From assembly GCF_041821045.1 (NCBI RefSeq), contig NZ_JBGUAW010000010.1, forward strand, positions 62,001 through 126,000: a DNA stretch of 64,000 bases, written 5' to 3'. The translations under genes and the position numbers were made by a program. Source of the DNA: Thiohalorhabdus sp. Cl-TMA (GTDB lineage: Bacteria; Pseudomonadota; Gammaproteobacteria; Thiohalorhabdales; Thiohalorhabdaceae). Each line of letters opens with the position of its first letter. Positions within the stretch are counted from its first letter, which is position 1. Of this stretch, positions 1-64,000 are shown piece after piece. Below the pieces are notes generated by a model. The model was not told the DNA's origin, searched no databases, and worked only from the letters and a program-made list of their open reading frames with translations.

Positions 1-1004
1 GTTCCATGCGCGAGACGCTTCCGGAGAGTCCCTTGCCGGAACGGTCCACGTATCCGGGAGGCGTGGACCGGGCACGCTGGCACTTGCGGGAGGGGGTGGA
101 AACCTTCCGGCGCCACTTCGGTATCGCACCGAAGGGGTGCTGGCCCTCGGAAGGGGCGGTGAGCGAGCAGAGCCTGCAGCTCCTCACGGAAGCTGGCTTT
201 ACCTGGGCGGCCACGGGAGAGGGAGTGCTGGGCAACAGTCTGGGCAAAAAATATGAGAAATATGGCGACACCGCAGGCGCCAGTCTCTGCCACCCGTATC
301 AGCTACGGGGGACGGGTACCCCTTGCTTTTTCCGCGACGACGAGCTGTCGGACCTGATCGGCTTCCAGTACTCCGACTGGCACGCCGACGACGCGGTGGG
401 CGATCTGATCAACCGCCTGGAACAGATAGGCGAGGCCACGGCGGACCAGCCGGATCCGGTGGTGCCCATTATCCTGGACGGTGAGAATGCCTGGGAGCAC
501 TACCCGGAGAACGGCTACTACTTCCTCAGTGGGCTCTACCAACGTCTTTCCGAGCATGCCGGTATCGAGCTGACCACCTTCTCCGATGCCCTGGAGCGGG
601 AGGTCCCGGTGAACGATCTGGAGCACCTGGTGGCCGGAAGCTGGGTCTACGGGACCCTCTCCACCTGGATCGGGGACAAGGACAAGAACCGCGGCTGGGA
701 GATGCTGGTGGACGTGAAGGAGACATACGACCGGATCGTCGAGGAAGGACGGCTGGATGAAGCCGCCTTGAGGGAGGCCACCAACCAGCTGGCGACCTGC
801 GAGGGCTCCGACTGGTTCTGGTGGTTCGGGGACTACAACCCGGCGGACGTGGTGCGCGATTTCGAACGGCTGTACCGGCTGCATATCAGCCGGTTGTACC
901 GGACCCTGGGCGTGGAGCCCCCGGAATACCTCGCCCATACCTTCGCCCACGGCAGCGGACGCCCCGCCCATGGCGGCGTCATGCGACCGGGCCAGGCGCA
1001 GTGA
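1..1004 (+). CDS. Glycoside hydrolase family 57 enzyme, C-terminal part (left-truncated)
   Basis: About 333 C-terminal residues of a GH57 enzyme (amylopullulanase / glucanotransferase type), acting on alpha-glucan, probably in the cytoplasm. The frame is open to the left edge, so the start and N-terminal barrel strands lie outside. Family landmarks: CWPSEGAVSEQS, whose Glu sits where GH57 enzymes carry the nucleophile; RDDELSDLIGFQYSDW, which matches the region of the acid/base Asp; and ILDGENAWEHY followed by the C-terminal helical domain. It stops 31 bp before malQ on the same strand, which suggests one operon for glycogen or maltodextrin turnover. The exact substrate (amylase, pullulanase or branching type) cannot be told from this fragment. 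Confidence 0.85.
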   Translation, partial: SMRETLPESPLPERSTYPGGVDRARWHLREGVETFRRHFGIAPKGCWPSEGAVSEQSLQLLTEAGFTWAATGEGVLGNSLGKKYEKYGDTAGASLCHPYQLRGTGTPCFFRDDELSDLIGFQYSDWHADDAVGDLINRLEQIGEATADQPDPVVPIILDGENAWEHYPENGYYFLSGLYQRLSEHAGIELTTFSDALEREVPVNDLEHLVAGSWVYGTLSTWIGDKDKNRGWEMLVDVKETYDRIVEEGRLDEAALREATNQLATCEGSDWFWWFGDYNPADVVRDFERLYRLHISRLYRTLGVEPPEYLAHTFAHGSGRPAHGGVMRPGQAQ

Positions 1005-1035
1005 GCAACCTCCACACCGCGAAGGGACCTTCCCC

Positions 1036-2517
1036 ATGAGCGTGCAGCGCGGCCCCGTTGCCCGGCGCCGAGCCGGCATCCTACTCCATCCCACCTCGCT
1101 ACCCGGTCCCCGGGAGAACGGTGACCTCGGCCCCGATGCCCACCGTTTCGTGGATTTCCTCGCGGAAGGGGGGCTCAGCGTCTGGCAGACCCTCCCGCTA
1201 GGCCCTACGCACGACGATGGCTCCCCCTACCAGTGCCTGTCCGCCCATGCGGGGAATCCGCGTCTGGTGGCCCTGGAGCCCCTGGCGGAGGCGGGTTGGC
1301 TGGACGGCGTTCCGGAACCGCCGGGCGATCGGGAGGATGCGGAGGCCCATACCTGGAAATGCCTGCGCAGCGCCCACGCCGGATTCCTGGAGCGCGCGGA
1401 CGGTGCGGCGTGGGAGGCCTTCGATGCGTTCTGCCGGGAGAAAGCCCACTGGCTGGAAGCCTACGCCCTGTTCATGGCCCTGCGCGGTGAAGGGGAGCGG
1501 CCCTGGTGGGAATGGTCGGCGCCGCTGCGGGACCGGAGGTCCGATGCCCTTGAAGAGGCCGCCGGCAGCCGATCCGGGGAGATGGCGCTCCATCGGTTCG
1601 TACAGTGGCAGTTCTTTGAGCAGTGGCGGGCGCTCAAGGACTACGCCAACGAGCGAGGCATCCTGCTTTTCGGGGACCTGCCCATCTTCGTGGCCCACGA
1701 CAGCGCCGAGGTGTGGGCCCACCGGGAGCTATTCGACCTCGACCAAGCGGGGAGCACGGCCACCGTAGCCGGAGTGCCCCCGGACTATTTCTCCGAGACG
1801 GGGCAGTACTGGGGCAATCCCCATTACCGCTGGGACCGTATCGCCGCGGACGGATACGCCTGGTGGATCGAGCGCATGCGTACCCAGCTGGAGCTGTTCG
1901 ACTGGGTGCGTATCGACCATTTCCGCGGCTTCGTGGCCTTCTGGGAGGTCCCGGAGGGACAGCCCGCCACGGAAGGGCGCTGGGTACAGGGGCCGGGAGC
2001 GGATTTCTTCCGCGCCCTGGAGGAGGCCCTGGGCGATCTTCCCTTGGTGGCCGAGGACCTGGGGGTGATCACCCCGGAGGTGACCGGACTCCGGGAGCGT
2101 TTCGGATTGCCCGGCATGAAGATCCTGCAGTTCGCCTTCGGCGGCGGCCCGGACAATCCCTATCTGCCGCACCACCACCAGCGGGACTTCGTGGTCTATA
2201 CCGGAACCCACGACAACAACACCACCCTGGGCTGGTGGCAGGAGGAGGTTTCCGGGGAGGTTCAGGAGGAAGTCCGGGAGTATCTGGGTTATCCCGGGGA
2301 GCCCGTACCCTGGCCGTTAGTGCGTGCCGCCCTGGCCTCGGTGGGACGGACGGCGGTGGTGCCCATGCAGGATCTCCTCGGGCTGGATGGCCGACACCGT
2401 ATGAATCAGCCGGCGACCATGGAGGGCAACTGGCAGTGGCGCTTCCGCTGGGAGTGGGTCCCGGAAGGGCTGGCTTCCCGGCTGGCGCGGCTGAACCGCC
2501 TTTATGACCGCACCTAA
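1036..2517 (+). CDS. malQ: 4-alpha-glucanotransferase (amylomaltase, GH77)
   Basis: Disproportionating enzyme that transfers alpha-1,4-glucan segments between maltodextrins or to glucose; cytoplasmic. The 493-residue length is normal for MalQ. Catalytic residues are in place: Asp294 in RIDHFRGF (nucleophile), Glu340 in VAEDLG (acid/base) and Asp393 in TGTHDNNTTLGWW (transition-state stabiliser), nearly the same numbers as in the Thermus enzyme. The N-terminal ILLHPTSLPGP is also typical. The ATG at 1036 is preferred over the in-frame ATG at 970 because 970 lies inside the GH57 gene and 1036 has GAAGGG about 9 nt upstream. It is co-directional with the GH57 gene and convergent with glgP, so the three enzymes probably handle the same glucan pool. 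Confidence 0.95.
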   Translation: MSVQRGPVARRRAGILLHPTSLPGPRENGDLGPDAHRFVDFLAEGGLSVWQTLPLGPTHDDGSPYQCLSAHAGNPRLVALEPLAEAGWLDGVPEPPGDREDAEAHTWKCLRSAHAGFLERADGAAWEAFDAFCREKAHWLEAYALFMALRGEGERPWWEWSAPLRDRRSDALEEAAGSRSGEMALHRFVQWQFFEQWRALKDYANERGILLFGDLPIFVAHDSAEVWAHRELFDLDQAGSTATVAGVPPDYFSETGQYWGNPHYRWDRIAADGYAWWIERMRTQLELFDWVRIDHFRGFVAFWEVPEGQPATEGRWVQGPGADFFRALEEALGDLPLVAEDLGVITPEVTGLRERFGLPGMKILQFAFGGGPDNPYLPHHHQRDFVVYTGTHDNNTTLGWWQEEVSGEVQEEVREYLGYPGEPVPWPLVRAALASVGRTAVVPMQDLLGLDGRHRMNQPATMEGNWQWRFRWEWVPEGLASRLARLNRLYDRT

Positions 2518-2574
2518 GGCGGAAGCCGAGACGCGTGGCTCCGGCGCTGTCCGCGCCAAGCGGCGTAAAATTTA

Positions 2575-2602
2575 TTGACAACCATGGTCTGTCGTTGATA
2601 AG
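2575..2602 (+). promoter_or_regulatory. Strong sigma-70-like promoter for an intergenic RNA
   Basis: Perfect -35 hexamer TTGACA at 2575-2580, a 16-nt spacer and a -10-like GATAAG at 2597-2602 (4 of 6 consensus positions), 57 bp after the malQ stop. No open reading frame with a ribosome binding site follows, and glgP is encoded on the other strand. A start near 2609 would give a transcript of about 70 nt ending at the terminator at 2677. This is assigned by consensus only. Confidence 0.55.
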
Positions 2603-2610
2603 TGACAGAC
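2587..2610. repeat. 7-bp inverted repeat spanning the -10 box (possible operator)
   Basis: GTCTGTC at 2587-2593 and GACAGAC at 2604-2610 are perfect inverted repeats with a 10-nt centre that contains the GATAAG -10-like box. The spacing and position fit a dimeric repressor operator over a promoter. If the region is transcribed by read-through from malQ, the same arms could form an RNA hairpin instead. Confidence 0.5.
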
Positions 2611-2678
2611 ACGGGCTGCGACCTCCCCAGATCCCGCAGTAGGGAAGTCCGCAAAGGGGTGGGGAGGTCGCCTTTTTC
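2609..2678 (+). ncRNA. Candidate small RNA between malQ and glgP
   Basis: A promoter, a region of about 70 nt without coding potential and an intrinsic terminator form a compact transcription unit. The predicted RNA is mostly one long stem, 2618-2628 paired with 2661-2671. It encloses a small hairpin (TCCC 2632-2635 with GGGA 2642-2645, loop GCAGTA) and an unpaired A/G-rich segment 2646-2660 (AGTCCGCAAAGGGGT) that could be a seed or protein-binding region. No known RNA family is recognised by eye. The alternative is that the stem is simply the malQ operon terminator. Confidence 0.45.
2618..2677 (+). terminator. Rho-independent terminator with 11-bp perfect stem
   Basis: GCGACCTCCCC (2618-2628) pairs perfectly with GGGGAGGTCGC (2661-2671) and is followed by CTTTTT (2672-2677). 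The U-tract exists only for the + strand, so it can end malQ-operon transcripts or the candidate small RNA but not glgP. The 32-nt loop is long for a plain terminator. Confidence 0.75.
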
Positions 2679-2699
2679 GTGGCCCGGAAGCCCCGGGGG

Positions 2700-5267
2700 C
2701 TACAGCCAGAGCATGCGTCCGGTCTCGTGCAATTGCGCGAGATCGGGGTGATAGGGATACATCCGCAGCTTGTAGAACTGCAGCCCGGGCAGGGTCGGCT
2801 CCAGGTCCAGATGGAATAGGGTGGCGCCGTCCGGTCCCTTTTCCTCCAGATGCGCCAGTCCGTGGCGCTCCTGCGTATCGAAGCCGCCCAGCGCGTTCTC
2901 CCGGCCCACCAGGCATTCGACCCGCACGTCCTCCGGCGACAGTCCGTTCAGGTGCACGGCGACGGTGATGGGCAGCTTGTCGCCGCTGGTTAGCGTGTGC
3001 GGAAACCAGTCGAGCCGCTCCATCCGCACGCTGTCCCAGGCTTCGTTCACGCGCCGTTTCCAGCGCGCCAGCGCGCGGGCGGATTCCCCTTCGTTGCGCG
3101 CCAGGCGCCGCTGCTGACGGCTCGCCGGACCGTAGAAGTCCCGGACGTAGTCCATGAGCATGCGCTGGGCGTTGAAGCGCGGAATCTGGGACTTGATGGC
3201 GTTCTTGGACATCCGCACCCATTCCTGACTGTAGCCGTGCCCGTTGCGCCGGTAGTACCGCGGCACCACCTGGTCCTCGAGGAGCTCCATGAGCTCCTTG
3301 GACTCCTCCCGGTTGCGGTAGTCGCTGCTCATCTCCGGGTCGTGGGGCGTGATCGCCCAGCCGTTCTCGCCGTTGTAGCCCTCGCCCCACCAGCCATCGA
3401 GCACGGAAAGGTTCAAGCCGCCATTGATGCCGGCTTTCTGGCCCGAGGTGCCGCTGGCCTCCTTGGGATATTCCGGGGTATTGAGCCAGACATCCACACC
3501 CGTCACGAGCTTCCGGGCCAGGGCCACGTCGTAGCCTTCCAGGAAGATGATCTTGCCCTCGAACTCCGGGCGCCGCGAGAACTCGTGGATCACCTTGATG
3601 AGGTGCTGGCCGGGCTGGTCATTGGGGTGCGCCTTGCCGGAGAACAGAAACAGCACGGGGCGATCCGGGTCGTTGACCAGTCGCGCCAGACGGTCCGGGT
3701 CGGTGAACAGTAGGGTGGCCCGCTTGTAGGTGGCGAATCTGCGGGCGAAGCCCACCGTCAGGATATCGGTGCGATCCGGGGAAAGGTGCTCGGTGAGCCG
3801 CTCGATCTGGGCCTGCGTGGCACCGTTGCGGCGGTGCCGATGGATGAGTCGTTGGCGGGCCTCGGTGAAGAGCTCCGCTTTCAGGGTCTGCCGCAGACTC
3901 CAGAAGCTGTGGTCCTGGATCTGGTCCATGCCCTTCCAGAAGTCCTCGTTGAGGAGCTCGCTCCGCCACTGTCCGCCGAAGTGGAGATCGAAAAAGCTCA
4001 CCCATTCCCGGGCCAAGAAGGTGGGGACGTGTACGCCGTTGGTGACGTAGCCGATGGGGTTCTCCTCCATGGGAACCTCGGGCCAGATATAGCCCTCCAT
4101 CTCCGAGGCCACCCGGCCGTGAATCCGGCTCACCCCGTTCTGGTAGCGGGAGGTACGCATGGCCAGCGCCGTCATGTTGAAACCGCCGTCGCCGTGCAGC
4201 CCGCTCCGGCCGAGCCCCAGGAGCCAGTCCATTTCCGCGCCCAGCTCCTCCTCGACATAGGAGGCGAAATAGGTGCCCATGAGCTCGGGGTCGAATATAT
4301 CGTGACCCGCGGGTACCGGGGTGTGGGTGGTGAACACGGTGGCGCTCGCCGCGCGCTCCAGGGCGGTGTCCAGGTCCATGCCGCGGGCCAGGAGCTCGCG
4401 GCAGCGCTCCAGGGCCTGAAAGGCGGCATGCCCCTCGTTGATGTGCCAGACGGAGGGATTCAGCCCGAGGGCGCGCAGGGCACGGACACCGCCGATGCCC
4501 AGGACGATCTCCTGCTGAATACGGACGGTATTGTCGCCGCCGTACAACTGATAGGTGATGGACCGGTCCTGATCGTCGTTGTCGGGAAGGTCGGTGTCCA
4601 GCAGATAGATGGAGACGTGTCCCAGGCTTCCGCGCCAGATCCGTACCCGCACTTCGCGCCCGGGTAGCGGGGCGGTGATGTGGATTTCCTCGCCGTCCTC
4701 GTTGTGCACCGGCTCGATGGGCAAGTCGGCGAAATCGGTGGGGTTGTAGTGGGCCACCTGGTTGCCTTCCGCATCCACCGTCTGCACGAAGTAGCCCTGC
4801 CGGTAGAGGATCCCCACGGCCACCATGGGCAGGTGCATGTCGCTGGCGGCCTTGACCAGGTCCCCCGCCAGGATGCCCAGGCCGCCCGAGTACAGGGGCA
4901 GGCTCTCATGGAAGCCGAACTCGGCGCAGAAGTAGGCGATTAGGTCCTTGTCGTGGCTCAGATGCTCCTGAAGCTCGGAGCGCATGGGCTCCTTGTGGTA
5001 GCTGTCGAAGCTGGACAGTACCCGGTTGTACTCCTCCAGGAAGACCCGGTCCCGGGCCGCCTGCTCCAGACGGGACTGGCTGACACGGCGCAGGAAGATC
5101 TTGGGGTTGTGCCCGCAGCTCTCCCAGACCTCGTGGTCCAGCTGGTAGAAGAGTCCCCGGATGCGGCGGTCCCAGGTGTATTTGAAGTCGTTCGCCAGCT
5201 CACGCAGCCGGGCGAGATTCTCCGGGATTCGGGGCTGGACTTCCAGGCGGTAGCGGGTTCCGGGCAT
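2700..5267 (-). CDS. glgP: Alpha-glucan (glycogen/maltodextrin) phosphorylase, DUF3417 type
   Basis: Releases glucose-1-phosphate from alpha-1,4-glucan ends with pyridoxal phosphate; cytoplasmic. The 855 residues begin with the DUF3417 domain typical of this phosphorylase subfamily (region around TWDRRIRGLFYQLD), followed by the glycosyltransferase-like body (YSGGLGILAGD, YVTNGVHVPTF). The PLP lysine is Lys611 in GTSGQKAGINGG. The ATG at 5267 has AGGTAA about 10 nt upstream and a good promoter 40-70 nt upstream. It converges on malQ across the intergenic RNA region. Together with GH57 and MalQ it would degrade glycogen to G1P, a sugar that links to the sucrose synthase gene nearby. Confidence 0.95.
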   Translation of the reverse strand: MPGTRYRLEVQPRIPENLARLRELANDFKYTWDRRIRGLFYQLDHEVWESCGHNPKIFLRRVSQSRLEQAARDRVFLEEYNRVLSSFDSYHKEPMRSELQEHLSHDKDLIAYFCAEFGFHESLPLYSGGLGILAGDLVKAASDMHLPMVAVGILYRQGYFVQTVDAEGNQVAHYNPTDFADLPIEPVHNEDGEEIHITAPLPGREVRVRIWRGSLGHVSIYLLDTDLPDNDDQDRSITYQLYGGDNTVRIQQEIVLGIGGVRALRALGLNPSVWHINEGHAAFQALERCRELLARGMDLDTALERAASATVFTTHTPVPAGHDIFDPELMGTYFASYVEEELGAEMDWLLGLGRSGLHGDGGFNMTALAMRTSRYQNGVSRIHGRVASEMEGYIWPEVPMEENPIGYVTNGVHVPTFLAREWVSFFDLHFGGQWRSELLNEDFWKGMDQIQDHSFWSLRQTLKAELFTEARQRLIHRHRRNGATQAQIERLTEHLSPDRTDILTVGFARRFATYKRATLLFTDPDRLARLVNDPDRPVLFLFSGKAHPNDQPGQHLIKVIHEFSRRPEFEGKIIFLEGYDVALARKLVTGVDVWLNTPEYPKEASGTSGQKAGINGGLNLSVLDGWWGEGYNGENGWAITPHDPEMSSDYRNREESKELMELLEDQVVPRYYRRNGHGYSQEWVRMSKNAIKSQIPRFNAQRMLMDYVRDFYGPASRQQRRLARNEGESARALARWKRRVNEAWDSVRMERLDWFPHTLTSGDKLPITVAVHLNGLSPEDVRVECLVGRENALGGFDTQERHGLAHLEEKGPDGATLFHLDLEPTLPGLQFYKLRMYPYHPDLAQLHETGRMLWL

Positions 5268-5310
5268 TTATGTGATTACCTGGCAAAAGGAAATTGGTTA
5301 CGCGGAGCCA

Positions 5311-5338
5311 AGTATAGGGCCCCGGCGGCGGGTGAAAA
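5311..5338 (-). promoter_or_regulatory. Predicted promoter of glgP
   Basis: On the minus strand TTTTCA (5338-5333), a 16-nt spacer and TATACT (5316-5311) match sigma-70 elements at 4 of 6 and 5 of 6 positions. Transcription would start near 5304, giving a leader of about 36 nt before the glgP ATG. It sits in the 84-bp gap after the metallopeptidase gene, so glgP need not depend on read-through. Confidence 0.5.
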
Positions 5339-5351
5339 TACGGAAAGACCC

Positions 5352-7397
5352 CTAGTCCCCGTCATGCGTCTCCTTCCGGTCCGGGGGGCGTTCCAGGGAA
5401 CGCCGCAGGGGATGCCCGGGAACGGGCCAGCGTCCCTTCGCGGCATTTTCGGCCCCCCGGAACGCAAGCCAGCCGTAGCTCCCGTAGTGGGGGAGGGGCC
5501 GGCTCAGGGCGGCCAGAGCCTCCGGGGATCGGGCCGCGACGAGCAGGCTGGGGGGCTCGCCGGGACCACTACGGCCCACAAGGACGCGGGCCGTGGACTC
5601 CCGGGGGAAATCCGGAAACGACCGATGACCGTCCAGGTCTCCCCAGGCTCCCGCCAGCTTGTCCGGCGGCACGATGCGGATCGTGGGCCTTCCTTTCCCA
5701 TCCGCCGCGGATTCCTGCTCCCCCCGGCCGAGGGCTCGTCTCACCTGCCGCGCCGCGGAGCGCCAGTCCTTGCCGGAAAGCCCGGGGTCAAGACGGAGGC
5801 GGGCGGGTGCCTTGGCCAGGACGGCGGAAAGCCGCGGCGGTACCTCGGCCGGGGCCAGACTGCGGAATACCCGGTAGTCGGGGTCGACGGCAACCCCGGT
5901 AACCCGTTTCTCCGGCACCGGCCAGCGGAAAGTCTGACGGCGCTCGTTCAGCAGCGCGGTCACCTTACGGACGGAGCCGTCCGCATGCTGCAGGTGAACC
6001 GGAAGATGGAGGGGGTAGGGCGGGACTTCCTGGGCCAGCGTCAACCGAACCTGGTCCCCGTCCGAACGGACCGCGGCGATGCGCAGGCTCGGGGCGCCCG
6101 GGCGGTCGAGCCAGGCCTGGAAGAAGCGGCCCAGCTCGCGCCCGCTGGCGCCCTCGAAGGCCTGCTGGAGATCGCCCCAGGACGCGCGCCGGTAGCGGTG
6201 CTCCCGGTAGAAGCGACGCAGGGCGGCATTGAAGGACTCGCCGCCCAGCCGGTCGCGCAGCATGATCCAGAGGAAAGCCGCCTTGTTGTAGCCCACGGTA
6301 CGGGAGACCTCGTTCACCCGGGCGCCGAAATCCCGCAAGGCCGGCGCCGGTCCGTCCCGGTTGTAGGTGGCGAAATCCTGCAGCCAGCGCAGGCGCATCC
6401 TGCGGGCGGCCTCTGGAGAGGATCGCGCCCGCAGGCGGTAGTCCGCGCCGAAGGTGGTCAGGCCTTCCGCCCAGTTGCCGCTACCGGGTGCCACGTAGAC
6501 CCCGTTTCCCCACCAGTTGTGCAGCACCTCATGGGGCAGCGACTGCTGGCGGATGAAGGGCAGGGGCAGGATGCGGCGGCTGAGATAGGCGATGCCGGGA
6601 TATCCGAATCCGGTGGGCCAGGGACTGCTGACCACGGCGAAACCGGCATGGGGATACCGGCCGTAGCGCTTCTCGAACAGTTCCATGTACCGCGCGGAGT
6701 CGGCGAGATAGGCATCGGCGAGCCCCTCGAGTCCCTGGTGGAAGAAGGTCGCCACCGGGATTTCCCGGGAGGCGGAGCGCCGCTGGACCGTGTAGGGGCC
6801 ACCCAGGACCACCGCCGCCTCGGCAGGGTGCTCCACCCGGAATCGGGTGACGCGGCGGGATTCGGTGACGTGCCCGGTTTCCCGGTTCCCCGGTGCCGCA
6901 ACCCGGATTGCCCGGGGCGCATTGACCGCCAGCTCATAGGTGTGCAGGCGATTGCCGAGGCGGGGATACCAGCTCCCGCCGCCCAGGAAAACGCCCTTTC
7001 CTCCCAATCGCGGACCGAAGCCCCTGAGTACAGAGCGAGAGGTGGCCGTATCCCGGCCCGTAAGCGTGCCTGCGAATCGCACATCCGCCGTATGGTCCCC
7101 GGCTTTCAGGGAGCGGTCCCCGGTCCATAGGCGGGGGCTCCCGGGTTTTCGCCCACCGGGGTACTCCCGGCCGTCCACCTGCACGGACCGGACCGCCAGA
7201 TCGGGGTGGAGCCGGAAGGAGAAGGGCCCCTCGCCCTGCCAGCGGATGCGGTCCACACCCTGAAGGCGGCTTGCCCCGGGATCCAGGGTGACCCGGATGT
7301 GGTGGTCTGGAAGCACGTCGCTCTCGGCTGCTCCGGACTCCATCCCCGTGACAATCAGTAGGGGGACGAGGAGCAGGGGCAGGAGGCTACCCCTCAT
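5352..7397 (-). CDS. Secreted M1-like zinc metallopeptidase
   Basis: About 681 residues with a signal peptide (MRGSLLPLLLVPLLIVTG..., cut probably near GAAESD). It has an N-terminal beta domain and a gluzincin catalytic domain. The zinc site is HEVLH (His289, Glu290, His293) with Glu311 in NWAEGLTTF. The spacing is HEXXH-X17-Glu, one residue shorter than the usual X18, and no GAMEN exopeptidase motif is seen; GFGYPGIAYLS occupies that position. It is therefore M1-like but may not be an ordinary aminopeptidase. The ATG at 7397 lies 9 nt after AGGGGGG and the gene overlaps the DUF3330 gene by 11 bp; ATG 7406 is an alternative. The last ~150 residues form a second domain that I do not recognise. 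Confidence 0.8.
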   Translation of the reverse strand: MRGSLLPLLLVPLLIVTGMESGAAESDVLPDHHIRVTLDPGASRLQGVDRIRWQGEGPFSFRLHPDLAVRSVQVDGREYPGGRKPGSPRLWTGDRSLKAGDHTADVRFAGTLTGRDTATSRSVLRGFGPRLGGKGVFLGGGSWYPRLGNRLHTYELAVNAPRAIRVAAPGNRETGHVTESRRVTRFRVEHPAEAAVVLGGPYTVQRRSASREIPVATFFHQGLEGLADAYLADSARYMELFEKRYGRYPHAGFAVVSSPWPTGFGYPGIAYLSRRILPLPFIRQQSLPHEVLHNWWGNGVYVAPGSGNWAEGLTTFGADYRLRARSSPEAARRMRLRWLQDFATYNRDGPAPALRDFGARVNEVSRTVGYNKAAFLWIMLRDRLGGESFNAALRRFYREHRYRRASWGDLQQAFEGASGRELGRFFQAWLDRPGAPSLRIAAVRSDGDQVRLTLAQEVPPYPLHLPVHLQHADGSVRKVTALLNERRQTFRWPVPEKRVTGVAVDPDYRVFRSLAPAEVPPRLSAVLAKAPARLRLDPGLSGKDWRSAARQVRRALGRGEQESAADGKGRPTIRIVPPDKLAGAWGDLDGHRSFPDFPRESTARVLVGRSGPGEPPSLLVAARSPEALAALSRPLPHYGSYGWLAFRGAENAAKGRWPVPGHPLRRSLERPPDRKETHDGD

Positions 7398-7578
7398 CCC
7401 CGGCATCCCCCCTTCGGGGCTCCGCTTCGGCCACCCACTGGTCATAGCACCCAAGCCCGCAAAAATAGAGTACGTACTCCTGACTTTCCAGGCTCTTGGC
7501 CTCGTTGCGGGGGATCTCGGCCAGGCAGACCTCGCAGGATACCCGCTGGTGCTGCCCAGGCTTTCCTGGATCATTCAT
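7387..7578 (-). CDS. DUF3330-family small cysteine-motif protein
   Basis: A 63-residue cytoplasmic protein with CEVC near the N terminus and CGLGC about 25 residues later, surrounded by the pattern EIPRNEAKS...YFCGLGCYDQW that recalls Pfam DUF3330. The four cysteines could bind zinc. The ATG at 7578 has GGAGGCGGAG just upstream. The 3' end overlaps the start of the M1-like peptidase, so the two are probably translationally coupled. The function is unknown in the family; a metal-related or redox accessory role is only inference. Confidence 0.75.
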   Translation of the reverse strand: MNDPGKPGQHQRVSCEVCLAEIPRNEAKSLESQEYVLYFCGLGCYDQWVAEAEPRRGDAGDEG

Positions 7579-7641
7579 CTCCGCCTCCGGTGCGGCCTCG
7601 ACCTATTATTAAAGAGAATGCAAAAAAAGTGTATTAACGGT

Positions 7642-8676
7642 TCATAAGCTTTCTTTCTCTTCCATTAGCGTGTTGACGCGGTTGGCGATCTGCAGGACCC
7701 CCAGGGCGTAATCGGAGGAGTAGTTGTATCGCATGATGGCGCGAACATAGCTTCCGACATATTCCACATTCGGAATGTCAGAGTGGGCCTTGTCGAAACG
7801 GCGCAGCTCCTGGCCGTCGGCGTTGCTGGCCATGGCGAAGCTGGCCCGGCCGTCATCGAATTCCAGCCAGGCCTCCACGATCCGGTCCAGGTTATCCAGG
7901 CGGCCGAAGTCCACTTGTTCGTCGGGCCAGCCGAATTTGTTGCGGATCAGGTTGGCGGCGGAAAGGATGGCATCCGGGAGCTGGGTGAGGTCGGGGGGGG
8001 CTTCACCGGCACTCACCGCATGGTCCATGTTCGCGGGGAGGAATTGGGGAATACCCACTGCCCCGGCGTAGCTGGCGCGAATGGGGGTTTCGGCCAGCTT
8101 GATGCCCTGCCGCTCCGCGTAGAGAACCAGGGCCACCAACTGCTCGGCGGCCATATCCAGCAGCCGCGGCACCCTGCGCTTCATGCGCAGCGAGGCATCG
8201 GGACCCACGGCCAGGCTGTCCAGAAGGCTGTTGAAGACGACAAAGGCGTCATGGCCGAAGCTGTCGTAACGGCCCAGGGCGCTCTCCTTGAGCAGAATGG
8301 CCCCGATGATCTCCTTGCGGATTCCATATTCCTCTTCCATGCGCTCGTAGACGGGGGCGTACTCGCGCAGGTTCTTAGCGAGCACCTTGGCCTCGTACAC
8401 GTAACGCCGGTTGGCCTTGCGCTCCGCGGCCTTGTGCTTGGGGATCTGGGAGATGTCCGTCCGCAGGCGGACCGCCTTTTCATCCCGCAGCCCGGCTTTC
8501 TCGGAGCTGAACAGGTCCTCTATGCGCTCGGGGGAAATACCCCGGTCGATGAGGCGACTGAAGAGCACCCGGTAGCGGTCGGGGTGCTCGAATTGGCGGG
8601 CGGTCCCCTCCAGGTCGGTGGCTACCGCAAGGGCGGGAGCCAATCCGAAAATCAGCATGACAACAATCCGGAGCAC
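7642..8676 (-). CDS. mltB: Lytic murein transglycosylase B (SLT_2 family)
   Basis: Cleaves the MurNAc-GlcNAc bond of peptidoglycan with formation of 1,6-anhydro-MurNAc, in the periplasm. The SLT_2 signature is clear: ILLKESALGRYDS with Glu131 as the likely catalytic acid, then SYAGAVGIPQFLPANM. A hydrophobic N-terminal segment (VVMLIFGLAPALAVA) works as a signal peptide; no lipobox cysteine is seen, so it may be soluble rather than lipid-anchored. The GTG at 8676 is chosen because GAGG lies about 7-8 nt upstream and the signal sequence follows directly; the frame is open further upstream but that part looks non-coding. Its 344 residues fit the family. Confidence 0.88.
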   Translation of the reverse strand: MLRIVVMLIFGLAPALAVATDLEGTARQFEHPDRYRVLFSRLIDRGISPERIEDLFSSEKAGLRDEKAVRLRTDISQIPKHKAAERKANRRYVYEAKVLAKNLREYAPVYERMEEEYGIRKEIIGAILLKESALGRYDSFGHDAFVVFNSLLDSLAVGPDASLRMKRRVPRLLDMAAEQLVALVLYAERQGIKLAETPIRASYAGAVGIPQFLPANMDHAVSAGEAPPDLTQLPDAILSAANLIRNKFGWPDEQVDFGRLDNLDRIVEAWLEFDDGRASFAMASNADGQELRRFDKAHSDIPNVEYVGSYVRAIMRYNYSSDYALGVLQIANRVNTLMEEKESL

Positions 8677-8833
8677 GGCATAACCTCGGAATAAAGCTGG
8701 AAAAATTCCTGTCCGATTCCTTTTGGTCCAGGATGGGTGGATACTGAATTCGATTTGGAATGGGCTTGGACTGGGTGGCAACCTGCCTATTTGGGCTGTC
8801 GAGGCGCCTGTCGGGCGCAAAGGTGAGTGATTG

Positions 8834-11263
8834 GTGGATTCCCGGGTCAGAAACGGCATCCCCGTTGGGGCGCTCCCCCAATATCTGCATGAGCAGCGGG
8901 AGGACGTCTACCTCCTCCTGCGCCATTACCTGAGCCTGGAGCGCTCCTTTCTGCTTCATTCCGATCTGTGGGACGAGCTCGCGCAGTTCGCGGCGAGCAC
9001 TTCCCCGGGAATGGAGAAGAGCCCCCTGGCACGCATCATAGCCGTCGCCCAGGAGGCCGTGCTGGAGGCCCCCTGGATCTGTCTTTCCATCCGCCCGGCC
9101 ATCGCGACATGGGAATACCTGCGCTTCCATGTGGAAGAGGTAGAGTTCGAGGTCATTTCCGTGTCGGAGTTCCTCAAGTTCAAGGAACGGCAGGTGACCC
9201 GGCGGGATCCGGAGGAGGATTGGTGCCTGGAGGTGGACCTGGCGCCTTTTTCCCGGGAATTCCCCAAGCTGCAGGAAACCAGGTCCATCGGCCGGGGGGT
9301 GGAGTTCCTGAACCGGCGGCTTTCCAGCCAGCTGTTCCAGGACCTGGACGGGGGAGATCAGAGCCTGTTGCGCTTCCTGCGCCTCCATCAGTACCGCGGG
9401 CAGCAGCTCATGCTGAACGGCGGTATCCAGACCGTGGACGAGCTGCGGGCCGCGCTGCGGAGCGCGGAGCAGCGGCTCGCCAGGGAGGACCAGAGCGCGG
9501 GCTGGGCGCAGGTGGAGCATTACCTGTGGGATCTTGGTTTCGAGCCCGGGTGGGGCCGCGACGTGGCGCGCATCCGTGACACCCTGCACCTGCTCTCGGA
9601 TATCCTGGAGGCCCCGGAGCCCGCCACCCTGGAGCGGTTCCTGGGCCGCATCCCCATGATCTTCAATCTGGCGGTAATCTCCCCGCATGGCTTCTTCGGC
9701 CAGTCCAATGTGCTGGGCAAGCCCGATACGGGGGGCCAGGTGGTCTACATCCTGGATCAGGTGCGCGCCCTGGAATCCGAGATGCGGCAGCGCATCTGGG
9801 AGCAGGGCCTGGACATCGAGCCCAAGATCCGCATCCTGACCCGCCTCATCCCCGAGGCGGAGGGAACCACCTGCGACCAGCACCGGGAGCACGTCCTCTC
9901 CACTAAGTATACCCACATCCTGCGCGTTCCGTTCCGAACCGAACAGGGTGAAGTGGTGCCGCACTGGGTATCACGGTTCGAGGTATGGCCCTATCTGGAG
10001 CGGTTCACGGTGGAAGCGGAGAAGGAGCTCCTGGCGGAGCTGGGGGGCCGCCCGGACCTCATCATCGGCAACTACTCGGACGGCAACCTGGTGGCGACCC
10101 TGCTGGCCCAGCGTCTCCACGTGACCCAGTGCAATATCGCCCACGCCCTGGAAAAGCCCAAGCACCTCTACTCGGACCTGTTCTGGCGGGAAAACGAGGG
10201 CGAGTACCATTTCTCCGCGCAGTTCACGGCGGATTTAATCGGCATGAACGCCGCTGATTTCATCATCACCTCCACTTACCAGGAGATCGCCGGGGATGGT
10301 GAGTCCATGGGTCAGTACGAAAGCTATGAATCCTTTACAATGCCCGGCCTGTATCGAGTCCTGAACGGAATCGACATCTACGATCCCAAGTTCAATATCG
10401 TCTCTCCGGGGGCGGATTCCGAGGTGTATTTCCCCTACACGAATCGGGATCACCGGCTCACCGGGCTCCACGAAGAGATCCGGGAGCTGGTGTACGGCGG
10501 GGAGCGGGCCGATGCTCGGGGCAGCTTCGTGGATCCCGAAAAGCCCGTCCTGTTCACCCTGGCGCGGCTGGATCGCATAAAGAACATCACTGGCCTGGTT
10601 GAGTGGTTCGGGAGCAGCCCCCGGCTCCGGGGAGCGGCCAATCTGCTGGTGATCGCCGGACATGTGGATACCGCCCGGTCCGTGAATTGGGAGGAGCGGG
10701 CCCAGATCGAGCAGATGCACCAGCTCATGGACACCCACGATCTGGACGGCGAGGTGCGCTGGCTGGGTACGCACCTGGACAAGAATCTGGCCGGGGAGCT
10801 CTACCGGTACATCGCCGATAACGGCGGGGCCTTCGTGCAGCCCGCCCTGTTCGAGGCCTTCGGCCTCACCGTGATCGAGGCCATGACCTCCGGCCTACCC
10901 ACCTTCGCCACCGCCTACGGCGGGCCCCTGGAGATCATCCAGCACGGCCATTCCGGGTTTCACATCAACCCCAACCATGGGCAGCAGAGCGCTGACATCA
11001 TGGCCGATTTCCTGGAGCAGTGCGTCGCGGAGCCCGGTTATTGGACGCAGGTCTCGGAAGCGGCCATGGCCCGGGTCAAGGCCCGGTACACCTGGGAGCT
11101 GTACGCGGAGCGGATGATGACCCTTTCCCGCATCTACGGATTCTGGAAGTACGTGACCAACCTGGAGCGGGACGAGACGCGGCGGTACCTGGAGATGTTC
11201 TACGGTCTCCAGTTCAGGCCCCTGGCTCGGCATGTGGGGGAGGCCCGTGCCGAGGAGGAATGA
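8834..11263 (+). CDS. Sucrose synthase (GT4 family)
   Basis: Reversible conversion of sucrose plus NDP to NDP-glucose plus fructose; cytoplasmic. The 809 residues match bacterial and plant sucrose synthases: an N-terminal regulatory region (YLHEQREDVYLLLRHYL), the conserved ISPHGFFGQSNVLGKPDTGG near residue 285, and the GT-B sugar-nucleotide site ALFEAFGLTVIEAMTSGLP near residue 675. GTG 8834 is preferred over TTG 8831 because AGGTGA lies at about -8. No sucrose-phosphate synthase or phosphatase is adjacent, which favours the degradative direction that supplies ADP-glucose for glycogen, although this is inference. The gene is divergent from mltB and 24 bp ahead of the PhnD-like gene. Confidence 0.93.
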   Translation: MDSRVRNGIPVGALPQYLHEQREDVYLLLRHYLSLERSFLLHSDLWDELAQFAASTSPGMEKSPLARIIAVAQEAVLEAPWICLSIRPAIATWEYLRFHVEEVEFEVISVSEFLKFKERQVTRRDPEEDWCLEVDLAPFSREFPKLQETRSIGRGVEFLNRRLSSQLFQDLDGGDQSLLRFLRLHQYRGQQLMLNGGIQTVDELRAALRSAEQRLAREDQSAGWAQVEHYLWDLGFEPGWGRDVARIRDTLHLLSDILEAPEPATLERFLGRIPMIFNLAVISPHGFFGQSNVLGKPDTGGQVVYILDQVRALESEMRQRIWEQGLDIEPKIRILTRLIPEAEGTTCDQHREHVLSTKYTHILRVPFRTEQGEVVPHWVSRFEVWPYLERFTVEAEKELLAELGGRPDLIIGNYSDGNLVATLLAQRLHVTQCNIAHALEKPKHLYSDLFWRENEGEYHFSAQFTADLIGMNAADFIITSTYQEIAGDGESMGQYESYESFTMPGLYRVLNGIDIYDPKFNIVSPGADSEVYFPYTNRDHRLTGLHEEIRELVYGGERADARGSFVDPEKPVLFTLARLDRIKNITGLVEWFGSSPRLRGAANLLVIAGHVDTARSVNWEERAQIEQMHQLMDTHDLDGEVRWLGTHLDKNLAGELYRYIADNGGAFVQPALFEAFGLTVIEAMTSGLPTFATAYGGPLEIIQHGHSGFHINPNHGQQSADIMADFLEQCVAEPGYWTQVSEAAMARVKARYTWELYAERMMTLSRIYGFWKYVTNLERDETRRYLEMFYGLQFRPLARHVGEARAEEE

Positions 11264-11287
11264 CCGCTGAACGGGAGTGCGCGGGCG

Positions 11288-12154
11288 ATGAGGCCTGGTA
11301 ATGGGGCCCGGCTATGCCGGATGCTCGGTGCCTTCCTGGTGCTACTGCTCATCCAGGCGCGTCCGGGATGGGCCATGGAGACACCTCGCGGGCCGCTGGT
11401 GTTCGGGGTCCTTCCCTATGCCGCCCCCGGCGCGCTGTTCAAGCGCTTCGCGCCGCTCCGGAACCATCTGAATGACCGCCTGACGACCCGCGTGGAGCTG
11501 GAAACCGCCCGCAATTTCGCCACCTTCATAGAGCGCACCGACGAGGGCCAATACGGCATGGTGCTCACCGCGCCCCATCTGGCCCTCGCGGCCGAGGCCC
11601 GCGGACCCTATGAGATCGGTGCCCGGACGACGGGCGCCATGCGTGCCGTTGTGGTAATTCCCTCGGTAGCCGGCGCGAAGCGTGTCGAGACCCTGCCGTG
11701 CGCGACCATCGCCACGCCCCCGGAAACCGCCATCGCCACCCTGATGGGACGGGATCTGCTGTTGCGGCGCCTTCCTCCGGAGGGAGAGCTGCCCACCTTC
11801 CGAGTGCAGCCCACCCACGCCTCCGTCGTGCATGCGGTGCTGGACGGCGATGCCTGCGCGGGCGTATTGAGCGGTCGGATCTGGCGACAGTACCGGCACC
11901 GGGGAGCACCCCTGCGCCCCCTCGCATGGTCGAAACGGGTGCCGGGCCCCGCCGTCCTCCTGCACCGGGCGCTTCCCGAAAGGGTCCGTGAACGGATCCT
12001 GCGGATCCTGGTCGCCCTGGAGCGGGAGCCCGAAGAGCGTGCGCCGCTCCGGCGCACCACCTTCCAGGGCTTCCACCGGGCCTCCCGGGCGGACTTTGTC
12101 GGCCTGCGCCCGTACCTGTACGGCATCACGCTGCCGGCGCGATCCGGCCCATGA
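11288..12154 (+). CDS. PhnD-like periplasmic binding protein (putative sensor subunit)
   Basis: 288 residues with a signal peptide (MLGAFLVLLLIQARPGWA) and a type II periplasmic-binding fold of the phosphate/phosphonate (PhnD) class: FGVLPYAAPGALFKRFAPL, then YGMVLTAPHLALAAEARGPYE, and the second lobe beginning around VVVIPSVAGA. No permease or ATPase gene is adjacent. Its stop codon overlaps the start of the membrane GGDEF-EAL gene (ATGA, 12151-12154). That points to a ligand-sensing role for the c-di-GMP protein rather than import. The ligand is unknown; phosphonate, phosphate or another oxyanion are possible from the family. Confidence 0.75.
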   Translation: MRPGNGARLCRMLGAFLVLLLIQARPGWAMETPRGPLVFGVLPYAAPGALFKRFAPLRNHLNDRLTTRVELETARNFATFIERTDEGQYGMVLTAPHLALAAEARGPYEIGARTTGAMRAVVVIPSVAGAKRVETLPCATIATPPETAIATLMGRDLLLRRLPPEGELPTFRVQPTHASVVHAVLDGDACAGVLSGRIWRQYRHRGAPLRPLAWSKRVPGPAVLLHRALPERVRERILRILVALEREPEERAPLRRTTFQGFHRASRADFVGLRPYLYGITLPARSGP

Positions 12155-14604
12155 GCATGCTGGGGAAGGGGGGGATCGACGGACGCGGGAAGAACGGCAC
12201 CAAGGGCAGGCGCCGCTCTACCTGGTTCATACTTTCCATCCTGGCCATCGAGGTGGTCTCCCTTTCCGCCCTGGTCTGGAATTCCGTTCGGATCATCACC
12301 ACCAGTCACGCGCAGCTCATCGAATCCTCCGCGGTCCAGGTCAACGACCTCCTCAGCCATTCGGTGGCCCGGGGGCTTGCCGCCGACGATCCAGCGCTGG
12401 TCCAGGATGCCCTCAACCTCTTGCACAACAACGACAACCTGGTCTACGTGACGGTGCTGGACCGGAGTGGCCGGGTGGTGGGGGCATTGGGTAATCCCCC
12501 GGAGCGCTTCCGGGAGGATCCCGGGGTACGGGAGTCGGGCGGGGACGGGGTATACGATACGGCCAGCCCCATCCGGCTCTACGGTCAGCGCCTCGGCACC
12601 CTGCATACGGGCCACTCCCTGGAGCGCGGCCGGGCCTTCACCGCGCAGACCCGGCTGCAGAACACCGTGATCGCCGGTATCGAGATCGTGCTGACCATTC
12701 TGGCTACGCTCCTGCTCGGGCTGTTCTTTACCCGCAATCTGCGGCGATTGGAGGAGGGAGCCCTTGCCCTTTCCAAGGGGGATTACGGCTACCGCATTCC
12801 GGTAAGTGGGCAGGACGAGTTCGCCCACGTGGCCAAATCCTTCAATCAGATGGCCGAGAACCTCACCACCGCCCAGGCGGAGCTGGAGGAGAAGAACCGG
12901 GCCCTGGAGCGCCAGGCCCGGCACTTCCGCACCTTGCTGGACGGCGTGGAAGCGGTGGTGGTGGAAGGCGATCCCACCACCCGCCAGCTCACCTACGTCA
13001 GCCAGGAGGCGGGCAATCTGCTCGGTCATCCGGTGGCTGAATGGTTCCGCCCGGGGTTCTGGCTGGATCATATCCATCCCGAGGACCAGGAGGCCTTCCT
13101 CGCCGAGCTGTCCGGACACCAGGGCGAGCCGGGGTCCTTCACCCACGACTTCCGGATGCTCCACCACGACGGCCACGCCATCTGGGTGCGGGCCATCAAT
13201 GCCGTGGACCGGGATGAGGACGGTGCGCTGATCCTGCGTGGGCTTCTCCTTGATGTGACCGAGGAGAAGCGCTCGGCGGAGCGGATCATCTACCTGGCGG
13301 ACCATGATCCCCTCACGGACCTTTTCAACCGCGGCCGGTTCCAGGAAGAGCTGGAGCGCAACGTCACCTACGCGCAGAGCTACGGGCACGAGGGGGCGCT
13401 GCTGGTCCTGGGACTGGATCGCTTCAAGTACATCAACGATACCCTCGGCCACGGAACCGGGGATTACTATCTGCGCCGCGTGGCATCGGCCCTGAACAGC
13501 TTGGTGGGTGATGTGGACATTCTCGGGCGCCTCGGCGGGGACGAGTTCGCGGTGATCCGTCCGCTCGCCACCGCGGAGGAGATCCGGGAGCTGGCGGAGC
13601 GCATCCGAGCCCGTCTGGCCCGGCCACTTCTGGAGTCTGAGCAATATACCTCCGCCATCACCGCCAGCATGGGGGTGGTGTTTTTCCCGAGACACGGTGT
13701 GCACGCCGACGATCTCCTGGCAAAGGCGGATGCGGCTCTCGGTACCGCCAAGGAAGAGGGGCGGGACCGGCTCCACGTCTACCACGAGGGCGACGAGGCC
13801 ATCGGCCGCATGCGGGCCAAAATCAAATGGGAGGACCGCATCCGCCGGGCCCTGCGGGAAGACCGGTTCCTGTTCCACTACCAGCCGATCATTCGCCTGG
13901 ATTCGCGAATCGTCAGCCACTATGAGGTCCTGCTGCGGATGGAGGCCGAGGGGGGGGAGCTGGTGGGGCCCGGCGCTTTCCTGGACACGGCGGAGCGGTT
14001 CGGCATGATCGGGGAGATCGACCGCTGGGTCCTGGAGAATGCCATTCGGGTGCAGGGAGAGTCGCGGCGCGTGGGAAGGCCGGTGACGCTTGCCGTGAAC
14101 CTCTCGGGCCGCCACCTTGGTCGGGCGGATATCCTGGAGCTCATGAATACCGCCATCGAGAGCCATGGCGCTGATCCCCGGGCCTTGATATTCGAGGTTA
14201 CGGAGACCGCCGCGGTGGAGAACATCTCCCATGCGCGGCAATTCATTCACAGCCTGCAGGAACGGGGATGCCGTGTGGCCCTGGACGATTTCGGCGTGGG
14301 CCTTTCCTCCTTCCACTACCTGAAGAATCTGCCCGTGGACATGGTCAAGATCGACGGCAGCTTCGTGCGGGCCCTGGATCGGGACGATTTCGATCGCCGT
14401 TTCGTGCGGGCCATGAGCGATCTGGCGGAAAGCCTCGGAATCGAGAGCGTGGGAGAGTTTGTGGAGAGCCAGCGGATCGCGGACCTGCTCCGGGAGCTCG
14501 GGGTGGACATGGGGCAGGGGTTCCACCTGGGACCGCCCACCTCCGGATTCCTGGGGGATTCCCGCCAGCATCCCAATGCCGGCAAGGGTGGCTGGGAGGA
14601 ATAA
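12151..14604 (+). CDS. Membrane c-di-GMP protein: periplasmic sensor-HAMP-PAS-GGDEF-EAL
   Basis: 817 residues. TM1 is near 20-45 and TM2 near 171-195, enclosing a small periplasmic domain of ~120 residues. Then follow HAMP (to ~245), a coiled coil, PAS (~255-375), GGDEF (~380-550) and EAL (~570-805). The cyclase motif RLGGDEFAVI (~463) is intact. The allosteric RxxD site just before it is absent (VGDVD). The phosphodiesterase domain has EVL for EAL (~591), with NLSGRHL, FEVTETA, LDDFGVG (~711) and VKIDGSF retained, so both activities are possible. Overlap by 4 bp with the PhnD-like gene suggests that the binding protein docks on the periplasmic domain. Confidence 0.9.
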   Translation: MSMLGKGGIDGRGKNGTKGRRRSTWFILSILAIEVVSLSALVWNSVRIITTSHAQLIESSAVQVNDLLSHSVARGLAADDPALVQDALNLLHNNDNLVYVTVLDRSGRVVGALGNPPERFREDPGVRESGGDGVYDTASPIRLYGQRLGTLHTGHSLERGRAFTAQTRLQNTVIAGIEIVLTILATLLLGLFFTRNLRRLEEGALALSKGDYGYRIPVSGQDEFAHVAKSFNQMAENLTTAQAELEEKNRALERQARHFRTLLDGVEAVVVEGDPTTRQLTYVSQEAGNLLGHPVAEWFRPGFWLDHIHPEDQEAFLAELSGHQGEPGSFTHDFRMLHHDGHAIWVRAINAVDRDEDGALILRGLLLDVTEEKRSAERIIYLADHDPLTDLFNRGRFQEELERNVTYAQSYGHEGALLVLGLDRFKYINDTLGHGTGDYYLRRVASALNSLVGDVDILGRLGGDEFAVIRPLATAEEIRELAERIRARLARPLLESEQYTSAITASMGVVFFPRHGVHADDLLAKADAALGTAKEEGRDRLHVYHEGDEAIGRMRAKIKWEDRIRRALREDRFLFHYQPIIRLDSRIVSHYEVLLRMEAEGGELVGPGAFLDTAERFGMIGEIDRWVLENAIRVQGESRRVGRPVTLAVNLSGRHLGRADILELMNTAIESHGADPRALIFEVTETAAVENISHARQFIHSLQERGCRVALDDFGVGLSSFHYLKNLPVDMVKIDGSFVRALDRDDFDRRFVRAMSDLAESLGIESVGEFVESQRIADLLRELGVDMGQGFHLGPPTSGFLGDSRQHPNAGKGGWEE

Positions 14605-14640
14605 CCGGGGCGGCGCGGCCCCGATCCGGAACGCCCGGGC

Positions 14641-14949
14641 TCAGTCCTCCCCGGAATGATCCGGCTTCCAGCCGGCCTCCCGCGCCTTGCGGAGGCCTTC
14701 GGAGTGGATGCGCTCGTGGCGTTCCCGCAGCTCCGGGGGAAGATTGCTGACGAGATGCCCGTAGGGCTCCCAGGCCTCCGAGACCTGCCCATAGAGGTTC
14801 TCCAGGCGTCCGTAGTCCCACCCCTCGCAGGTCTCCGTCTCGGGAAGGATTTCGAATACCCAGGCGTCCCGGATGATCAGGCCCGCGTCCGTCATGCCGC
14901 CGTAGCGGTCGTTGTGGATTCCGGGGTAGAGGTTGCGCTTTTGAGCCAT
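14641..14949 (-). CDS. Small soluble protein of unknown function
   Basis: A 102-residue, acidic and aromatic-rich protein starting MAQKRNLYPGIHNDRYGG. It has no signal peptide, membrane segment or cysteine cluster; a single Cys occurs in TETCEGWDYGRL. The C-terminal part (PPELRERHERIHSEGLRKAR) is likely helical. Codon use is like its neighbours and GGAGGGA occurs about 10 nt upstream of the ATG at 14949, so it is a credible gene. It converges on the GGDEF-EAL gene and is divergent from the RibD-like gene. I do not recognise the family. Confidence 0.65.
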   Translation of the reverse strand: MAQKRNLYPGIHNDRYGGMTDAGLIIRDAWVFEILPETETCEGWDYGRLENLYGQVSEAWEPYGHLVSNLPPELRERHERIHSEGLRKAREAGWKPDHSGED

Positions 14950-15085
14950 GTTCCGGTCCCTCCGTGGTCCGGCTCGCTTTCATGTATTTCTCTAGAAGCC
15001 AAGTATACCGTCGTATTCCGGGAAGCCGCACAGGGTGTGGCCTATCCGGCGCTCTTCGGCTAGCGTCGTAGGAGGGCGTCACGGA

Positions 15086-15952
15086 ATGGAGGCCTGCCCC
15101 GTGGCCGAACCGTTATTGCGCTTCCATCCCGGCCCGCCGCGGGAACAGCCGCTGGAGGGCACCTTTCTCGCACATGACCTGCGGCGGCGCGGGAGTCCGG
15201 TTCAGCCATTCGTGTATTCCAACTTCATAACCAGCCTGGACGGGCGGGCGGCCCTCCTTGATCCGGCCACCGGGAAGCGCGGTATCCCGCGCGGGGTGGC
15301 CAACGAGCGGGACTGGCGCCTGTTCATGGAGCTGGCGATCCAGGCTGATGCGCTGCTGACCAGCGGGCGTCACCTCCGCGCCGTGGCCCGGGGCTGCCAG
15401 ACCGAGCTTCTGGATATGCAGAACGAGTCCAACGCCGACCTGGTCGGCTGGCGTCGAAAGCGCGGCCTGGTCGGCCAGCCCCTTGTGGCCGCCATAAGTC
15501 CCGATCTCGACATCCCGGAGGACCTCGCGGAGCGTTTCCCGATCGCTCCGATTCTTATCCTGGCGCCGGCGAGCGCCCCGCCGGAACGCGCCGCGCGCCT
15601 GGGAAGGTGCGGACTGGAGGTGGTCCGCCTGGATACCCAGCCCTACATCCGGGGCCAGGATGCGGTACGTCTGCTGGCGGAGCGGGGAAACGGGATTATC
15701 TACTCCCTGGCGGGCCCGCGGATCCTCCATACCCTCCTGAGCGACACCCAGCTGGACCGGCTGTATCTGACCACGGCGCTGACCGCGCTGGGCGGAGAAG
15801 GGTACGACACCCTTCTCAAGGGCCCGCTTCTGGAGCCGCCCGCCGCCTTCGGGCTCGAAGAGCTGTATCTGGACTGGTCGGCCCCGCGGGGCGTCGGACA
15901 GCTTTTCCAGGTCCTCACAGCGGGGCGGAAAGCCGCCGCGCAGGCTCCCTGA
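15086..15952 (+). CDS. RibD C-terminal / dihydrofolate-reductase-like oxidoreductase
   Basis: 288 residues with the RibD_C / DHFR-like NAD(P)H fold: VYSNFITSLDGRAALLDP at the start, DWRLFMELAIQADALLTSGR, and a late segment LAGPRILHTLLSDTQLDRLYLT typical of the pyrimidine reductase domain. The deaminase half of RibD is absent, so it is a stand-alone reductase and its substrate is unclear. The ATG at 15086 follows GGAGG with a 10-nt spacing. It stands alone, divergent from the 14641 gene and convergent with the ERCC4-type gene. Whether it takes part in riboflavin synthesis cannot be told. Confidence 0.78.
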   Translation: MEACPVAEPLLRFHPGPPREQPLEGTFLAHDLRRRGSPVQPFVYSNFITSLDGRAALLDPATGKRGIPRGVANERDWRLFMELAIQADALLTSGRHLRAVARGCQTELLDMQNESNADLVGWRRKRGLVGQPLVAAISPDLDIPEDLAERFPIAPILILAPASAPPERAARLGRCGLEVVRLDTQPYIRGQDAVRLLAERGNGIIYSLAGPRILHTLLSDTQLDRLYLTTALTALGGEGYDTLLKGPLLEPPAAFGLEELYLDWSAPRGVGQLFQVLTAGRKAAAQAP

Positions 15953-16006
15953 TGGCACCGTTCGTGAACAAGGATGTCCGCCCGACGGCCAGAAGCGCGG
16001 GCGGGG

Positions 16007-16666
16007 CTATTTACCCTTCTTGCTGTCCAGCAGATCGCTGATCCGGTCTGCCACCTTCTCGCGCATGCCTTCCACCTCCAGCAGCTCCTCCCGGCCGGCC
16101 TGGAACACGGCACGGGCGGTTCCGAAGTGACGCAGCAGCGCGCGCGCCATTTCCGGATCCACGCCCGGTAGCCCCTCCACAAGGAAGCGAATGCCCTCGC
16201 GCCGGGTTTCCGGCCGGTTGGGGCGCAAGGGCTGCTCCGCGTCGCCGGCCTTCTGCTGGGCTTCCACGGCGAGCGTGTAGAGCAGCATGGCCGAATCCTT
16301 GGGCGACGGGCTGTACAGCACAGGGATCTCCAAGGCCCCCGTGAGATGGCCGATGGCCCAGTGCACATCGAAGGGGGTCTGGTGGAACCGGGCGGTGAAG
16401 TGGTCGCCCTCCACGAGGAAAACGGGGCGGCGGTAGTGGGCCTTCATGCGGTTGGCGGTGTCGAAGACCTCCTTGTCCACCACCGCGAGGATGAAGTCGG
16501 TACCCGACTTGTATTCCACCACCGTTTCGCCGTCCAGGAGGAAATCGCCTACATCGAGCTCTTCGAATTCCAGCTCGGCCCCCTGGATCTCCTCGAGGTG
16601 CTCCGCCAGGCGGCCGCGCTGGGCGGGGTCGGCCGTGATCTTTGCGGATGTTCCGAGCCGGGACAT
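16007..16666 (-). CDS. ERCC4 (XPF/Mus81-type) nuclease domain protein with HhH tail
   Basis: 219 residues. The N-terminal ERCC4 fold contains VGDFLL and VEYKSGTDF, the counterpart of the XPF active-site motif ERKxxxD; Glu, Lys and Asp are kept and Arg is replaced by Tyr. The C terminus (FLVEGLPGVDPEMARALLRHFG, then ELLEVEGMREKVADRI) is a helix-hairpin-helix pair for DNA binding, the arrangement seen in archaeal XPF and Hef. It may cut branched or flap DNA. The ATG at 16666 is chosen because GGAGG lies 5 nt upstream, inside the longer TTG-started frame. It is last in a minus-strand run after yheS. Confidence 0.8.
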   Translation of the reverse strand: MSRLGTSAKITADPAQRGRLAEHLEEIQGAELEFEELDVGDFLLDGETVVEYKSGTDFILAVVDKEVFDTANRMKAHYRRPVFLVEGDHFTARFHQTPFDVHWAIGHLTGALEIPVLYSPSPKDSAMLLYTLAVEAQQKAGDAEQPLRPNRPETRREGIRFLVEGLPGVDPEMARALLRHFGTARAVFQAGREELLEVEGMREKVADRISDLLDSKKGK

Positions 16667-16773
16667 GAGGACCTCCAAGCATTGGGGGGAAGGACGGCGG
16701 CAAAGTCCGCTGGAAGCTGTAAAGTATTAGAGCTCACTGAAATACGAAAGCGGTACAGCCGCTTCCGGCCTCC

Positions 16774-18669
16774 TTAGGCCTGGGCTTCCTCGAGCCGTTC
16801 ACTGGCCTCGAGCCAGGCTTCCTCGGCCTCTCCCAGCTCCTTCTCCACCTGGCCCTGCTGTTGCAGAAGCTCGCGCAGGCGCTCCTTGTTCTCATCCGCG
16901 TAAAGTCCGGGATTGGCCAGGGCCTGCTCGAGCTCTTCCTTCTTCCGGGTCAGGCGGTCCATTTCCTTCTCCCATTTGCGGATCTCGTCGCGCAACGGCT
17001 TGAGCTCCTTGCGCCGATCGGCGGCGGCACGTCGGCGCTCCCGATGGCTATCGGTCCCTTTCTCCGGGCCAGCGGAGGGCTCCGATCCCCCAGGAGAAGC
17101 GGTCCGTTCCAGGAGCCATTTCCGGTAATCATTGAGATCGCCGTCGAAGGCCTGCACCCGGCCGCTGTCCACTAGCCACAGGCGGTCGGTAACCGAGCGG
17201 AGCAGATGGCGGTCGTGGGAGACGGTGACCAGGGCACCCGCGAACTCCTGGAGGGCCAGGGTGAGGGCGTGGCGCATCTCCAAATCGAGGTGGTTGGTGG
17301 GCTCATCCATAAGCAGGAGATTGGGCCGGCGATAGACCAGCAGGGCCAGTGCCAGACGGGCCTTTTCCCCGCCGGAAAGCGGCGCCGTCGGCTCGAGCGC
17401 GGCGTCACCCCGGAATCCGAAGCCGCCGAGGAAATCCCGCAAGTCCTGGGGCTGAGCAGCCGGATCCAGACGCTGCAAATGGAGGAAGGGGCTGGCCTGG
17501 GGATCCAGGTGGTCCACTTGGTGCTGAGCGAAATAGCCGACGGTAAGGCCCTGCGCCGGTTCCCGCGACCCGTTCTGGGGGGCGAGGTCACCCGCCAGGA
17601 CCTGGATCAGGGTGGATTTGCCTGCCCCATTGGGGCCGAGCAGGCCGATCCGGTCGCCTGGATGAAGCTCCAGGCCGACGCCGCGCAGGATCGGATCACC
17701 ACCGTAGCCGGCGGAAAGCTGCTTGAGGCTCAGCAGGGGATTGGGGAGCCGCTCCGGTTCCGGAAAGGAGAACTGGAACGGATCGTCGGCGTGGGCCGCC
17801 GATACCTGCTCCATTCGCTCCAGGGCCTTCAGACGGCTCTGGGCCTGGCGGGCCTTGGCGGCATTGGCGCGGAAGCGCTCCACGAATCGGTGGATGCGGG
17901 CCACCTCCTTCTGCTGCTTCTCGTAGGCGGCCTGCTGCTGGGCCCGCTCCGCGGCGTACTTGTCCTCGAAGGCGGAGTAATTCCCGGTGTAGAGCTTGAG
18001 TGTCCCCTGCTGGAAGTGGACGATCCGGTCCACGACGGCATCGAGGAAGTCCCGGTCATGGGAGATGAGCAGGAGGGTGCCGGGATGGGCGGCCAGCCAT
18101 TCCTGCAGCCGCAGGACCGCATCGAGGTCGAGGTGGTTGGTGGGCTCGTCCAGGAGCAGTAGCTCCGCCCGGGCCATGAGCGTGCGGGCCAGGTTCAGGC
18201 GCATGCGCCAGCCCCCGGAGAAGGCCGACACGGGCTCGTGCTCCTCCTCGGGGGAGAACCCGAGCCCGTGGATCAGCCGGGCGGCGCGGGAGCGGGCGGT
18301 GTAGCCCTCGAGGGCGTGCAGATGGGCGTGCAGCTCCCCCATGCGCATGCCGTCGCCAGCGGCTTCCGCTTCGGCAAGCGCGGCCTCGGTGCGGCGAAGC
18401 TCCTCGTCCCCGTCCAGCACGTATTCGATGGCCGGTTGGGCGAGGGCTGGCACCTCCTGGGCCATCCAGGCCACCCGCCAGTCACCGGGGCAGGAGACGG
18501 AGCCCGTATCCGGGGACAGCTCTCCGCGCACCAGAGAGAATAGGCTGGTCTTCCCGGTTCCGTTGGCGCCGACCACCCCCACCTTCTGGCCCGGATGAAT
18601 GGTGAGGCTGGTTTCACGCAGGAGCTCCCGGGTACCCCGTCGCAGCGTGGTATTGGTCAGTTCGAGCAT
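16774..18669 (-). CDS. yheS: ABC-F type ribosome-associated ATPase
   Basis: 631 residues with two ATP-binding cassettes and no membrane domain. The first has GANGTGKTS (~35) and FSGGWRMRLNLARTL; the second has GPNGAGKST (~345) and LSGGEKARLALALLV. The linker between them carries basic coiled coil (RFRANAAKARQAQSRLKALE), and a C-terminal coiled coil (~540-631) is probably RNA binding. The order and the sequence AIEYVLDGDEELRR follow E. coli YheS closely. ABC-F proteins act on ribosomes in translation; the exact role of YheS is not settled. It lies 28 bp after msrQ on the same strand. Confidence 0.92.
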   Translation of the reverse strand: MLELTNTTLRRGTRELLRETSLTIHPGQKVGVVGANGTGKTSLFSLVRGELSPDTGSVSCPGDWRVAWMAQEVPALAQPAIEYVLDGDEELRRTEAALAEAEAAGDGMRMGELHAHLHALEGYTARSRAARLIHGLGFSPEEEHEPVSAFSGGWRMRLNLARTLMARAELLLLDEPTNHLDLDAVLRLQEWLAAHPGTLLLISHDRDFLDAVVDRIVHFQQGTLKLYTGNYSAFEDKYAAERAQQQAAYEKQQKEVARIHRFVERFRANAAKARQAQSRLKALERMEQVSAAHADDPFQFSFPEPERLPNPLLSLKQLSAGYGGDPILRGVGLELHPGDRIGLLGPNGAGKSTLIQVLAGDLAPQNGSREPAQGLTVGYFAQHQVDHLDPQASPFLHLQRLDPAAQPQDLRDFLGGFGFRGDAALEPTAPLSGGEKARLALALLVYRRPNLLLMDEPTNHLDLEMRHALTLALQEFAGALVTVSHDRHLLRSVTDRLWLVDSGRVQAFDGDLNDYRKWLLERTASPGGSEPSAGPEKGTDSHRERRRAAADRRKELKPLRDEIRKWEKEMDRLTRKKEELEQALANPGLYADENKERLRELLQQQGQVEKELGEAEEAWLEASERLEEAQA

Positions 18670-18697
18670 GGGCCAAGTCTAACAGCCGTGAAGAGCC

Positions 18698-19330
18698 TTA
18701 TCTGCGGGGCGCCGCCTGCGCCTGGGCCCGGCCTCGGCGGGTGGGGTTCATCCGGCGCAGCCAGGAACGGGGGAGCATGCGCAGCCCGAGCAGGATCCCC
18801 AGGATCAGGGCGTAGATGAGCGGCTCCCGAATGTCCGCCTTGACCAGCAGGTAGTAGTGGAGCACGGAAAGGACCGCCAGCAAATACACGGAGCGGTGTA
18901 ACCGCGGCCACCAGGCGCCCATCCGGATCATGGCGGCGGTGGTGGAGGTTGCCGCCAGGGGAATCAGTCCGATCATGGCCACGAAGCCCACGGTGATGAA
19001 GGGCCGGTCCCAGAGATCCAGCCATATGGCACTGAGCCGCAGCGACTGGTCGAAGGCGGCGTAGGCGGCGAAATGCAGCAGGGTATAGAAGAAGGCGAAC
19101 AGACCGAGCTGGCGGCGCACCTTGCCGGGCCAGCGCCAGCCGGATACGCGGCGCAGCGGGGTGACCGCCAGCGTGATCAGCAGCAAGTGCAGGGCCCACT
19201 CCCCCGTACGGTCGATAAGCGCACTGGCGGGGTTGGGTCCGAGCGTCCCCTGGAAGGTCTCGAGGATCAGCAGGCCCAGGGGCACCAGCGCTGCAGCGAA
19301 GACCAGGCTCCGGACCGGGAATCCGGGCAT
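18698..19330 (-). CDS. msrQ: Heme-binding membrane subunit of methionine sulfoxide reductase
   Basis: 210 residues, about six transmembrane segments, of the ferric-reductase-like family. It passes electrons from the quinone pool to MsrP. Markers: GEWALHLLLITLAVTPLRRV, LGLFAFFYTLLHFAAYAAFD and LHRSVYLLAVLSVLHYYLLV, which supply the histidines for heme b. The start lies 3 bp after the msrP stop, so the pair is one operon, as in other proteobacteria. Confidence 0.93.
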   Translation of the reverse strand: MPGFPVRSLVFAAALVPLGLLILETFQGTLGPNPASALIDRTGEWALHLLLITLAVTPLRRVSGWRWPGKVRRQLGLFAFFYTLLHFAAYAAFDQSLRLSAIWLDLWDRPFITVGFVAMIGLIPLAATSTTAAMIRMGAWWPRLHRSVYLLAVLSVLHYYLLVKADIREPLIYALILGILLGLRMLPRSWLRRMNPTRRGRAQAQAAPRR

Positions 19331-19333
19331 GCC

Positions 19334-20284
19334 TCAGAACCACCGCTTCAGGTTCATACCCTTGTACAGATGCGCCACCTGGTCGGCGTAGCCGTTGAAC
19401 ATCTCCGTGTCGCGCTTGAAGAATTCGCCGATGCGCCGTTCCCGGGCCTGGCTCCAGCGGGGGTGCGGGACATTGGGATTCACGTTGGCGTAGAAGCCGT
19501 ATTCGTCGGGGGCCGCCTTGTGCCACGTGGTGACGGGCATCTCACGGGTGAGCCGGATGCGGACGATGGACTTGATGCTCTTGAAGCCGTACTTCCAGGG
19601 CACCACAAGCCGGAGGGGCGCGCCGTTCTGGTTGGGGAGGGGCTTCCCGTACACGCCCACAGCCATGATGGTTAGGGGATGAACGGCCTCGTCCAGACGC
19701 AGACCTTCCACATAGGGCCAGTCCAGGACGCTGCGCCGCTGTCCGGGCATGTGCTCGGGGTCGTAGAGCGTGGTGAATTCCACGAACTTGGCCTGGGAGG
19801 TGGGCTCGAAGCGCTTCAGGAGCGCGGCCAGCGGGAAGCCCACCCAGGGAATTACCATGGACCATCCCTCCACGCAGCGCAGGCGATATATCCGCTCCTC
19901 GTAGGAATGGGGGCCGAGTAGGTCCTCCAGGCCTACCTTGCCCGGTCTGGCCACCTCTCCGGTGATCTCCACGGACCAGGGGTCCGTAGGGAGCTGATCC
20001 GCATACTGGGCGGGATCGGACTTGGCGGTGCCGAACTCGTAGAAGTTGTTATAGGTGGTCACCTCTTCCCAGGGCGTCAGGTCCTCTTCGGTGCTGAAGC
20101 GGCTCTCCTCCGTATCGCCGATGCGGATGCCGGACCGAGCGAGGTGAGCCGGCCACAGGACGGACCCGGCGAGAGCCGCCAGGGAGCCCGCGGCCGCGGC
20201 ACGGAGGAACCGGCGGCGGCCATGGAAAAGGTTCTCGCTGGTGACCTCCCGGGACGGAATGGGGTCGGGGCGCTTGATGAGCAT
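19334..20284 (-). CDS. msrP: Periplasmic methionine sulfoxide reductase, molybdopterin subunit
   Basis: 316 residues. A Tat signal ([19 protein letters not shown]) sends the folded molybdenum protein to the periplasm, where it reduces oxidised methionines in envelope proteins. The Mo-coordinating cysteine is Cys137 in [14 protein letters not shown]. The sulfite-oxidase fold is complete ([15 protein letters not shown]). AGGGA lies about 8 nt before the ATG. It is directly upstream of msrQ, and 100 bp downstream of two Slp-type lipoprotein genes on the same strand. Confidence 0.95.
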
Positions 20285-20384
20285 GGGCGATTCCCTGAAT
20301 GGAGGGGTTTCGTCTACATACGGGGCCGGGACCCGCTCGGATTCAATGGAGTGATCCCAGGAACGATTAACAGGCCCGGAGGCG

Positions 20385-20882
20385 TCATCCCCCGAATATG
20401 ACTCCGATACCGAAACGGAAGTTGGAGCCGGGAGCGGAGCCCCGATCCTCCTTCCAGAGCTGGATGTCGACGACCTCCACCACCGGATAGGAGTAGGCGG
20501 CCTCGCCGATCATGCCCTCGCGGAGCCCGGTAAGCCGGCCACTGACGGTAACCTCTCGGCCTGGGGCATAGCTGGCGGTCTCCAGGTACCCTTCCTCCAA
20601 CGCGAGGAAACGGCCTTGGGGCGGTTCCTCCAGGTCGGGCCGCTGGTCCCCGTCCAGGGGGTAGGCGAGGATCTCCAGCCGGGTGCTGTCTTCCTTGTTC
20701 GTGGCGTTGACGATAGTGCCGCCCCAGAGCACCCGGGTGCCCTCCAGCCGGCTCATGTCCGCCTTGGCCTGACCCGGCGTCACGTCGAGAGCGATCTGCT
20801 CGGTGGGAAAGCGCGGGGTGGCGCAAGCGCCGAGGGCCAGCACCCAGAGAACCAGGAGCAAGGTACGATAGGAGGTTCGCAT
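20385..20882 (-). CDS. Slp-family outer membrane lipoprotein (first copy)
   Basis: 165 residues with a lipoprotein signal ([10 protein letters not shown], lipidated Cys20). The Slp core is recognisable: [28 protein letters not shown] and the beta-rich part [16 protein letters not shown]. It ends [12 protein letters not shown]. Slp proteins are starvation or stationary-phase lipoproteins of the outer membrane with unknown mechanism. It is 6 bp after the second Slp gene and upstream of msrP on the same strand, so the envelope lipoproteins and the periplasmic repair system may be co-transcribed. Confidence 0.85.
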
Positions 20883-20888
20883 TACTGC

Positions 20889-21434
20889 CTACCAATAGGG
20901 ATAGTAGGGGGAGCGATAGGGGTACCAGGGGTCATAGTACCAGGGCCACGGATCGTACCAAGGGTCGTGGTAGCGCCTGCGCGTCTGCGGCTCCTCCTTG
21001 GCCCAGAGGTAGTGTCCCGCGGTATCCACCAGGGGGAACCGATATTCGTATTCCTCGATCTTGCGCTTCACTATCTTCTCGAAGGAGCCGGTAATCGTGA
21101 TCAGGCGGCCCGGAGAATAGACCGCCGGATCCAGGAATCCCTCGATCCGGGCGATAAAGCGGCCTTCGCTGGTGTCTCCTTCCTCCGGTCGGCCATCGGT
21201 TTCCAGCGGTTTGCCGACCACCTGGATACTGGTGGTCTCCGGATTGTTCCCTACCTGGACGATCCGTCCGCCCCAGCGCACCCGGGCGCCCCGGTGGGCC
21301 TCCGGATCGGAGCGGACTTCGGCGAGGCTCGGGCCGCCGGTTTCCGGCTCCCGTATGGGCTCGGGGATGTTGGTGGCGCAGGCGGCCAGGAACAATGGGA
21401 ACAGAGCGGCGGAAAGGGCGCGAAGCACGTGCAT
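20889..21434 (-). CDS. Slp-family outer membrane lipoprotein (second copy, aromatic tail)
   Basis: 181 residues, lipobox FLAAC (Cys19). The body is paralogous to the next gene: RVRWGGRIVQVGNNPETTSI, FIARIEGFLDPAVYSPGR and TITGSF. Unlike the other copy it ends with ~26 residues made almost only of Trp, Tyr, Pro, Asp and His (WYDPWPWYYDPWYPYR). Such a tail may sit at the membrane surface or bind glycan, but this is speculation. It leads the slp-slp-msrP-msrQ run. Confidence 0.83.
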   Translation of the reverse strand: MHVLRALSAALFPLFLAACATNIPEPIREPETGGPSLAEVRSDPEAHRGARVRWGGRIVQVGNNPETTSIQVVGKPLETDGRPEEGDTSEGRFIARIEGFLDPAVYSPGRLITITGSFEKIVKRKIEEYEYRFPLVDTAGHYLWAKEEPQTRRRYHDPWYDPWPWYYDPWYPYRSPYYPYW

Positions 21435-21554
21435 CCCCGTCTCTCCTTTGCGTTTGCCGATCGGGCAGGGTGATCGGCCCGCCGGAGTATCGGGTGGGGC
21501 CGATACTTCTTGGACAAGGACGGGGGCCGGAAAGGTTGCATGCCGGAGGGCCGG

Positions 21555-21890
21555 CTATCCCCGCGCCGAAGGCTCCCTCGCGGAATCTTCCACATCGGCT
21601 CGGAAGCCCAGGGATTCGAGCTGACCGGCGAACAGAACAAGCCATCCGGGCTCCCGGGTCCGGCCGTCCCGGGTGAGCTCGAAGGCATACCGCCGCCGCA
21701 GGCGGATGCGGCCTCGGGGGTCGCGGCCCATCCCCAGGCCGCGCAGCTCCACGGTCTCGTCGAGGAGCTGGGATTCCCGGCGCCGGCAAGCGCTGTCGGC
21801 TATGCGCACGGCACGCTCCCGTGCCCGGAGGAAGTCGGCCCACAGGAGGATGCAGACGGCGATCAGGGCGATGGCGTACAGGGGCATCAT
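21555..21890 (-). CDS. DUF3301 family membrane-anchored protein
   Basis: 111 residues. An N-terminal transmembrane segment (MPLYAIALIAVCILLWADFL) is followed by a cytoplasmic or periplasmic region with CRRRESQLLDETVELRGLG and YAFELTRDGRTREPGWLVL, the pattern of DUF3301. Function unknown. No Shine-Dalgarno sequence is visible before the ATG at 21890 (or 21887). It is divergent from the macro-domain gene and 120 bp ahead of the Slp genes on the same strand. Confidence 0.8.
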   Translation of the reverse strand: MMPLYAIALIAVCILLWADFLRARERAVRIADSACRRRESQLLDETVELRGLGMGRDPRGRIRLRRRYAFELTRDGRTREPGWLVLFAGQLESLGFRADVEDSAREPSARG

Positions 21891-22007
21891 AAATCCATGG
21901 TACTAGACAGACACCCATAGGTCCCGGTGTGGGAACCGCCGGTCTTGCGTCCTGGGTGCGGAAATCCCATCCAGGGCTGGGGGGGGTCACGGGAAAGGAG
22001 GGACGTC

Positions 22008-22571
22008 ATGCGAAGCTGGTACCAGGACTGGTGCCTGGAAATCGAACGGGGCGATATCACTGCCCAGGAAACGGAGGCTGTGGTAAATGCCGCCAACCGG
22101 GAGCTTGCGCCAGGTGGCGGCGTGGCGGGGGCCATACATCGGGCCGCCGGGCCGGGGCTCTGGGAGGAGTGCAAGGGTCTTGGCGGCTGTGCCACCGGGG
22201 AGGCGAAGATCACCGGGGGGCATGCTCTTCCCGCCCGCTACGTGGTCCATACGGTGGGGCCGGTTTACGACAATGAGCCGAACCCCGCGGACCTTCTGGC
22301 ACGGTCCTACCGCAACAGCCTATTCGTCGCCGATGAGAACGGGGCGGGCTCGGTAGCGTTTCCGGCGCTGAGTACCGGGGCGTTCGGGTATCCCATGGGC
22401 GAGGCCGCGGAGATCGCCGTGCGAACACTGATGAAGACCCTGCCCGCGCTCCAGAGCGTACGCCTTACCCGGCTGGTGCTGCGCGGTGCGCGGGAGCACC
22501 AGGTGCACATGGATGCGGCACGCCGGATTGCGGCGGAGCTGGGCTGGGCGGTGGCGGAAGAGGGCGGCTGA
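22008..22571 (+). CDS. Macro domain protein (ADP-ribose binding, MacroD/YmdB-like)
   Basis: 187 residues consisting of a single macro domain. The ADP-ribose-binding features are present: GDITAQETEAVVNAANREL, GGGVAGAIHRAAG, VVHTVGPVY and LSTGAFGYPM. Such enzymes remove ADP-ribose from proteins or hydrolyse O-acetyl-ADP-ribose. ATG 22008 is supported by AAAGGAGG 5 nt upstream; the longer GTG-started frame from 21927 has no signal. It stands alone and no ADP-ribosyltransferase or sirtuin gene is seen next to it. Confidence 0.9.
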   Translation: MRSWYQDWCLEIERGDITAQETEAVVNAANRELAPGGGVAGAIHRAAGPGLWEECKGLGGCATGEAKITGGHALPARYVVHTVGPVYDNEPNPADLLARSYRNSLFVADENGAGSVAFPALSTGAFGYPMGEAAEIAVRTLMKTLPALQSVRLTRLVLRGAREHQVHMDAARRIAAELGWAVAEEGG

Positions 22572-22581
22572 TCCCGCCGGA

Positions 22582-22848
22582 TCAACCGCGGCCCAAGCCA
22601 CCGTGCACGTAGCGGTGGAGCTCCTGCCGGTCCACCTTGCCGTCCCGGTCCGTATCCGCCCGGGTTACCAGACCGGGCAGATCCAGGGCGCGCTTCGCCT
22701 CTTTGGGGGAAAGATAACCGTCCCGGTCCAGGTCCAGCCGGTCGAATCCCAAGGGCTGGGCCCGGGCGGCGATGCCGGGATCGATCGGTTTTCCGGTGCA
22801 GGCCACGAAGGGCGCCAAAAGGACCAAGCTCCAGAGCAACCGGGCCAT
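22582..22848 (-). CDS. Small EF-hand protein, exported or lipid-anchored
   Basis: 88 residues: a signal sequence (MARLLWSLVLLAPFVAC) ending in a possible lipidated cysteine, then two EF-hand loops, DLDRDGYLSPKE and DTDRDGKVDRQE. Both have Asp at positions 1, 3 and 5 and Glu at 12, so they should bind calcium. Function unknown; periplasmic calcium buffering or sensing is inferred. AAAGGAGG stands before the ATG. It is 10 bp from the end of the convergent macro-domain gene and has a 216-bp leader region upstream. Confidence 0.78.
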   Translation of the reverse strand: MARLLWSLVLLAPFVACTGKPIDPGIAARAQPLGFDRLDLDRDGYLSPKEAKRALDLPGLVTRADTDRDGKVDRQELHRYVHGGLGRG

Positions 22849-23064
22849 GGAAGCCTCCTTTACGGCCTAGTCAGGCGGCAGGATGCGCAGCCTTTCAACC
22901 GGAGGAGGCAATTTGTGTGCCGTTATGTGATGGCCCGGTTTACGGCGCATGTCCGCGAGCGGGGCGAAGGTAAACTGTTGCCGATCAGCGACAGCTCTCC
23001 CGCAAAACCAGGGAGAATCCTAATACCGCTCTCCGGAGCTTGTCGCCTCCCGGCGACATGACCG

Positions 23065-24435
23065 TCAACTTTCGCTACGCGCCGATTGCTTGAACAGAGT
23101 CGGGTCGAGGTGGTGACGGTTGAGCAGCTTGTAGAACTCGGTCCGGTTTCTTTTGGCCAGTCGGGCCGCCTGGCTCACATTGCCGCCGGTCATCTGCAGG
23201 ACGCGGGCCAGGTACTCCCGCTCGAACTCGCGGCGAGCATCGGCGAAGGAGGGCAGCTCCTCGGGGTCCTCGTTGAGGGCCTTCTGGACCAGATCCTCGG
23301 AGATGATCGGGGTGGGGGAGAGCGTCACCACCTGCTCCACCACGTTGAAGAGCTGGCGGACGTTGCCGGGCCAGGGGGCGCTGACCAGCCGCTCCATGGC
23401 CTCGGGTGCGAAGCCCTTGACCGATTTCCGGTACTTCTCCGCCAGCTGGGAGAGGAAGTGGGTGGCCAGGAGGGGGATGTCCTCGCTGCGATCGGCCAGG
23501 GGCGGGAGCTCCAGGGCCACGACGTTGAGCCGGTAATAGAGATCCTCCCGGAAGCGGCCCTCGGACATCTCCTCGGCCAAGTCACGGTGTGTGGCGGTTA
23601 TGATGCGCACATCCACCGAGATACCTTCCGTGGCCCCCACGGGCCGAACCAGTCGCTCCTGCAGGACGCGCAGGAGCTTGACCTGCAGGGTCAGGGGCAT
23701 ATCGCCGATCTCGTCCAGAAACAGGGTGCCGCCGTGGGCGGCCTGGAACAGGCCCTTCTGATCCTGGGTGGCCCCCGTGAAGGCGCCTTTCTTGTGTCCG
23801 AAGAGCTCGGATTCGAGCAGCGTTTCCGGGATGGCACCGCAGTTGATGGCCACGAAAGGCTGCTCCGCCCGGGGGCTGGCCTTGTGGACGGCCCGTGCCA
23901 TGAGCTCCTTGCCGGTACCGCTGTCCCCCTGAATGAAGACGCTCGCGTCGCTGTCGGCCACCATGCGCGCCCGGCCGAGCACGTCCTCCATCAACGGGCT
24001 GCGGGTAATGATCTCCTCCCGCCAGGGGGCCTGCCGGCCGTCATCCCGCCCCTCCTCGGAGCCCCCGGACAGGTTAAGGGCCTTTTCCACCTGCTCCATC
24101 AGGTCGCTGCTGTCGAAGGGTTTGGTCAGGAACCCGAATACGCCGCGCTTGGTGGCTTCCACGGCATCCGGGATAGAGCCGTGGGCGGTCAGAATGATTA
24201 CCGGAAGGGTGGGGTGGCGCTCGCGGATGTTGTCGAAAAGGGCCATGCCGTCCATGCCGTCCATGCGCAGGTCGGTAATGACCACGTCAGGCCGTACGGC
24301 GGCCAGATTGGCGAGGGCCTCATTGCCGCTTTCCACTGCGGCCACCTGGTAGCCGCCGGATTTCAGGCGTATGGAGAGCAGGCGTAGCAGTCCCGGATCG
24401 TCGTCCACCAGTAGGATACGTTGGGCGCGGTCCAT
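23065..24435 (-). CDS. glrR: Sigma-54-dependent response regulator of the GlrR/QseF type
   Basis: 456 residues: receiver domain (Asp55 in [10 protein letters not shown]), AAA+ domain with [11 protein letters not shown] (Walker A), [14 protein letters not shown] (the sigma-54 contact GAFTGA) and [13 protein letters not shown] (Walker B), and a C-terminal Fis-type helix-turn-helix ([21 protein letters not shown]). It activates sigma-54 promoters after phosphorylation by the kinase encoded two genes upstream. The gene order kinase-lipoprotein-regulator is that of glrK-qseG-glrR in enterobacteria. No clear sigma-54 promoter was found in this window. Confidence 0.9.
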
Positions 24436-24459
24436 AGTTTATTCCACTGCTCCGGGGAA

Positions 24460-25014
24460 TCAGTCCCGTTGTTGAATGCTGCGCTCGATGTCCTTGAGGG
24501 CCTCGAGCTGTTCTTGCAACGTTTTCAGGCGCTTTTCCAATTCCCCTTTTTTCTCCGTCAGCTCCTGGCGCGCTTTCCGCTGCTCGGACAAGGACCCCTC
24601 CAGATGGTTCACCCGGCTCCGCAGCTCGTGGGCGTGCTTGGCCAGGTCGCGCCGCTTCCGGATCTGGTCCTCCAGGAGGAAGGCCATATTCCGTAGGCGG
24701 GGAGGCGGTCGCTCGGATCCCCCCAGACAGGGGCCCAGCACCACGCTGGGGTCGGCCTTGCTGGCGGGGCCGGATTCGGCCACCAGGGTGAGGATCGCCA
24801 ACCTAAGCCGGTCGGGCGTGCATCGGCTTCCCGTTACCCAGTTGCGGAAGTTCCGGTATTCGCCCGTGAGCGTGGCCTTGTCAAGGGCCGCTGCATAGCG
24901 GTAATACGATGCGAGGTCATCCGCGCCACCGGTCGGACCGGACCGGTTCAGCGTACCGCACCCGGCGAGGAGAATCAGCACCAGGACGGTTCCGGCCGGA
25001 CGTAAACCGCTCAT
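24460..25014 (-). CDS. Lipoprotein with coiled coil, in the position of QseG
   Basis: 184 residues: signal with lipobox (LVLILLAGC, Cys19), a helical domain (YYRYAAALDKATLTGEYRNF, with two conserved-looking Cys), and a long coiled coil at the C terminus (ELRSRVNHLEGSLSEQRKAR onward). In enterobacteria QseG is the outer membrane lipoprotein that contacts the GlrK kinase, and this gene lies at the same place, overlapping the kinase stop by 4 bp. Sequence similarity to QseG is not evident by eye, so the equivalence rests on position. Confidence 0.7.
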   Translation of the reverse strand: MSGLRPAGTVLVLILLAGCGTLNRSGPTGGADDLASYYRYAAALDKATLTGEYRNFRNWVTGSRCTPDRLRLAILTLVAESGPASKADPSVVLGPCLGGSERPPPRLRNMAFLLEDQIRKRRDLAKHAHELRSRVNHLEGSLSEQRKARQELTEKKGELEKRLKTLQEQLEALKDIERSIQQRD

Positions 25015-26459
25015 GCGGCCTCCTTCTGGCCATCGAGGGGCAGGGTAACGCGGAGGTGGCCGCCCGGCTGCTCGGCATTCACCACGTGGATACTGCCGCG
25101 ATGGGCGTTGACGTATTCGCGGGTAATGGACAGTCCGAGCCCGGAGCCCTTGATGTAGCCTTGCGCCTGGACGCCGCCCTGGAAGAAGGCCTCGAAGACG
25201 CGCTGGGACTCCTCGGCGGTAATTCCGGGGCCGCTGTCAACCACATCAAGGGTGGCCTCGTCCTCGGACCGCGCTGCCGCTATCCGCAATTGCCCCCCCT
25301 CAGGGGAATATTTGACCGCGTTGGAAACCAGATTGTCCACTATCGTTCGAAGCTTTTCCCGGTCCGCGGTCAACTGAATGCTTTCATCCAGATGAATATC
25401 CAGGGTCAGGTGCTTAGCCATGGTGGCCGGCTTGTGCGTCTCCACCACCTCGCGGACAAGGTCTCCAAGATGCACGGAGGTGAGGTTCAAGGCCGGGGGG
25501 CCGATCTGCACGGTGCTGAAGTTCAGCAAGTCCTCGATGAGCCGCTGCAGCTGGCCGCTGCTGCTGCGGATGATACGCATAATCTCAAGCTGGTCCTCGT
25601 TGAGCTGTCCCACCGTGCGCTCATCCATGAGCTCCGTGCCCTCCCGGATGGCGGTGAGCGGGGTCTTCAGCTCGTGGGAGACATGGCGAAGGAATCGGGT
25701 CTTTTCCTGCTCCAGCTCCCGGAGCCGCTCCCGGAGCCAGTCCAGCTGCTCGCCGATGTGCTTGAGGTCCTGCGGTCCGCCCACGTCGATGGTCTTGTCG
25801 AAATTGCCGTCGCCGAGCTGCCGGATGGAATGGTCCACCTCCCGGATGGGCTTGGAGATGAGCACGGTGAATAGCGCCGCCGAGGCCAGGGACAAAGGAA
25901 TCAGCGAGGCTGCCAGCCAGAACAGCACCTCCTGGGCTTGGCTCGCGTCCTTGCGGAGGATATCCACTTCCCGGTTGATCAGGTCGTTACTTCGGGAGAG
26001 GAGGCTTTCCGCCTTTTGGGTCAAGCCGATGAAGGCGTTGGCGATCTCCTTCTGGTTGCGCTCTGAGGGCTTGGCCTGGCTTACGTGCTTGAACAGGGCC
26101 GATTCCGCCAGCAGGAGCTCGCTGGCGAGCTGGTACTGCTTGCTGCTAAGGGGTAGGTCCTTGAGGCGCGTTACCGTGCGCTGAAACTGCTCGTGGGTCT
26201 GCTTGTAGGTCTGGTAGAGGGCCTTGTCCTGGAGCACGAGGTACTGACGTCCCGTACGCTCCATGGAGGTGACCTGCTCGATGACCTTGTTGCTGTGCTG
26301 GATGGCGCGCACGGCCTGGTGCACGGCGTCCTGGCTCTGTTCGGCCAGGCGCTCCACGTGTACCGCGCCGTACGTCAGAGCCCCGATCAAGGGCAGGGAA
26401 ACGACCCCGAACCCATACAGGATGAGCATGGGCAGGGATTTTGGGTGCTTAATCGCCAT
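25011..26459 (-). CDS. glrK: Membrane sensor histidine kinase of the GlrK/QseE type
   Basis: 482 residues: TM1 (~12-34), a helical periplasmic domain (~35-175), TM2 (~178-200), HAMP (SKPIREVDHSIRQLGDGNFD), HisKA with His262 in LRHVSHELKTPLTAIREG, and the ATPase domain (NLVSNAVKYSPEGG, DSGPGITAEE, KGSGLGLSI). It autophosphorylates and passes phosphate to GlrR. The periplasmic part is all-helical, as in GlrK. The first gene of a three-gene operon. Confidence 0.9.
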   Translation of the reverse strand: MAIKHPKSLPMLILYGFGVVSLPLIGALTYGAVHVERLAEQSQDAVHQAVRAIQHSNKVIEQVTSMERTGRQYLVLQDKALYQTYKQTHEQFQRTVTRLKDLPLSSKQYQLASELLLAESALFKHVSQAKPSERNQKEIANAFIGLTQKAESLLSRSNDLINREVDILRKDASQAQEVLFWLAASLIPLSLASAALFTVLISKPIREVDHSIRQLGDGNFDKTIDVGGPQDLKHIGEQLDWLRERLRELEQEKTRFLRHVSHELKTPLTAIREGTELMDERTVGQLNEDQLEIMRIIRSSSGQLQRLIEDLLNFSTVQIGPPALNLTSVHLGDLVREVVETHKPATMAKHLTLDIHLDESIQLTADREKLRTIVDNLVSNAVKYSPEGGQLRIAAARSEDEATLDVVDSGPGITAEESQRVFEAFFQGGVQAQGYIKGSGLGLSITREYVNAHRGSIHVVNAEQPGGHLRVTLPLDGQKEAA

Positions 26460-26550
26460 CGGCCGGACCTGACCTTACCCCCTTTTTGCCGCGCCGATTG
26501 CGGGCTGGCGAGCCCAGCTTACTGGGTCCGCGAAAAAAGCTCCACCCCTG

Positions 26551-27528
26551 CTAGACCACTTCCAGATACTGCACGCTGAAGTAGGCGGCCGGGTCGGTCC
26601 AGACCTGGGCCACTCGGAAGCCGGCGCGCTCGGCGAGGGTGCGGAACCCGTCCAGCGTGTACTTGTAGGAGCGCTCCGTGCGAATGGTCTGCCCGGTCTG
26701 GAAGGGGATCGCGTGGCCGCCTATGCGGACCTCCTGATCCGTAAGGCTCTCCAGATGCATCTCCACGCAGCCCAGCTCCTCGTTGAAACGGGCGCGGTGG
26801 GCGAAAGCTTCGATATCCAGATCGGCTCCGAGCTCCTTCCGCAGCCGTTGCAGCAGGTTGCGATTGAACGCGGCGGTGATGCCCTCGGGATCGTCATAGG
26901 CGCGCAGCAGCACGTCCACGTCCTTTTGCAGGTCCAGACCGAGGACCATGCCCCCTCCGGATCCCGCCTGTTCGGCTTGGCGCGCCAGGAAGTCTTCGGC
27001 ATCCGGCAGATCGAAGTTGCCCAGGGTGGAGCCCGGAAAGTAGAGCAGGGTGCGCTCCGCGGGGCACGTCGGCCGCGGCAGCGGGAAAGGTCGCGTATAG
27101 TCCGCGGCCACCGGGAGCACCTCCAGCTCGGGGTAAATGCCGTCGATCCGGGCGGCGGCGGCCTCGAGATGCTCCCGGGAGATGTCCACGGGGACGTAGG
27201 CAGCGGGCTGGGGAAGCCTGTCCAGCAGGGCCCGCGTCTTGTTGCTGCTGCCGCTGCCCAGCTCCACCACCAGGGCCTCGCCGCCCACCGCGGAGGCGAT
27301 CTCGCCGCCCGATTCCTCGAGGATGGAAAGCTCCGTGCGGGTGGGGTAATAGGCCTCTAGGTCGCAGATGCGGTCGAACAGCTCGGAACCGCGCTGATCA
27401 TAGAGATATTTCGGCGACAAGGCGTAGGGGGGCTCGCTCAAACCGCGAAGCACGTCGGCGAGGAGCTCGTCGCTGTCCGGCCGCGCTTGGTCCAGGGAAG
27501 CCGGGCTTCCTCGGGAGTCTGACACCAT
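26551..27528 (-). CDS. egtD: L-histidine N-alpha-methyltransferase (ergothioneine synthesis)
   Basis: 325 residues of the EgtD family: YALSPKYLYDQRGSELFDRI, EAYYPTRTELSIL, SAM-binding VVELGSGSSNKTRALLD, YFPGSTLGNFD, and the C-terminal RTERSYKYTLDGFRTLAERA. It trimethylates histidine to hercynine, the first step to the antioxidant ergothioneine. The partner sulfoxide synthase EgtB is not in the window. The gene follows aspC on the same strand with a 30-bp gap. Given msrPQ nearby, oxidative stress defence is a common theme, though not proof of co-regulation. Confidence 0.92.
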   Translation of the reverse strand: MVSDSRGSPASLDQARPDSDELLADVLRGLSEPPYALSPKYLYDQRGSELFDRICDLEAYYPTRTELSILEESGGEIASAVGGEALVVELGSGSSNKTRALLDRLPQPAAYVPVDISREHLEAAAARIDGIYPELEVLPVAADYTRPFPLPRPTCPAERTLLYFPGSTLGNFDLPDAEDFLARQAEQAGSGGGMVLGLDLQKDVDVLLRAYDDPEGITAAFNRNLLQRLRKELGADLDIEAFAHRARFNEELGCVEMHLESLTDQEVRIGGHAIPFQTGQTIRTERSYKYTLDGFRTLAERAGFRVAQVWTDPAAYFSVQYLEVV

Positions 27529-27558
27529 TGGGTCCTTATTTCGGGTCGGGCTTTGTTT

Positions 27559-28743
27559 TCAACCTGCCAGAATGCGGCCGAGCCGATCCATGGCGGTCCG
27601 GAGGGACTCCATGTCGGTGGCGAAGGACAGCCGCATGTACCCGGGGGCGCCGAAGGCGCTGCCCGGCACCAGAGCCACCTGGGCCTGATCGAGCAGATGG
27701 GTGGCCAGGGAAACATCGTCCGCCAAGCCCAGGGCCTCGATGGCGTCGTGGAAGGCGGGAAAGAGATAGAAGGCCCCTTCGGCACGCCGGCAGGAGACGT
27801 GGGGGAGGCGGTTCAGGGCCTCCGAGACATAGTCGTGCCGCTCCCGGAAGGCCTCGACCATGGGACGGATCAGATCCGGATCGCTCTGCAGGGCGGCAAC
27901 TGCGGCGTGCTGGCTGATGGAGGCCGGATTGGAGGTGCTTTGGGACTGCAGCTTTTTCATGGCCGCGATAACCTCGCGGGGACCGGCGGCGTAGCCGATG
28001 CGCCACCCGGTCATGGCATAGGCCTTGGAGACGCCGTTGAGGACGACGGTTCGGTCCTTGAGGTCGGGGGCCACGTTCACGATGTTCCGGAATGTCTTCT
28101 CCCCGAGCAGGATCTTTTCGTAGATGTCGTCGGTCAGGATCACCACCTGCGGATATTGCCGGAGCACCTCGGCGAGGTCTTTAAGCTCCTCGGCTGAATA
28201 GACGGCGCCGGTGGGATTGGAAGGGCTGTTCAGGATCAGGAGTCGGCTGCGCTCGCCCAGCGCCTCCTCGAGCTGTTGCGGGGAGATCTTGAATCCGGCC
28301 GTATCATCGGTTTCGATGGAGACCGGTTGGGCCCCGGCCAGTTTCACGATATCCGGGTAGGAGACCCAGTAGGGGGCGGGGATGACCGCCTCGTCGCCTT
28401 CCTCGAGGAGCGCCTGGACCAGGTTGAACACGACCTGCTTGCCGCCGCTGGAGGCGATCACTTCCTCGGGCGTGTACTCCAGGGCGTTGTCGGTCCGGAA
28501 CTTTTCGCAGATGGCCTTTTTCAAAGAGGCCATGCCGTCCACAGGGGTATATTTGGTGTGCCCGGCGTCAATTGCGGTCTTGGCGGCCGCACGGATCGGC
28601 TCCGGGGTAGTGAAATCCGGTTCCCCGGCCCCGAGCCCGATGACGTCGTGGCCCTGCTCGCGCAGCTCCGCGGCGCGGGCGGTGACCGCCAGGGTGGGGG
28701 ATGGCTGGATGCGCTGTACTCGGTTGGAGAGGCGAAGTGCCAA
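27559..28743 (-). CDS. aspC: Class I aspartate-type aminotransferase
   Basis: 394 residues, fold type I PLP enzyme: IGLGAGEPDFTTPEPIRAA, YTPVDGMASLKKAI, NSPSNPTGAVYS and the PLP lysine Lys240 in LNGVSKAYAMTGWRIGYAAG. It belongs to the AspAT Ib subgroup (aspartate and possibly prephenate aminotransferase). Cytoplasmic. The start is 123 bp from the divergent uvrB. The same substrate family includes aromatic aminotransferases, so substrate range is not certain. Confidence 0.9.
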   Translation of the reverse strand: MALRLSNRVQRIQPSPTLAVTARAAELREQGHDVIGLGAGEPDFTTPEPIRAAAKTAIDAGHTKYTPVDGMASLKKAICEKFRTDNALEYTPEEVIASSGGKQVVFNLVQALLEEGDEAVIPAPYWVSYPDIVKLAGAQPVSIETDDTAGFKISPQQLEEALGERSRLLILNSPSNPTGAVYSAEELKDLAEVLRQYPQVVILTDDIYEKILLGEKTFRNIVNVAPDLKDRTVVLNGVSKAYAMTGWRIGYAAGPREVIAAMKKLQSQSTSNPASISQHAAVAALQSDPDLIRPMVEAFRERHDYVSEALNRLPHVSCRRAEGAFYLFPAFHDAIEALGLADDVSLATHLLDQAQVALVPGSAFGAPGYMRLSFATDMESLRTAMDRLGRILAG

Positions 28744-28854
28744 AGTGTCCCTTCTCCCGTGGAAAGCGATTGAAAGGCTTAAAAACTAGCATAACTGCGG
28801 CCATACCGCCATTTGGGGAATCCCTGGGGCGGTCGGAGCGCGGTTCAGACTTGG

Positions 28855-28860
28855 TACAAT
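28855..28860 (+). promoter_or_regulatory. -10 box directly before uvrB (leaderless transcript likely)
   Basis: TACAAT lies at 28855-28860 and the uvrB ATG begins at 28867, only 6 nt later. A start point 6-7 nt after the -10 box would put the first base of the mRNA at the ATG. No purine-rich Shine-Dalgarno is present between them (TACCCT). A -35 element is not obvious. Confidence 0.5.
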
Positions 28861-28866
28861 TACCCT

Positions 28867-30879
<2,013 letters not shown>

Positions 30880-30912
30880 GCGGTGTTCTTACCAATGAGA
30901 TCAGGATAGCGA

Positions 30913-31419
30913 ATGAGTGATTCGAATATGGTGCGGATCCTGGTGGTCTGCCTGGGCAACATCTGCCGTTCGCCCACGGCCCACGCCGTGCTGGAGCGGA
31001 AATTGGCGGAGGCGGGCTTTGCCGGCCGGGTTCAGGTGGACAGCGCCGGTACGGGTGACTACCACATCGGCGGCGTGCCCGATCCTCGGGCCTGCGAGGC
31101 GGCCGCCGAGCGCGGCTATGACCTCACCCATCTGCGTGCCCGCCAGGTGGAGCCCGCCGATTTCGTCCGCTTCGACATGATCCTCGCCGCCGACAGCGAG
31201 AACTTCGCGGATCTGGTGGCACTGGCGCCCGGAGCCGCCGAACGGGCCAAGGTGAAGTACCTGCTGGACTACGCAGGCTCCCCCGAACAGGAGATCCCCG
31301 ACCCGTACGAGGAGGAGGCGCAGGCCTTCGGTCGCGTTCTGGACCTGGTGGAGGAGGCCGCCGACGGACTGGTGGAAGCCCTGCAGTCGGGAGATTGGAC
31401 CACCCATGCCTCTGCCTGA
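30913..31419 (+). CDS. Low-molecular-weight protein tyrosine phosphatase
   Basis: 168 residues. The P-loop CLGNICRS (Cys13 nucleophile, Arg19) and the general acid Asp in EIPDPYEEE define the family. It removes phosphate from tyrosine in the cytoplasm; stand-alone copies like this are often not tied to exopolysaccharide kinases. It overlaps the fructosamine-kinase-like gene by 14 bp, an arrangement also known from other proteobacteria and thermophiles, where both act in repair or turnover of modified proteins (inference). Confidence 0.9.
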   Translation: MSDSNMVRILVVCLGNICRSPTAHAVLERKLAEAGFAGRVQVDSAGTGDYHIGGVPDPRACEAAAERGYDLTHLRARQVEPADFVRFDMILAADSENFADLVALAPGAAERAKVKYLLDYAGSPEQEIPDPYEEEAQAFGRVLDLVEEAADGLVEALQSGDWTTHASA

Positions 31420-32266
31420 AGCCCTGCGCCAGCGGAGCGAGGAGATACTCGGGGCCCCGTTGGAGGGCGGCGCCCCCCTGAGTGGCGGCTGCGTCGGTGA
31501 GGTGTACGGCGTGGAGGCCGGCGGCAGCGAGTACGTGGTCAAGGTGGAATCCCCGGCCACCAACCTTCTGGAGACCGAGGGCCGCATGCTGCGCCATCTG
31601 GCCGAGCGCAGCCCCCTGCCGGCACCCGATCCCCTGCATTTCGAGCCCGGATTGCTCGTCATGCCCAGGATCGACGGCGACCACCACTTCACCCCAGCCG
31701 GTGAGGAGCACGCGGCGGATCTGTTCGCCGCTCTGCACGCGCAGCCGGCCCCGTATTTCGGCTTCGAATACGACACGGTTATTGGCGGTCTCCCGCAGCC
31801 CAATCCGCGCTTCGAGCGCTGGTCGGCGTTTTTCGCCGACGCCCGCCTGCGGGAAATGGCCGGTCAGGCCCGCAACGCCGGACGATTGGACGATTCCCTG
31901 TATCAGCGCATCGACCGCTTCGCCGCGGACGCCGCAGACTGGTTCCCCGAGCCCGAGCATCCGGCGCTGGTGCACGGCGACGCCTGGGACAACAACATCA
32001 TGGCCCTCGGCGACCGGATCACGGGCTTCATCGACCCGGCCCTGTACTGGGGGCACCCGGAGGTGGAGCTCGCCTTTACCACTATGTTCCACACCTTCAG
32101 TGACCGGTTCTACGACCGATACCACGAACAACGGCCCATCGATCCCGAATTTTTCGAGGTGCGCCGGCCCTTGTACAACCTCTACCCGCTCCTGGTGCAC
32201 GTCCGCCTATTCGGGGGAGGTTACCGCGCCTCCGTGGATCGGACGCTCAAACGCTTCGGCTACTGA
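31406..32266 (+). CDS. Fructosamine kinase family protein (deglycation)
   Basis: 286 residues of the fructosamine / ketosamine-3-kinase family with a protein-kinase-like fold: GGCVGEVYGVEAGGSEYVVKVE (start of the glycine loop and Lys), LVHGDAWDNNIMA (catalytic Asp and metal-binding Asn) and GFIDPALYWGHPEVELAFT (DFG-equivalent). It phosphorylates sugar adducts on proteins so that they fall off. It is translationally coupled to the phosphatase gene by a 14-bp overlap. Confidence 0.9.
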   Translation: MPLPEALRQRSEEILGAPLEGGAPLSGGCVGEVYGVEAGGSEYVVKVESPATNLLETEGRMLRHLAERSPLPAPDPLHFEPGLLVMPRIDGDHHFTPAGEEHAADLFAALHAQPAPYFGFEYDTVIGGLPQPNPRFERWSAFFADARLREMAGQARNAGRLDDSLYQRIDRFAADAADWFPEPEHPALVHGDAWDNNIMALGDRITGFIDPALYWGHPEVELAFTTMFHTFSDRFYDRYHEQRPIDPEFFEVRRPLYNLYPLLVHVRLFGGGYRASVDRTLKRFGY

Positions 32267-32490
32267 GGGCGGCACCGCCCTTAGCCACAGGCTCCCTACT
32301 CCCTACTGGCCGGGCACCGGGTCGGGTATTGAGGCTCGCGCGTGCACGGGCGCCCGGTTCCGTCCCGATGACATTTTCGGTAAGGTTGCGGAGTTTCCGG
32401 CGGTGCTTTGTTCCCCCTACGGCAGACAACCGTAAGCCGGTCGGGAGCAGCCGGACGTTCGGTTACGTCCGACGCGGAAAGCGCCAAGTT

Positions 32491-32578
32491 GGAGGGGTGG
32501 CAGAGTGGACGAATGCGGCGGACTTGAAATCCGCTGACCCTCCGGGGTCCGTGGGTTCGAATCCCACCCCCTCCGCCA
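32491..32578 (+). tRNA. tRNA-Ser (anticodon TGA)
   Basis: An 88-nt cloverleaf with the CCA end encoded. Acceptor arms GGAGGGG and CCCCTCC with discriminator G; anticodon stem GCGGA / TCCGC with loop CTTGAAA, giving anticodon TGA, which reads UCA and related serine codons; long variable arm (TGACCCTCCGGGGTCC region) as in class II tRNAs; T-arm GTGGGTTCGAATCCCAC. It is followed after 22 nt by a small protein gene on the same strand. Confidence 0.97.
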
Positions 32579-32600
32579 TGCATGCAAGCGAGGGAAGCCC

Positions 32601-32873
32601 ATGATCGAAGTGAGCCGCCTCGGCGACGGCGACCCCATGGAGCTCGAGGTTACGGTCCAGGAGGGTGGCGGCCAGTCCCGGCACCGGGTGACGTTCTCCA
32701 GCGAGCAGCAGCGGCGTATCTGTGGCGGGAAGGAGCCTGAAGCCTGTGTGGAGGCGGCTTTCCGGTTCCTCCTGGACCGCGAGCCCAAGGAAGCCATTCT
32801 GAGCAATTTCGACGTCAGCGTGATCTCCAAGTACTTCCCCGACTTCGAGCAGAAAATCGGAAGCTACTTGTAA
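32601..32873 (+). CDS. Small protein of unknown function downstream of tRNA-Ser
   Basis: 90 residues (MIEVSRLGDGDPMELEVTVQ...), mixed alpha/beta, no signal or membrane segment. The N-terminal half reads like a beta-sheet (LEVTVQEGGGQSRHRVTFS), the C-terminal half is helical (EACVEAAFRFLLDREPKEAI, then FDVSVISKYFPDFEQKIGSYL). Two Cys (RICGG, EACV). GAGGGA lies 7 nt before the ATG. I do not recognise a family; good codon use and a ribosome binding site support it as a gene. Confidence 0.7.
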   Translation: MIEVSRLGDGDPMELEVTVQEGGGQSRHRVTFSSEQQRRICGGKEPEACVEAAFRFLLDREPKEAILSNFDVSVISKYFPDFEQKIGSYL

Positions 32874-32912
32874 CGCCGGGAAAAGGCAGTGGCCCGATAA
32901 GGCCGACAACGG

Positions 32913-32936
32913 CTGGAGCCGGTCTCCGGGGGTTTT
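32913..32936 (+). terminator. Probable rho-independent terminator after the 90-aa gene
   Basis: CTGGAG (32913-32918) and CTCCGG (32924-32929) pair over a 5-nt loop with one G-U pair, followed by GGG and TTTT (32933-32936). It is 40 bp after the stop of the small gene. The stem is short, so the call is tentative. Confidence 0.4.
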
Positions 32937-33104
32937 GTATCGGCGCCCGTATTCCGCCCCGGCGACCTCGTTCTTTTTCCAGCGGAAGCGCCGTCATTCC
33001 AGGATCAGCCAGGTCCTGTTCCGGGTGGATGCCGCGCGTCATCCTGGTGCGCAATCCGTGCACGGGGCTTTCCCCGCGGCGCCCCGCCGCGAATAGGGGA
33101 ATCG

Positions 33105-33440
33105 CTATACCTGGATTTCGTATTGCCAGAGGAAATTGCGGATCTCCTTCTGCTCCATTTCCTCCAGGTAGCTGAAGGGCCACATGGTGCTGGTGTCGTC
33201 CACGCCGTCCTCGTAGGCGCGACGCAGTACCCAGAGATTGTCCCGGTGATCCCAGAACAGCTCGATGAAGGGCTCGGGCGGGCGGTGCTCATAGTCGCGC
33301 GGCCAGCTGACGGTATATTCCACCGGGTACAGACCGAAATCGTGGTACCGCTCCTGGATGTCATCCTCGGGAAACGGGTTGTCGAAGGGCACCCGGTCGC
33401 GGATGTGGCGCTGGATCTCGCGGTCCTCGGCATCGGCCAT
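33105..33440 (-). CDS. Acidic, aromatic-rich protein of unknown function
   Basis: 111 residues starting MADAEDREIQRHIRDRVPFD. Rich in Trp, Tyr, Phe and acidic residues (YTVSWPRDYEHRPPEPFIEL, NLWVLRRAYEDGVDD, FLWQYEIQV); no cysteine, signal peptide or membrane helix. ATG 33440 is chosen because AGGAGGT stands 7-8 nt upstream; the frame extends further to 33482 without a signal. It lies 90 bp upstream of nothing on its own strand and follows eamA. I do not recognise the family. Confidence 0.68.
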   Translation of the reverse strand: MADAEDREIQRHIRDRVPFDNPFPEDDIQERYHDFGLYPVEYTVSWPRDYEHRPPEPFIELFWDHRDNLWVLRRAYEDGVDDTSTMWPFSYLEEMEQKEIRNFLWQYEIQV

Positions 33441-33530
33441 GGCGCTTACCTCCTGTTCCCGGCGGCGGCCCGGACTCTGCAACGACCCTTCCTGGCAACA
33501 TAACCCCCTCCCCCAGGGCTGGCAAACCGC

Positions 33531-34394
33531 TCAGCGGGAGCGCTTCGCCGGACTCCGTCGCCGGATGGCGAGGGCGCCGGCGAGGATGACCAGCACAGCC
33601 CCCAGGATGGCCAGAGAGCCGGGAACCTCCCCCCAGACCGCCCATCCGAGCAGCGCCGAGAACACCACCACCGAATAGGTAAAGGGCCCCACTTGCGCCG
33701 CGGGGGCGAAGGCATAGGCGCGGGTCAGCAGCAGTTGGCCGCCGGTTGCGCACAGGCCCATGGCCCCGAGCAGGGTCCAGAGGGCGTACTCGGGGGTCTG
33801 CCAGGTCCAGGCCAGGGGGACGGCAGAGCCCACCGTGGATATTACACCGAAGTAGAAGACGATGCGGGTGGTGGGCTCGCTGGAATGGAGGCGTCGCACC
33901 GCCACGAAGGCCACGGCCGCCAGGATGCCGGCGGCCAACCCGAGCAGCGCCGCGGGCTCCAGCATGCCCATCCCGGGCTTGAGGATCAGGGCAATGCCCA
34001 CGAAGCCGAGGGGGATGGCCCAGCGCAGCGCCCGGGGGACGGGCTCTCCCAGCCAAAGGGCGGCGATGAAGGGGATGAACAGCGGAGCGCTGTAATTGAG
34101 CAGTACGGCGGTGGCCAGCTCCAGGTGCCCGAGGGCGTAGAAGAAGCAGTACATTGCAGCCAGGCCGGCGAAGCCTCGCAGAAGATGGAGCCCTGGACGT
34201 CGGGTGCGGAGCCCCGAGATCCCGCTTCGGATAAGCCAGGGGGTCAGCGCGATCAGGCCAAGGAAGCTCCGGAAGAACACTACTTCGGTATGGGGAAGCC
34301 GGGCCGAGGCCGCCTTGACGGTCGCGCCCGTGAGGGCAAACATGAAAGCCGAGGCCACGATATAGCCGGCGGCTCGCCGGGGATCGTGCTCCAT
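33531..34394 (-). CDS. EamA/DMT family inner membrane transporter
   Basis: 287 residues with about ten transmembrane helices and two EamA repeats: ASAFMFALTGATVKAASARL at the start, VVFFRSFLGLIALTPWLI, GFVGIALILKPG closing the first repeat, and GQLLLTRAYAFAPAAQVGPF in the second. Drug/metabolite transporter superfamily; substrate unknown. The start is 137 bp from the divergent thiamine-binding-protein gene. Confidence 0.88.
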   Translation of the reverse strand: MEHDPRRAAGYIVASAFMFALTGATVKAASARLPHTEVVFFRSFLGLIALTPWLIRSGISGLRTRRPGLHLLRGFAGLAAMYCFFYALGHLELATAVLLNYSAPLFIPFIAALWLGEPVPRALRWAIPLGFVGIALILKPGMGMLEPAALLGLAAGILAAVAFVAVRRLHSSEPTTRIVFYFGVISTVGSAVPLAWTWQTPEYALWTLLGAMGLCATGGQLLLTRAYAFAPAAQVGPFTYSVVVFSALLGWAVWGEVPGSLAILGAVLVILAGALAIRRRSPAKRSR

Positions 34395-34531
34395 GCCGGT
34401 TCTGCCGATCCTGGTGGAAATTTGGATTGGAGGCCGGTGTGCCAGCCGCCGGGATGAAAACCATCCATTCTACAGAATCCGCTCCCCGGAGACAGGAGGC
34501 GTCCCGGGAATTCCGATGAGGAAATGCGCAA

Positions 34532-34846
34532 ATGGCATATACCGTCAACTACTCTGTAATCCCGCTGACCCATAGCGGCGGCCACGTGGGGGACTTGGTG
34601 GCCAAGGTGGTGGATCGCGTGGAGAAAAGCGGCCTGGAATACCGTCTGACTGCCATGGGCACCCAGATCGAGGGGGATCTGGATGAAGTGCTCGACCTCG
34701 TCAAGGAGTGCGAACGGCTGGTGGAAGCGGACAGCGACCGCTTCTACACCGTCCTGACCATGGATTACCAGAAGGGCAAAGGGGGAGCCCTGAGCGCCAA
34801 GGTGCAGTCCGTGGAAGACCGGCTCGGGCACACGCTCAACAAATAG
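34532..34846 (+). CDS. MTH1187-type thiamine-binding protein (YqgV family)
   Basis: 104 residues with the ferredoxin-like fold of the MTH1187/YqgV family: VNYSVIPLTHSGGHVGDLVA, YRLTAMGTQIEGDLDEVLD and DRFYTVLTMDYQKGKGGAL. Members bind thiamine or related ligands and form tetramers in the cytoplasm. No thiamine-pyrophosphate riboswitch is seen in the leader. The start ATG 34532 follows GAGGAAATGCGCAA. Confidence 0.85.
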   Translation: MAYTVNYSVIPLTHSGGHVGDLVAKVVDRVEKSGLEYRLTAMGTQIEGDLDEVLDLVKECERLVEADSDRFYTVLTMDYQKGKGGALSAKVQSVEDRLGHTLNK

Positions 34847-34952
34847 TCGGCAGGGGCCGTTCTCTCAGGCTTCGGCGGCCGGCGGCGCATGCGGCAACCG
34901 CTGGATGGATGGTGTAGGATGCCGGCCCGCGGAAATCGACAGGACGACAGGC

Positions 34953-35279
34953 ATGGCCCTGGGGAACGACGAGGAAAAGGTCCGCCTGCTCCAGGCGGAT
35001 GCCGAACGAGGAGAGGCGCGAGCCCAGCGACACCTTGCAAACCGCTATCTGCGCGGCAAGGGCCTTCCCGCCGATCCGTCCCTGGCAGCCTTTTGGATGG
35101 AACGGGCGGCGCGGCAGGGACTTGCCCCTGCCCAGCGGAGTTTCGGTGAATTCCTGGAGCAGGGCGTCGGCCTGGACCCGGATCCCGAGGGCGCGCGGAC
35201 ATGGTATGCCGCTGCGTCGGAGCAGGGGGACCCTGTGGCGCGGCGTCATCTGCAGCGCCTGGAACAATCGGATCCCTGA
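34953..35279 (+). CDS. Short Sel1-like repeat protein
   Basis: 108 residues with two or three Sel1-type helical repeats: AQRHLANRYLRGKGLPADPS, AAFWMERAARQGLAPAQRSF and ARTWYAAASEQGDPVARRHL. Such TPR-like solenoids bind other proteins. There is no signal peptide, so it is probably cytoplasmic. ATG 34953 is taken as the start (MALGNDEEKVRLL); an upstream ATG at 34905 is in frame but the stretch between is unlike coding sequence. Confidence 0.78.
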   Translation: MALGNDEEKVRLLQADAERGEARAQRHLANRYLRGKGLPADPSLAAFWMERAARQGLAPAQRSFGEFLEQGVGLDPDPEGARTWYAAASEQGDPVARRHLQRLEQSDP

Positions 35280-35387
35280 CCGGGAACCCTCCGCCTACCC
35301 GGCGGCCGAATGATCCAAGCGGGTTCGTTAGCCCGTCCCTCCGCGGCCCGGTACCCTGTGCAGCCCCCATCCCTACGTGAGGACCCC

Positions 35388-36275
35388 ATGGCAAGACTGG
35401 AAGAGCTGATCGGGAATACCCCCCTGTGCGAGCTGCGCCGTATCGGACCCGGCGGCAAGCCTGTGCGGTTGCTGATCAAGCTGGAGGGGAACAATCCCGC
35501 GGGGTCCGTGAAGGACCGGCCTGCTCTCTCCATGATCCTCCGCGCCGAGGAACGGGGGGAGCTGAAGCCCGGCTCTCGAATTATCGAGCCCACCTCGGGC
35601 AACACGGGCATCGCCCTGGCCATGGTGGCGGCGGTGCGCGGCTACGGGATCACGCTGGTGATGCCGGAGAATGCCAGCGAGGAGCGCAAGATGCTCATGC
35701 GCGCCTACGGCGCCAAATTGGAGCTGACTCCGGCGGAGCGCAGCATGGAGGGCACCATCGACCGCGCCCGGGATATGATCGAGGCCGATCCCGGGGCGGT
35801 GATGCTCGATCAGTTCGCCAACCCCGACAATCCGCGCGCTCACTACGAGGCCACGGCCCCGGAGATCTGGCGCGACACGGAGGGCCAGGTCACCCATTTC
35901 GTCTCCTCCATGGGCACCACCGGGACCATCATGGGCTGCTCCCGCTACTTCAAGGAGTACGCCCCGCATGTGGAAGTGGTGGGAGCCCAGCCCACCGAAG
36001 GCTCGCGCATTCCGGGCATCCGCGCCTGGCCGGAGGCCTACCTGCCCAGGATCTATAACCGGGAGGAGGTGGACCGGATTATCGGCGTGGACCAAGCGGC
36101 TGCGGAGGAAATGGCGCGCCGACTGGCGCGGGAGGAGGGCCTTTTCCTGGGGCTTTCCGCCGGCGGCGCGGTGGTGGCCATGCTGGAGGTGGCGGAGTCC
36201 ATCGACGAAGGCGTGGTGGTGGGCATCGCCCCGGACCGCGGCGACCGGTATCTCAGCACCGGGCTGTATGCCTGA
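35388..36275 (+). CDS. cysM: Cysteine synthase B (O-acetylserine sulfhydrylase)
   Basis: 295 residues. PLP enzyme that makes cysteine from O-acetylserine and sulfide or thiosulfate. Lys42 in GNNPAGSVKDRPA carries PLP; PTSGNTGIALAM and SSMGTTGTIMGCSRYF bind substrate and phosphate; the CysM-like IPGIRAWPEAYLPRIY distinguishes it from CysK. GTGAGGA is 5 nt before ATG 35388. Thiosulfate use would fit a sulfur-oxidising lifestyle, but that is inference. Confidence 0.94.
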   Translation: MARLEELIGNTPLCELRRIGPGGKPVRLLIKLEGNNPAGSVKDRPALSMILRAEERGELKPGSRIIEPTSGNTGIALAMVAAVRGYGITLVMPENASEERKMLMRAYGAKLELTPAERSMEGTIDRARDMIEADPGAVMLDQFANPDNPRAHYEATAPEIWRDTEGQVTHFVSSMGTTGTIMGCSRYFKEYAPHVEVVGAQPTEGSRIPGIRAWPEAYLPRIYNREEVDRIIGVDQAAAEEMARRLAREEGLFLGLSAGGAVVAMLEVAESIDEGVVVGIAPDRGDRYLSTGLYA

Positions 36276-36343
36276 GCTGAGCTGCGTTACACCTGTGCCT
36301 CATCCGGCTGCTCCCGGTATGGAGTGCGGCGCGTACGGGAATA

Positions 36344-37127
36344 TTAGGTTGAATGGGATTTGAAGGCGTCCGCGTGGTCGCGGGCGAATTCCGTTACTTC
36401 CCGGGGCGCCCTTCCGGTAATCTCCCGTACGGTGTCCTGTATCCCCGCAGCCTCGCCGCGCGCATAATGCGCATAGTCTTCCCACAGGCCATCAGCCTGC
36501 CACCGGGGTACTCCCGCGTTTTGCAGCGCATGGGTGAAATCCTCGGAAGAAACGTCCACAAAAACAAGTTCCTGCCAGGTAGCCTCTCCTATAGCCTTCG
36601 CGATCTCGGCCACGTCGCCACATCCACCGCGCTGATACGCGCTTCGCCGATGGGCGCAAATAGGCGGCCCGTTTCCGCCATCGGGCTGCAAAAGGCCGGA
36701 AAGCTCTGGAAGAAGAGATTCGGCCGTAGAAAGGTATATTCTATTCCGAGCTCGCGGATCCGCCGCTCCACCTGGGCGTGATAGCGGAGGAAGCGGACCG
36801 GGGACGTTTCATCGGCGGCGAGCTGCGACAAATTGACCAGATGCTTGACGCCAGCTCCGAGAACCGGATCTGACGGAATGCGGCTTCTGGTGAGGACGGG
36901 GTCACGAGATAGGCGGAGTCGACCCCGTCTAAGGCCTCCTCTAGGGCACCCGGATCATCGAAATCGCCTACCATCACGGATGCCGAAGTACTGCCCAGTC
37001 TGGCTACCCCGCCCTCGTCGCGGACCATGGCGCGCACGGCGACGTTACTCTTTTCAAGGAGGCGCAGCAGGGCCGAGCCGGTTTTCCCCGTAACCTCGGT
37101 AAGAAGAACGGTGAACGCGTGCGCCAT
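36344..37127 (-). pseudogene. Broken NmrA-type NAD(P)-binding oxidoreductase
   Basis: Three pieces of one gene in different frames. The first (from ATG 37127, good ribosome binding site) has the Rossmann start VLLTEVTGKTGSALLRLLE and runs to about 36870. The second (VLGAGVKHLVNLSQLAADET ... TFLRPNLFFQSFP ... ARISAVDV) covers about 36880-36610. The third (DVAEIAKAIGEATWQELVFV to the end) covers about 36620-36344. Each junction is a frameshift, and compared with the family about 5 codons are missing at the first and roughly 25 near the second. The glycine motif is also altered (TEVTGKTG). It follows another pseudogene by 11 bp, so a two-gene operon has decayed. Confidence 0.8.
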
Positions 37128-37138
37128 GGACCGTCCCT

Positions 37139-37598
37139 CTATCCCCGGATGAAGTCCAGGAGATCGGCGTTCAGCCGCTCCTTATGCGTATCGATCAGGC
37201 CGTGCGGGGCGCCGTTATAGACGATAAGCTCCGACCGCTCCACCAGCTGGTGCACGGAGCGCGCCGCGGCGTCGATTGGCACGATTTGGTCGTCATAGCC
37301 GTGAACGATCAGCGTCGGCACGTCGAAGCGCTTCAGGTCTTCCGTGAAATCCGTCTCGGAGAACGCCTGGATACTGTCGTAGGCGTTCTTGTGTCCCGCC
37401 TGCATTCCCTGCATCCAGAACCAATCGATGAGACCCTGTGAAGCCTCGATGGCGGAAGCCCCGGGAGGCCAGGAAGAACATCTGCGACTCCCAGCTATCC
37501 GAGGACAACGGCCAGCCGTGGCTGAAGACCACGGGACGTCCCCGGCCCCAATACTTGTGATAGAGCCGCGTGCCATCGCTGGCGGTAATCGTGCTCAT
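37139..37598 (-). pseudogene. Alpha/beta hydrolase (haloperoxidase-like) with large internal deletion
   Basis: The start ATG 37598 reads [20 protein letters not shown] then [15 protein letters not shown] and FFLASRG in one frame. At about 37460 it jumps to another frame with [36 protein letters not shown] and [20 protein letters not shown] to the stop at 37139. Related non-heme chloroperoxidase-like hydrolases have ~275 residues; here about 140 central ones are gone, with the GHSTGGG nucleophile elbow. The remaining Asp and His of the triad cannot work alone. A single deletion plus frameshift explains it. Confidence 0.82.
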
Positions 37599-37858
37599 GC
37601 GATATTCCCTGGAATTTTGAGGTTGCATATCCATGAGAACGGTTTCCGGAAAAGGTGGTTCGGTGGGCTGGTGATGGCGGTATCCGGGGCTGGGATTTCC
37701 CGCTCCCGGAAACCCCCAAGCCCATAATGGCAGGCCGGCCATCGGTAATGCCCCGGGGCGGGGCAAACGACGGGCCGGTGGTGCCGGGAAGCCCGGTCCG
37801 CACGGGGCGGGACACTTGGGGGGAGCCTCTATTCATGGATTGTCTGGGTGGGGAGCGG

Positions 37859-37887
37859 GTGGCAACGGGCCCTTCTGGTGGCATAAT
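37859..37887 (+). promoter_or_regulatory. Predicted promoter of the exonuclease-rlmD-transporter genes
   Basis: GTGGCA at 37859-37864 (4 of 6) and CATAAT at 37882-37887 (5 of 6) with a 17-bp spacer. The start near 37894 would leave a leader of about 105 nt that includes the hairpin at 37927-37949. Confidence 0.4.
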
Positions 37888-37926
37888 TCCCCTGTCGGTG
37901 AACCACTTCAGATAGAGGTAGCGCCC

Positions 37927-37949
37927 ACAGGAAGGCGATGGCCTCCTGT
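37927..37949 (+). repeat. Leader hairpin before the exonuclease gene
   Basis: ACAGGA (37927-37932), a bulged A, GGC (37934-37936), loop GATG, GCC (37941-37943) and TCCTGT (37944-37949) form a 9-bp stem. No U-tract follows, so it is not an intrinsic terminator; it could control mRNA stability or translation. Confidence 0.4.
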
Positions 37950-37998
37950 CCCCGGGACGCTGATCCGCAAATCCAAGCCACTTCCCGGTATAGATACC

Positions 37999-38793
37999 TT
38001 GAACGTCCTGGTCTTCGATATTGAAACCGTCCCCGATATAGAAGGCGGCCGGCGTCTGTTCGGTCTCGAAGGGCTATCGGACCCCGATACCGTACGGGCC
38101 ATGCTCGCCCTGCGCCGCCAGGAGAGCGGCGGCAAGGAATTCCTTCGTCACCATCTGCACCGCGTGGTGGCCATCTCCGTGGTCTTCCGCCACCCCCGTC
38201 TGGAGGAAGGGGTGAAGGTCTGGTCTCTGGGTGATCCGGATTCCACGGAGAAGGAGCTCATCCAGCATTTCTACGACGGTCTGGAGCGGTACACCCCCAC
38301 GCTGGTGTCCTGGAATGGGTCGGGCTTCGACCTCCCCGTGCTGCACTACCGTGCCTTGGTCAACGAGGTGGTGGCGCCGCGCTACTGGGAGGAAGGCGAG
38401 GGCGATCGGGAGTTCCGCTTCAACAATTACCTGAACCGGTTCCACAAGCGCCACACCGATCTCATGGATGTTCTTGCCGGATACCAGGGCAACGCCAACG
38501 CGCCGCTCGACCAGGTCGCCACGCTGCTAGGGCTGCCCGGGAAAATGGGCATGGACGGCAGTCAGGTACTGGACTCCTGGCTGGAGGGAGATATCTCGGG
38601 GATCCGCGACTATTGCGAAACCGATGTCCTCAATACCTACGGTGTCTACCTGCAGTGGCTCGTGAACACCGGACAGCTGAGCCCGGAGGAGCGGCAGGAG
38701 GAATGCCGCATCCTGTCAGACCATCTGGCGGCCTCGGGGCAGCCCCATCTGGAAGCCTTCAGCGAAGCATGGACGGGAGCACATGGGCGCTAA
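37999..38793 (+). CDS. 3'-5' exonuclease of the PolB-related type (DNA_pol_B_exo2)
   Basis: 264 residues from TTG 37999, DEDDy nuclease fold: VLVFDIETVPD (ExoI, Asp and Glu), LVSWNGSGFDLPVLHYRAL (ExoII, Asp) and IRDYCETDVLNTYGVYL (ExoIII, Tyr and Asp). All four acidic metal ligands and the Tyr are present. The domain resembles the proofreading module of family B polymerases but stands alone. The start is uncertain: no ATG or GTG lies in frame near the beginning of the domain, and the frame stays open to 37816. It overlaps rlmD by 11 bp. Confidence 0.82.
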   Translation: MNVLVFDIETVPDIEGGRRLFGLEGLSDPDTVRAMLALRRQESGGKEFLRHHLHRVVAISVVFRHPRLEEGVKVWSLGDPDSTEKELIQHFYDGLERYTPTLVSWNGSGFDLPVLHYRALVNEVVAPRYWEEGEGDREFRFNNYLNRFHKRHTDLMDVLAGYQGNANAPLDQVATLLGLPGKMGMDGSQVLDSWLEGDISGIRDYCETDVLNTYGVYLQWLVNTGQLSPEERQEECRILSDHLAASGQPHLEAFSEAWTGAHGR

Positions 38794-40114
38794 GGCGGCC
38801 AACGGAGCCGTAGTGGAGGTCCGCATCGACGACCTGGATCACGAGGGACGCGGCGTAGGGCGCGTCGATGACAAAGTGGTCTTCGTTGATGGTGCCCTGC
38901 CCGGGGAACGCGTGTCCTGCCGGTACATCAAGGAGGGCCGGCATTACGATCAGGCTCGCCTGGAAGCCGTCCTGGAGGCGAGCCCCGACCGGACGGCACC
39001 GCCGTGCCCGGTTTTCGGGATTTGCGGAGGGTGCTCCCTACAGCATCTGGTCCCCAAGGCCCAAGTGGCCGCCAAGGAGCGGATGCTCGCGGAGAATCTG
39101 TTGCGCACCGGCGGCCTGCGCCCGGATCAGTGGCTTGCGCCCATCGATGGTCCCCAGTGGGCCTACCGCGCCAAGGGGCGTCTGAGCGTGCGCTCCGTGC
39201 GCAACAAGGGGCTCCTGGTGGGCTTCCGGGAACGGGCGAGCAGCTATGTCACCCAGATGGACGCCTGCCCGGTTCTGTCCCCGCGCCTGGAGCCCCTCAT
39301 ACCCGCTCTGAAGGAGCTGGTGGCGGGTCTGAGTCGGCCGGACCGCATCCCCCAGGCGGAGGTGGCGGATACAGAAGGGGATGCCGTGGTGGTGATCCGC
39401 CATCTCACCGAGCTAACCAGCGAGGACCGGGACCGACTGCGGGCCTTCCAGGCGGAGCAGGGCGTGGTGGTGGAGACCCAATCCAAGGGCCCCGAGACCG
39501 CCGCGCCAATCCATTCGGACCGTCCGGCGGACCTGCATTACGGCCTCTCCGAGTTCGGGGTGACCCTGCGCTTCGGGAGTACCGACTTCATCCAGGTCAA
39601 CGCCGGAGTCAACCGCCAGCTGGTGAGCCGGGCCATCGCCCTGCTGGAGCCGGAGGAAGGGGAGAGGGTCCTGGACCTCTTCTGCGGGATCGGCAACTTC
39701 TCCCTTCCCGCGGCGGTGCGCGGCGCGACCGTGCTCGGTCTGGAGGGGGAAGCGGCGCTGGTCGCGCGGGCCGTCGCCAATGCCGAAGAAAACGGCGTGG
39801 CGGAGCGCACCCGCTTCGCCACCGCCGACCTGGGCGAGGTACGGCTGACTGATCTTCCCGGGACCCGGGAGTGCGACAAGGTTCTGCTCGATCCGCCGCG
39901 TAGCGGCGCCGTGGAGGCCGTGAAGCAGATCGCGGAGGACCTGCGTCCCCACCGGGTGGTCTACGTATCCTGCAATCCGGCTACTCTTGCCCGGGATGCG
40001 GCGGTGCTCGCTCATGGGGGCTACCGGCTCAAGGAAGCCGGGATCGCCAACATGTTCCCCCATACCGCGCACGTGGAATCCATGGCCCGCTTCGAGCTGG
40101 AGCAGGCGGGCTGA
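38783..40114 (+). CDS. rlmD: 23S rRNA (uracil-1939-C5)-methyltransferase
   Basis: 443 residues: N-terminal TRAM domain (VEVRIDDLDHEGRGVGRVDD), a [4Fe-4S] site (Cys75, Cys81 and Cys84 in PCPVFGICGGC, with Cys in MDACPVLSP), and a SAM methyltransferase domain (VLDLFCGIGNFSLPAA, LLDPPRSGA) with the catalytic Cys in YVSCNPATLARD. It methylates U1939 of 23S rRNA. GGGAG is 4-5 nt before the ATG. An overlap with the exonuclease gene suggests one operon. Confidence 0.92.
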   Translation: MGAKAANGAVVEVRIDDLDHEGRGVGRVDDKVVFVDGALPGERVSCRYIKEGRHYDQARLEAVLEASPDRTAPPCPVFGICGGCSLQHLVPKAQVAAKERMLAENLLRTGGLRPDQWLAPIDGPQWAYRAKGRLSVRSVRNKGLLVGFRERASSYVTQMDACPVLSPRLEPLIPALKELVAGLSRPDRIPQAEVADTEGDAVVVIRHLTELTSEDRDRLRAFQAEQGVVVETQSKGPETAAPIHSDRPADLHYGLSEFGVTLRFGSTDFIQVNAGVNRQLVSRAIALLEPEEGERVLDLFCGIGNFSLPAAVRGATVLGLEGEAALVARAVANAEENGVAERTRFATADLGEVRLTDLPGTRECDKVLLDPPRSGAVEAVKQIAEDLRPHRVVYVSCNPATLARDAAVLAHGGYRLKEAGIANMFPHTAHVESMARFELEQAG

Positions 40115-40175
40115 TGGGGGCCGTCCCGGGGGTTTAGGCATCGCGGCACAGCATTCCAACGGGCAGGGGGCTTGG

Positions 40176-41696
40176 CTGCAATGGCTTGAACGGACGGGAA
40201 ATCGCCTCCCCGACCCCGCCACCCTGTTCCTGATGGCCACCCTGCTAGTGCTCCTCCTTTCCCAGTTGGCGGAGTCTGCGGGATGGACGGTGGAAAAGGC
40301 CGTCCTGGGGGAGGCAGGAACCACCACCGAAACCGTGGCCGCCCGTGGCCTCCTGGACAGCCAGGGACTCTGGTGGCTCGTATCGCATCTGGTGGAGAAC
40401 TTCGTTTCCTTCCCGCCCCTGGGCATGGTCCTGGTGGCCATGCTGGGTATCGGCCTGGCCGAACGGGTCGGGCTTCTCCCCGCGCTCATCGAGCGCTCCA
40501 TGGCCCGCATTCCCCCGGTCCTGGTTACCCCGGTCCTGCTGCTGGTTGGGATCCTTTCCTCCCTGACCCTGGACGCCGGATACGTTGTCCTACCGCCCCT
40601 GGCAGCCGCGTTGTATGCCACTCTGGGACGCTCTCCTCTCACCGGAGTCGCGGTGGCGTTCGCCGGGGTCTCCGCAGGGTTCTCGGCCAACTTCGTGATT
40701 ACCGGTCTCGATCCCCTGCTGGCCGGGTTTTCCACAGCGGGAGCACGGATTCTGGACCCCGACTACCGGGTGGCCGTTACCGCCAACTGGTGGTTCATGA
40801 TCGCGTCGACCATCCTGCTCCCGCTGGTGGGCTGGTGGGTCACCCGGCATTGGGTTGAGCCGCGCCTGGGAACGCGGGGTCTGGAGGATGCCGAGCGGGT
40901 GGCGGGAGAGCGCGCTCATCGCGCCGATCCGGCGGTGGAAGGCCGGGCGTTGGGCGCGGCGGGCTGGGCGCTGGGCCTGACCCTGGTCATCATCGTCCTG
41001 TGCGTGGCCTGGCCCGGCGCGCCCCTGCACGGTATTGGGGCCCGCTTCGCCCGCTGGGTGGAGGCTATCGTTCCGGTGATACTGATCCTGTTCCTGGTGC
41101 CGGGGCTGACCTACGGCATCCGGGCGGGGGCCATCCGCTCCGACCGGGATGCGGCGGGTCTGATGGCCCGGACCATGGCGGACATGGGGCCCTATATCGT
41201 CCTGGCCTTCTTTGCCGCCCAGTTCATCGAGGCCTTCCGGTACTCCCATCTCGGCGAGATGCTCGCCATCGTCGGGGGCGACTTCCTGGCCGGTTTGAGT
41301 CTACCGCCCTCCCTGCTCGTTGCGGCGTTCGTGCTGGTGACCGTGGTAGGGAACCTGTTCATGGGCTCGGCCTCCGCGAAGTACGCCTTTTTCGCGCCCG
41401 TGTTCGTGCCCATGTTCATGCAGACGGGAATCAGCCCCGAGCTTACCCAGGCGGCCTATCGAGTGGGGGACTCGGTCAGCAACATCATCACCCCACTGAA
41501 CCCCTACATGGTGGTTATCCTCTCGCTCATGCAGCGTTATGCGCGGGAGGCGGGCCTGGGCACGCTGGTGGCCACCATGCTCCCTTATTCCCTGGCTTTC
41601 CTGCTCGCCTGGCTGGTGCTGTTGACGTTGTGGGTGGCGGTCGGCTGGCCGCTCGGCCCCGCCGGCCCGTTGACCTTTTCATCCGCCGCAGGCTGA
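40176..41696 (+). CDS. AbgT-family transporter (start codon uncertain)
   Basis: About 506 residues with roughly 12 membrane segments. Family features: GNRLPDPATLFLMATLLVLL at the start, VPLLMVLVAMLGIGLAERVG-like region in SFPPLGMVLVAMLGIGLAER, the long hairpin near STAGARILDPDYRVAVTANW, and FMGSASAKYAFFAPVFVPMF plus NIITPLNPYMVVIL near the end. AbgT proteins import p-aminobenzoyl-glutamate or export folate-pathway antimetabolites such as sulfonamides. In frame there is no ATG, GTG or TTG between 40014 and 40233. The CTG at 40176 has AGGGGG 5 nt upstream and fits the family's N terminus. The alternatives are ATG 40014 inside rlmD or ATG 40233. Confidence 0.82.
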   Translation: MQWLERTGNRLPDPATLFLMATLLVLLLSQLAESAGWTVEKAVLGEAGTTTETVAARGLLDSQGLWWLVSHLVENFVSFPPLGMVLVAMLGIGLAERVGLLPALIERSMARIPPVLVTPVLLLVGILSSLTLDAGYVVLPPLAAALYATLGRSPLTGVAVAFAGVSAGFSANFVITGLDPLLAGFSTAGARILDPDYRVAVTANWWFMIASTILLPLVGWWVTRHWVEPRLGTRGLEDAERVAGERAHRADPAVEGRALGAAGWALGLTLVIIVLCVAWPGAPLHGIGARFARWVEAIVPVILILFLVPGLTYGIRAGAIRSDRDAAGLMARTMADMGPYIVLAFFAAQFIEAFRYSHLGEMLAIVGGDFLAGLSLPPSLLVAAFVLVTVVGNLFMGSASAKYAFFAPVFVPMFMQTGISPELTQAAYRVGDSVSNIITPLNPYMVVILSLMQRYAREAGLGTLVATMLPYSLAFLLAWLVLLTLWVAVGWPLGPAGPLTFSSAAG

Positions 41697-41719
41697 GCAG
41701 ATTCCATCCGGCACTCCCC

Positions 41720-41741
41720 GGAGCCCTTTATCGGCGGCTCC
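41720..41741 (+). terminator. Stem-loop after the AbgT-type gene
   Basis: GGAGCC (41720-41725) and GGCTCC (41736-41741) pair over a 10-nt loop, 24 bp after the stop, followed by AAATTATT instead of a U-tract. It may act as terminator or as mRNA 3' end protection. Confidence 0.35.
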
Positions 41742-41928
41742 CGGAAATTATTCCGCCCGGCCCCATGGGGCGTTCCCGCGCCTCCCCCGACCTCCCGAAT
41801 GCCCGTCATGATGCCTTCCCATTAAGGTGGTGATTTTAAAAGTTTCCTGCGAGAGTGGAGGTATGGGGTTCGACTTCCGAGAAGCGGTTTTAATTCTTTT
41901 CGGGAATAGTTCCCTCGGTCGTGAATTT

Positions 41929-41958
41929 TTTCGGCAAGCCCGAAACCGAATCCTTTTT
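41929..41958 (+). terminator. Hairpin with downstream T-run in the gsp upstream region
   Basis: TTTCGG (41929-41934) and CCGAAA (41940-41945) pair over CAAGC; after 7 nt follows TTTTTT (41953-41958). It is a weak intrinsic terminator on the + strand, far after the transporter gene, and upstream of the proposed gsp promoter. It could insulate the operon or end a short transcript. Confidence 0.35.
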
Positions 41959-42025
41959 TGTCGCAAAACAGCAACACGAATCCGGTACAACCCGCGCACT
42001 GACCGATGAAAATTAGGGGAGGCCA

Positions 42026-42053
42026 TTGCTTCATCGGGATTAGCCTTTACACT
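42026..42053 (+). promoter_or_regulatory. Possible promoter of the gspC-N operon
   Basis: TTGCTT (42026-42031), a 16-bp spacer and TACACT (42048-42053) give 3 of 6 and 4 of 6 consensus matches. The leader to gspC would be about 195 nt and holds a CCGGC/GCCGG stem (42164-42179) and the palindrome GTACGTAC (42238-42245). The call rests on consensus only. Confidence 0.3.
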
Positions 42054-42254
42054 ATGTCGCGTGCTTACCCGCAGGCTTGGTATTCCTTGAATGCCTAGGC
42101 CGGCTCATGTTGGCCATTCCCGGAGGGATAACCCCTAGGAATTCGGCCCCCCATATTATGTTCCCGGCGTTTTGGCCGGCTCCCGCAGCCCCCGCACTGG
42201 GTCGCCTCCGTGCGGATCTTTGATCGCTTTGCTAAGAGTACGTACCCGTAACCC

Positions 42255-43181
42255 ATGGCGCATCTTTCCCTGCCCGGCGTCCCGCACCTCTTTTCCCGAT
42301 TCTCGGCCAGCTCCGGGATCCGGATGGCCGAGACCGTGCTGGTGCTCGCCCTCTCGGTGGCCCTGGCCGATTTCACCTGGGACCTCTTGCCCGGTCCCAG
42401 CCGGGACGGGAAGGGGCCCGGTGCGATGGCGGCCAAGCCCTCCGCCGGAGCGCCCCGGGACCGTAGCGCCGCGGAGAGGGGAGCCTCCGGAAACCTCCGG
42501 ACCGTTCCCGAATCGGTCCGGAGCCTGTTCGGAACGCCGCCCGAAGCCCAGGCGCAGGCCGGCCGACCCGTTCGCGAGACCCGGCTGGACCTGACCCTGA
42601 AGGGCATCCTTGCCAATCAGCGGGAAGGTGGACGGCAGCTGGCCATAATCGCCAGCGGGAAGGAGGAAGAGAAGGTCTACCGGGTCGGGGATGCGGTACC
42701 GGGCGGTGCCGAGATCGTGCGCATCGAATCCCGCCGGGTGATCCTGCGCCGCAACGGGGTCACCGAGGCATTGACCCTGGAGGTAAAGGAGCTGGAAGGC
42801 CAGCGAACCGGGCTGGCCTCCTCCTCACAAGGAGGCGGGAATGGTGTCCGCAAGGTGGGCCAGAACCGCCGCGTGGTGTCGCAGAGCGCTCTGCGGAGCA
42901 ACCTGAAAAACCTGCCTTCACTCCTGCGGCAGGCCAAGGCCGTCCCGCATTCCCTGAACGGCCACCGGGCGGGATTCCGTATCGTCAATATCCAGCCGGG
43001 CAGCATCTATGAGGAGCTGGGGCTCCGGGAAGGGGACGTGGTGCAGTCCGTGAACGGCAAGGATATCCGCACTCCGGGCCAGGCGCTCAATGCATATCGC
43101 GAGCTGAAATCCGCGGAAGAATTCAAGGTCCGCCTGAAGCGAAACGGGCAGGACCGCACCCTTACTTACTCCGTTCGGTGA
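42255..43181 (+). CDS. gspC: Type II secretion inner membrane protein GspC
   Basis: 308 residues: short cytoplasmic N terminus, one TM segment (AETVLVLALSVALADFTWDL), a proline/alanine-rich linker, the HR domain (LDLTLKGILANQREGGRQLA), and a C-terminal PDZ domain (GFRIVNIQPGSIYEELGLRE, then VQSVNGKDIRTPGQ). GspC links the inner membrane platform to the GspD secretin and helps select substrates. It opens the operon; gspD follows with a 9-bp gap. Confidence 0.92.
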   Translation: MAHLSLPGVPHLFSRFSASSGIRMAETVLVLALSVALADFTWDLLPGPSRDGKGPGAMAAKPSAGAPRDRSAAERGASGNLRTVPESVRSLFGTPPEAQAQAGRPVRETRLDLTLKGILANQREGGRQLAIIASGKEEEKVYRVGDAVPGGAEIVRIESRRVILRRNGVTEALTLEVKELEGQRTGLASSSQGGGNGVRKVGQNRRVVSQSALRSNLKNLPSLLRQAKAVPHSLNGHRAGFRIVNIQPGSIYEELGLREGDVVQSVNGKDIRTPGQALNAYRELKSAEEFKVRLKRNGQDRTLTYSVR

Positions 43182-43190
43182 TTGGTGGGC

Positions 43191-45158
43191 ATGGAACAAA
43201 CACACCCAAGCTTTGACGCCCGGTTGCGCACACTGCTCGTGACCGTAGCCGCAGTCCTGGCCCTTTGTGCGGGAGGTGTCGGCACCGCCCAAGCGAAGGT
43301 GAATTTCGATTTCGAGAACGCCGACATCCGGGCCGTGATCCAGGCGGTGGCCGAGTTCACCGGCCGGAACTTCCTTGTGGACCCGCGAGTTGAGGGGAAG
43401 GTCACCGTGGTGGCCCCCACGGCCCTCACCGAGAAGGAGGCCTACAAGGTCTTCCAGTCCGTGCTCGAGGTGAACGGTTATGTGACCGTGCAGGGCGAAG
43501 GGGTGACCAAGATCGTCCCGCAGGAAGAGGGGAAGCATCGTGCCATCGGGGTGGACAAGGGCGCGGAGGGCGACCAGATGGTGACCCAGGTGGTGCGCCT
43601 TGACCATGTCTCGGCGCAGCGCATGGTGCCCATCCTGCGCCCCCTGGTTCCGCCCTACGGTCACTTGGTGGCCTATCCGGATACCGCGTCCCTGATCCTC
43701 ACCGACCGGGCCTCGAATATCGATCGTCTGGTGCAGATCATCGAGCGCCTGGACCAGAAGACCGAAACCGGCGAGCTGGAGGTCATCCCCCTTTCCAACG
43801 CCTCGGCCAAGGAGCTGGCCGATATGTTCGGGCGGCTCTACTCGGGCAAGGGCGGTGACCAGGGCAAGGGCCGGGTGGCGGTGCTCGCCGACCCCCGCAC
43901 CAACAGCCTGATCGTCCGGGCCAAAAAGGCCATTCGTGACGAGATCGCCAATCTGGCCAAGGATCTGGACGCCCCCACCGGCACCGGCGGCAATACGCAC
44001 GTGATCTACCTGCAGAACGCCGATGCCGAGGAAATGGTCAAGGTGCTGGAGAGCACCATCAGCGAGAAAAAGAAGGGAGGGCAGCAGCAGGGTGGTGCCG
44101 GGGCGGTGGCGGGCGTCACCATCAAGGCGGACCCCCAGACCAACGCCCTGGTGGTCCGCGCCTCCAAGTCCGACTATCGGACCATTCAGCAGGTGGTGGA
44201 AAAGCTGGATGTCCGACGCCTCCAGGTCTACGTGGAGGGCCTGATCGCCGAGGTCTCCGCGGACCAAGCGCGAGAGTTCGGCATCCAGTGGCAGGCGGCC
44301 GACAATCTTGACGGCGGGACCGGCGTCATCGGCGGCACTTCCTTCACGGTGGGCGATAGCATCCAGGCCACCACCCAGAACCCGCTGGGCATCGGCGCCG
44401 GTCTGAGCGTGGGCTACGTGAACGGTACCCTGACCCTGCCCGGCGGCACCGAGATCATCAACATGGCCGGGCTGCTGCGGGCCCTGCAGAGCCGCACCAG
44501 CACCAACGTCCTCTCGACGCCCAATCTCCTTACCATGGACAATGAACAGGCCGAGATCGTGGTCGGTCAGAACGTGCCGTTCGTCACCGGATCCTATAGC
44601 TCGACGGATTCGGGTACGGCGGTGCAGAACCCCTTCCAGACCATCGAGCGCAAGGACGTGGGTCTGACCCTGCGGATCACCCCTCAAATCACGGAGGGGA
44701 GCGCCATCAAGATGAAGATCTACCAGGAGGTATCCAGCGTCGCCCAGAAAGGCGAGGCGCAGGACATCGTCACGCGCAAGCGCTCCCTGGAAACCACGGT
44801 GGTGGCCGAGAACGACCGCATGATCGTGCTCGGGGGCCTCATCCAGACGGATAACCAGAAGAACGTCCAGGAGGTACCGCTCCTGGGGCGGATTCCCATT
44901 CTTGGCAATCTGTTCCGGTACGAGCGCCGCTCCAAGCGCAAGACCAACCTCATGATCTTCCTGCGCCCGCGGATCATCCGCGGTCCCGGCGACATGGCCA
45001 AGCCCACCCGGCGCAAGTACGGTTACATCGAGAAGCTGCAGAAGACCGAAGGGCTGGACCAGAAGAAGACGCCGCCGCCGCTGAAGCAGTGGGAGCGGAT
45101 CACGCCGAAGAAGGATTTGCCCTCCGGCTCGGAGAACGGAGACGGGAGCGCGGAATGA
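43191..45158 (+). CDS. gspD: Type II secretion outer membrane secretin GspD
   Basis: 655 residues. Signal peptide (LLVTVAAVLALCAGGVGTAQA), N0 domain (VNFDFENADIRAVIQAVAEF), N1-N3 ring domains with the N2/N3 repeats (QVVRLDHVSAQRMVPILRPL, VIPLSNASAKELADMF, VIYLQNADAEEMVKVLES), and the secretin domain (LRALQSRTSTNVLSTPNLLT, then VPLLGRIPILGNLFRY). It forms the exit pore. The ATG 43191 is preferred to the TTG nine bases before. The C terminus is a charged ~50-residue tail; no clear pilotin-binding S domain was recognised. Overlaps gspE by 4 bp (ATGA). Confidence 0.95.
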   Translation: MEQTHPSFDARLRTLLVTVAAVLALCAGGVGTAQAKVNFDFENADIRAVIQAVAEFTGRNFLVDPRVEGKVTVVAPTALTEKEAYKVFQSVLEVNGYVTVQGEGVTKIVPQEEGKHRAIGVDKGAEGDQMVTQVVRLDHVSAQRMVPILRPLVPPYGHLVAYPDTASLILTDRASNIDRLVQIIERLDQKTETGELEVIPLSNASAKELADMFGRLYSGKGGDQGKGRVAVLADPRTNSLIVRAKKAIRDEIANLAKDLDAPTGTGGNTHVIYLQNADAEEMVKVLESTISEKKKGGQQQGGAGAVAGVTIKADPQTNALVVRASKSDYRTIQQVVEKLDVRRLQVYVEGLIAEVSADQAREFGIQWQAADNLDGGTGVIGGTSFTVGDSIQATTQNPLGIGAGLSVGYVNGTLTLPGGTEIINMAGLLRALQSRTSTNVLSTPNLLTMDNEQAEIVVGQNVPFVTGSYSSTDSGTAVQNPFQTIERKDVGLTLRITPQITEGSAIKMKIYQEVSSVAQKGEAQDIVTRKRSLETTVVAENDRMIVLGGLIQTDNQKNVQEVPLLGRIPILGNLFRYERRSKRKTNLMIFLRPRIIRGPGDMAKPTRRKYGYIEKLQKTEGLDQKKTPPPLKQWERITPKKDLPSGSENGDGSAE

Positions 45159-46822
45159 GCCTTCCCCCGCCTTCCACCATCACCCCCGAGGAGTGGCGGG
45201 AAGCCCTGGAGGCCCAGGACGGCGACCCGGTGGCGGCCGCGCGGCAGCTGATCGAACGGGGCAGCCTCAGCCCTGCCACCTGGGCCGCGGAGCGCGCCCG
45301 CCAGTTGGGCTGGCCGCACGAGGCCGACCCGGACCTGAGCGGGCTCGATCCCGAGGTGGCCGGCCTCCTCGGTTTCGGGCAGGCCCGGCGCATGGGCGTG
45401 CTGCCGGCCTACGAGGCGGAGGGACGGACCGTGATCTGGGTCCGCCCGGACGTGGCCTGGGAAACGCTCCTGGAGCTGCAGGCGGAGCTCGGGACCGATT
45501 TCCGGCCGGTGGTGATCCCCGAGGAGCCTTTCAACCGAGCCCTGCAACGTGCTTTCGAGCGTACCGGGGCGGCGGCGGACGCGGTGGAGGATCTCGGCGA
45601 GGCCGTGGATCTGGATGCCGCCTCGGCGGGATTGCCGGAGTCGGCCGACCTGCTCGACAGCCAGGACGACGCCCCCATCATCCGCCTGCTGAACGCGGTA
45701 ATGACCCAGGCCATCGAGGAAGGGGCCTCGGACGTCCACATCGAGCCCTTCGAATCGCGGGTCATGATCCGCTACCGTGTGGACGGGGTGCTGCGGGACC
45801 TGGTGGAGCCGCCGCGCGGTCTGTCGGGGCGGATTGCCGCCCGCGTCAAGGTCATGGCGCGCATGAACATTGCCGAACGCCGCGTGCCGCAGGACGGTCG
45901 CATCAGCCTGCGCCTGGCGGGACGCACCGTGGATGTGCGCGTTTCCACCCTGCCCACCCAGTACGGCGAGCGGGTGGTGATGCGTATCCTGGAGAAGGAG
46001 CAGGGTCCCCTGACCCTGGCACAGATCGGCATGCCGGAGGAGATCCGCGGCCGGTTCGAGGACCTGATCCGGTCTCCCTACGGCATCTTCCTGGTTACGG
46101 GACCCACGGGGTCGGGCAAGACCACCACGCTCTACGCCGCCCTCCAGCAGGTGCGTAGCGCGGAGATCAATATCATCACCGTCGAGGACCCGGTGGAGTA
46201 CGATCTCGAGGGGGTGGGTCAGATCCCGGTGAACGCCAAGACCGGCATGACCTTCGCCCGCGGCCTCCGAGCCATCCTGCGCCAGGACCCCGACGTGATC
46301 ATGGTGGGCGAGATCCGCGACCTGGAAACCGCGGAAGTGGCGGTACAGTCCAGCCTCACCGGGCACCGGGTCTTTTCCACCCTGCACACCAATGATGCCG
46401 TGGGCAGCATTACCCGGATGGTGGACATGGGCGTGGAGCCCTACCTGGTGGCCTCCAGCCTGCTCGGCGCCATGGCACAGCGGCTGGTGCGTAAGCTCTG
46501 CCCCGATTGCCGGGCCCCCAGGGAGGCCGACGACGGCGAGCGGGCCCTGCTGGGTATCCCCGCCGGGGAGTCCGCGGCCATCCACCATCCCGTGGGCTGC
46601 GATGCCTGCGGGCATACCGGCTATCGCGGCCGGACCGGCATCTACGAGCTCATGACCGTGAACGAGGAGCTTCGCCACCTGATCCATGACGGCAAGGGCG
46701 AGCAGGCCCTGCGCCAGGCCGCCCGCGAGGGGGGAATGCGCACCCTGCGCGAGGACGGCATTCGCCTGGTCCTCGCCGGGGAGACCAGTCTCGAGGAAGT
46801 CCTACGCGTGACCCAAGCCTGA
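45155..46822 (+). CDS. gspE: Type II secretion ATPase GspE
   Basis: 555 residues: N1E-type domain binding GspL (~30-150), then the AAA+ hexameric ATPase. VTGPTGSGKTTTLYAALQQ (Walker A), TVEDPVEYDLEGVGQIPVN (Asp box), ILRQDPDVIMVGEIRDLETA (Walker B), GHRVFSTLHTNDAVGS (His box), and the zinc CxxC pairs CPDC and CDAC near the end. It powers pseudopilus assembly from the cytoplasm. ATG 45155 overlaps the gspD stop; 1 bp separates it from gspF. Confidence 0.95.
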   Translation: MSLPPPSTITPEEWREALEAQDGDPVAAARQLIERGSLSPATWAAERARQLGWPHEADPDLSGLDPEVAGLLGFGQARRMGVLPAYEAEGRTVIWVRPDVAWETLLELQAELGTDFRPVVIPEEPFNRALQRAFERTGAAADAVEDLGEAVDLDAASAGLPESADLLDSQDDAPIIRLLNAVMTQAIEEGASDVHIEPFESRVMIRYRVDGVLRDLVEPPRGLSGRIAARVKVMARMNIAERRVPQDGRISLRLAGRTVDVRVSTLPTQYGERVVMRILEKEQGPLTLAQIGMPEEIRGRFEDLIRSPYGIFLVTGPTGSGKTTTLYAALQQVRSAEINIITVEDPVEYDLEGVGQIPVNAKTGMTFARGLRAILRQDPDVIMVGEIRDLETAEVAVQSSLTGHRVFSTLHTNDAVGSITRMVDMGVEPYLVASSLLGAMAQRLVRKLCPDCRAPREADDGERALLGIPAGESAAIHHPVGCDACGHTGYRGRTGIYELMTVNEELRHLIHDGKGEQALRQAAREGGMRTLREDGIRLVLAGETSLEEVLRVTQA

Positions 46823-46823
46823 T

Positions 46824-48035
46824 ATGGCCGCCTTCGAATACCAAGCCCTGGATGCCCGAGGACGATCCCGCAAGGGGATCCTGACCGGAGACTCGCCGCG
46901 CCAGATCCGCTCCCAGCTCCGCAACCAGGGCCTGTACCCGGTGGAAGTGCAGCCGGTGGCCGAGCAGAGCGGCAAACAGGGTCGCCCCATGCTCGGCGGC
47001 CGAGTCTCCGCCGCCGGTCTGGCCCTGCTGACCCGGCAGTTGGCAACCCTGGTGCGCGCCGGCATGCCCCTGGAGGAGGCCCTGCGCGCCCTCGGCGAGC
47101 AGGTCAACGGCCGCCAGCTCCAGTCCGTGGTGGCCGGGGTACGGGCCCAGATCACCGAGGGATCCACCCTCACCGAGGCATTGGGTACCTTCCCGCGCAC
47201 CTTCCCCGAGCTGTACCGGGTCATGGTGGAGGCGGGAGAGGCCTCCGGCCGGCTGGAGGAAGTGCTTGACCGGCTGGCCGATTATACGGAGCAGCGCCAG
47301 GCCATGCGCCAAAAGCTGGGCGTGGCGCTCATCTATCCCATCCTGGTGACGGTGGTGGCCATTCTGGTGGTGGTGGCGCTGCTCACCTATGTGGTTCCCG
47401 AAGTGGTACGCGTCTTCGAGAGTACCGGCCAGTCGCTGCCGCTGCTGACCCGCGGTCTGATCGCCTCCAGTGACTTCCTGCGCGCCAACGGGCTGATCCT
47501 GGCCTTGCTGCTCGGCGGAACCGGCTTGGTCACCGGCTATGCCCTGCGCAGACCGCGCATCCGGTACGGCTTCGACCGCCTGCTTTTGCGGCTGCCCTTC
47601 ATCGGCCGCCTGTCCCGGACGATCAACTCCGCCCGACTGGCCCGCACCCTGGCCATTCTTACGGAGAGCGGCGTTCCCCTGCTGGAAGCCATCCGCATCG
47701 GCGGCCGGGTGGTGAAGAACAAGCCGATCCGGGAGGCGGTGGAAGAGGCTGCGGTGTCCGTCCGGGAGGGCGGCCGCCTGCATGCGGCGCTCGGCCAGTC
47801 CGGCTATTTCCCGCCGCTCATGGTGCATATGCTCTCCGCCGGCGAGGAGAGCGGCGAGCTGGAAAAGATGCTGGAGCGGGCCGCCTCCAACCAGGAGCGG
47901 GAGCTGGAATCGGCAGTATCAGCGGCAACGGCACTGATGGAGCCCGTTCTGATCCTGGTGATGGGCGGTATCGTGCTGGTGATTGTGCTGGCGATCCTGC
48001 TGCCTATCTTTGAGATGAACCAGATGGTGGGGTAG
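46824..48035 (+). CDS. gspF: Type II secretion platform protein GspF
   Basis: 403 residues with two GspF domains, about 70-190 (LALLTRQLATLVRAGMPLEE) and 270-395 (INSARLARTLAILTESGVPL), and three TM helices (LGVALIYPILVTVVAILVVV; ILALLLGGTGLVTGYAL; VLILVMGGIVLVIVLAILL). It is the inner membrane core on which GspE acts. The start abuts gspE. The end is followed by 89 bp with alternative hairpins before gspG. Confidence 0.95.
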   Translation: MAAFEYQALDARGRSRKGILTGDSPRQIRSQLRNQGLYPVEVQPVAEQSGKQGRPMLGGRVSAAGLALLTRQLATLVRAGMPLEEALRALGEQVNGRQLQSVVAGVRAQITEGSTLTEALGTFPRTFPELYRVMVEAGEASGRLEEVLDRLADYTEQRQAMRQKLGVALIYPILVTVVAILVVVALLTYVVPEVVRVFESTGQSLPLLTRGLIASSDFLRANGLILALLLGGTGLVTGYALRRPRIRYGFDRLLLRLPFIGRLSRTINSARLARTLAILTESGVPLLEAIRIGGRVVKNKPIREAVEEAAVSVREGGRLHAALGQSGYFPPLMVHMLSAGEESGELEKMLERAASNQERELESAVSAATALMEPVLILVMGGIVLVIVLAILLPIFEMNQMVG

Positions 48036-48053
48036 CCGGGGAAGCGGTGTTTT

Positions 48054-48096
48054 GCAGTCTTGCAACATTCCCGTAACAGACTGCCATTACAGGCAG
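48054..48096 (+). promoter_or_regulatory. Alternative hairpins in the gspF-gspG gap
   Basis: GCAGTCT (48054-48060) pairs with AGACTGC (48078-48084), 7 bp over 17 nt; CTGCC (48081-48085) pairs with GGCAG (48092-48096), 5 bp over ATTACA. The two share 48081-48084, so they exclude each other. This is the only untranslated gap of more than 9 bp inside gspC-gspG, and it precedes the major pseudopilin. It may be a processing site, stabiliser or attenuator; TTGCAA at 48060 could also be part of a weak promoter. Confidence 0.45.
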
Positions 48097-48124
48097 GGAC
48101 CGAAACCACGAGGAGATTGACGGC

Positions 48125-48598
48125 TTGCAGCGTATACCAGACAGGGGCGACTTCAGGGAAACGCCGGAACGGGCCGGACTGCCCGGACGGGAAGCGGGCT
48201 TCACGCTCATCGAGCTCATGGTGGTGGTGGTGATCCTGGGCATCCTGGCCGCCGTGGTTGTGCCGCGGGTCATGGACCGGCCCGAACAGGCCCGTATCAC
48301 GGCGGCCAAGAATGATATCCGAGCGATCCAGTCCGCCCTGGATATGTACAAGCTCGACAACCACCGCTACCCGACTACCGACCAGGGGCTGCAGGCCCTG
48401 GTGGAGGAGCCCACTTCCGAGCCGCAGCCGCCCAATTGGAACGGTTATCTGGATCAGGCGCCCAAGGACCCGTGGGGGAACCCCTATCAATACCTCAATC
48501 CGGGAAAGCACGGCGAGGTGGACGTTTTCAGCCTGGGCGCCGACGGCCGCAAGGGCGGCGAGGGCACCAACGCCGACATCGGCTCCTGGGAGCTGTAG
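48125..48598 (+). CDS. gspG: Type II secretion major pseudopilin GspG
   Basis: 157 residues. Prepilin cleavage site [21 protein letters not shown] with Glu5; then the pseudopilin core ([50 protein letters not shown]) and the calcium-site region [11 protein letters not shown]. It is the main subunit of the pseudopilus. Its leader is unusually long (24-25 residues, arginine- and acid-rich) and the start is TTG 48125, with GGAG about 8 nt upstream; no ATG or GTG lies in frame before the cleavage site. Confidence 0.93.
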
Positions 48599-48654
48599 GC
48601 GGCCGCCCGGCTTTCCCGGCAACGCCGGCCCGGGCCGGTAGGGTGCAAACCGTC

Positions 48655-49164
48655 ATGACGAAGCGGTCCGCTTCCCCCGCACGTCCGGGATCACTTGGCA
48701 GCCGGGGATTCACCTTGCTGGAGCTTCTGGTGGTGGTGGCCCTGGTGGCGATCATGATGGGCCTCGTGGTTCCTTCCCTGGGCCTCAGCACTGGACGCAG
48801 CCTTTCCGAGGCCGCCGACCGCATGGTTCTGCTGGTGAATCGTGCCCGGCAGGAGGCGGTGCTCTCCACCCGGACCTGGCGGGTGGTGCTGGAGCCGGAG
48901 GAGGGCTCCTACCGCTTCCAGAAACGTCGCGGTCAGGAATTCGACCAGGCCAAGGAGTCCCCCTTCGCGGCGGTCCGGCGGGATCCGGGACTCCGATGGG
49001 AAAAGCTGGTCATCAACGGCGCCCCCGCTTCCGGATCGGGGGAGGTGTACCTCTACCCCTCCGGGGAGCAGGATACCTTCCGTCTGACGCTGCGCAATGG
49101 CGACAAGCGGCGCACGGTGGTGCTCGGTCCGGTCGGGCGGGCGCGGGTGGAACGGCCCGAATGA
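48655..49164 (+). CDS. gspH: Type II secretion minor pseudopilin GspH
   Basis: 169 residues. Leader MTKRSASPARPGSLGSRG, cleavage before FTLLELLVVVALVAIMMGLV with Glu5, then a beta-rich GspH domain (RMVLLVNRARQEAVLSTRTW, EVYLYPSGEQDTFRLTL). Minor pseudopilin in the tip or shaft. ATG 48655 is chosen; the in-frame GTG 12 bp before is an alternative. Overlaps gspI by 4 bp (ATGA). Confidence 0.9.
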   Translation: MTKRSASPARPGSLGSRGFTLLELLVVVALVAIMMGLVVPSLGLSTGRSLSEAADRMVLLVNRARQEAVLSTRTWRVVLEPEEGSYRFQKRRGQEFDQAKESPFAAVRRDPGLRWEKLVINGAPASGSGEVYLYPSGEQDTFRLTLRNGDKRRTVVLGPVGRARVERPE

Positions 49165-49574
49165 GGCGAACGGTACGTACCGATAACGGCGGATTCACCC
49201 TGGTGGAGGTGCTGGCCGCGCTCGCCGTGGTGGCGTTCGCCCTGGCCGCCCTGTGGAAGGGGCTCGGCCAGGGGATCGCGGTCTCCCAGGGACTTCCGGA
49301 CCGGCAGATGGCCCGCTGGGTGGCCCAGAACCGGATCGTCCTCCACCAGGCGCGCCGGGATTGGCCGGAAACCCGGACCTACGAGGGCAGCACCGAAATG
49401 GGCGGTCGCCAGTGGTTCTGGCGGGAAGAGGTGGCGGAGACCAAGGAGGAAGCGCTCCGCCGGATCACCGTGCGGGTGGGGACCGCCGAGGAGGACCCCG
49501 GATTGGTCTCCCTGGAGGCCTACCTCAAACGGCCCGAGTCCCACAGCCAAAACGGCGGAGGTGGCGGGCAGTGA
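49161..49574 (+). CDS. gspI: Type II secretion minor pseudopilin GspI
   Basis: 137 residues. Leader MRRTVRTDNGG, cleavage before FTLVEVLAALAVVAFALAAL with Glu5; downstream MARWVAQNRIVLHQARRDWP and VSLEAYLKRP are typical of GspI. It nucleates the tip complex with GspJ and GspK. The start overlaps the gspH stop (ATGA) and its stop overlaps the GTG of gspJ, so the cluster is translationally coupled. The sequence ends in a Gly-rich tail. Confidence 0.92.
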   Translation: MRRTVRTDNGGFTLVEVLAALAVVAFALAALWKGLGQGIAVSQGLPDRQMARWVAQNRIVLHQARRDWPETRTYEGSTEMGGRQWFWREEVAETKEEALRRITVRVGTAEEDPGLVSLEAYLKRPESHSQNGGGGGQ

Positions 49575-50203
49575 GCGCCCCCGGGAACCGCGAGGCCGGT
49601 ATGACCCTATTGGAGGTCCTGATCGCCCTGGCGCTTTTCGCCCTGGTGGCGGCGGCCGGGTACACAGCCCTCCGCCAGGGCATCGCCACCGAGGAGCGGC
49701 TGCAGGAAACGAGGGCATTCTGGCAGCGGCTCGAGTCGGTGCTCAGCCTGATTCGGCGTGACCTGGGCCAGGCCCGGGCGCTGGCCCCGCGCGCGCCCGG
49801 CCGGGAATGGTCGCTGGCCTTCCAGGGGGGCGAAACCGGGGCGAGCTTGGGCGAGGGGGTCCTGTTCCGCTTCACCCGCGGCGGCAATACGTCCTTCCGC
49901 GAAGGCCCGGCTAGCCCCTATCAGAGAATCGCCTACGGGCTAAGGGAGGACACCCTGGTCCGGCGGTCCTGGTCCCGTCTGAACGCGCCCGCGAGCCTCG
50001 AGCCCCGGGAGGCGGACATCCTGGAGAACGTGGCCGAGGTGCGCGTGCGGTACCTGAACGGAGAGACCCTGGAATGGGCTTCCAGTTGGCCGCCCGGTAC
50101 CACCACCGCCGAGGGCCCGGGGCTTCCGCGGGCCGTGGAGGTCAGCTTCGAGCTTGAGGACCATGGTCGGTTCAAGCGTTTATTCCATGTCGGCGCCCCG
50201 TGA
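49571..50203 (+). CDS. gspJ: Type II secretion minor pseudopilin GspJ
   Basis: 210 residues from GTG 49571, which overlaps the gspI stop (GTGA). Leader MSAPGNREAG, cleavage before MTLLEVLIALALFALVAAAG with Glu5; body with QRLESVLSLIRRDLGQARAL and LRRSWSRLNAP-like LVRRSWSRLNAPASLEPREA. Tip subunit paired with GspI and GspK. The start choice rests on the leader and on the overlap. Confidence 0.92.
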   Translation: MSAPGNREAGMTLLEVLIALALFALVAAAGYTALRQGIATEERLQETRAFWQRLESVLSLIRRDLGQARALAPRAPGREWSLAFQGGETGASLGEGVLFRFTRGGNTSFREGPASPYQRIAYGLREDTLVRRSWSRLNAPASLEPREADILENVAEVRVRYLNGETLEWASSWPPGTTTAEGPGLPRAVEVSFELEDHGRFKRLFHVGAP

Positions 50204-51125
50204 CGAACGAGGGGTGGCCCTGATCACCGTGCTGTTGGTGGTCACGGTGCTGACGGCCATCGTTGCCCGGCTCAGCCTGTCCAACGAGGTGTGGGTCCGG
50301 CAGGTGGAAGGTGCCGCCGCTCTGGCGCAGGCGGATCAAGTGTCGCGGGCGGCGCAGCAATGGGTTGGGCTCCTCCTGGAGAGGGACCGGAACAGCTTCG
50401 ATGGCCGCACCGACCTCTGGGCGCGTCCCATTCCGCCGCTACCGGTGGGCTGGGGAAAGCTGAACGGCCGGGTGGAGGACCGTCAGGCGCGGTTCAATCT
50501 GAACAACCTGGTGACCGGCGACGGCGAGGTGGATCCCACGGCGGTGGAGCGATTCCAGCGGCTCTTGCGCATCCTGGGGCTCAACCCTGCCATCGCCGAC
50601 GCGGCCGTGGATTGGATCGATCCCGATCAGCAGCCCCACGGGTCCGGGGGCGCGGAGGACGGCCTGTATCAGGGCCGGCGTCCGCCCTATCTGGCGGCCA
50701 ACCGCCCCTTCGGAGACCCTGCGGAGGTTCGCCTACTCCGCGGTGTGGACAGCGAGGCTTGGCGCAAGCTCAAACCGCATATCGCGGCACTTCCGGAGGC
50801 TACCGGCATCAATCTGAACACCGCCACCCCGGAGGTGCTCGCCGCCGCCATCCCGGCCTGGGGCTCGCCGAACATGGCCCTCGTCAAGGCGGAGAAGTGG
50901 GCTGAGCGGACCAACAAGCAGCCCTTCACCGACGTCCAGAGCTTCGCCGCCCAGGCCCTGGGTCGAGGAGGCGGTCAGGCGCCCTCGGGACTGACGGTGC
51001 AAACCAATTATTTCCTGGTCCATACCCGGGCGAACTTCGGCTCGGTTTCCCGCGGGCTTGCCACCCTGTACCACCGCACCGGTGGTAAAGCCCGCATCGT
51101 TCGGCACAGCACGGAGATCCGATAG
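50163..51125 (+). CDS. gspK: Type II secretion minor pseudopilin GspK
   Basis: 320 residues. The segment DERGVALITVLLVVTVLTAI is the cleavage site and TM helix; position 5 is Thr rather than Glu, which is normal for GspK. Then RQARFNLNNLV, DWIDPDQQPHGSGGAEDGLY and the SAM-like domains. It caps the pseudopilus. ATG 50163 follows GAGG; ATG 50187 (MSAPRDERG) is an alternative with shorter overlap into gspJ. Confidence 0.92.
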   Translation: MVGSSVYSMSAPRDERGVALITVLLVVTVLTAIVARLSLSNEVWVRQVEGAAALAQADQVSRAAQQWVGLLLERDRNSFDGRTDLWARPIPPLPVGWGKLNGRVEDRQARFNLNNLVTGDGEVDPTAVERFQRLLRILGLNPAIADAAVDWIDPDQQPHGSGGAEDGLYQGRRPPYLAANRPFGDPAEVRLLRGVDSEAWRKLKPHIAALPEATGINLNTATPEVLAAAIPAWGSPNMALVKAEKWAERTNKQPFTDVQSFAAQALGRGGGQAPSGLTVQTNYFLVHTRANFGSVSRGLATLYHRTGGKARIVRHSTEIR

Positions 51126-52391
51126 GTGGCTTTACGCGGAGAGTACTGGTGGGTCCGCCCGCACGGCGGCGGCCTGGATTGGGCGCGCTGCATGAGTGGC
51201 GAGGAGGCCCCCCGGCAGGAGGGTGGCTGCCGGGAATGGTCGGAGCTGCCGGCCCCCTCCGGCGCCCGCCTTATGCTCTGTGTGCCGGGCGAGCGGGTCC
51301 GGGTGCACACCGTGCGGCTGCCCGCGGGCAGCCGGCGGCGGTTTCGCGCCGCGTTGCCCTTCGCTCTGGAGGATCAGCTCCTCCGCGATCCGGAGGAATA
51401 CCACTTCGTTCCACTCCCGAGCCCCAAGAGCCAGCCGGAAACCCCGGTGGCGGTGGTGGAGCGCCGATTCATGGATCAGTGGCTGGAAGGCTTGGAGGAG
51501 CACGGATGGCGTCCCCGGGTAATGGTGCCGGAATTCCTGGCCGTGCCCGCTCCTGAGCCCGGAAGGTGGTTCCTGGACCTGGCCGAGTCTCCGTTCCTGC
51601 TCCGCATTCCCCGGGGCGGCGGCGGGGCGGCCCTTTCCGGCGAGCTCGGCACCCAGCCGCCCGGGGCCCTGATGCTGGCCCTGGAGCAGTCCAAGATCGC
51701 CCCCGCTATTCTGCGGGTGCGCGTCGCGCACCGGGAGCAGCGGGAAGTCCTGTCCGCGTGGCAGCCCTGGCTGGATGCCCAGGGCCTGGACCTGGAGGTG
51801 CAGGAGGACGGGCGGAAGCGCTCCGCCTGGCTCGCCCGGCAGCCGCAGCCGGAATCCGGCTGCAACCTGCTCACCGGTCCCTATGCCTCCCGGGAGGATC
51901 CCTGGGTGTGGGCCCGGCGCCTCGCCCCCGCGGCGGGCCTGGCCCTGGGGCTTTTGGCCGTGGCCGGCGCCCAGTGGACGCTGGAGGGTCGGCGCATCCG
52001 CGCCGAGCACCAGCGACTGGAGTCCGCCATCGAGTCCACCTACCGGAAGGCCTTCCCCGGGGCGAAGAACCTCGTGGATCCCCGGTATCAGATGGAGCAG
52101 CGCCTGAAACGCCTGCAGCGGAACCGGGAGGAGCCCTCCGAACAGGAAGGCAGCCTGCTGGACCGCATGGCCGGCTTCGCGGAGGTGGTAAGTGGCGGTT
52201 CCGGACAGTTGCGGCTGAAGGCGCTCGTTTATACCCAGGGGAACCTGGAACTGGAGGTCAGCGTGGCCGATTATGAAGCCCTGGAGCGCCTACAACGCCA
52301 GCTTTCGGCCAAGGGCGCGGTGGAAGTGGAAAAGGCGGAGCTGAAGGAGGGCCGGGTACAGGCCCGCCTCCGCCTGCGGGAGGCGGGCTGA
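51126..52391 (+). CDS. gspL: Type II secretion cytoplasmic/inner membrane protein GspL
   Basis: 421 residues: actin-like cytoplasmic domain (LPAGSRRRFRAALPFALEDQ, VVERRFMDQWLEGLEEHGWR), a TM segment near 270-290 (LAPAAGLALGLLAVAGAQW), and a ferredoxin-like periplasmic domain at the end (LRLKALVYTQGNLELEVSVA). It recruits GspE to the membrane and binds GspM. GTG 51126 follows the gspK stop immediately with GGAGAT upstream. Confidence 0.9.
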   Translation: MALRGEYWWVRPHGGGLDWARCMSGEEAPRQEGGCREWSELPAPSGARLMLCVPGERVRVHTVRLPAGSRRRFRAALPFALEDQLLRDPEEYHFVPLPSPKSQPETPVAVVERRFMDQWLEGLEEHGWRPRVMVPEFLAVPAPEPGRWFLDLAESPFLLRIPRGGGGAALSGELGTQPPGALMLALEQSKIAPAILRVRVAHREQREVLSAWQPWLDAQGLDLEVQEDGRKRSAWLARQPQPESGCNLLTGPYASREDPWVWARRLAPAAGLALGLLAVAGAQWTLEGRRIRAEHQRLESAIESTYRKAFPGAKNLVDPRYQMEQRLKRLQRNREEPSEQEGSLLDRMAGFAEVVSGGSGQLRLKALVYTQGNLELEVSVADYEALERLQRQLSAKGAVEVEKAELKEGRVQARLRLREAG

Positions 52392-52392
52392 T

Positions 52393-52893
52393 ATGTGGAG
52401 CACCTGGTGGCGGGAGCGCGCTCCCCGGGAGCGGGCCTTGTTGATCGGGGGCGGCGCCGCGCTCGTTCTGGTGGTTTTCTATCTGATCCTGGAGCCCCGC
52501 TTGCAGGAGCGGCAGCGGCTCGCGGCCGAGATCCCGCAATTGCGGGAGGACCTGGCCTGGATGCAGCGTCATCTGAGTCAGGCCAAACAGCTCGGGAACC
52601 GGGCCGGGCCCGGGGGCGGGGAAGGGGAGGAGCGCTCCCTGACCCCGGCCCTGGTGGAGGAATCGCTGCGCGGATCGGGCCTCAATGAACGGGTGACGGC
52701 CCTGCGTCCCTCCGGAGGGCGGGGCATCCAGGTCGCCTTCGATCAGGTACCGTTTCCGGAGCTCGCCACCTGGCTCAGGCAGCTCCGGAACCGATCCGGG
52801 GCCGAGGTGCGCAAGGCCCGATTCGAGCGGCTTGCGGGGAAGGAAGGCGTGGTCAAGGTGGATCTGGTGCTCGCCGCGGGGCAGGGCTCATGA
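52393..52893 (+). CDS. gspM: Type II secretion inner membrane protein GspM
   Basis: 166 residues. Short cytoplasmic part (MWSTWWRERAPRERALLIGG), TM helix (ALVLVVFYLILEP), coiled coil, and a small periplasmic domain (IQVAFDQVPFPELATWLRQL, VKVDLVLAAG). Partner of GspL in the inner membrane platform. Starts 1 bp after gspL; its stop overlaps the gspN start (ATGA). Confidence 0.88.
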   Translation: MWSTWWRERAPRERALLIGGGAALVLVVFYLILEPRLQERQRLAAEIPQLREDLAWMQRHLSQAKQLGNRAGPGGGEGEERSLTPALVEESLRGSGLNERVTALRPSGGRGIQVAFDQVPFPELATWLRQLRNRSGAEVRKARFERLAGKEGVVKVDLVLAAGQGS

Positions 52894-53672
52894 GAAGGCG
52901 GTGGGTGCGGCTTCTGATTATGGGGGCGCTGGTCTACGTCATTGCTCTTGTGGTTCAATTACCCGCCTCCTGGGCCTTCCATTGGGCGCGGGGAACGGTC
53001 CCGGAAGCGGTGACCTGGCAGGGCGTGGAAGGCACCATCTGGCATCCGCGCATAAACCGCTTGGCCGTCGCGCTTCCGGGGGGGATCCAAGTGCCCACCG
53101 GACCGGTGGGCGTGGATTTCCAGCCGTCCGCCCTGCTTACGGGGGCCCTGGGCGCGCGCTTTCGGGCGGAATTGCTGGGCGGCACGGTGCGGGGCCGCCT
53201 GACCGGCGGCCCGGGCGGCCGGTGGACGATGTCCGAGATTCAGGGGCGGCTGTCGCTGAGCCGCTTGGCGGACATCGACCCGCGCTTCGGGATGGCCGGA
53301 GCCCAGGGGACCCTCCTGTTCGCCGGGGAGAACCTGGCGGGCCGGGCCCTCCCCGAGAAGGGACAGCTCCGGGCCACGCTGGAAGGGCTCCAGGTGGGAT
53401 TGCTGCCCACGGATGGCCCGGTGGGCGAATACGCCCTGCGCGCGGAAGTAACCGGGCCCGGCCGGATCCGGGGCGAGGTCCAGACCCTGGAGGAGCGTGC
53501 GCTGGGCATCCGGGGGCGCTTCCGGGCGGATCTCCGCAAACGAACCTACCGTTTCAAGGGCGAGGGCTGGGTGCCCTCCGACGCGCCGCAGGCCGTGCAG
53601 GACATCCTACCCCTGCTCGGTCCGGTGCGGGACGGGCGCGTGAACATTCAGCGGCAGGGGAGGCTCCGGTAA
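52890..53672 (+). CDS. gspN: Type II secretion protein GspN
   Basis: 260 residues with an N-terminal membrane anchor (LLIMGALVYVIALVVQLPAS) and a beta-rich periplasmic domain of the GspN type (TWQGVEGTIWHPRINRLAVA, DAPQAVQDILPLLGPVRDGR). It is not required in all type II systems, and its role is not well defined. It closes the operon. The prepilin peptidase GspO and GspA/GspB are not in this window. Confidence 0.85.
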   Translation: MRRRWVRLLIMGALVYVIALVVQLPASWAFHWARGTVPEAVTWQGVEGTIWHPRINRLAVALPGGIQVPTGPVGVDFQPSALLTGALGARFRAELLGGTVRGRLTGGPGGRWTMSEIQGRLSLSRLADIDPRFGMAGAQGTLLFAGENLAGRALPEKGQLRATLEGLQVGLLPTDGPVGEYALRAEVTGPGRIRGEVQTLEERALGIRGRFRADLRKRTYRFKGEGWVPSDAPQAVQDILPLLGPVRDGRVNIQRQGRLR

Positions 53673-55784
<2,112 letters not shown>

Positions 55785-55845
55785 ATTATCAGACTGGGAA
55801 CGGCCCGGCGCCGCAGTGGCCGTGGACGCGCCCCTTCTGCTAGGG

Positions 55846-55862
55846 TCCCGGTCGGGTACACT
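55846..55862 (+). promoter_or_regulatory. Possible promoter upstream of the ubiB pair
   Basis: A -10-like TACACT lies at about 55857-55862, with TTCTGC roughly 16 nt upstream near 55836 as a weak -35. The 185-bp gap after ligA is too long for simple read-through coupling. A leader of ~100 nt follows before the 55970 gene. Confidence 0.3.
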
Positions 55863-55969
55863 GATAGTTCTTCGCCGGATGCTGGAGCGCGGCATCCCCT
55901 GTTCCCGGGATAATCGGTCCGCATCCGGAACATATTCCGCCCAGAACCTCACCGAAAAGGGAGCGGGGA

Positions 55970-56332
55970 ATGCGTGAGCGCCTTCGAAACGCCATGGATA
56001 TGAGCCTGGGAGCCGCTCTGACCGGGTGGCGACGCGTCCAGCGCCGCGCCGGCGACCTCGCGGAAACCGGGAGGGCCGGCCGGGAGCGGATGCAGGCACG
56101 CCTGGACCGGGAGACCGAATCCTGGCGCGAAACCGGCCGGGAGCAGATCCAAGACCTGGAAGGGCGGATACGGGAGGAAGTGAATCGCGTGCTGCGCGGC
56201 ATGAATCTGGTGACCCGCGAGGAGCTGGAGCGCCTCAATCGGCAGGTTGCGCAGCTTCAGTCGCGACTGGCGGAGCTGGAGCGCGAGAGCCCGCCTTCGG
56301 AGCGGGGTACCGGTGAGGACAGCAGCGCTTGA
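55970..56332 (+). CDS. Coiled-coil protein, UbiK/phasin-like, upstream of ubiB
   Basis: 120 residues, almost all helix and highly charged: GWRRVQRRAGDLAETGRAGR, then the C-terminal coiled coil LVTREELERLNRQVAQLQSR that resembles the end of UbiK (BMFP) and of phasin-like proteins. UbiK supports the ubiquinone biosynthesis complex, which fits the overlap with a UbiB-type gene (TTGA at 56329-56332). The similarity is short, and the N terminus is unlike UbiK, so a granule or membrane-associated phasin-like role is also possible. Confidence 0.55.
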   Translation: MRERLRNAMDMSLGAALTGWRRVQRRAGDLAETGRAGRERMQARLDRETESWRETGREQIQDLEGRIREEVNRVLRGMNLVTREELERLNRQVAQLQSRLAELERESPPSERGTGEDSSA

Positions 56333-57999
56333 GCCGTTTCGGGCTTGACGGCTTCCGTCAAATCAATCGGCTCCGCGAGGTGCTCGCGGTACTCGCCCGC
56401 TACGGGTTCGCCGAGCTGGTCCAGCAGCTACGCTTGGGCCGCCTGCTGCCCTCCTGGGCGCGCAAGAGCCCGGAGCGGGCCCGGGGACTGACCACTGCCG
56501 AGCGCGTGCGGCGGGTATGCGAGGAGCTGGGTCCCTCCTTCATCAAGATCGGCCAGATCCTTTCCACGCGTCCCGACCTGCTGCCCCCCGACTGGATCGA
56601 GGAGCTGTCCACCCTCCAGGGTCGCCTGCCCCCCATCCCCTTTGCCGACATAGAGCAGGAGCTGCGCTCCGCCTGGGGCGACGAGGGATGGCACCGCCTG
56701 GGTCGGTTCGACCGCCACCCCCTTGCCACCGCCTCCATCGCCCAGGTGCACCGCGGCACCCTGGACACCGGGGAGGAGGTGGCCGTCAAGGTTCGCCGGC
56801 CCGGGATCCAGGAGCAGGTGGAGGTGGACCTGCGGATCCTGAAGCGCCTCGCCCAGCTGGCCTCGGATTACCTGACCGACCTGGCCCGCCATGATCCGGT
56901 GCGCATCGCCGAGGAGTTCTCCGAGAGCTTCCGCGCCGAGCTGGACCTGACCCTGGAGGGGCGCAACCTGGAGCGCTTCCGGGAGAACTTCCGCAGCAGG
57001 CGCGAGGTGCGCTTCCCCGAGGTCTATTGGGAATACACCAGCGAGACTGTGCTGGTTACCGAGTTCATCGGCGGGTCCATGGCCCTTACGCCGCCGGAAA
57101 CACTGGACGAGCAGGGGTACGACCGTAACCGTCTGGCCCGGGTGGGGGCGCGGGCGTTCCTCAAGATGATCATCCAGGACGGCTTCTTCCACGCCGATCC
57201 GCACCCCTCCAATGTGATCTTCCCCGAGCCCAACCTCGTATGCTTCATCGACTGCGGCATGGTGGGGCGGCTGCGCTCCGAGCTTCGGGAACAGATCCTG
57301 GGACTCCTGCTCGCCCTCATCGAGCGCAATGCCGAGGAGGCGGTGGACGCCTTCGTCAGCATCGGCCGGGCGCCCTCCGATCTGGATCGGGAGCAGCTGC
57401 TGCGCCATGCGGAGCGGTTCATCGACCGCTACCACGGCGTGCGGCTGGAGAATCTGCAGCTCGGCGAGATCCTGTTGGACTTCGTGCGCCTGATCCGGGA
57501 GCACCATATCGCCCTTCCGCCCGATCTGGCGCTGCTCGCCAAGGCCCTCATCACCGTGGAGGGGCTGGGCCAGGTGCTGGACCCGGAATTCGACATGGTC
57601 TCCGAGGCTGAGCCCTATCTGCGGGCCGTGCTGCGCGCCCGCTACCGCCCGGATCGGCTGGCCATGCGCCTGCTCGGGCGCGTGGAGGCGGGCGGCGCCG
57701 AAACGCAGGCCATTTACCGGGACTTCCGCAGCGGCCTGCGGCGGCTGGGGCAGGGTACCCCCATCCAGTTCGAGTTCCGACAGCTCCGCAACCTGGAGCA
57801 GGAGCTGGACCGGGCCAGCAACCGGATCGCCTTCGCCCTGGTGGTGGCGGCCCTCATCATCGGCTCCGCCCAGCTCGTTCAGGCCGGTGCCGGTCCCGTG
57901 GTCTACGGCATGCCCATGTTCGGACTCGTGGGCTTCGGAGTGGCGGCCTTCTTCGGGCTCTGGCTCATCGTGGCCATATTCCGTTCCGGCCGGTTGTGA
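56329..57999 (+). CDS. ubiB: UbiB/ABC1-type atypical kinase (ubiquinone biosynthesis)
   Basis: 556 residues. ABC1 family: KIGQILSTRPDLLPPDWIEE (KxGQ extension), TASIAQVHRG (Ala-rich loop), VAVKVRRPG (Lys), FFHADPHPSNV (catalytic loop) and CFIDCGMVGRL (metal-binding Asp). Two C-terminal TM helices (FALVVAALIIGSAQLV, FGLVGFGVAAFFGLWLIVAI) anchor it in the membrane. It assists ubiquinone hydroxylation steps. The start is TTG 56329 and overlaps the preceding stop, so it depends on translational coupling. Confidence 0.9.
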   Translation: MSRFGLDGFRQINRLREVLAVLARYGFAELVQQLRLGRLLPSWARKSPERARGLTTAERVRRVCEELGPSFIKIGQILSTRPDLLPPDWIEELSTLQGRLPPIPFADIEQELRSAWGDEGWHRLGRFDRHPLATASIAQVHRGTLDTGEEVAVKVRRPGIQEQVEVDLRILKRLAQLASDYLTDLARHDPVRIAEEFSESFRAELDLTLEGRNLERFRENFRSRREVRFPEVYWEYTSETVLVTEFIGGSMALTPPETLDEQGYDRNRLARVGARAFLKMIIQDGFFHADPHPSNVIFPEPNLVCFIDCGMVGRLRSELREQILGLLLALIERNAEEAVDAFVSIGRAPSDLDREQLLRHAERFIDRYHGVRLENLQLGEILLDFVRLIREHHIALPPDLALLAKALITVEGLGQVLDPEFDMVSEAEPYLRAVLRARYRPDRLAMRLLGRVEAGGAETQAIYRDFRSGLRRLGQGTPIQFEFRQLRNLEQELDRASNRIAFALVVAALIIGSAQLVQAGAGPVVYGMPMFGLVGFGVAAFFGLWLIVAIFRSGRL

Positions 58000-58051
58000 A
58001 TGGGCCGCCGCCCCGGTGCGCCGGTTCAAACTGCCGGCCGATCCGGCGGAT

Positions 58052-58690
58052 TCAGAACTCGTACCGGCGCTTCTTGCGGAAGCGGATGCGGGGAAGGATC
58101 AGCCCCACCAGCATGCCGGCGATGATCACGCCGGCCCCCCGGGTGAACCAGGATTGGGCGGACAGGTCCTGGAGCTGGTTGTTCTCCTTACGGAGCCGCT
58201 GCAGCTCCTCGGCCTGCTCCTGGTTGCGCTGCTCCAGGGACTCCGCCCGCTCCTTCAGGGCAACGGCGTTTTTGCTGAGCTCCCGGATACGTTTCAGCTC
58301 GGCCTTGAGCTGCCCGTTCTCCTTGCGGAGCGCCTGAAGCTTCTCCTGCTGCCCCTCCATCTTTTCCATGCGCGCTTGGTTCCGCTGCATGCGCTTGCGC
58401 ATGTCGGCGATCCGGTTGCGGGCCGCGGGCTCGTCCATCAGGAATCGGGTGTGCACCCAACCTTCGCGGCCCGAGGGGGCCCGGACATAGGTGTACCCGT
58501 TCTTGCGGTCCACCTTGAGGATCTCCACCGGTGTGCCGCTGACCAGAGACTCCAGGATGGTGTGCTGAAGCCCCTTGCCATCCCGCAGGGTGATCTTCAG
58601 CTGGTCGCTTACGTACCGGGTTTCTGCCTGAGCGGAAAGTACTGGGCTAACGGTCAAAAGGGCGAGCAGGATTATCAGTGTACGTGGCAT
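58052..58690 (-). CDS. SH3-domain membrane protein of the TIGR04211/YgiM type
   Basis: 212 residues: signal peptide (MPRTLIILLALLTVSPVLSA), bacterial SH3 domain (~25-90; VEILKVDRKNGYTYVRAPSG), long coiled coil (RKRMQRNQARMEKMEGQQEK onward), and a C-terminal TM helix (GAGVIIAGMLVGLILP) with a basic tail (RIRFRKKRRYEF). This is the YgiM architecture. The SH3 domain faces the periplasm; role unknown. There is no clear Shine-Dalgarno sequence before the ATG at 58690, and the upstream region has several palindromes. Confidence 0.85.
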   Translation of the reverse strand: MPRTLIILLALLTVSPVLSAQAETRYVSDQLKITLRDGKGLQHTILESLVSGTPVEILKVDRKNGYTYVRAPSGREGWVHTRFLMDEPAARNRIADMRKRMQRNQARMEKMEGQQEKLQALRKENGQLKAELKRIRELSKNAVALKERAESLEQRNQEQAEELQRLRKENNQLQDLSAQSWFTRGAGVIIAGMLVGLILPRIRFRKKRRYEF

Positions 58691-58756
58691 TTTCGTCGAT
58701 TCGAAAAAAGGATGAGGTTGCCTGGATTGGGTCTAGATGATGCCCCTTTCCGCGGC

Positions 58757-58770
58757 CGGGTTCAAACCCG
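58757..58770. repeat. CGGGTT-CA-AACCCG palindrome upstream of the SH3 gene
   Basis: Perfect 6-bp inverted repeat at 58757-58762 and 58765-58770. A second, imperfect GGG-AAAA-CCC dyad follows at about 58779. Both lie 65-100 bp upstream of the 58690 start, a position compatible with an operator. The sequence looks like a tRNA T-arm, but no tRNA surrounds it. Confidence 0.35.
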
Positions 58771-58875
58771 ATTTCTCCGGGAAAACCCGCGATTCAGGAT
58801 AAGGTTTTGATTTTTCCGCGCATTCCTATCGGGGTTTTCTTTTATTCCCATAAGGGATGAAGTAAATGCTCCGGC

Positions 58876-60915
58876 TCACCCGGTTCCGGAAGGAAGTAGG
58901 GCGGCGGGCGGACGACTGCGGCCAAGTAAACCGAGCCGCCAGCGGGCCACCCGATCCCCCGTGATCGCCGCGGCCACCACCCATTCCCCCAGACCGCGAG
59001 AAGACGGGGCGCGCAGCAGGGCATGGGCGTCCAGGGCGGCGCGTAGCCTGGCCTCGGCTCCGGGGGGCAGGAGCTCGTGGACGGCAACCGTGGTCTGTCG
59101 GCCCTTGACCTGGACCGTTTCCAGGTAGCGGGTGGTGAAGGCATCGTCCAGGCATGACTGTACCGCCCCACTGATGAGAATCCGGGTCCCGTAGACCTTG
59201 TTCAGGCCCTCCAGGCGGGCAGCTACGTTCACGCTATCTCCCAAGGCCGTGTAGTTGAAACGCTGCCGGGAGCCCACATTGCCCACCACGGCGGACCCCG
59301 TGTGCACGCCGATGCCCATATCCAGCTCCCCGCCCGGAGCAGCCGAACCTCGCCGATTTATGGCCTCCAGGACCGCCGCCATGGCCAGGGCGCTTCGGCA
59401 GGCGGCCCGCGGGTGATCGGCGAGGTCCACGGGGGCGTTGAAAAGCGCCATGACCGCGTCGCCGATGAACTTATCCACGAAGCCGCCCTGTTCCTGGACC
59501 GCCTCGGTAACCGGGGTGAACAGGTCGTTGAGGCGGCCGATCAGCTCCTGCGGATCCATGCCTTCGGAGAGGCTGGTGAATCCGCGCAGATCGGCGAACA
59601 GCACGGAGAGCTCCCGGGTCTCCCCCCCCAGCACCAGGCTTCCCGGCCGCCGGGAGAGGCCCCGGAGCAGGTCCTCGGATACATAGGCCCGGAAGGCGCG
59701 CCGCACGAACCGGGATTCCCGTTCCCGGCTTCGGAACAGCAGGGACTCGCAGCCCACCGCGCTCAATCCCAGGGCCATCAGCGGATAGAACCCTTCCAGC
59801 CAGAGATCGTGCGCCACGAAGGCCCAGCCGATGCCGGAAACGGCAACCGTTCCCGCCCCGAGGTACAGTGCTGTGCGGAGCTTGTGGCGCGCTTCAAAGG
59901 CATGGCTGGCGGCCGCGGGCAGCAGGCCGAGGAGCAGGAGCAGGCCCCAATCGAGGCGCGGCGAGGTGCGAAGCAAGTCGCCGTTCAGGAAATTGGCCAG
60001 GAAGGTGTAATGGAGCAGGCCGCCGGGTACGGCACCCAGAGGGCTCGACCGGATGTCGGAGAGTCCGGCCTCGGTTATGCCCACCACCACCGCCTTGCCC
60101 CGGAAAAGTTCTGGAGAAACCTCCCCCCGCAGGAGATCGATGAAGGAGATTCGCCGGTAGCTTTCCCGGGGATAGAAATTCAGACGGGTCATGCCCTGGT
60201 CGTCCACGGCCAAGCGCCTGTCCATATGCAGGCCCGTGAATCCCCGTCCCCGCTCCCGGATCCGGAAGTCGCGGTTATGGAACAGGCGCAGTCCCTGCAC
60301 CCCCAGGGAGGGATACACCCGGCCGCGGTGGATGAAGGCCAGGGGATAGCGGCGGAAGATGCCGTCGGCGTCCGGGCTGGTGGAGAATGCGGCGTTCAGC
60401 GGGCAGGCCCGCAGTAGGGCGCCGATGTTGGCCTCGGCGTAGGGCAGTTCCGGAAAGGGCAGGGGACCGGCCGGCACGCGCTCCAGGGTGGATCGGGTGA
60501 GCCATTGCCGCTCTTCGGCGGATAGCCGCTCGCTGGCACGGCGCCGCAGGAAAAAGCCGCAAACCGTGTTGCCGAGGTCCCGTAGAACCGCCGCCAGCCG
60601 CCGGTCGTCCTTCGGGCGAGCGGCCTCGGAGAACACCATATCCAGGACCACCACCCGCGCCTGGTCCAGGCGGTCGAGGCCCCGCGCCAGCAGGCGGCGC
60701 TCCCAGGGCCAGCGGCCGAGCTGATTGACACTTTTCTCGTCCACGGCCAGGAATACCACGGAATCGGGCGCCCCGGTGTCGCGGAGGCGGTACTTCAGGT
60801 CGTTGGCCTGCAGGGACAGGGAATGCAGCGGCGGCAGACGCAGCTGCCAAGCGGTACCGAGGAGCGTGACCAGGAGAAGGGCGGCCCCGTAGCGCGCCAC
60901 GAGGTCCCTGTTCAT
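58876..60915 (-). CDS. CHASE2-domain class III adenylate cyclase
   Basis: 679 residues: TM1 (ALLLVTLLGTAW), extracytoplasmic CHASE2 domain (~30-320; VVFLAVDEKSVNQLGRWPWE, GKAVVVGITEAGLSDIRSSP), two or three further TM helices (~330-400; LLLLLGLLPAAASHA, TVAVSGIGWAFVAHD), and the cyclase (~430-620). Catalytic features: VLFADLRGFTSLSEG (metal Asp), VDKFIGDAVMALFNAP (Lys for adenine, second Asp) and YTALGDSVNVAARLEGL (Asp, Asn, Arg). These favour cAMP rather than cGMP. It overlaps the FecR-domain gene by 4 bp, which is expected to be its partner. Confidence 0.92.
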   Translation of the reverse strand: MNRDLVARYGAALLLVTLLGTAWQLRLPPLHSLSLQANDLKYRLRDTGAPDSVVFLAVDEKSVNQLGRWPWERRLLARGLDRLDQARVVVLDMVFSEAARPKDDRRLAAVLRDLGNTVCGFFLRRRASERLSAEERQWLTRSTLERVPAGPLPFPELPYAEANIGALLRACPLNAAFSTSPDADGIFRRYPLAFIHRGRVYPSLGVQGLRLFHNRDFRIRERGRGFTGLHMDRRLAVDDQGMTRLNFYPRESYRRISFIDLLRGEVSPELFRGKAVVVGITEAGLSDIRSSPLGAVPGGLLHYTFLANFLNGDLLRTSPRLDWGLLLLLGLLPAAASHAFEARHKLRTALYLGAGTVAVSGIGWAFVAHDLWLEGFYPLMALGLSAVGCESLLFRSRERESRFVRRAFRAYVSEDLLRGLSRRPGSLVLGGETRELSVLFADLRGFTSLSEGMDPQELIGRLNDLFTPVTEAVQEQGGFVDKFIGDAVMALFNAPVDLADHPRAACRSALAMAAVLEAINRRGSAAPGGELDMGIGVHTGSAVVGNVGSRQRFNYTALGDSVNVAARLEGLNKVYGTRILISGAVQSCLDDAFTTRYLETVQVKGRQTTVAVHELLPPGAEARLRAALDAHALLRAPSSRGLGEWVVAAAITGDRVARWRLGLLGRSRPPAALLPSGTG

Positions 60916-61610
60916 AGCATCCCGCGCAGCCGCTGGATGTCTTCGGCCAGCGCCTCGGAGATGGGCGCCTTGGTGGCCTGATTCCCCTCGAAGGTGGCCA
61001 TCCCGCCGGTACGGAGCCGGAAGGAGCGGGTATATTCCTGGAATTCCCGCCGCACCTTTTCACGGTACCGCGCGAACTCCTCACGGCGTTCCTTCATGAA
61101 GGACTCGAACTCAGAGCGCCGCTTGCTCTGGTAAAGCTCGAAGCGCCCCTCCGGGGCGCGGATCTCCACGTCCCCCTCCTGGAGGGCCACTGCGCGGGTC
61201 TCCGACTCGTCCCCCACCAGGAATTCCGTGCCCTTGACCCCGATGACCGAATAGTCGGTGCGCACGGTGCGCCCCTCGTGGCTCCGGGATTCCACCCGGT
61301 AGTAGGCCTTACCCCCCTCCTGGTGCCACTGGTCGGGGCCGTTCAGCGTAAGCCGTGTGCTGCCGTCGAGGGCCACCCGGGAGTCGTCCGGGAACCGGAC
61401 CACCGCCGAGCCTTGCCCGCCGGTAAGGACGGCATCCCCGGGCTCCAGATGCATGCCCTTTCTGGCCGGCTCCCGCCGGAAGCCCTGGGCGGGCAGCACC
61501 TCGACGGTGCCCTGGATCCCGACTATGGTTGCGACCCGGCCGGTATCTTCCGCCAGCACGGTACCGGGGCAGTGGAGTACGAGCAGGCTCAGGAGCAGGA
61601 CCAGCCGCAT
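60912..61610 (-). CDS. Secreted FecR-domain protein paired with the CHASE2 cyclase
   Basis: 232 residues: signal peptide (MRLVLLLSLLVLHCPGTVLA), FecR beta domain (GDAVLTGGQGSAVVRFPDDS, SRVALDGSTRLTLNG, YSVIGVKGTEFLVG), and a charged helical C terminus (EEFARYREKVRREFQEYTRS). The FecR fold outside the membrane, without sigma factor or TonB receptor, together with a 4-bp overlap with the cyclase gene, suggests that it senses or couples a signal to CHASE2. The ATG 61610 has AAGGGGAAT upstream; longer frames lack a signal peptide at the start. Confidence 0.83.
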   Translation of the reverse strand: MRLVLLLSLLVLHCPGTVLAEDTGRVATIVGIQGTVEVLPAQGFRREPARKGMHLEPGDAVLTGGQGSAVVRFPDDSRVALDGSTRLTLNGPDQWHQEGGKAYYRVESRSHEGRTVRTDYSVIGVKGTEFLVGDESETRAVALQEGDVEIRAPEGRFELYQSKRRSEFESFMKERREEFARYREKVRREFQEYTRSFRLRTGGMATFEGNQATKAPISEALAEDIQRLRGML

Positions 61611-61683
61611 GGCATTCCCCTTTGTTTCGCAAGGCTTTGCGGCGCTCGGCTCGCCGGACGAGTCCGACTCTACCAGAGGGCGG

Positions 61684-64000
61684 TCACGGCTTCCTCCCCT
61701 CGGCCTGCTCGCGTAGCTCGTACAGCAGCTGAAGCGCCTGGCGGGGGGTGAGATCATCGGGGTCCAGCTCGCGGAGCCTTTCCATGACCGGATCCGGGGC
61801 GGTGCTGAACAGGTCCAGCTGCGGGGTGGGCTGGGGATTCCCGGGCTCGTGGGACGGCGTCACCGCGCCGGACTCCAGCTCCTCCAGCAGATCCCGGGCC
61901 CGCTCGATCACGGGCCCGGGCAGCCCCGCCAGGGAGCCGACCTGGAGACCGTAGCTGCGGTCGGCGGCGCCGTCCTGGACCGTGTGCAGGAAGATCACCC
62001 GCTCCCCGTACTCGCGGGCGGATACATGCACGTTGGCCACGCCGCTCAGCCGGTCCGCCAGGTCGGTGAGCTCGAAGTAGTGGGTGGCGAACAGAGCCCA
62101 GGAGCGATTGCTTTCGGCGAGCCGCTCGGCGCTCGCCCAGGCCAGGGCCAGTCCGTCGAAGGTGGAGGTGCCGCGGCCGATCTCGTCCATGAGCACCAGG
62201 GAATCCGGCCCGGCGTTGTGCAGGATATTGGCCGTCTCGGTCATCTCCACCATGAAGGTGGAGCGTCCGGAAGCGAGGTCGTCCCGGGCGCCGATGCGCG
62301 TGAAGATGCGGTCCACCGGCCGCAGGCGGGCCTCGGCGGCGGGCACGTAGCTGCCCGCGTGCGCCAGCAGGGTGATCAGGGCCACCTGGCGCATGTAGGT
62401 GGACTTGCCGCCCATGTTCGGCCCGGTGATGAGCAGCATGCGCCTACGGTTATGGAGATTCAGATCGTTGGGCACGAAGGGTTCGCTGCTGGCACGCTCC
62501 ACCACCGGATGGCGGCCTTCCCGGATGGTCAAGGACTGGTCCTCGGTCCATTCGGGCTGGACGTAGTCCAGGGTTTCCGCGCGTTCGGCGAAACAGGCGA
62601 GCACATCCACCTCGGCAACCACGTGGGCGAGGGGCTGGAGCGTGGTCAGGTCGGCGCGCAAGGCCTCCATCAGCTCCTCGAACAGGGCCTTCTCCCGGGC
62701 CAGAGCACGCTCGGCCGCCGACAGGGCCTGTTCCTCGAACCGCTTGAGGTCCGGCGTGACGAACCGTTCGGCATTTTTCAGGGTCTGCTTGCGGATATAG
62801 CGCTCGGGAACCCGATCCAGGCGGGACTTGGATACCTCGATGTAGTAGCCGTGCACCTTGTTGTAGGCCACCTTAAGATTATCGATGCCGGTGGCCTCCC
62901 GCTCCTCGGCTTCCAGACGGACCAGGTAATCGCCGGCGTTGTCCCCCACATCCTTGAGCGCATCCAGCTCTTCGTCGAACCCGGCCCGAATGAAGCCGCC
63001 GTCGCGGACGGTGGCGGGCGGCTGATCCACGAGCGCGCGGCGCAGATGGTTCACCCATTCGTCCTGGGGCGGAAGAGCGGCCGAAAGCCGCGCGAGCCGG
63101 GGGCTGTCGTGCCGTTCCAGTGCGATCCGGACTTCAGGAAGCGCCGCAAGACTCTCCTCCAGGCTCTTGATATCCCTGGGGTTTGCCGAGCCCAGCCCAA
63201 CCCGTGTCAGGACCCGCTCCATGTCCCCGATGCGGTCCAGCACCTCCCGCATCTCCACGAAGCGCCCGCCCTCCAGTAGGGAGCCCACTGCCTGGTGACG
63301 CAGGCGGAGCGCTTCGATGTCCCGCAGTGGACGATTGAGCCAGTGGCGGAGCAGGCGGGCGCCCATGGGCGTGACGGTGCGATCGATGACCCCTACCAGA
63401 TGGGTGCTGCCCTCGCCGGAGAGCGTCCGGTCGATCTCCAGATTACGGCGGGTGGCCGCATCCATGACCACCGCCTCGCCAGTGCGCTCCCGGACCAGGG
63501 CGCGGAGATGGGGAAGCAGGCCCTTCTGGGTCTCCCGGGCGTAGATCAGCAGGGCGCCCGCGGCGGGGATACCCGCGCTCAGCCCCTCGCAGTCGAAGGC
63601 GGAGAGGTCGCGGGTACCGAACTGCTCGGTGAGGTATTCGCGCGCCGTTTCCTCCTGAAAAGACCAGGCGGGTCGGAGCTGGACGCGGTCGCTGTAGGTG
63701 GCACTCATGGCCTCGGGTAGGGCGTGGCCCTCGGGCAGGATGATCTCCGCCGGGTTCAGCCGCGTCACCTCGCCGCCCAGGGACTCCCCGGAGTCCAGCT
63801 CGGTGACGGTGAAACGCCCGGTGGACAGGTCCAGGGCAGCCAGCCCCCAAATGCGCTCCTCCCGGTCAGGGACCACCGCCGCCAGGAAGTTGTTGGCCCG
63901 CTCCTCCAGCAGATGGGACTCCGTGAGGGTGCCCGGGGTGACCACGCGAACCACCTTGCGCTCCACGGGCCCCTTGGCCGCATTGGGGTCGCCCATCTGC
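61684..64000 (-). CDS. mutS: DNA mismatch repair protein MutS (N terminus outside the window)
   Basis: About 772 residues to the right edge. The frame is open past the edge, and IGDPNAAKGPVERKVVRVVT-like sequence at the border belongs to the end of the mismatch-binding domain I, so the first ~100 residues are missing. Seen are the connector, lever and clamp (RFVTPDLKRFEEQALSAAER) and the ATPase: LITGPNMGGKSTYMRQVALI (Walker A), STFMVEMTETANIL, LVLMDEIGRGTSTFDGLALA (Walker B) and FATHYFELTDLA. It detects mismatches and recruits MutL. The methionine near the right edge is internal, not the start. Confidence 0.96.
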   Translation of the reverse strand, partial: QMGDPNAAKGPVERKVVRVVTPGTLTESHLLEERANNFLAAVVPDREERIWGLAALDLSTGRFTVTELDSGESLGGEVTRLNPAEIILPEGHALPEAMSATYSDRVQLRPAWSFQEETAREYLTEQFGTRDLSAFDCEGLSAGIPAAGALLIYARETQKGLLPHLRALVRERTGEAVVMDAATRRNLEIDRTLSGEGSTHLVGVIDRTVTPMGARLLRHWLNRPLRDIEALRLRHQAVGSLLEGGRFVEMREVLDRIGDMERVLTRVGLGSANPRDIKSLEESLAALPEVRIALERHDSPRLARLSAALPPQDEWVNHLRRALVDQPPATVRDGGFIRAGFDEELDALKDVGDNAGDYLVRLEAEEREATGIDNLKVAYNKVHGYYIEVSKSRLDRVPERYIRKQTLKNAERFVTPDLKRFEEQALSAAERALAREKALFEELMEALRADLTTLQPLAHVVAEVDVLACFAERAETLDYVQPEWTEDQSLTIREGRHPVVERASSEPFVPNDLNLHNRRRMLLITGPNMGGKSTYMRQVALITLLAHAGSYVPAAEARLRPVDRIFTRIGARDDLASGRSTFMVEMTETANILHNAGPDSLVLMDEIGRGTSTFDGLALAWASAERLAESNRSWALFATHYFELTDLADRLSGVANVHVSAREYGERVIFLHTVQDGAADRSYGLQVGSLAGLPGPVIERARDLLEELESGAVTPSHEPGNPQPTPQLDLFSTAPDPVMERLRELDPDDLTPRQALQLLYELREQAEGRKP

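What the first reader, a model, noticed from the sequence alone, without database searches (positions are those of the whole stretch)
2575..2678. Self-contained small-RNA unit between malQ and glgP with an operator-like dyad on its promoter
Within 104 bp the sequence shows a perfect TTGACA, a GATAAG box at 16 bp, a 7-bp perfect inverted repeat (GTCTGTC-N10-GACAGAC) centred on that -10 box, and about 70 nt later an 11-bp perfect stem with a U-tract. The product would be a ~70-nt RNA, one long stem enclosing a mini-hairpin and an exposed A/G-rich stretch. A strong, repressible promoter followed at once by a terminator, between two glucan-metabolism operons that converge there, is hard to explain by malQ termination alone. 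A regulatory RNA of glycogen or maltodextrin metabolism is a reasonable hypothesis.
Basis: partly seen in the sequence, partly recalled or inferred. Interest (0 to 1): 0.7.

Follow-up and report, generated by a model that had tools for sequence, protein, structure and literature searches.

The report
Candidate small-RNA gene in glycogen locus
Between two glycogen-metabolism genes lies a short stretch with a promoter-like signal, a protein-binding-like dyad and a conserved RNA hairpin, kept in one sister species but found nowhere else searched; it is probably a lineage-specific small-RNA gene, with no demonstrated function.

Summary
The described features are in the sequence at the stated coordinates. 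In 64 kb this is the only TTGACA with even a 4/6 -10 box, and the only perfect inverted repeat of 11 bp or more with a loop up to 40 nt. The whole block 2573-2676 is conserved (82/106 columns) in a congeneric genome, G001, at the same convergent malQ/glgP junction. Neutral (4-fold) sites in the two genes are only 55-57% identical, and the flanking spacer does not align. Conservation begins at the -35 box and ends at the hairpin's U-tract. The stem carries one compensatory A-U to G-C change.

Limits: the -10 box is weak, the outer dyad bases are not conserved, and G001 lacks a proper U-tract. The unit is single-copy, matches no Rfam family, and was not found in the third congener or in 366 other genomes of the class. 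It lies in a full glycogen locus (glgA-glgB / glgC-GH57-malQ / glgP). No Hfq was found in any of the three genomes of the genus, and no CsrA in the window's own. That disfavours an Hfq-type or Csr-type regulator. A genus-specific sRNA gene, whose hairpin also ends malQ, is the best reading. Targets and regulator are unknown.

The parts
2573..2581 (+). TATTGACAA, -35 element (TTGACA 2575-2580) with flanks
   Evidence: 9/9 identical in G001; only one of four TTGACA in 64 kb with a -10 match of at least 4/6
2597..2602 (+). GATAAG, putative -10 (16-bp spacing), 4/6 to consensus; TAAAAG in G001, also 4/6
   Evidence: weak, lacks final T
2587..2610 (.). operator-like dyad GTCTGTC-N10-GACAGAC centred on the -10; conserved core TGTC-N10-GACA (half-site AAGYGACA)
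   Evidence: core conserved in G001, outer bases not; only perfect site in the genome, one other site within 1 mismatch
2609..2677 (+). predicted ~69-nt RNA (5' end inferred)
   Evidence: fold z=-2.7; RNA part 55/70 columns identical to G001; single copy in genome
2618..2671 (+). 12-bp closing stem 2618-2629/2660-2671, one A-U to G-C compensatory change in G001
2632..2645 (+). mini-hairpin UCCC-GCAGUA-GGGA (UCCC-CCAGCA-GGGA in G001), followed by unpaired AGUCCGCAAAGGGG
   Evidence: RNAalifold consensus; competing single-sequence fold pairs UCCC with GGGG instead
2673..2677 (+). U-tract (T5) of an intrinsic terminator; degenerate (CTTTGGTTGT) in G001
1036..2517 (+). malQ, 4-alpha-glucanotransferase, upstream convergent gene (start codon inferred)
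   Evidence: NCBIfam NF011080 and TIGR00217 above cut-off
2700..5267 (-). glgP, alpha-glucan phosphorylase, convergent gene
   Evidence: TIGR02094 above cut-off

Best explanation
A genus-restricted small non-coding RNA gene of about 70 nt sits at the convergent malQ/glgP junction of a glycogen locus. Shown: a conserved -35 element, a conserved dyad core over the -10 region, and a conserved stem enclosing a mini-hairpin, with conservation bounded by the -35 box and the U-tract. Inferred: RNA polymerase starts near 2609 and stops near 2677; a dimeric DNA-binding protein on TGTC-N10-GACA overlaps the -10 and would repress; the same hairpin serves as the malQ terminator. Since no Hfq was found in the genus and no CsrA in this genome, the RNA more likely acts without them, either locally on the overlapping 3' ends of malQ and glgP or through another protein partner, than as a classical Hfq sRNA or Csr sponge.
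For: The block is conserved at the same junction in G001, 82/106 columns versus 55-57% at 4-fold sites. Flanks differ in length and do not align. The first 57 columns, from -35 into the stem, have no gap. There is one compensatory pair and the same consensus structure from RNAalifold. -35 box and hairpin are both exceptional in the window and within about 45 bp of each other. Indels of 1, 1 and 2 nt in the unpaired parts argue against a coding reading. The locus is a full glycogen cluster.
Against: Only one relative carries it. The -10 is weak in both species. In G001 the U-tract is poor, so a discrete 3' end there is doubtful. No expression data. No regulator, target or family.
Confidence: 0.55

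Rival explanations
1. Only the malQ 3' UTR and its intrinsic terminator: the hairpin ends the glgC-GH57-malQ transcript, and the TTGACA and dyad are chance or have another role.
For: Hairpin plus T5 directly after malQ and facing glgP; a convergent junction elsewhere holds a plain terminator (L066); the -10 box is weak.
Against: A terminator does not explain conservation of TATTGACAA and of the TGTC/GACA arms with fixed spacing upstream of the stem, nor the conserved loop; in G001 the U-tract, the part a terminator needs, is the part that is lost.
Confidence: 0.28
2. A cis-acting antisense or interference promoter: the + strand transcript opposes the 3' end of glgP mRNA, which shows no intrinsic terminator before the unit on its own strand, and tunes glgP/malQ by 3'-end pairing or polymerase collision, more so where the terminator leaks as in G001.
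For: Convergent layout; no U-tract follows the hairpin on the minus strand; weak U-tract in G001; antisense crosstalk between neighbouring genes has been reported for arfA and mscL (PMC10070815, title and abstract only).
Against: Does not need the conserved internal mini-hairpin; no data on where glgP transcripts end.
Confidence: 0.12
3. A CsrB/RsmZ-like or Hfq-dependent trans-acting sRNA of glycogen metabolism.
For: GGGA in the mini-hairpin; glycogen genes are classical Csr targets (general knowledge).
Against: No CsrA in the genome and no Hfq in any of three congeners although 324 of 369 genomes of the class have it; only one GGA in the mini-hairpin; no pairing signal to starts of glgA, glgB, glgC, GH57, malQ or glgP.
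Confidence: 0.05

Closest known systems
Stand-alone intergenic bacterial sRNA genes (general kind)
   Same: Own promoter-like signal, short structured RNA, Rho-independent-type end, conserved in a narrow lineage
   Different: Expression not shown; no Rfam match; no Hfq found in the organism; weak -10
CsrB/RsmZ Csr-sponge RNAs
   Same: Glycogen context, GGA-type motif in a hairpin
   Different: One motif instead of many; no CsrA found in the genome
Ordinary intrinsic terminator between convergent genes
   Same: GC stem and T-tract after malQ
   Different: 32-nt structured, conserved loop; conserved -35/dyad block upstream; U-tract lost in the sister species

Membership tests
Independent sRNA gene | Promoter at the 5' end | tested here: inconclusive
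   Perfect conserved -35; -10 only 4/6 in both species
Independent sRNA gene | Conserved RNA structure | tested here: met
   16/16 pairs kept in both species, one compensatory change; power very low with two sequences (274/500 shuffles as good)
Independent sRNA gene | Defined 3' end (intrinsic terminator) | tested here: inconclusive
   T5 in window, CTTTGGTTGT in G001
Independent sRNA gene | Discrete transcript expressed | not testable with these tools
   No RNA data
Known Rfam family | Match above gathering score | tested here: not met
   Best 17 bits against 43 for Scr2736
Csr sponge (CsrB/RsmZ) | CsrA present and multiple GGA hairpins | tested here: not met
   No PF02599 in the genome; one GGGA
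Hfq-dependent sRNA | Hfq present | tested here: not met
   No PF17209 in G000, G001 or G002
Repressor operator | Conserved palindrome overlapping the promoter with a cognate regulator | tested here: inconclusive
   Core TGTC-N10-GACA conserved, outer bases not; no regulator identified; one other near site in the genome

The most novel reading that the evidence does not exclude
A new, genus-specific sRNA dedicated to the glycogen locus, under its own repressor, working in a gammaproteobacterium-like lineage that has lost Hfq (and, in this genome, CsrA), and so through a protein-free or unknown-chaperone mechanism.
Probability: 0.17. Interest if true: 0.55.

Novelty: new member of a known kind. 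Interest (0 to 1): 0.36.

Why it matters
If expressed, it would be a small RNA built into a complete glycogen locus in a lineage where the two usual RNA regulators of carbon storage (Hfq, CsrA) were not found, giving a compact place to ask how carbon storage is tuned there. If it is only a terminator it is of local interest.

Tried and rejected
Rfam: nothing near threshold. DNA search of the class: two weak extra hits that look like coding sequence and are within chance for 369 genomes. Covariance model R1 over 369 class genomes: only the two founders; weak hits in G001/G002 at E 0.3-4 were inspected and look coding. Plasmid blastn: only short chance matches. Other copies of the promoter/dyad: one 2-mismatch hit in what looks like coding sequence and one 1-mismatch dyad elsewhere, the latter not followed up. 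Mobile repeat: rejected, single copy. Riboswitch or attenuator: rejected, no + strand gene follows. Short ORF: rejected, loop indels are 1, 1 and 2 nt. CsrA sponge and Hfq sRNA: rejected on absence of the proteins. Target pairing with glycogen gene starts: best z -2.5 among 14 tests, not significant. LexA (CTGT-N8-ACAG) and CRP (TGTGA-N6-TCACA) operators: spacing does not fit (general knowledge). TGT-N12-ACA resembles PpsR/CrtJ sites, a lead from memory only, untested. The guess that the organism is Thiohalorhabdus (from memory) was not confirmed.

Full report
Observation. In this 66% G+C window there are four TTGACA on both strands together, and only this one has a -10 match of at least 4/6. 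The hairpin is the only perfect inverted repeat with arms of 11 bp or more and a spacer up to 40. The 69-nt RNA folds at -33.5 kcal/mol, z -2.7. The 7-bp dyad alone would not be remarkable (196 such repeats with spacer 3-20 in 64 kb), and the -10 box is poor, so 'strong, repressible promoter' goes beyond the sequence.

Surroundings. The unit lies between malQ (stop 2515-2517) and glgP (stop 2700-2702, opposite strand). Extending upstream in the genome gives glgA and glgB on the minus strand, then glgC, a GH57 gene and malQ on the plus strand, then the unit, then glgP on the minus strand. It is therefore inside a complete glycogen synthesis and breakdown locus.

Conservation. Of the genomes held, only two others share the genus, family and order. 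One of them, G001, has the unit at the same junction. MalQ is 76% and GlgP 87% identical at the protein level, and 4-fold degenerate sites are 55% and 57% identical. The block from TATTGACAA to the CCTTT is identical at 82 of 106 columns, while the spacer before it (55 versus about 25 bp) and after it does not align. Within the block, the -35 with flanks is 9/9, the promoter spacer 2/8, the -10/dyad core 16/19 and the RNA 55/70; the first 57 columns have no gap. Assuming neutral identity of 0.56, the chance of 82/106 is about 4e-6. This takes columns as independent and the alignment as given, so it is a guide only. The -10 hexamer itself differs at two positions, while the arms TGTC and GACA on either side are unchanged. 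That is the best hint that the dyad core, not just the promoter, is under constraint. The outer dyad bases of the window are not kept.

RNA structure. RNAalifold on the two sequences returns the long stem and a mini-hairpin UCCC-NCAGNA-GGGA. One of 16 pairs changes on both sides (A-U to G-C) and none breaks. With two sequences this has almost no statistical weight. Single-sequence minimum-energy folds prefer pairing the inner CCC with GGGG, so the inner part may exist in two forms. In G001 the U-tract is CTTTGGTTGT, a poor terminator.

Distribution. The unit is single copy. It was not found in G002, where malQ is followed by other sequence (a tRNA gene and a small-protein gene by eye, not annotated with a tool) and not by glgP (that genome is 82% complete, so absence is not certain). 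It was not found in 366 further genomes of the class by DNA or by covariance model. Convergent malQ-glgP pairs are common in other gammaproteobacteria, but their gaps are mostly 12-226 bp and hold nothing, repeats, or a plain terminator. No Rfam family matches. So this looks like a genus-level novelty at an old junction.

Mechanism. The most economical reading is a small-RNA gene with its own promoter, possibly under a dimeric repressor, whose hairpin also ends malQ transcripts. Hfq was not found in any of the three congeners although 324 of 369 genomes sampled in the class have it, and CsrA was not found in the window's genome. This argues against the two standard models for such an RNA. Pairing of the exposed parts with starts of the glycogen genes gives no signal. 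A local role at the malQ/glgP 3' ends remains open. The chief rival is that only the malQ terminator is real. It fails to explain why the -35 and dyad arms are conserved while the U-tract is not.

Verdict.

Noticed in passing
whole genome G000 and congeners G001, G002: No Hfq (PF17209) in any of three congeneric genomes (two of them about 99% complete), while 324 of 369 genomes of the class have it; no CsrA (PF02599) in G000.
   Followed up: partly
L103:188-10000 (upstream of and into the window): Complete glycogen cluster glgA-glgB (minus) / glgC-GH57-malQ (plus) / glgP (minus), also syntenic in G001.
   Followed up: yes
8831-11263: Full-length sucrose synthase (TIGR02470) close to the glycogen locus.
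   Followed up: no
L013:4441-4666, L031:4307-4478: In other gammaproteobacteria the convergent malQ/glgP gap holds long, repeat-like inverted repeats, i.e. the junction tolerates insertions.
   Followed up: no
L066:4468-4545: A perfect bidirectional intrinsic terminator (GAAAAAGGGCCGGG...CCCGGCCCTTTTTC) at the same junction in another lineage.
   Followed up: no
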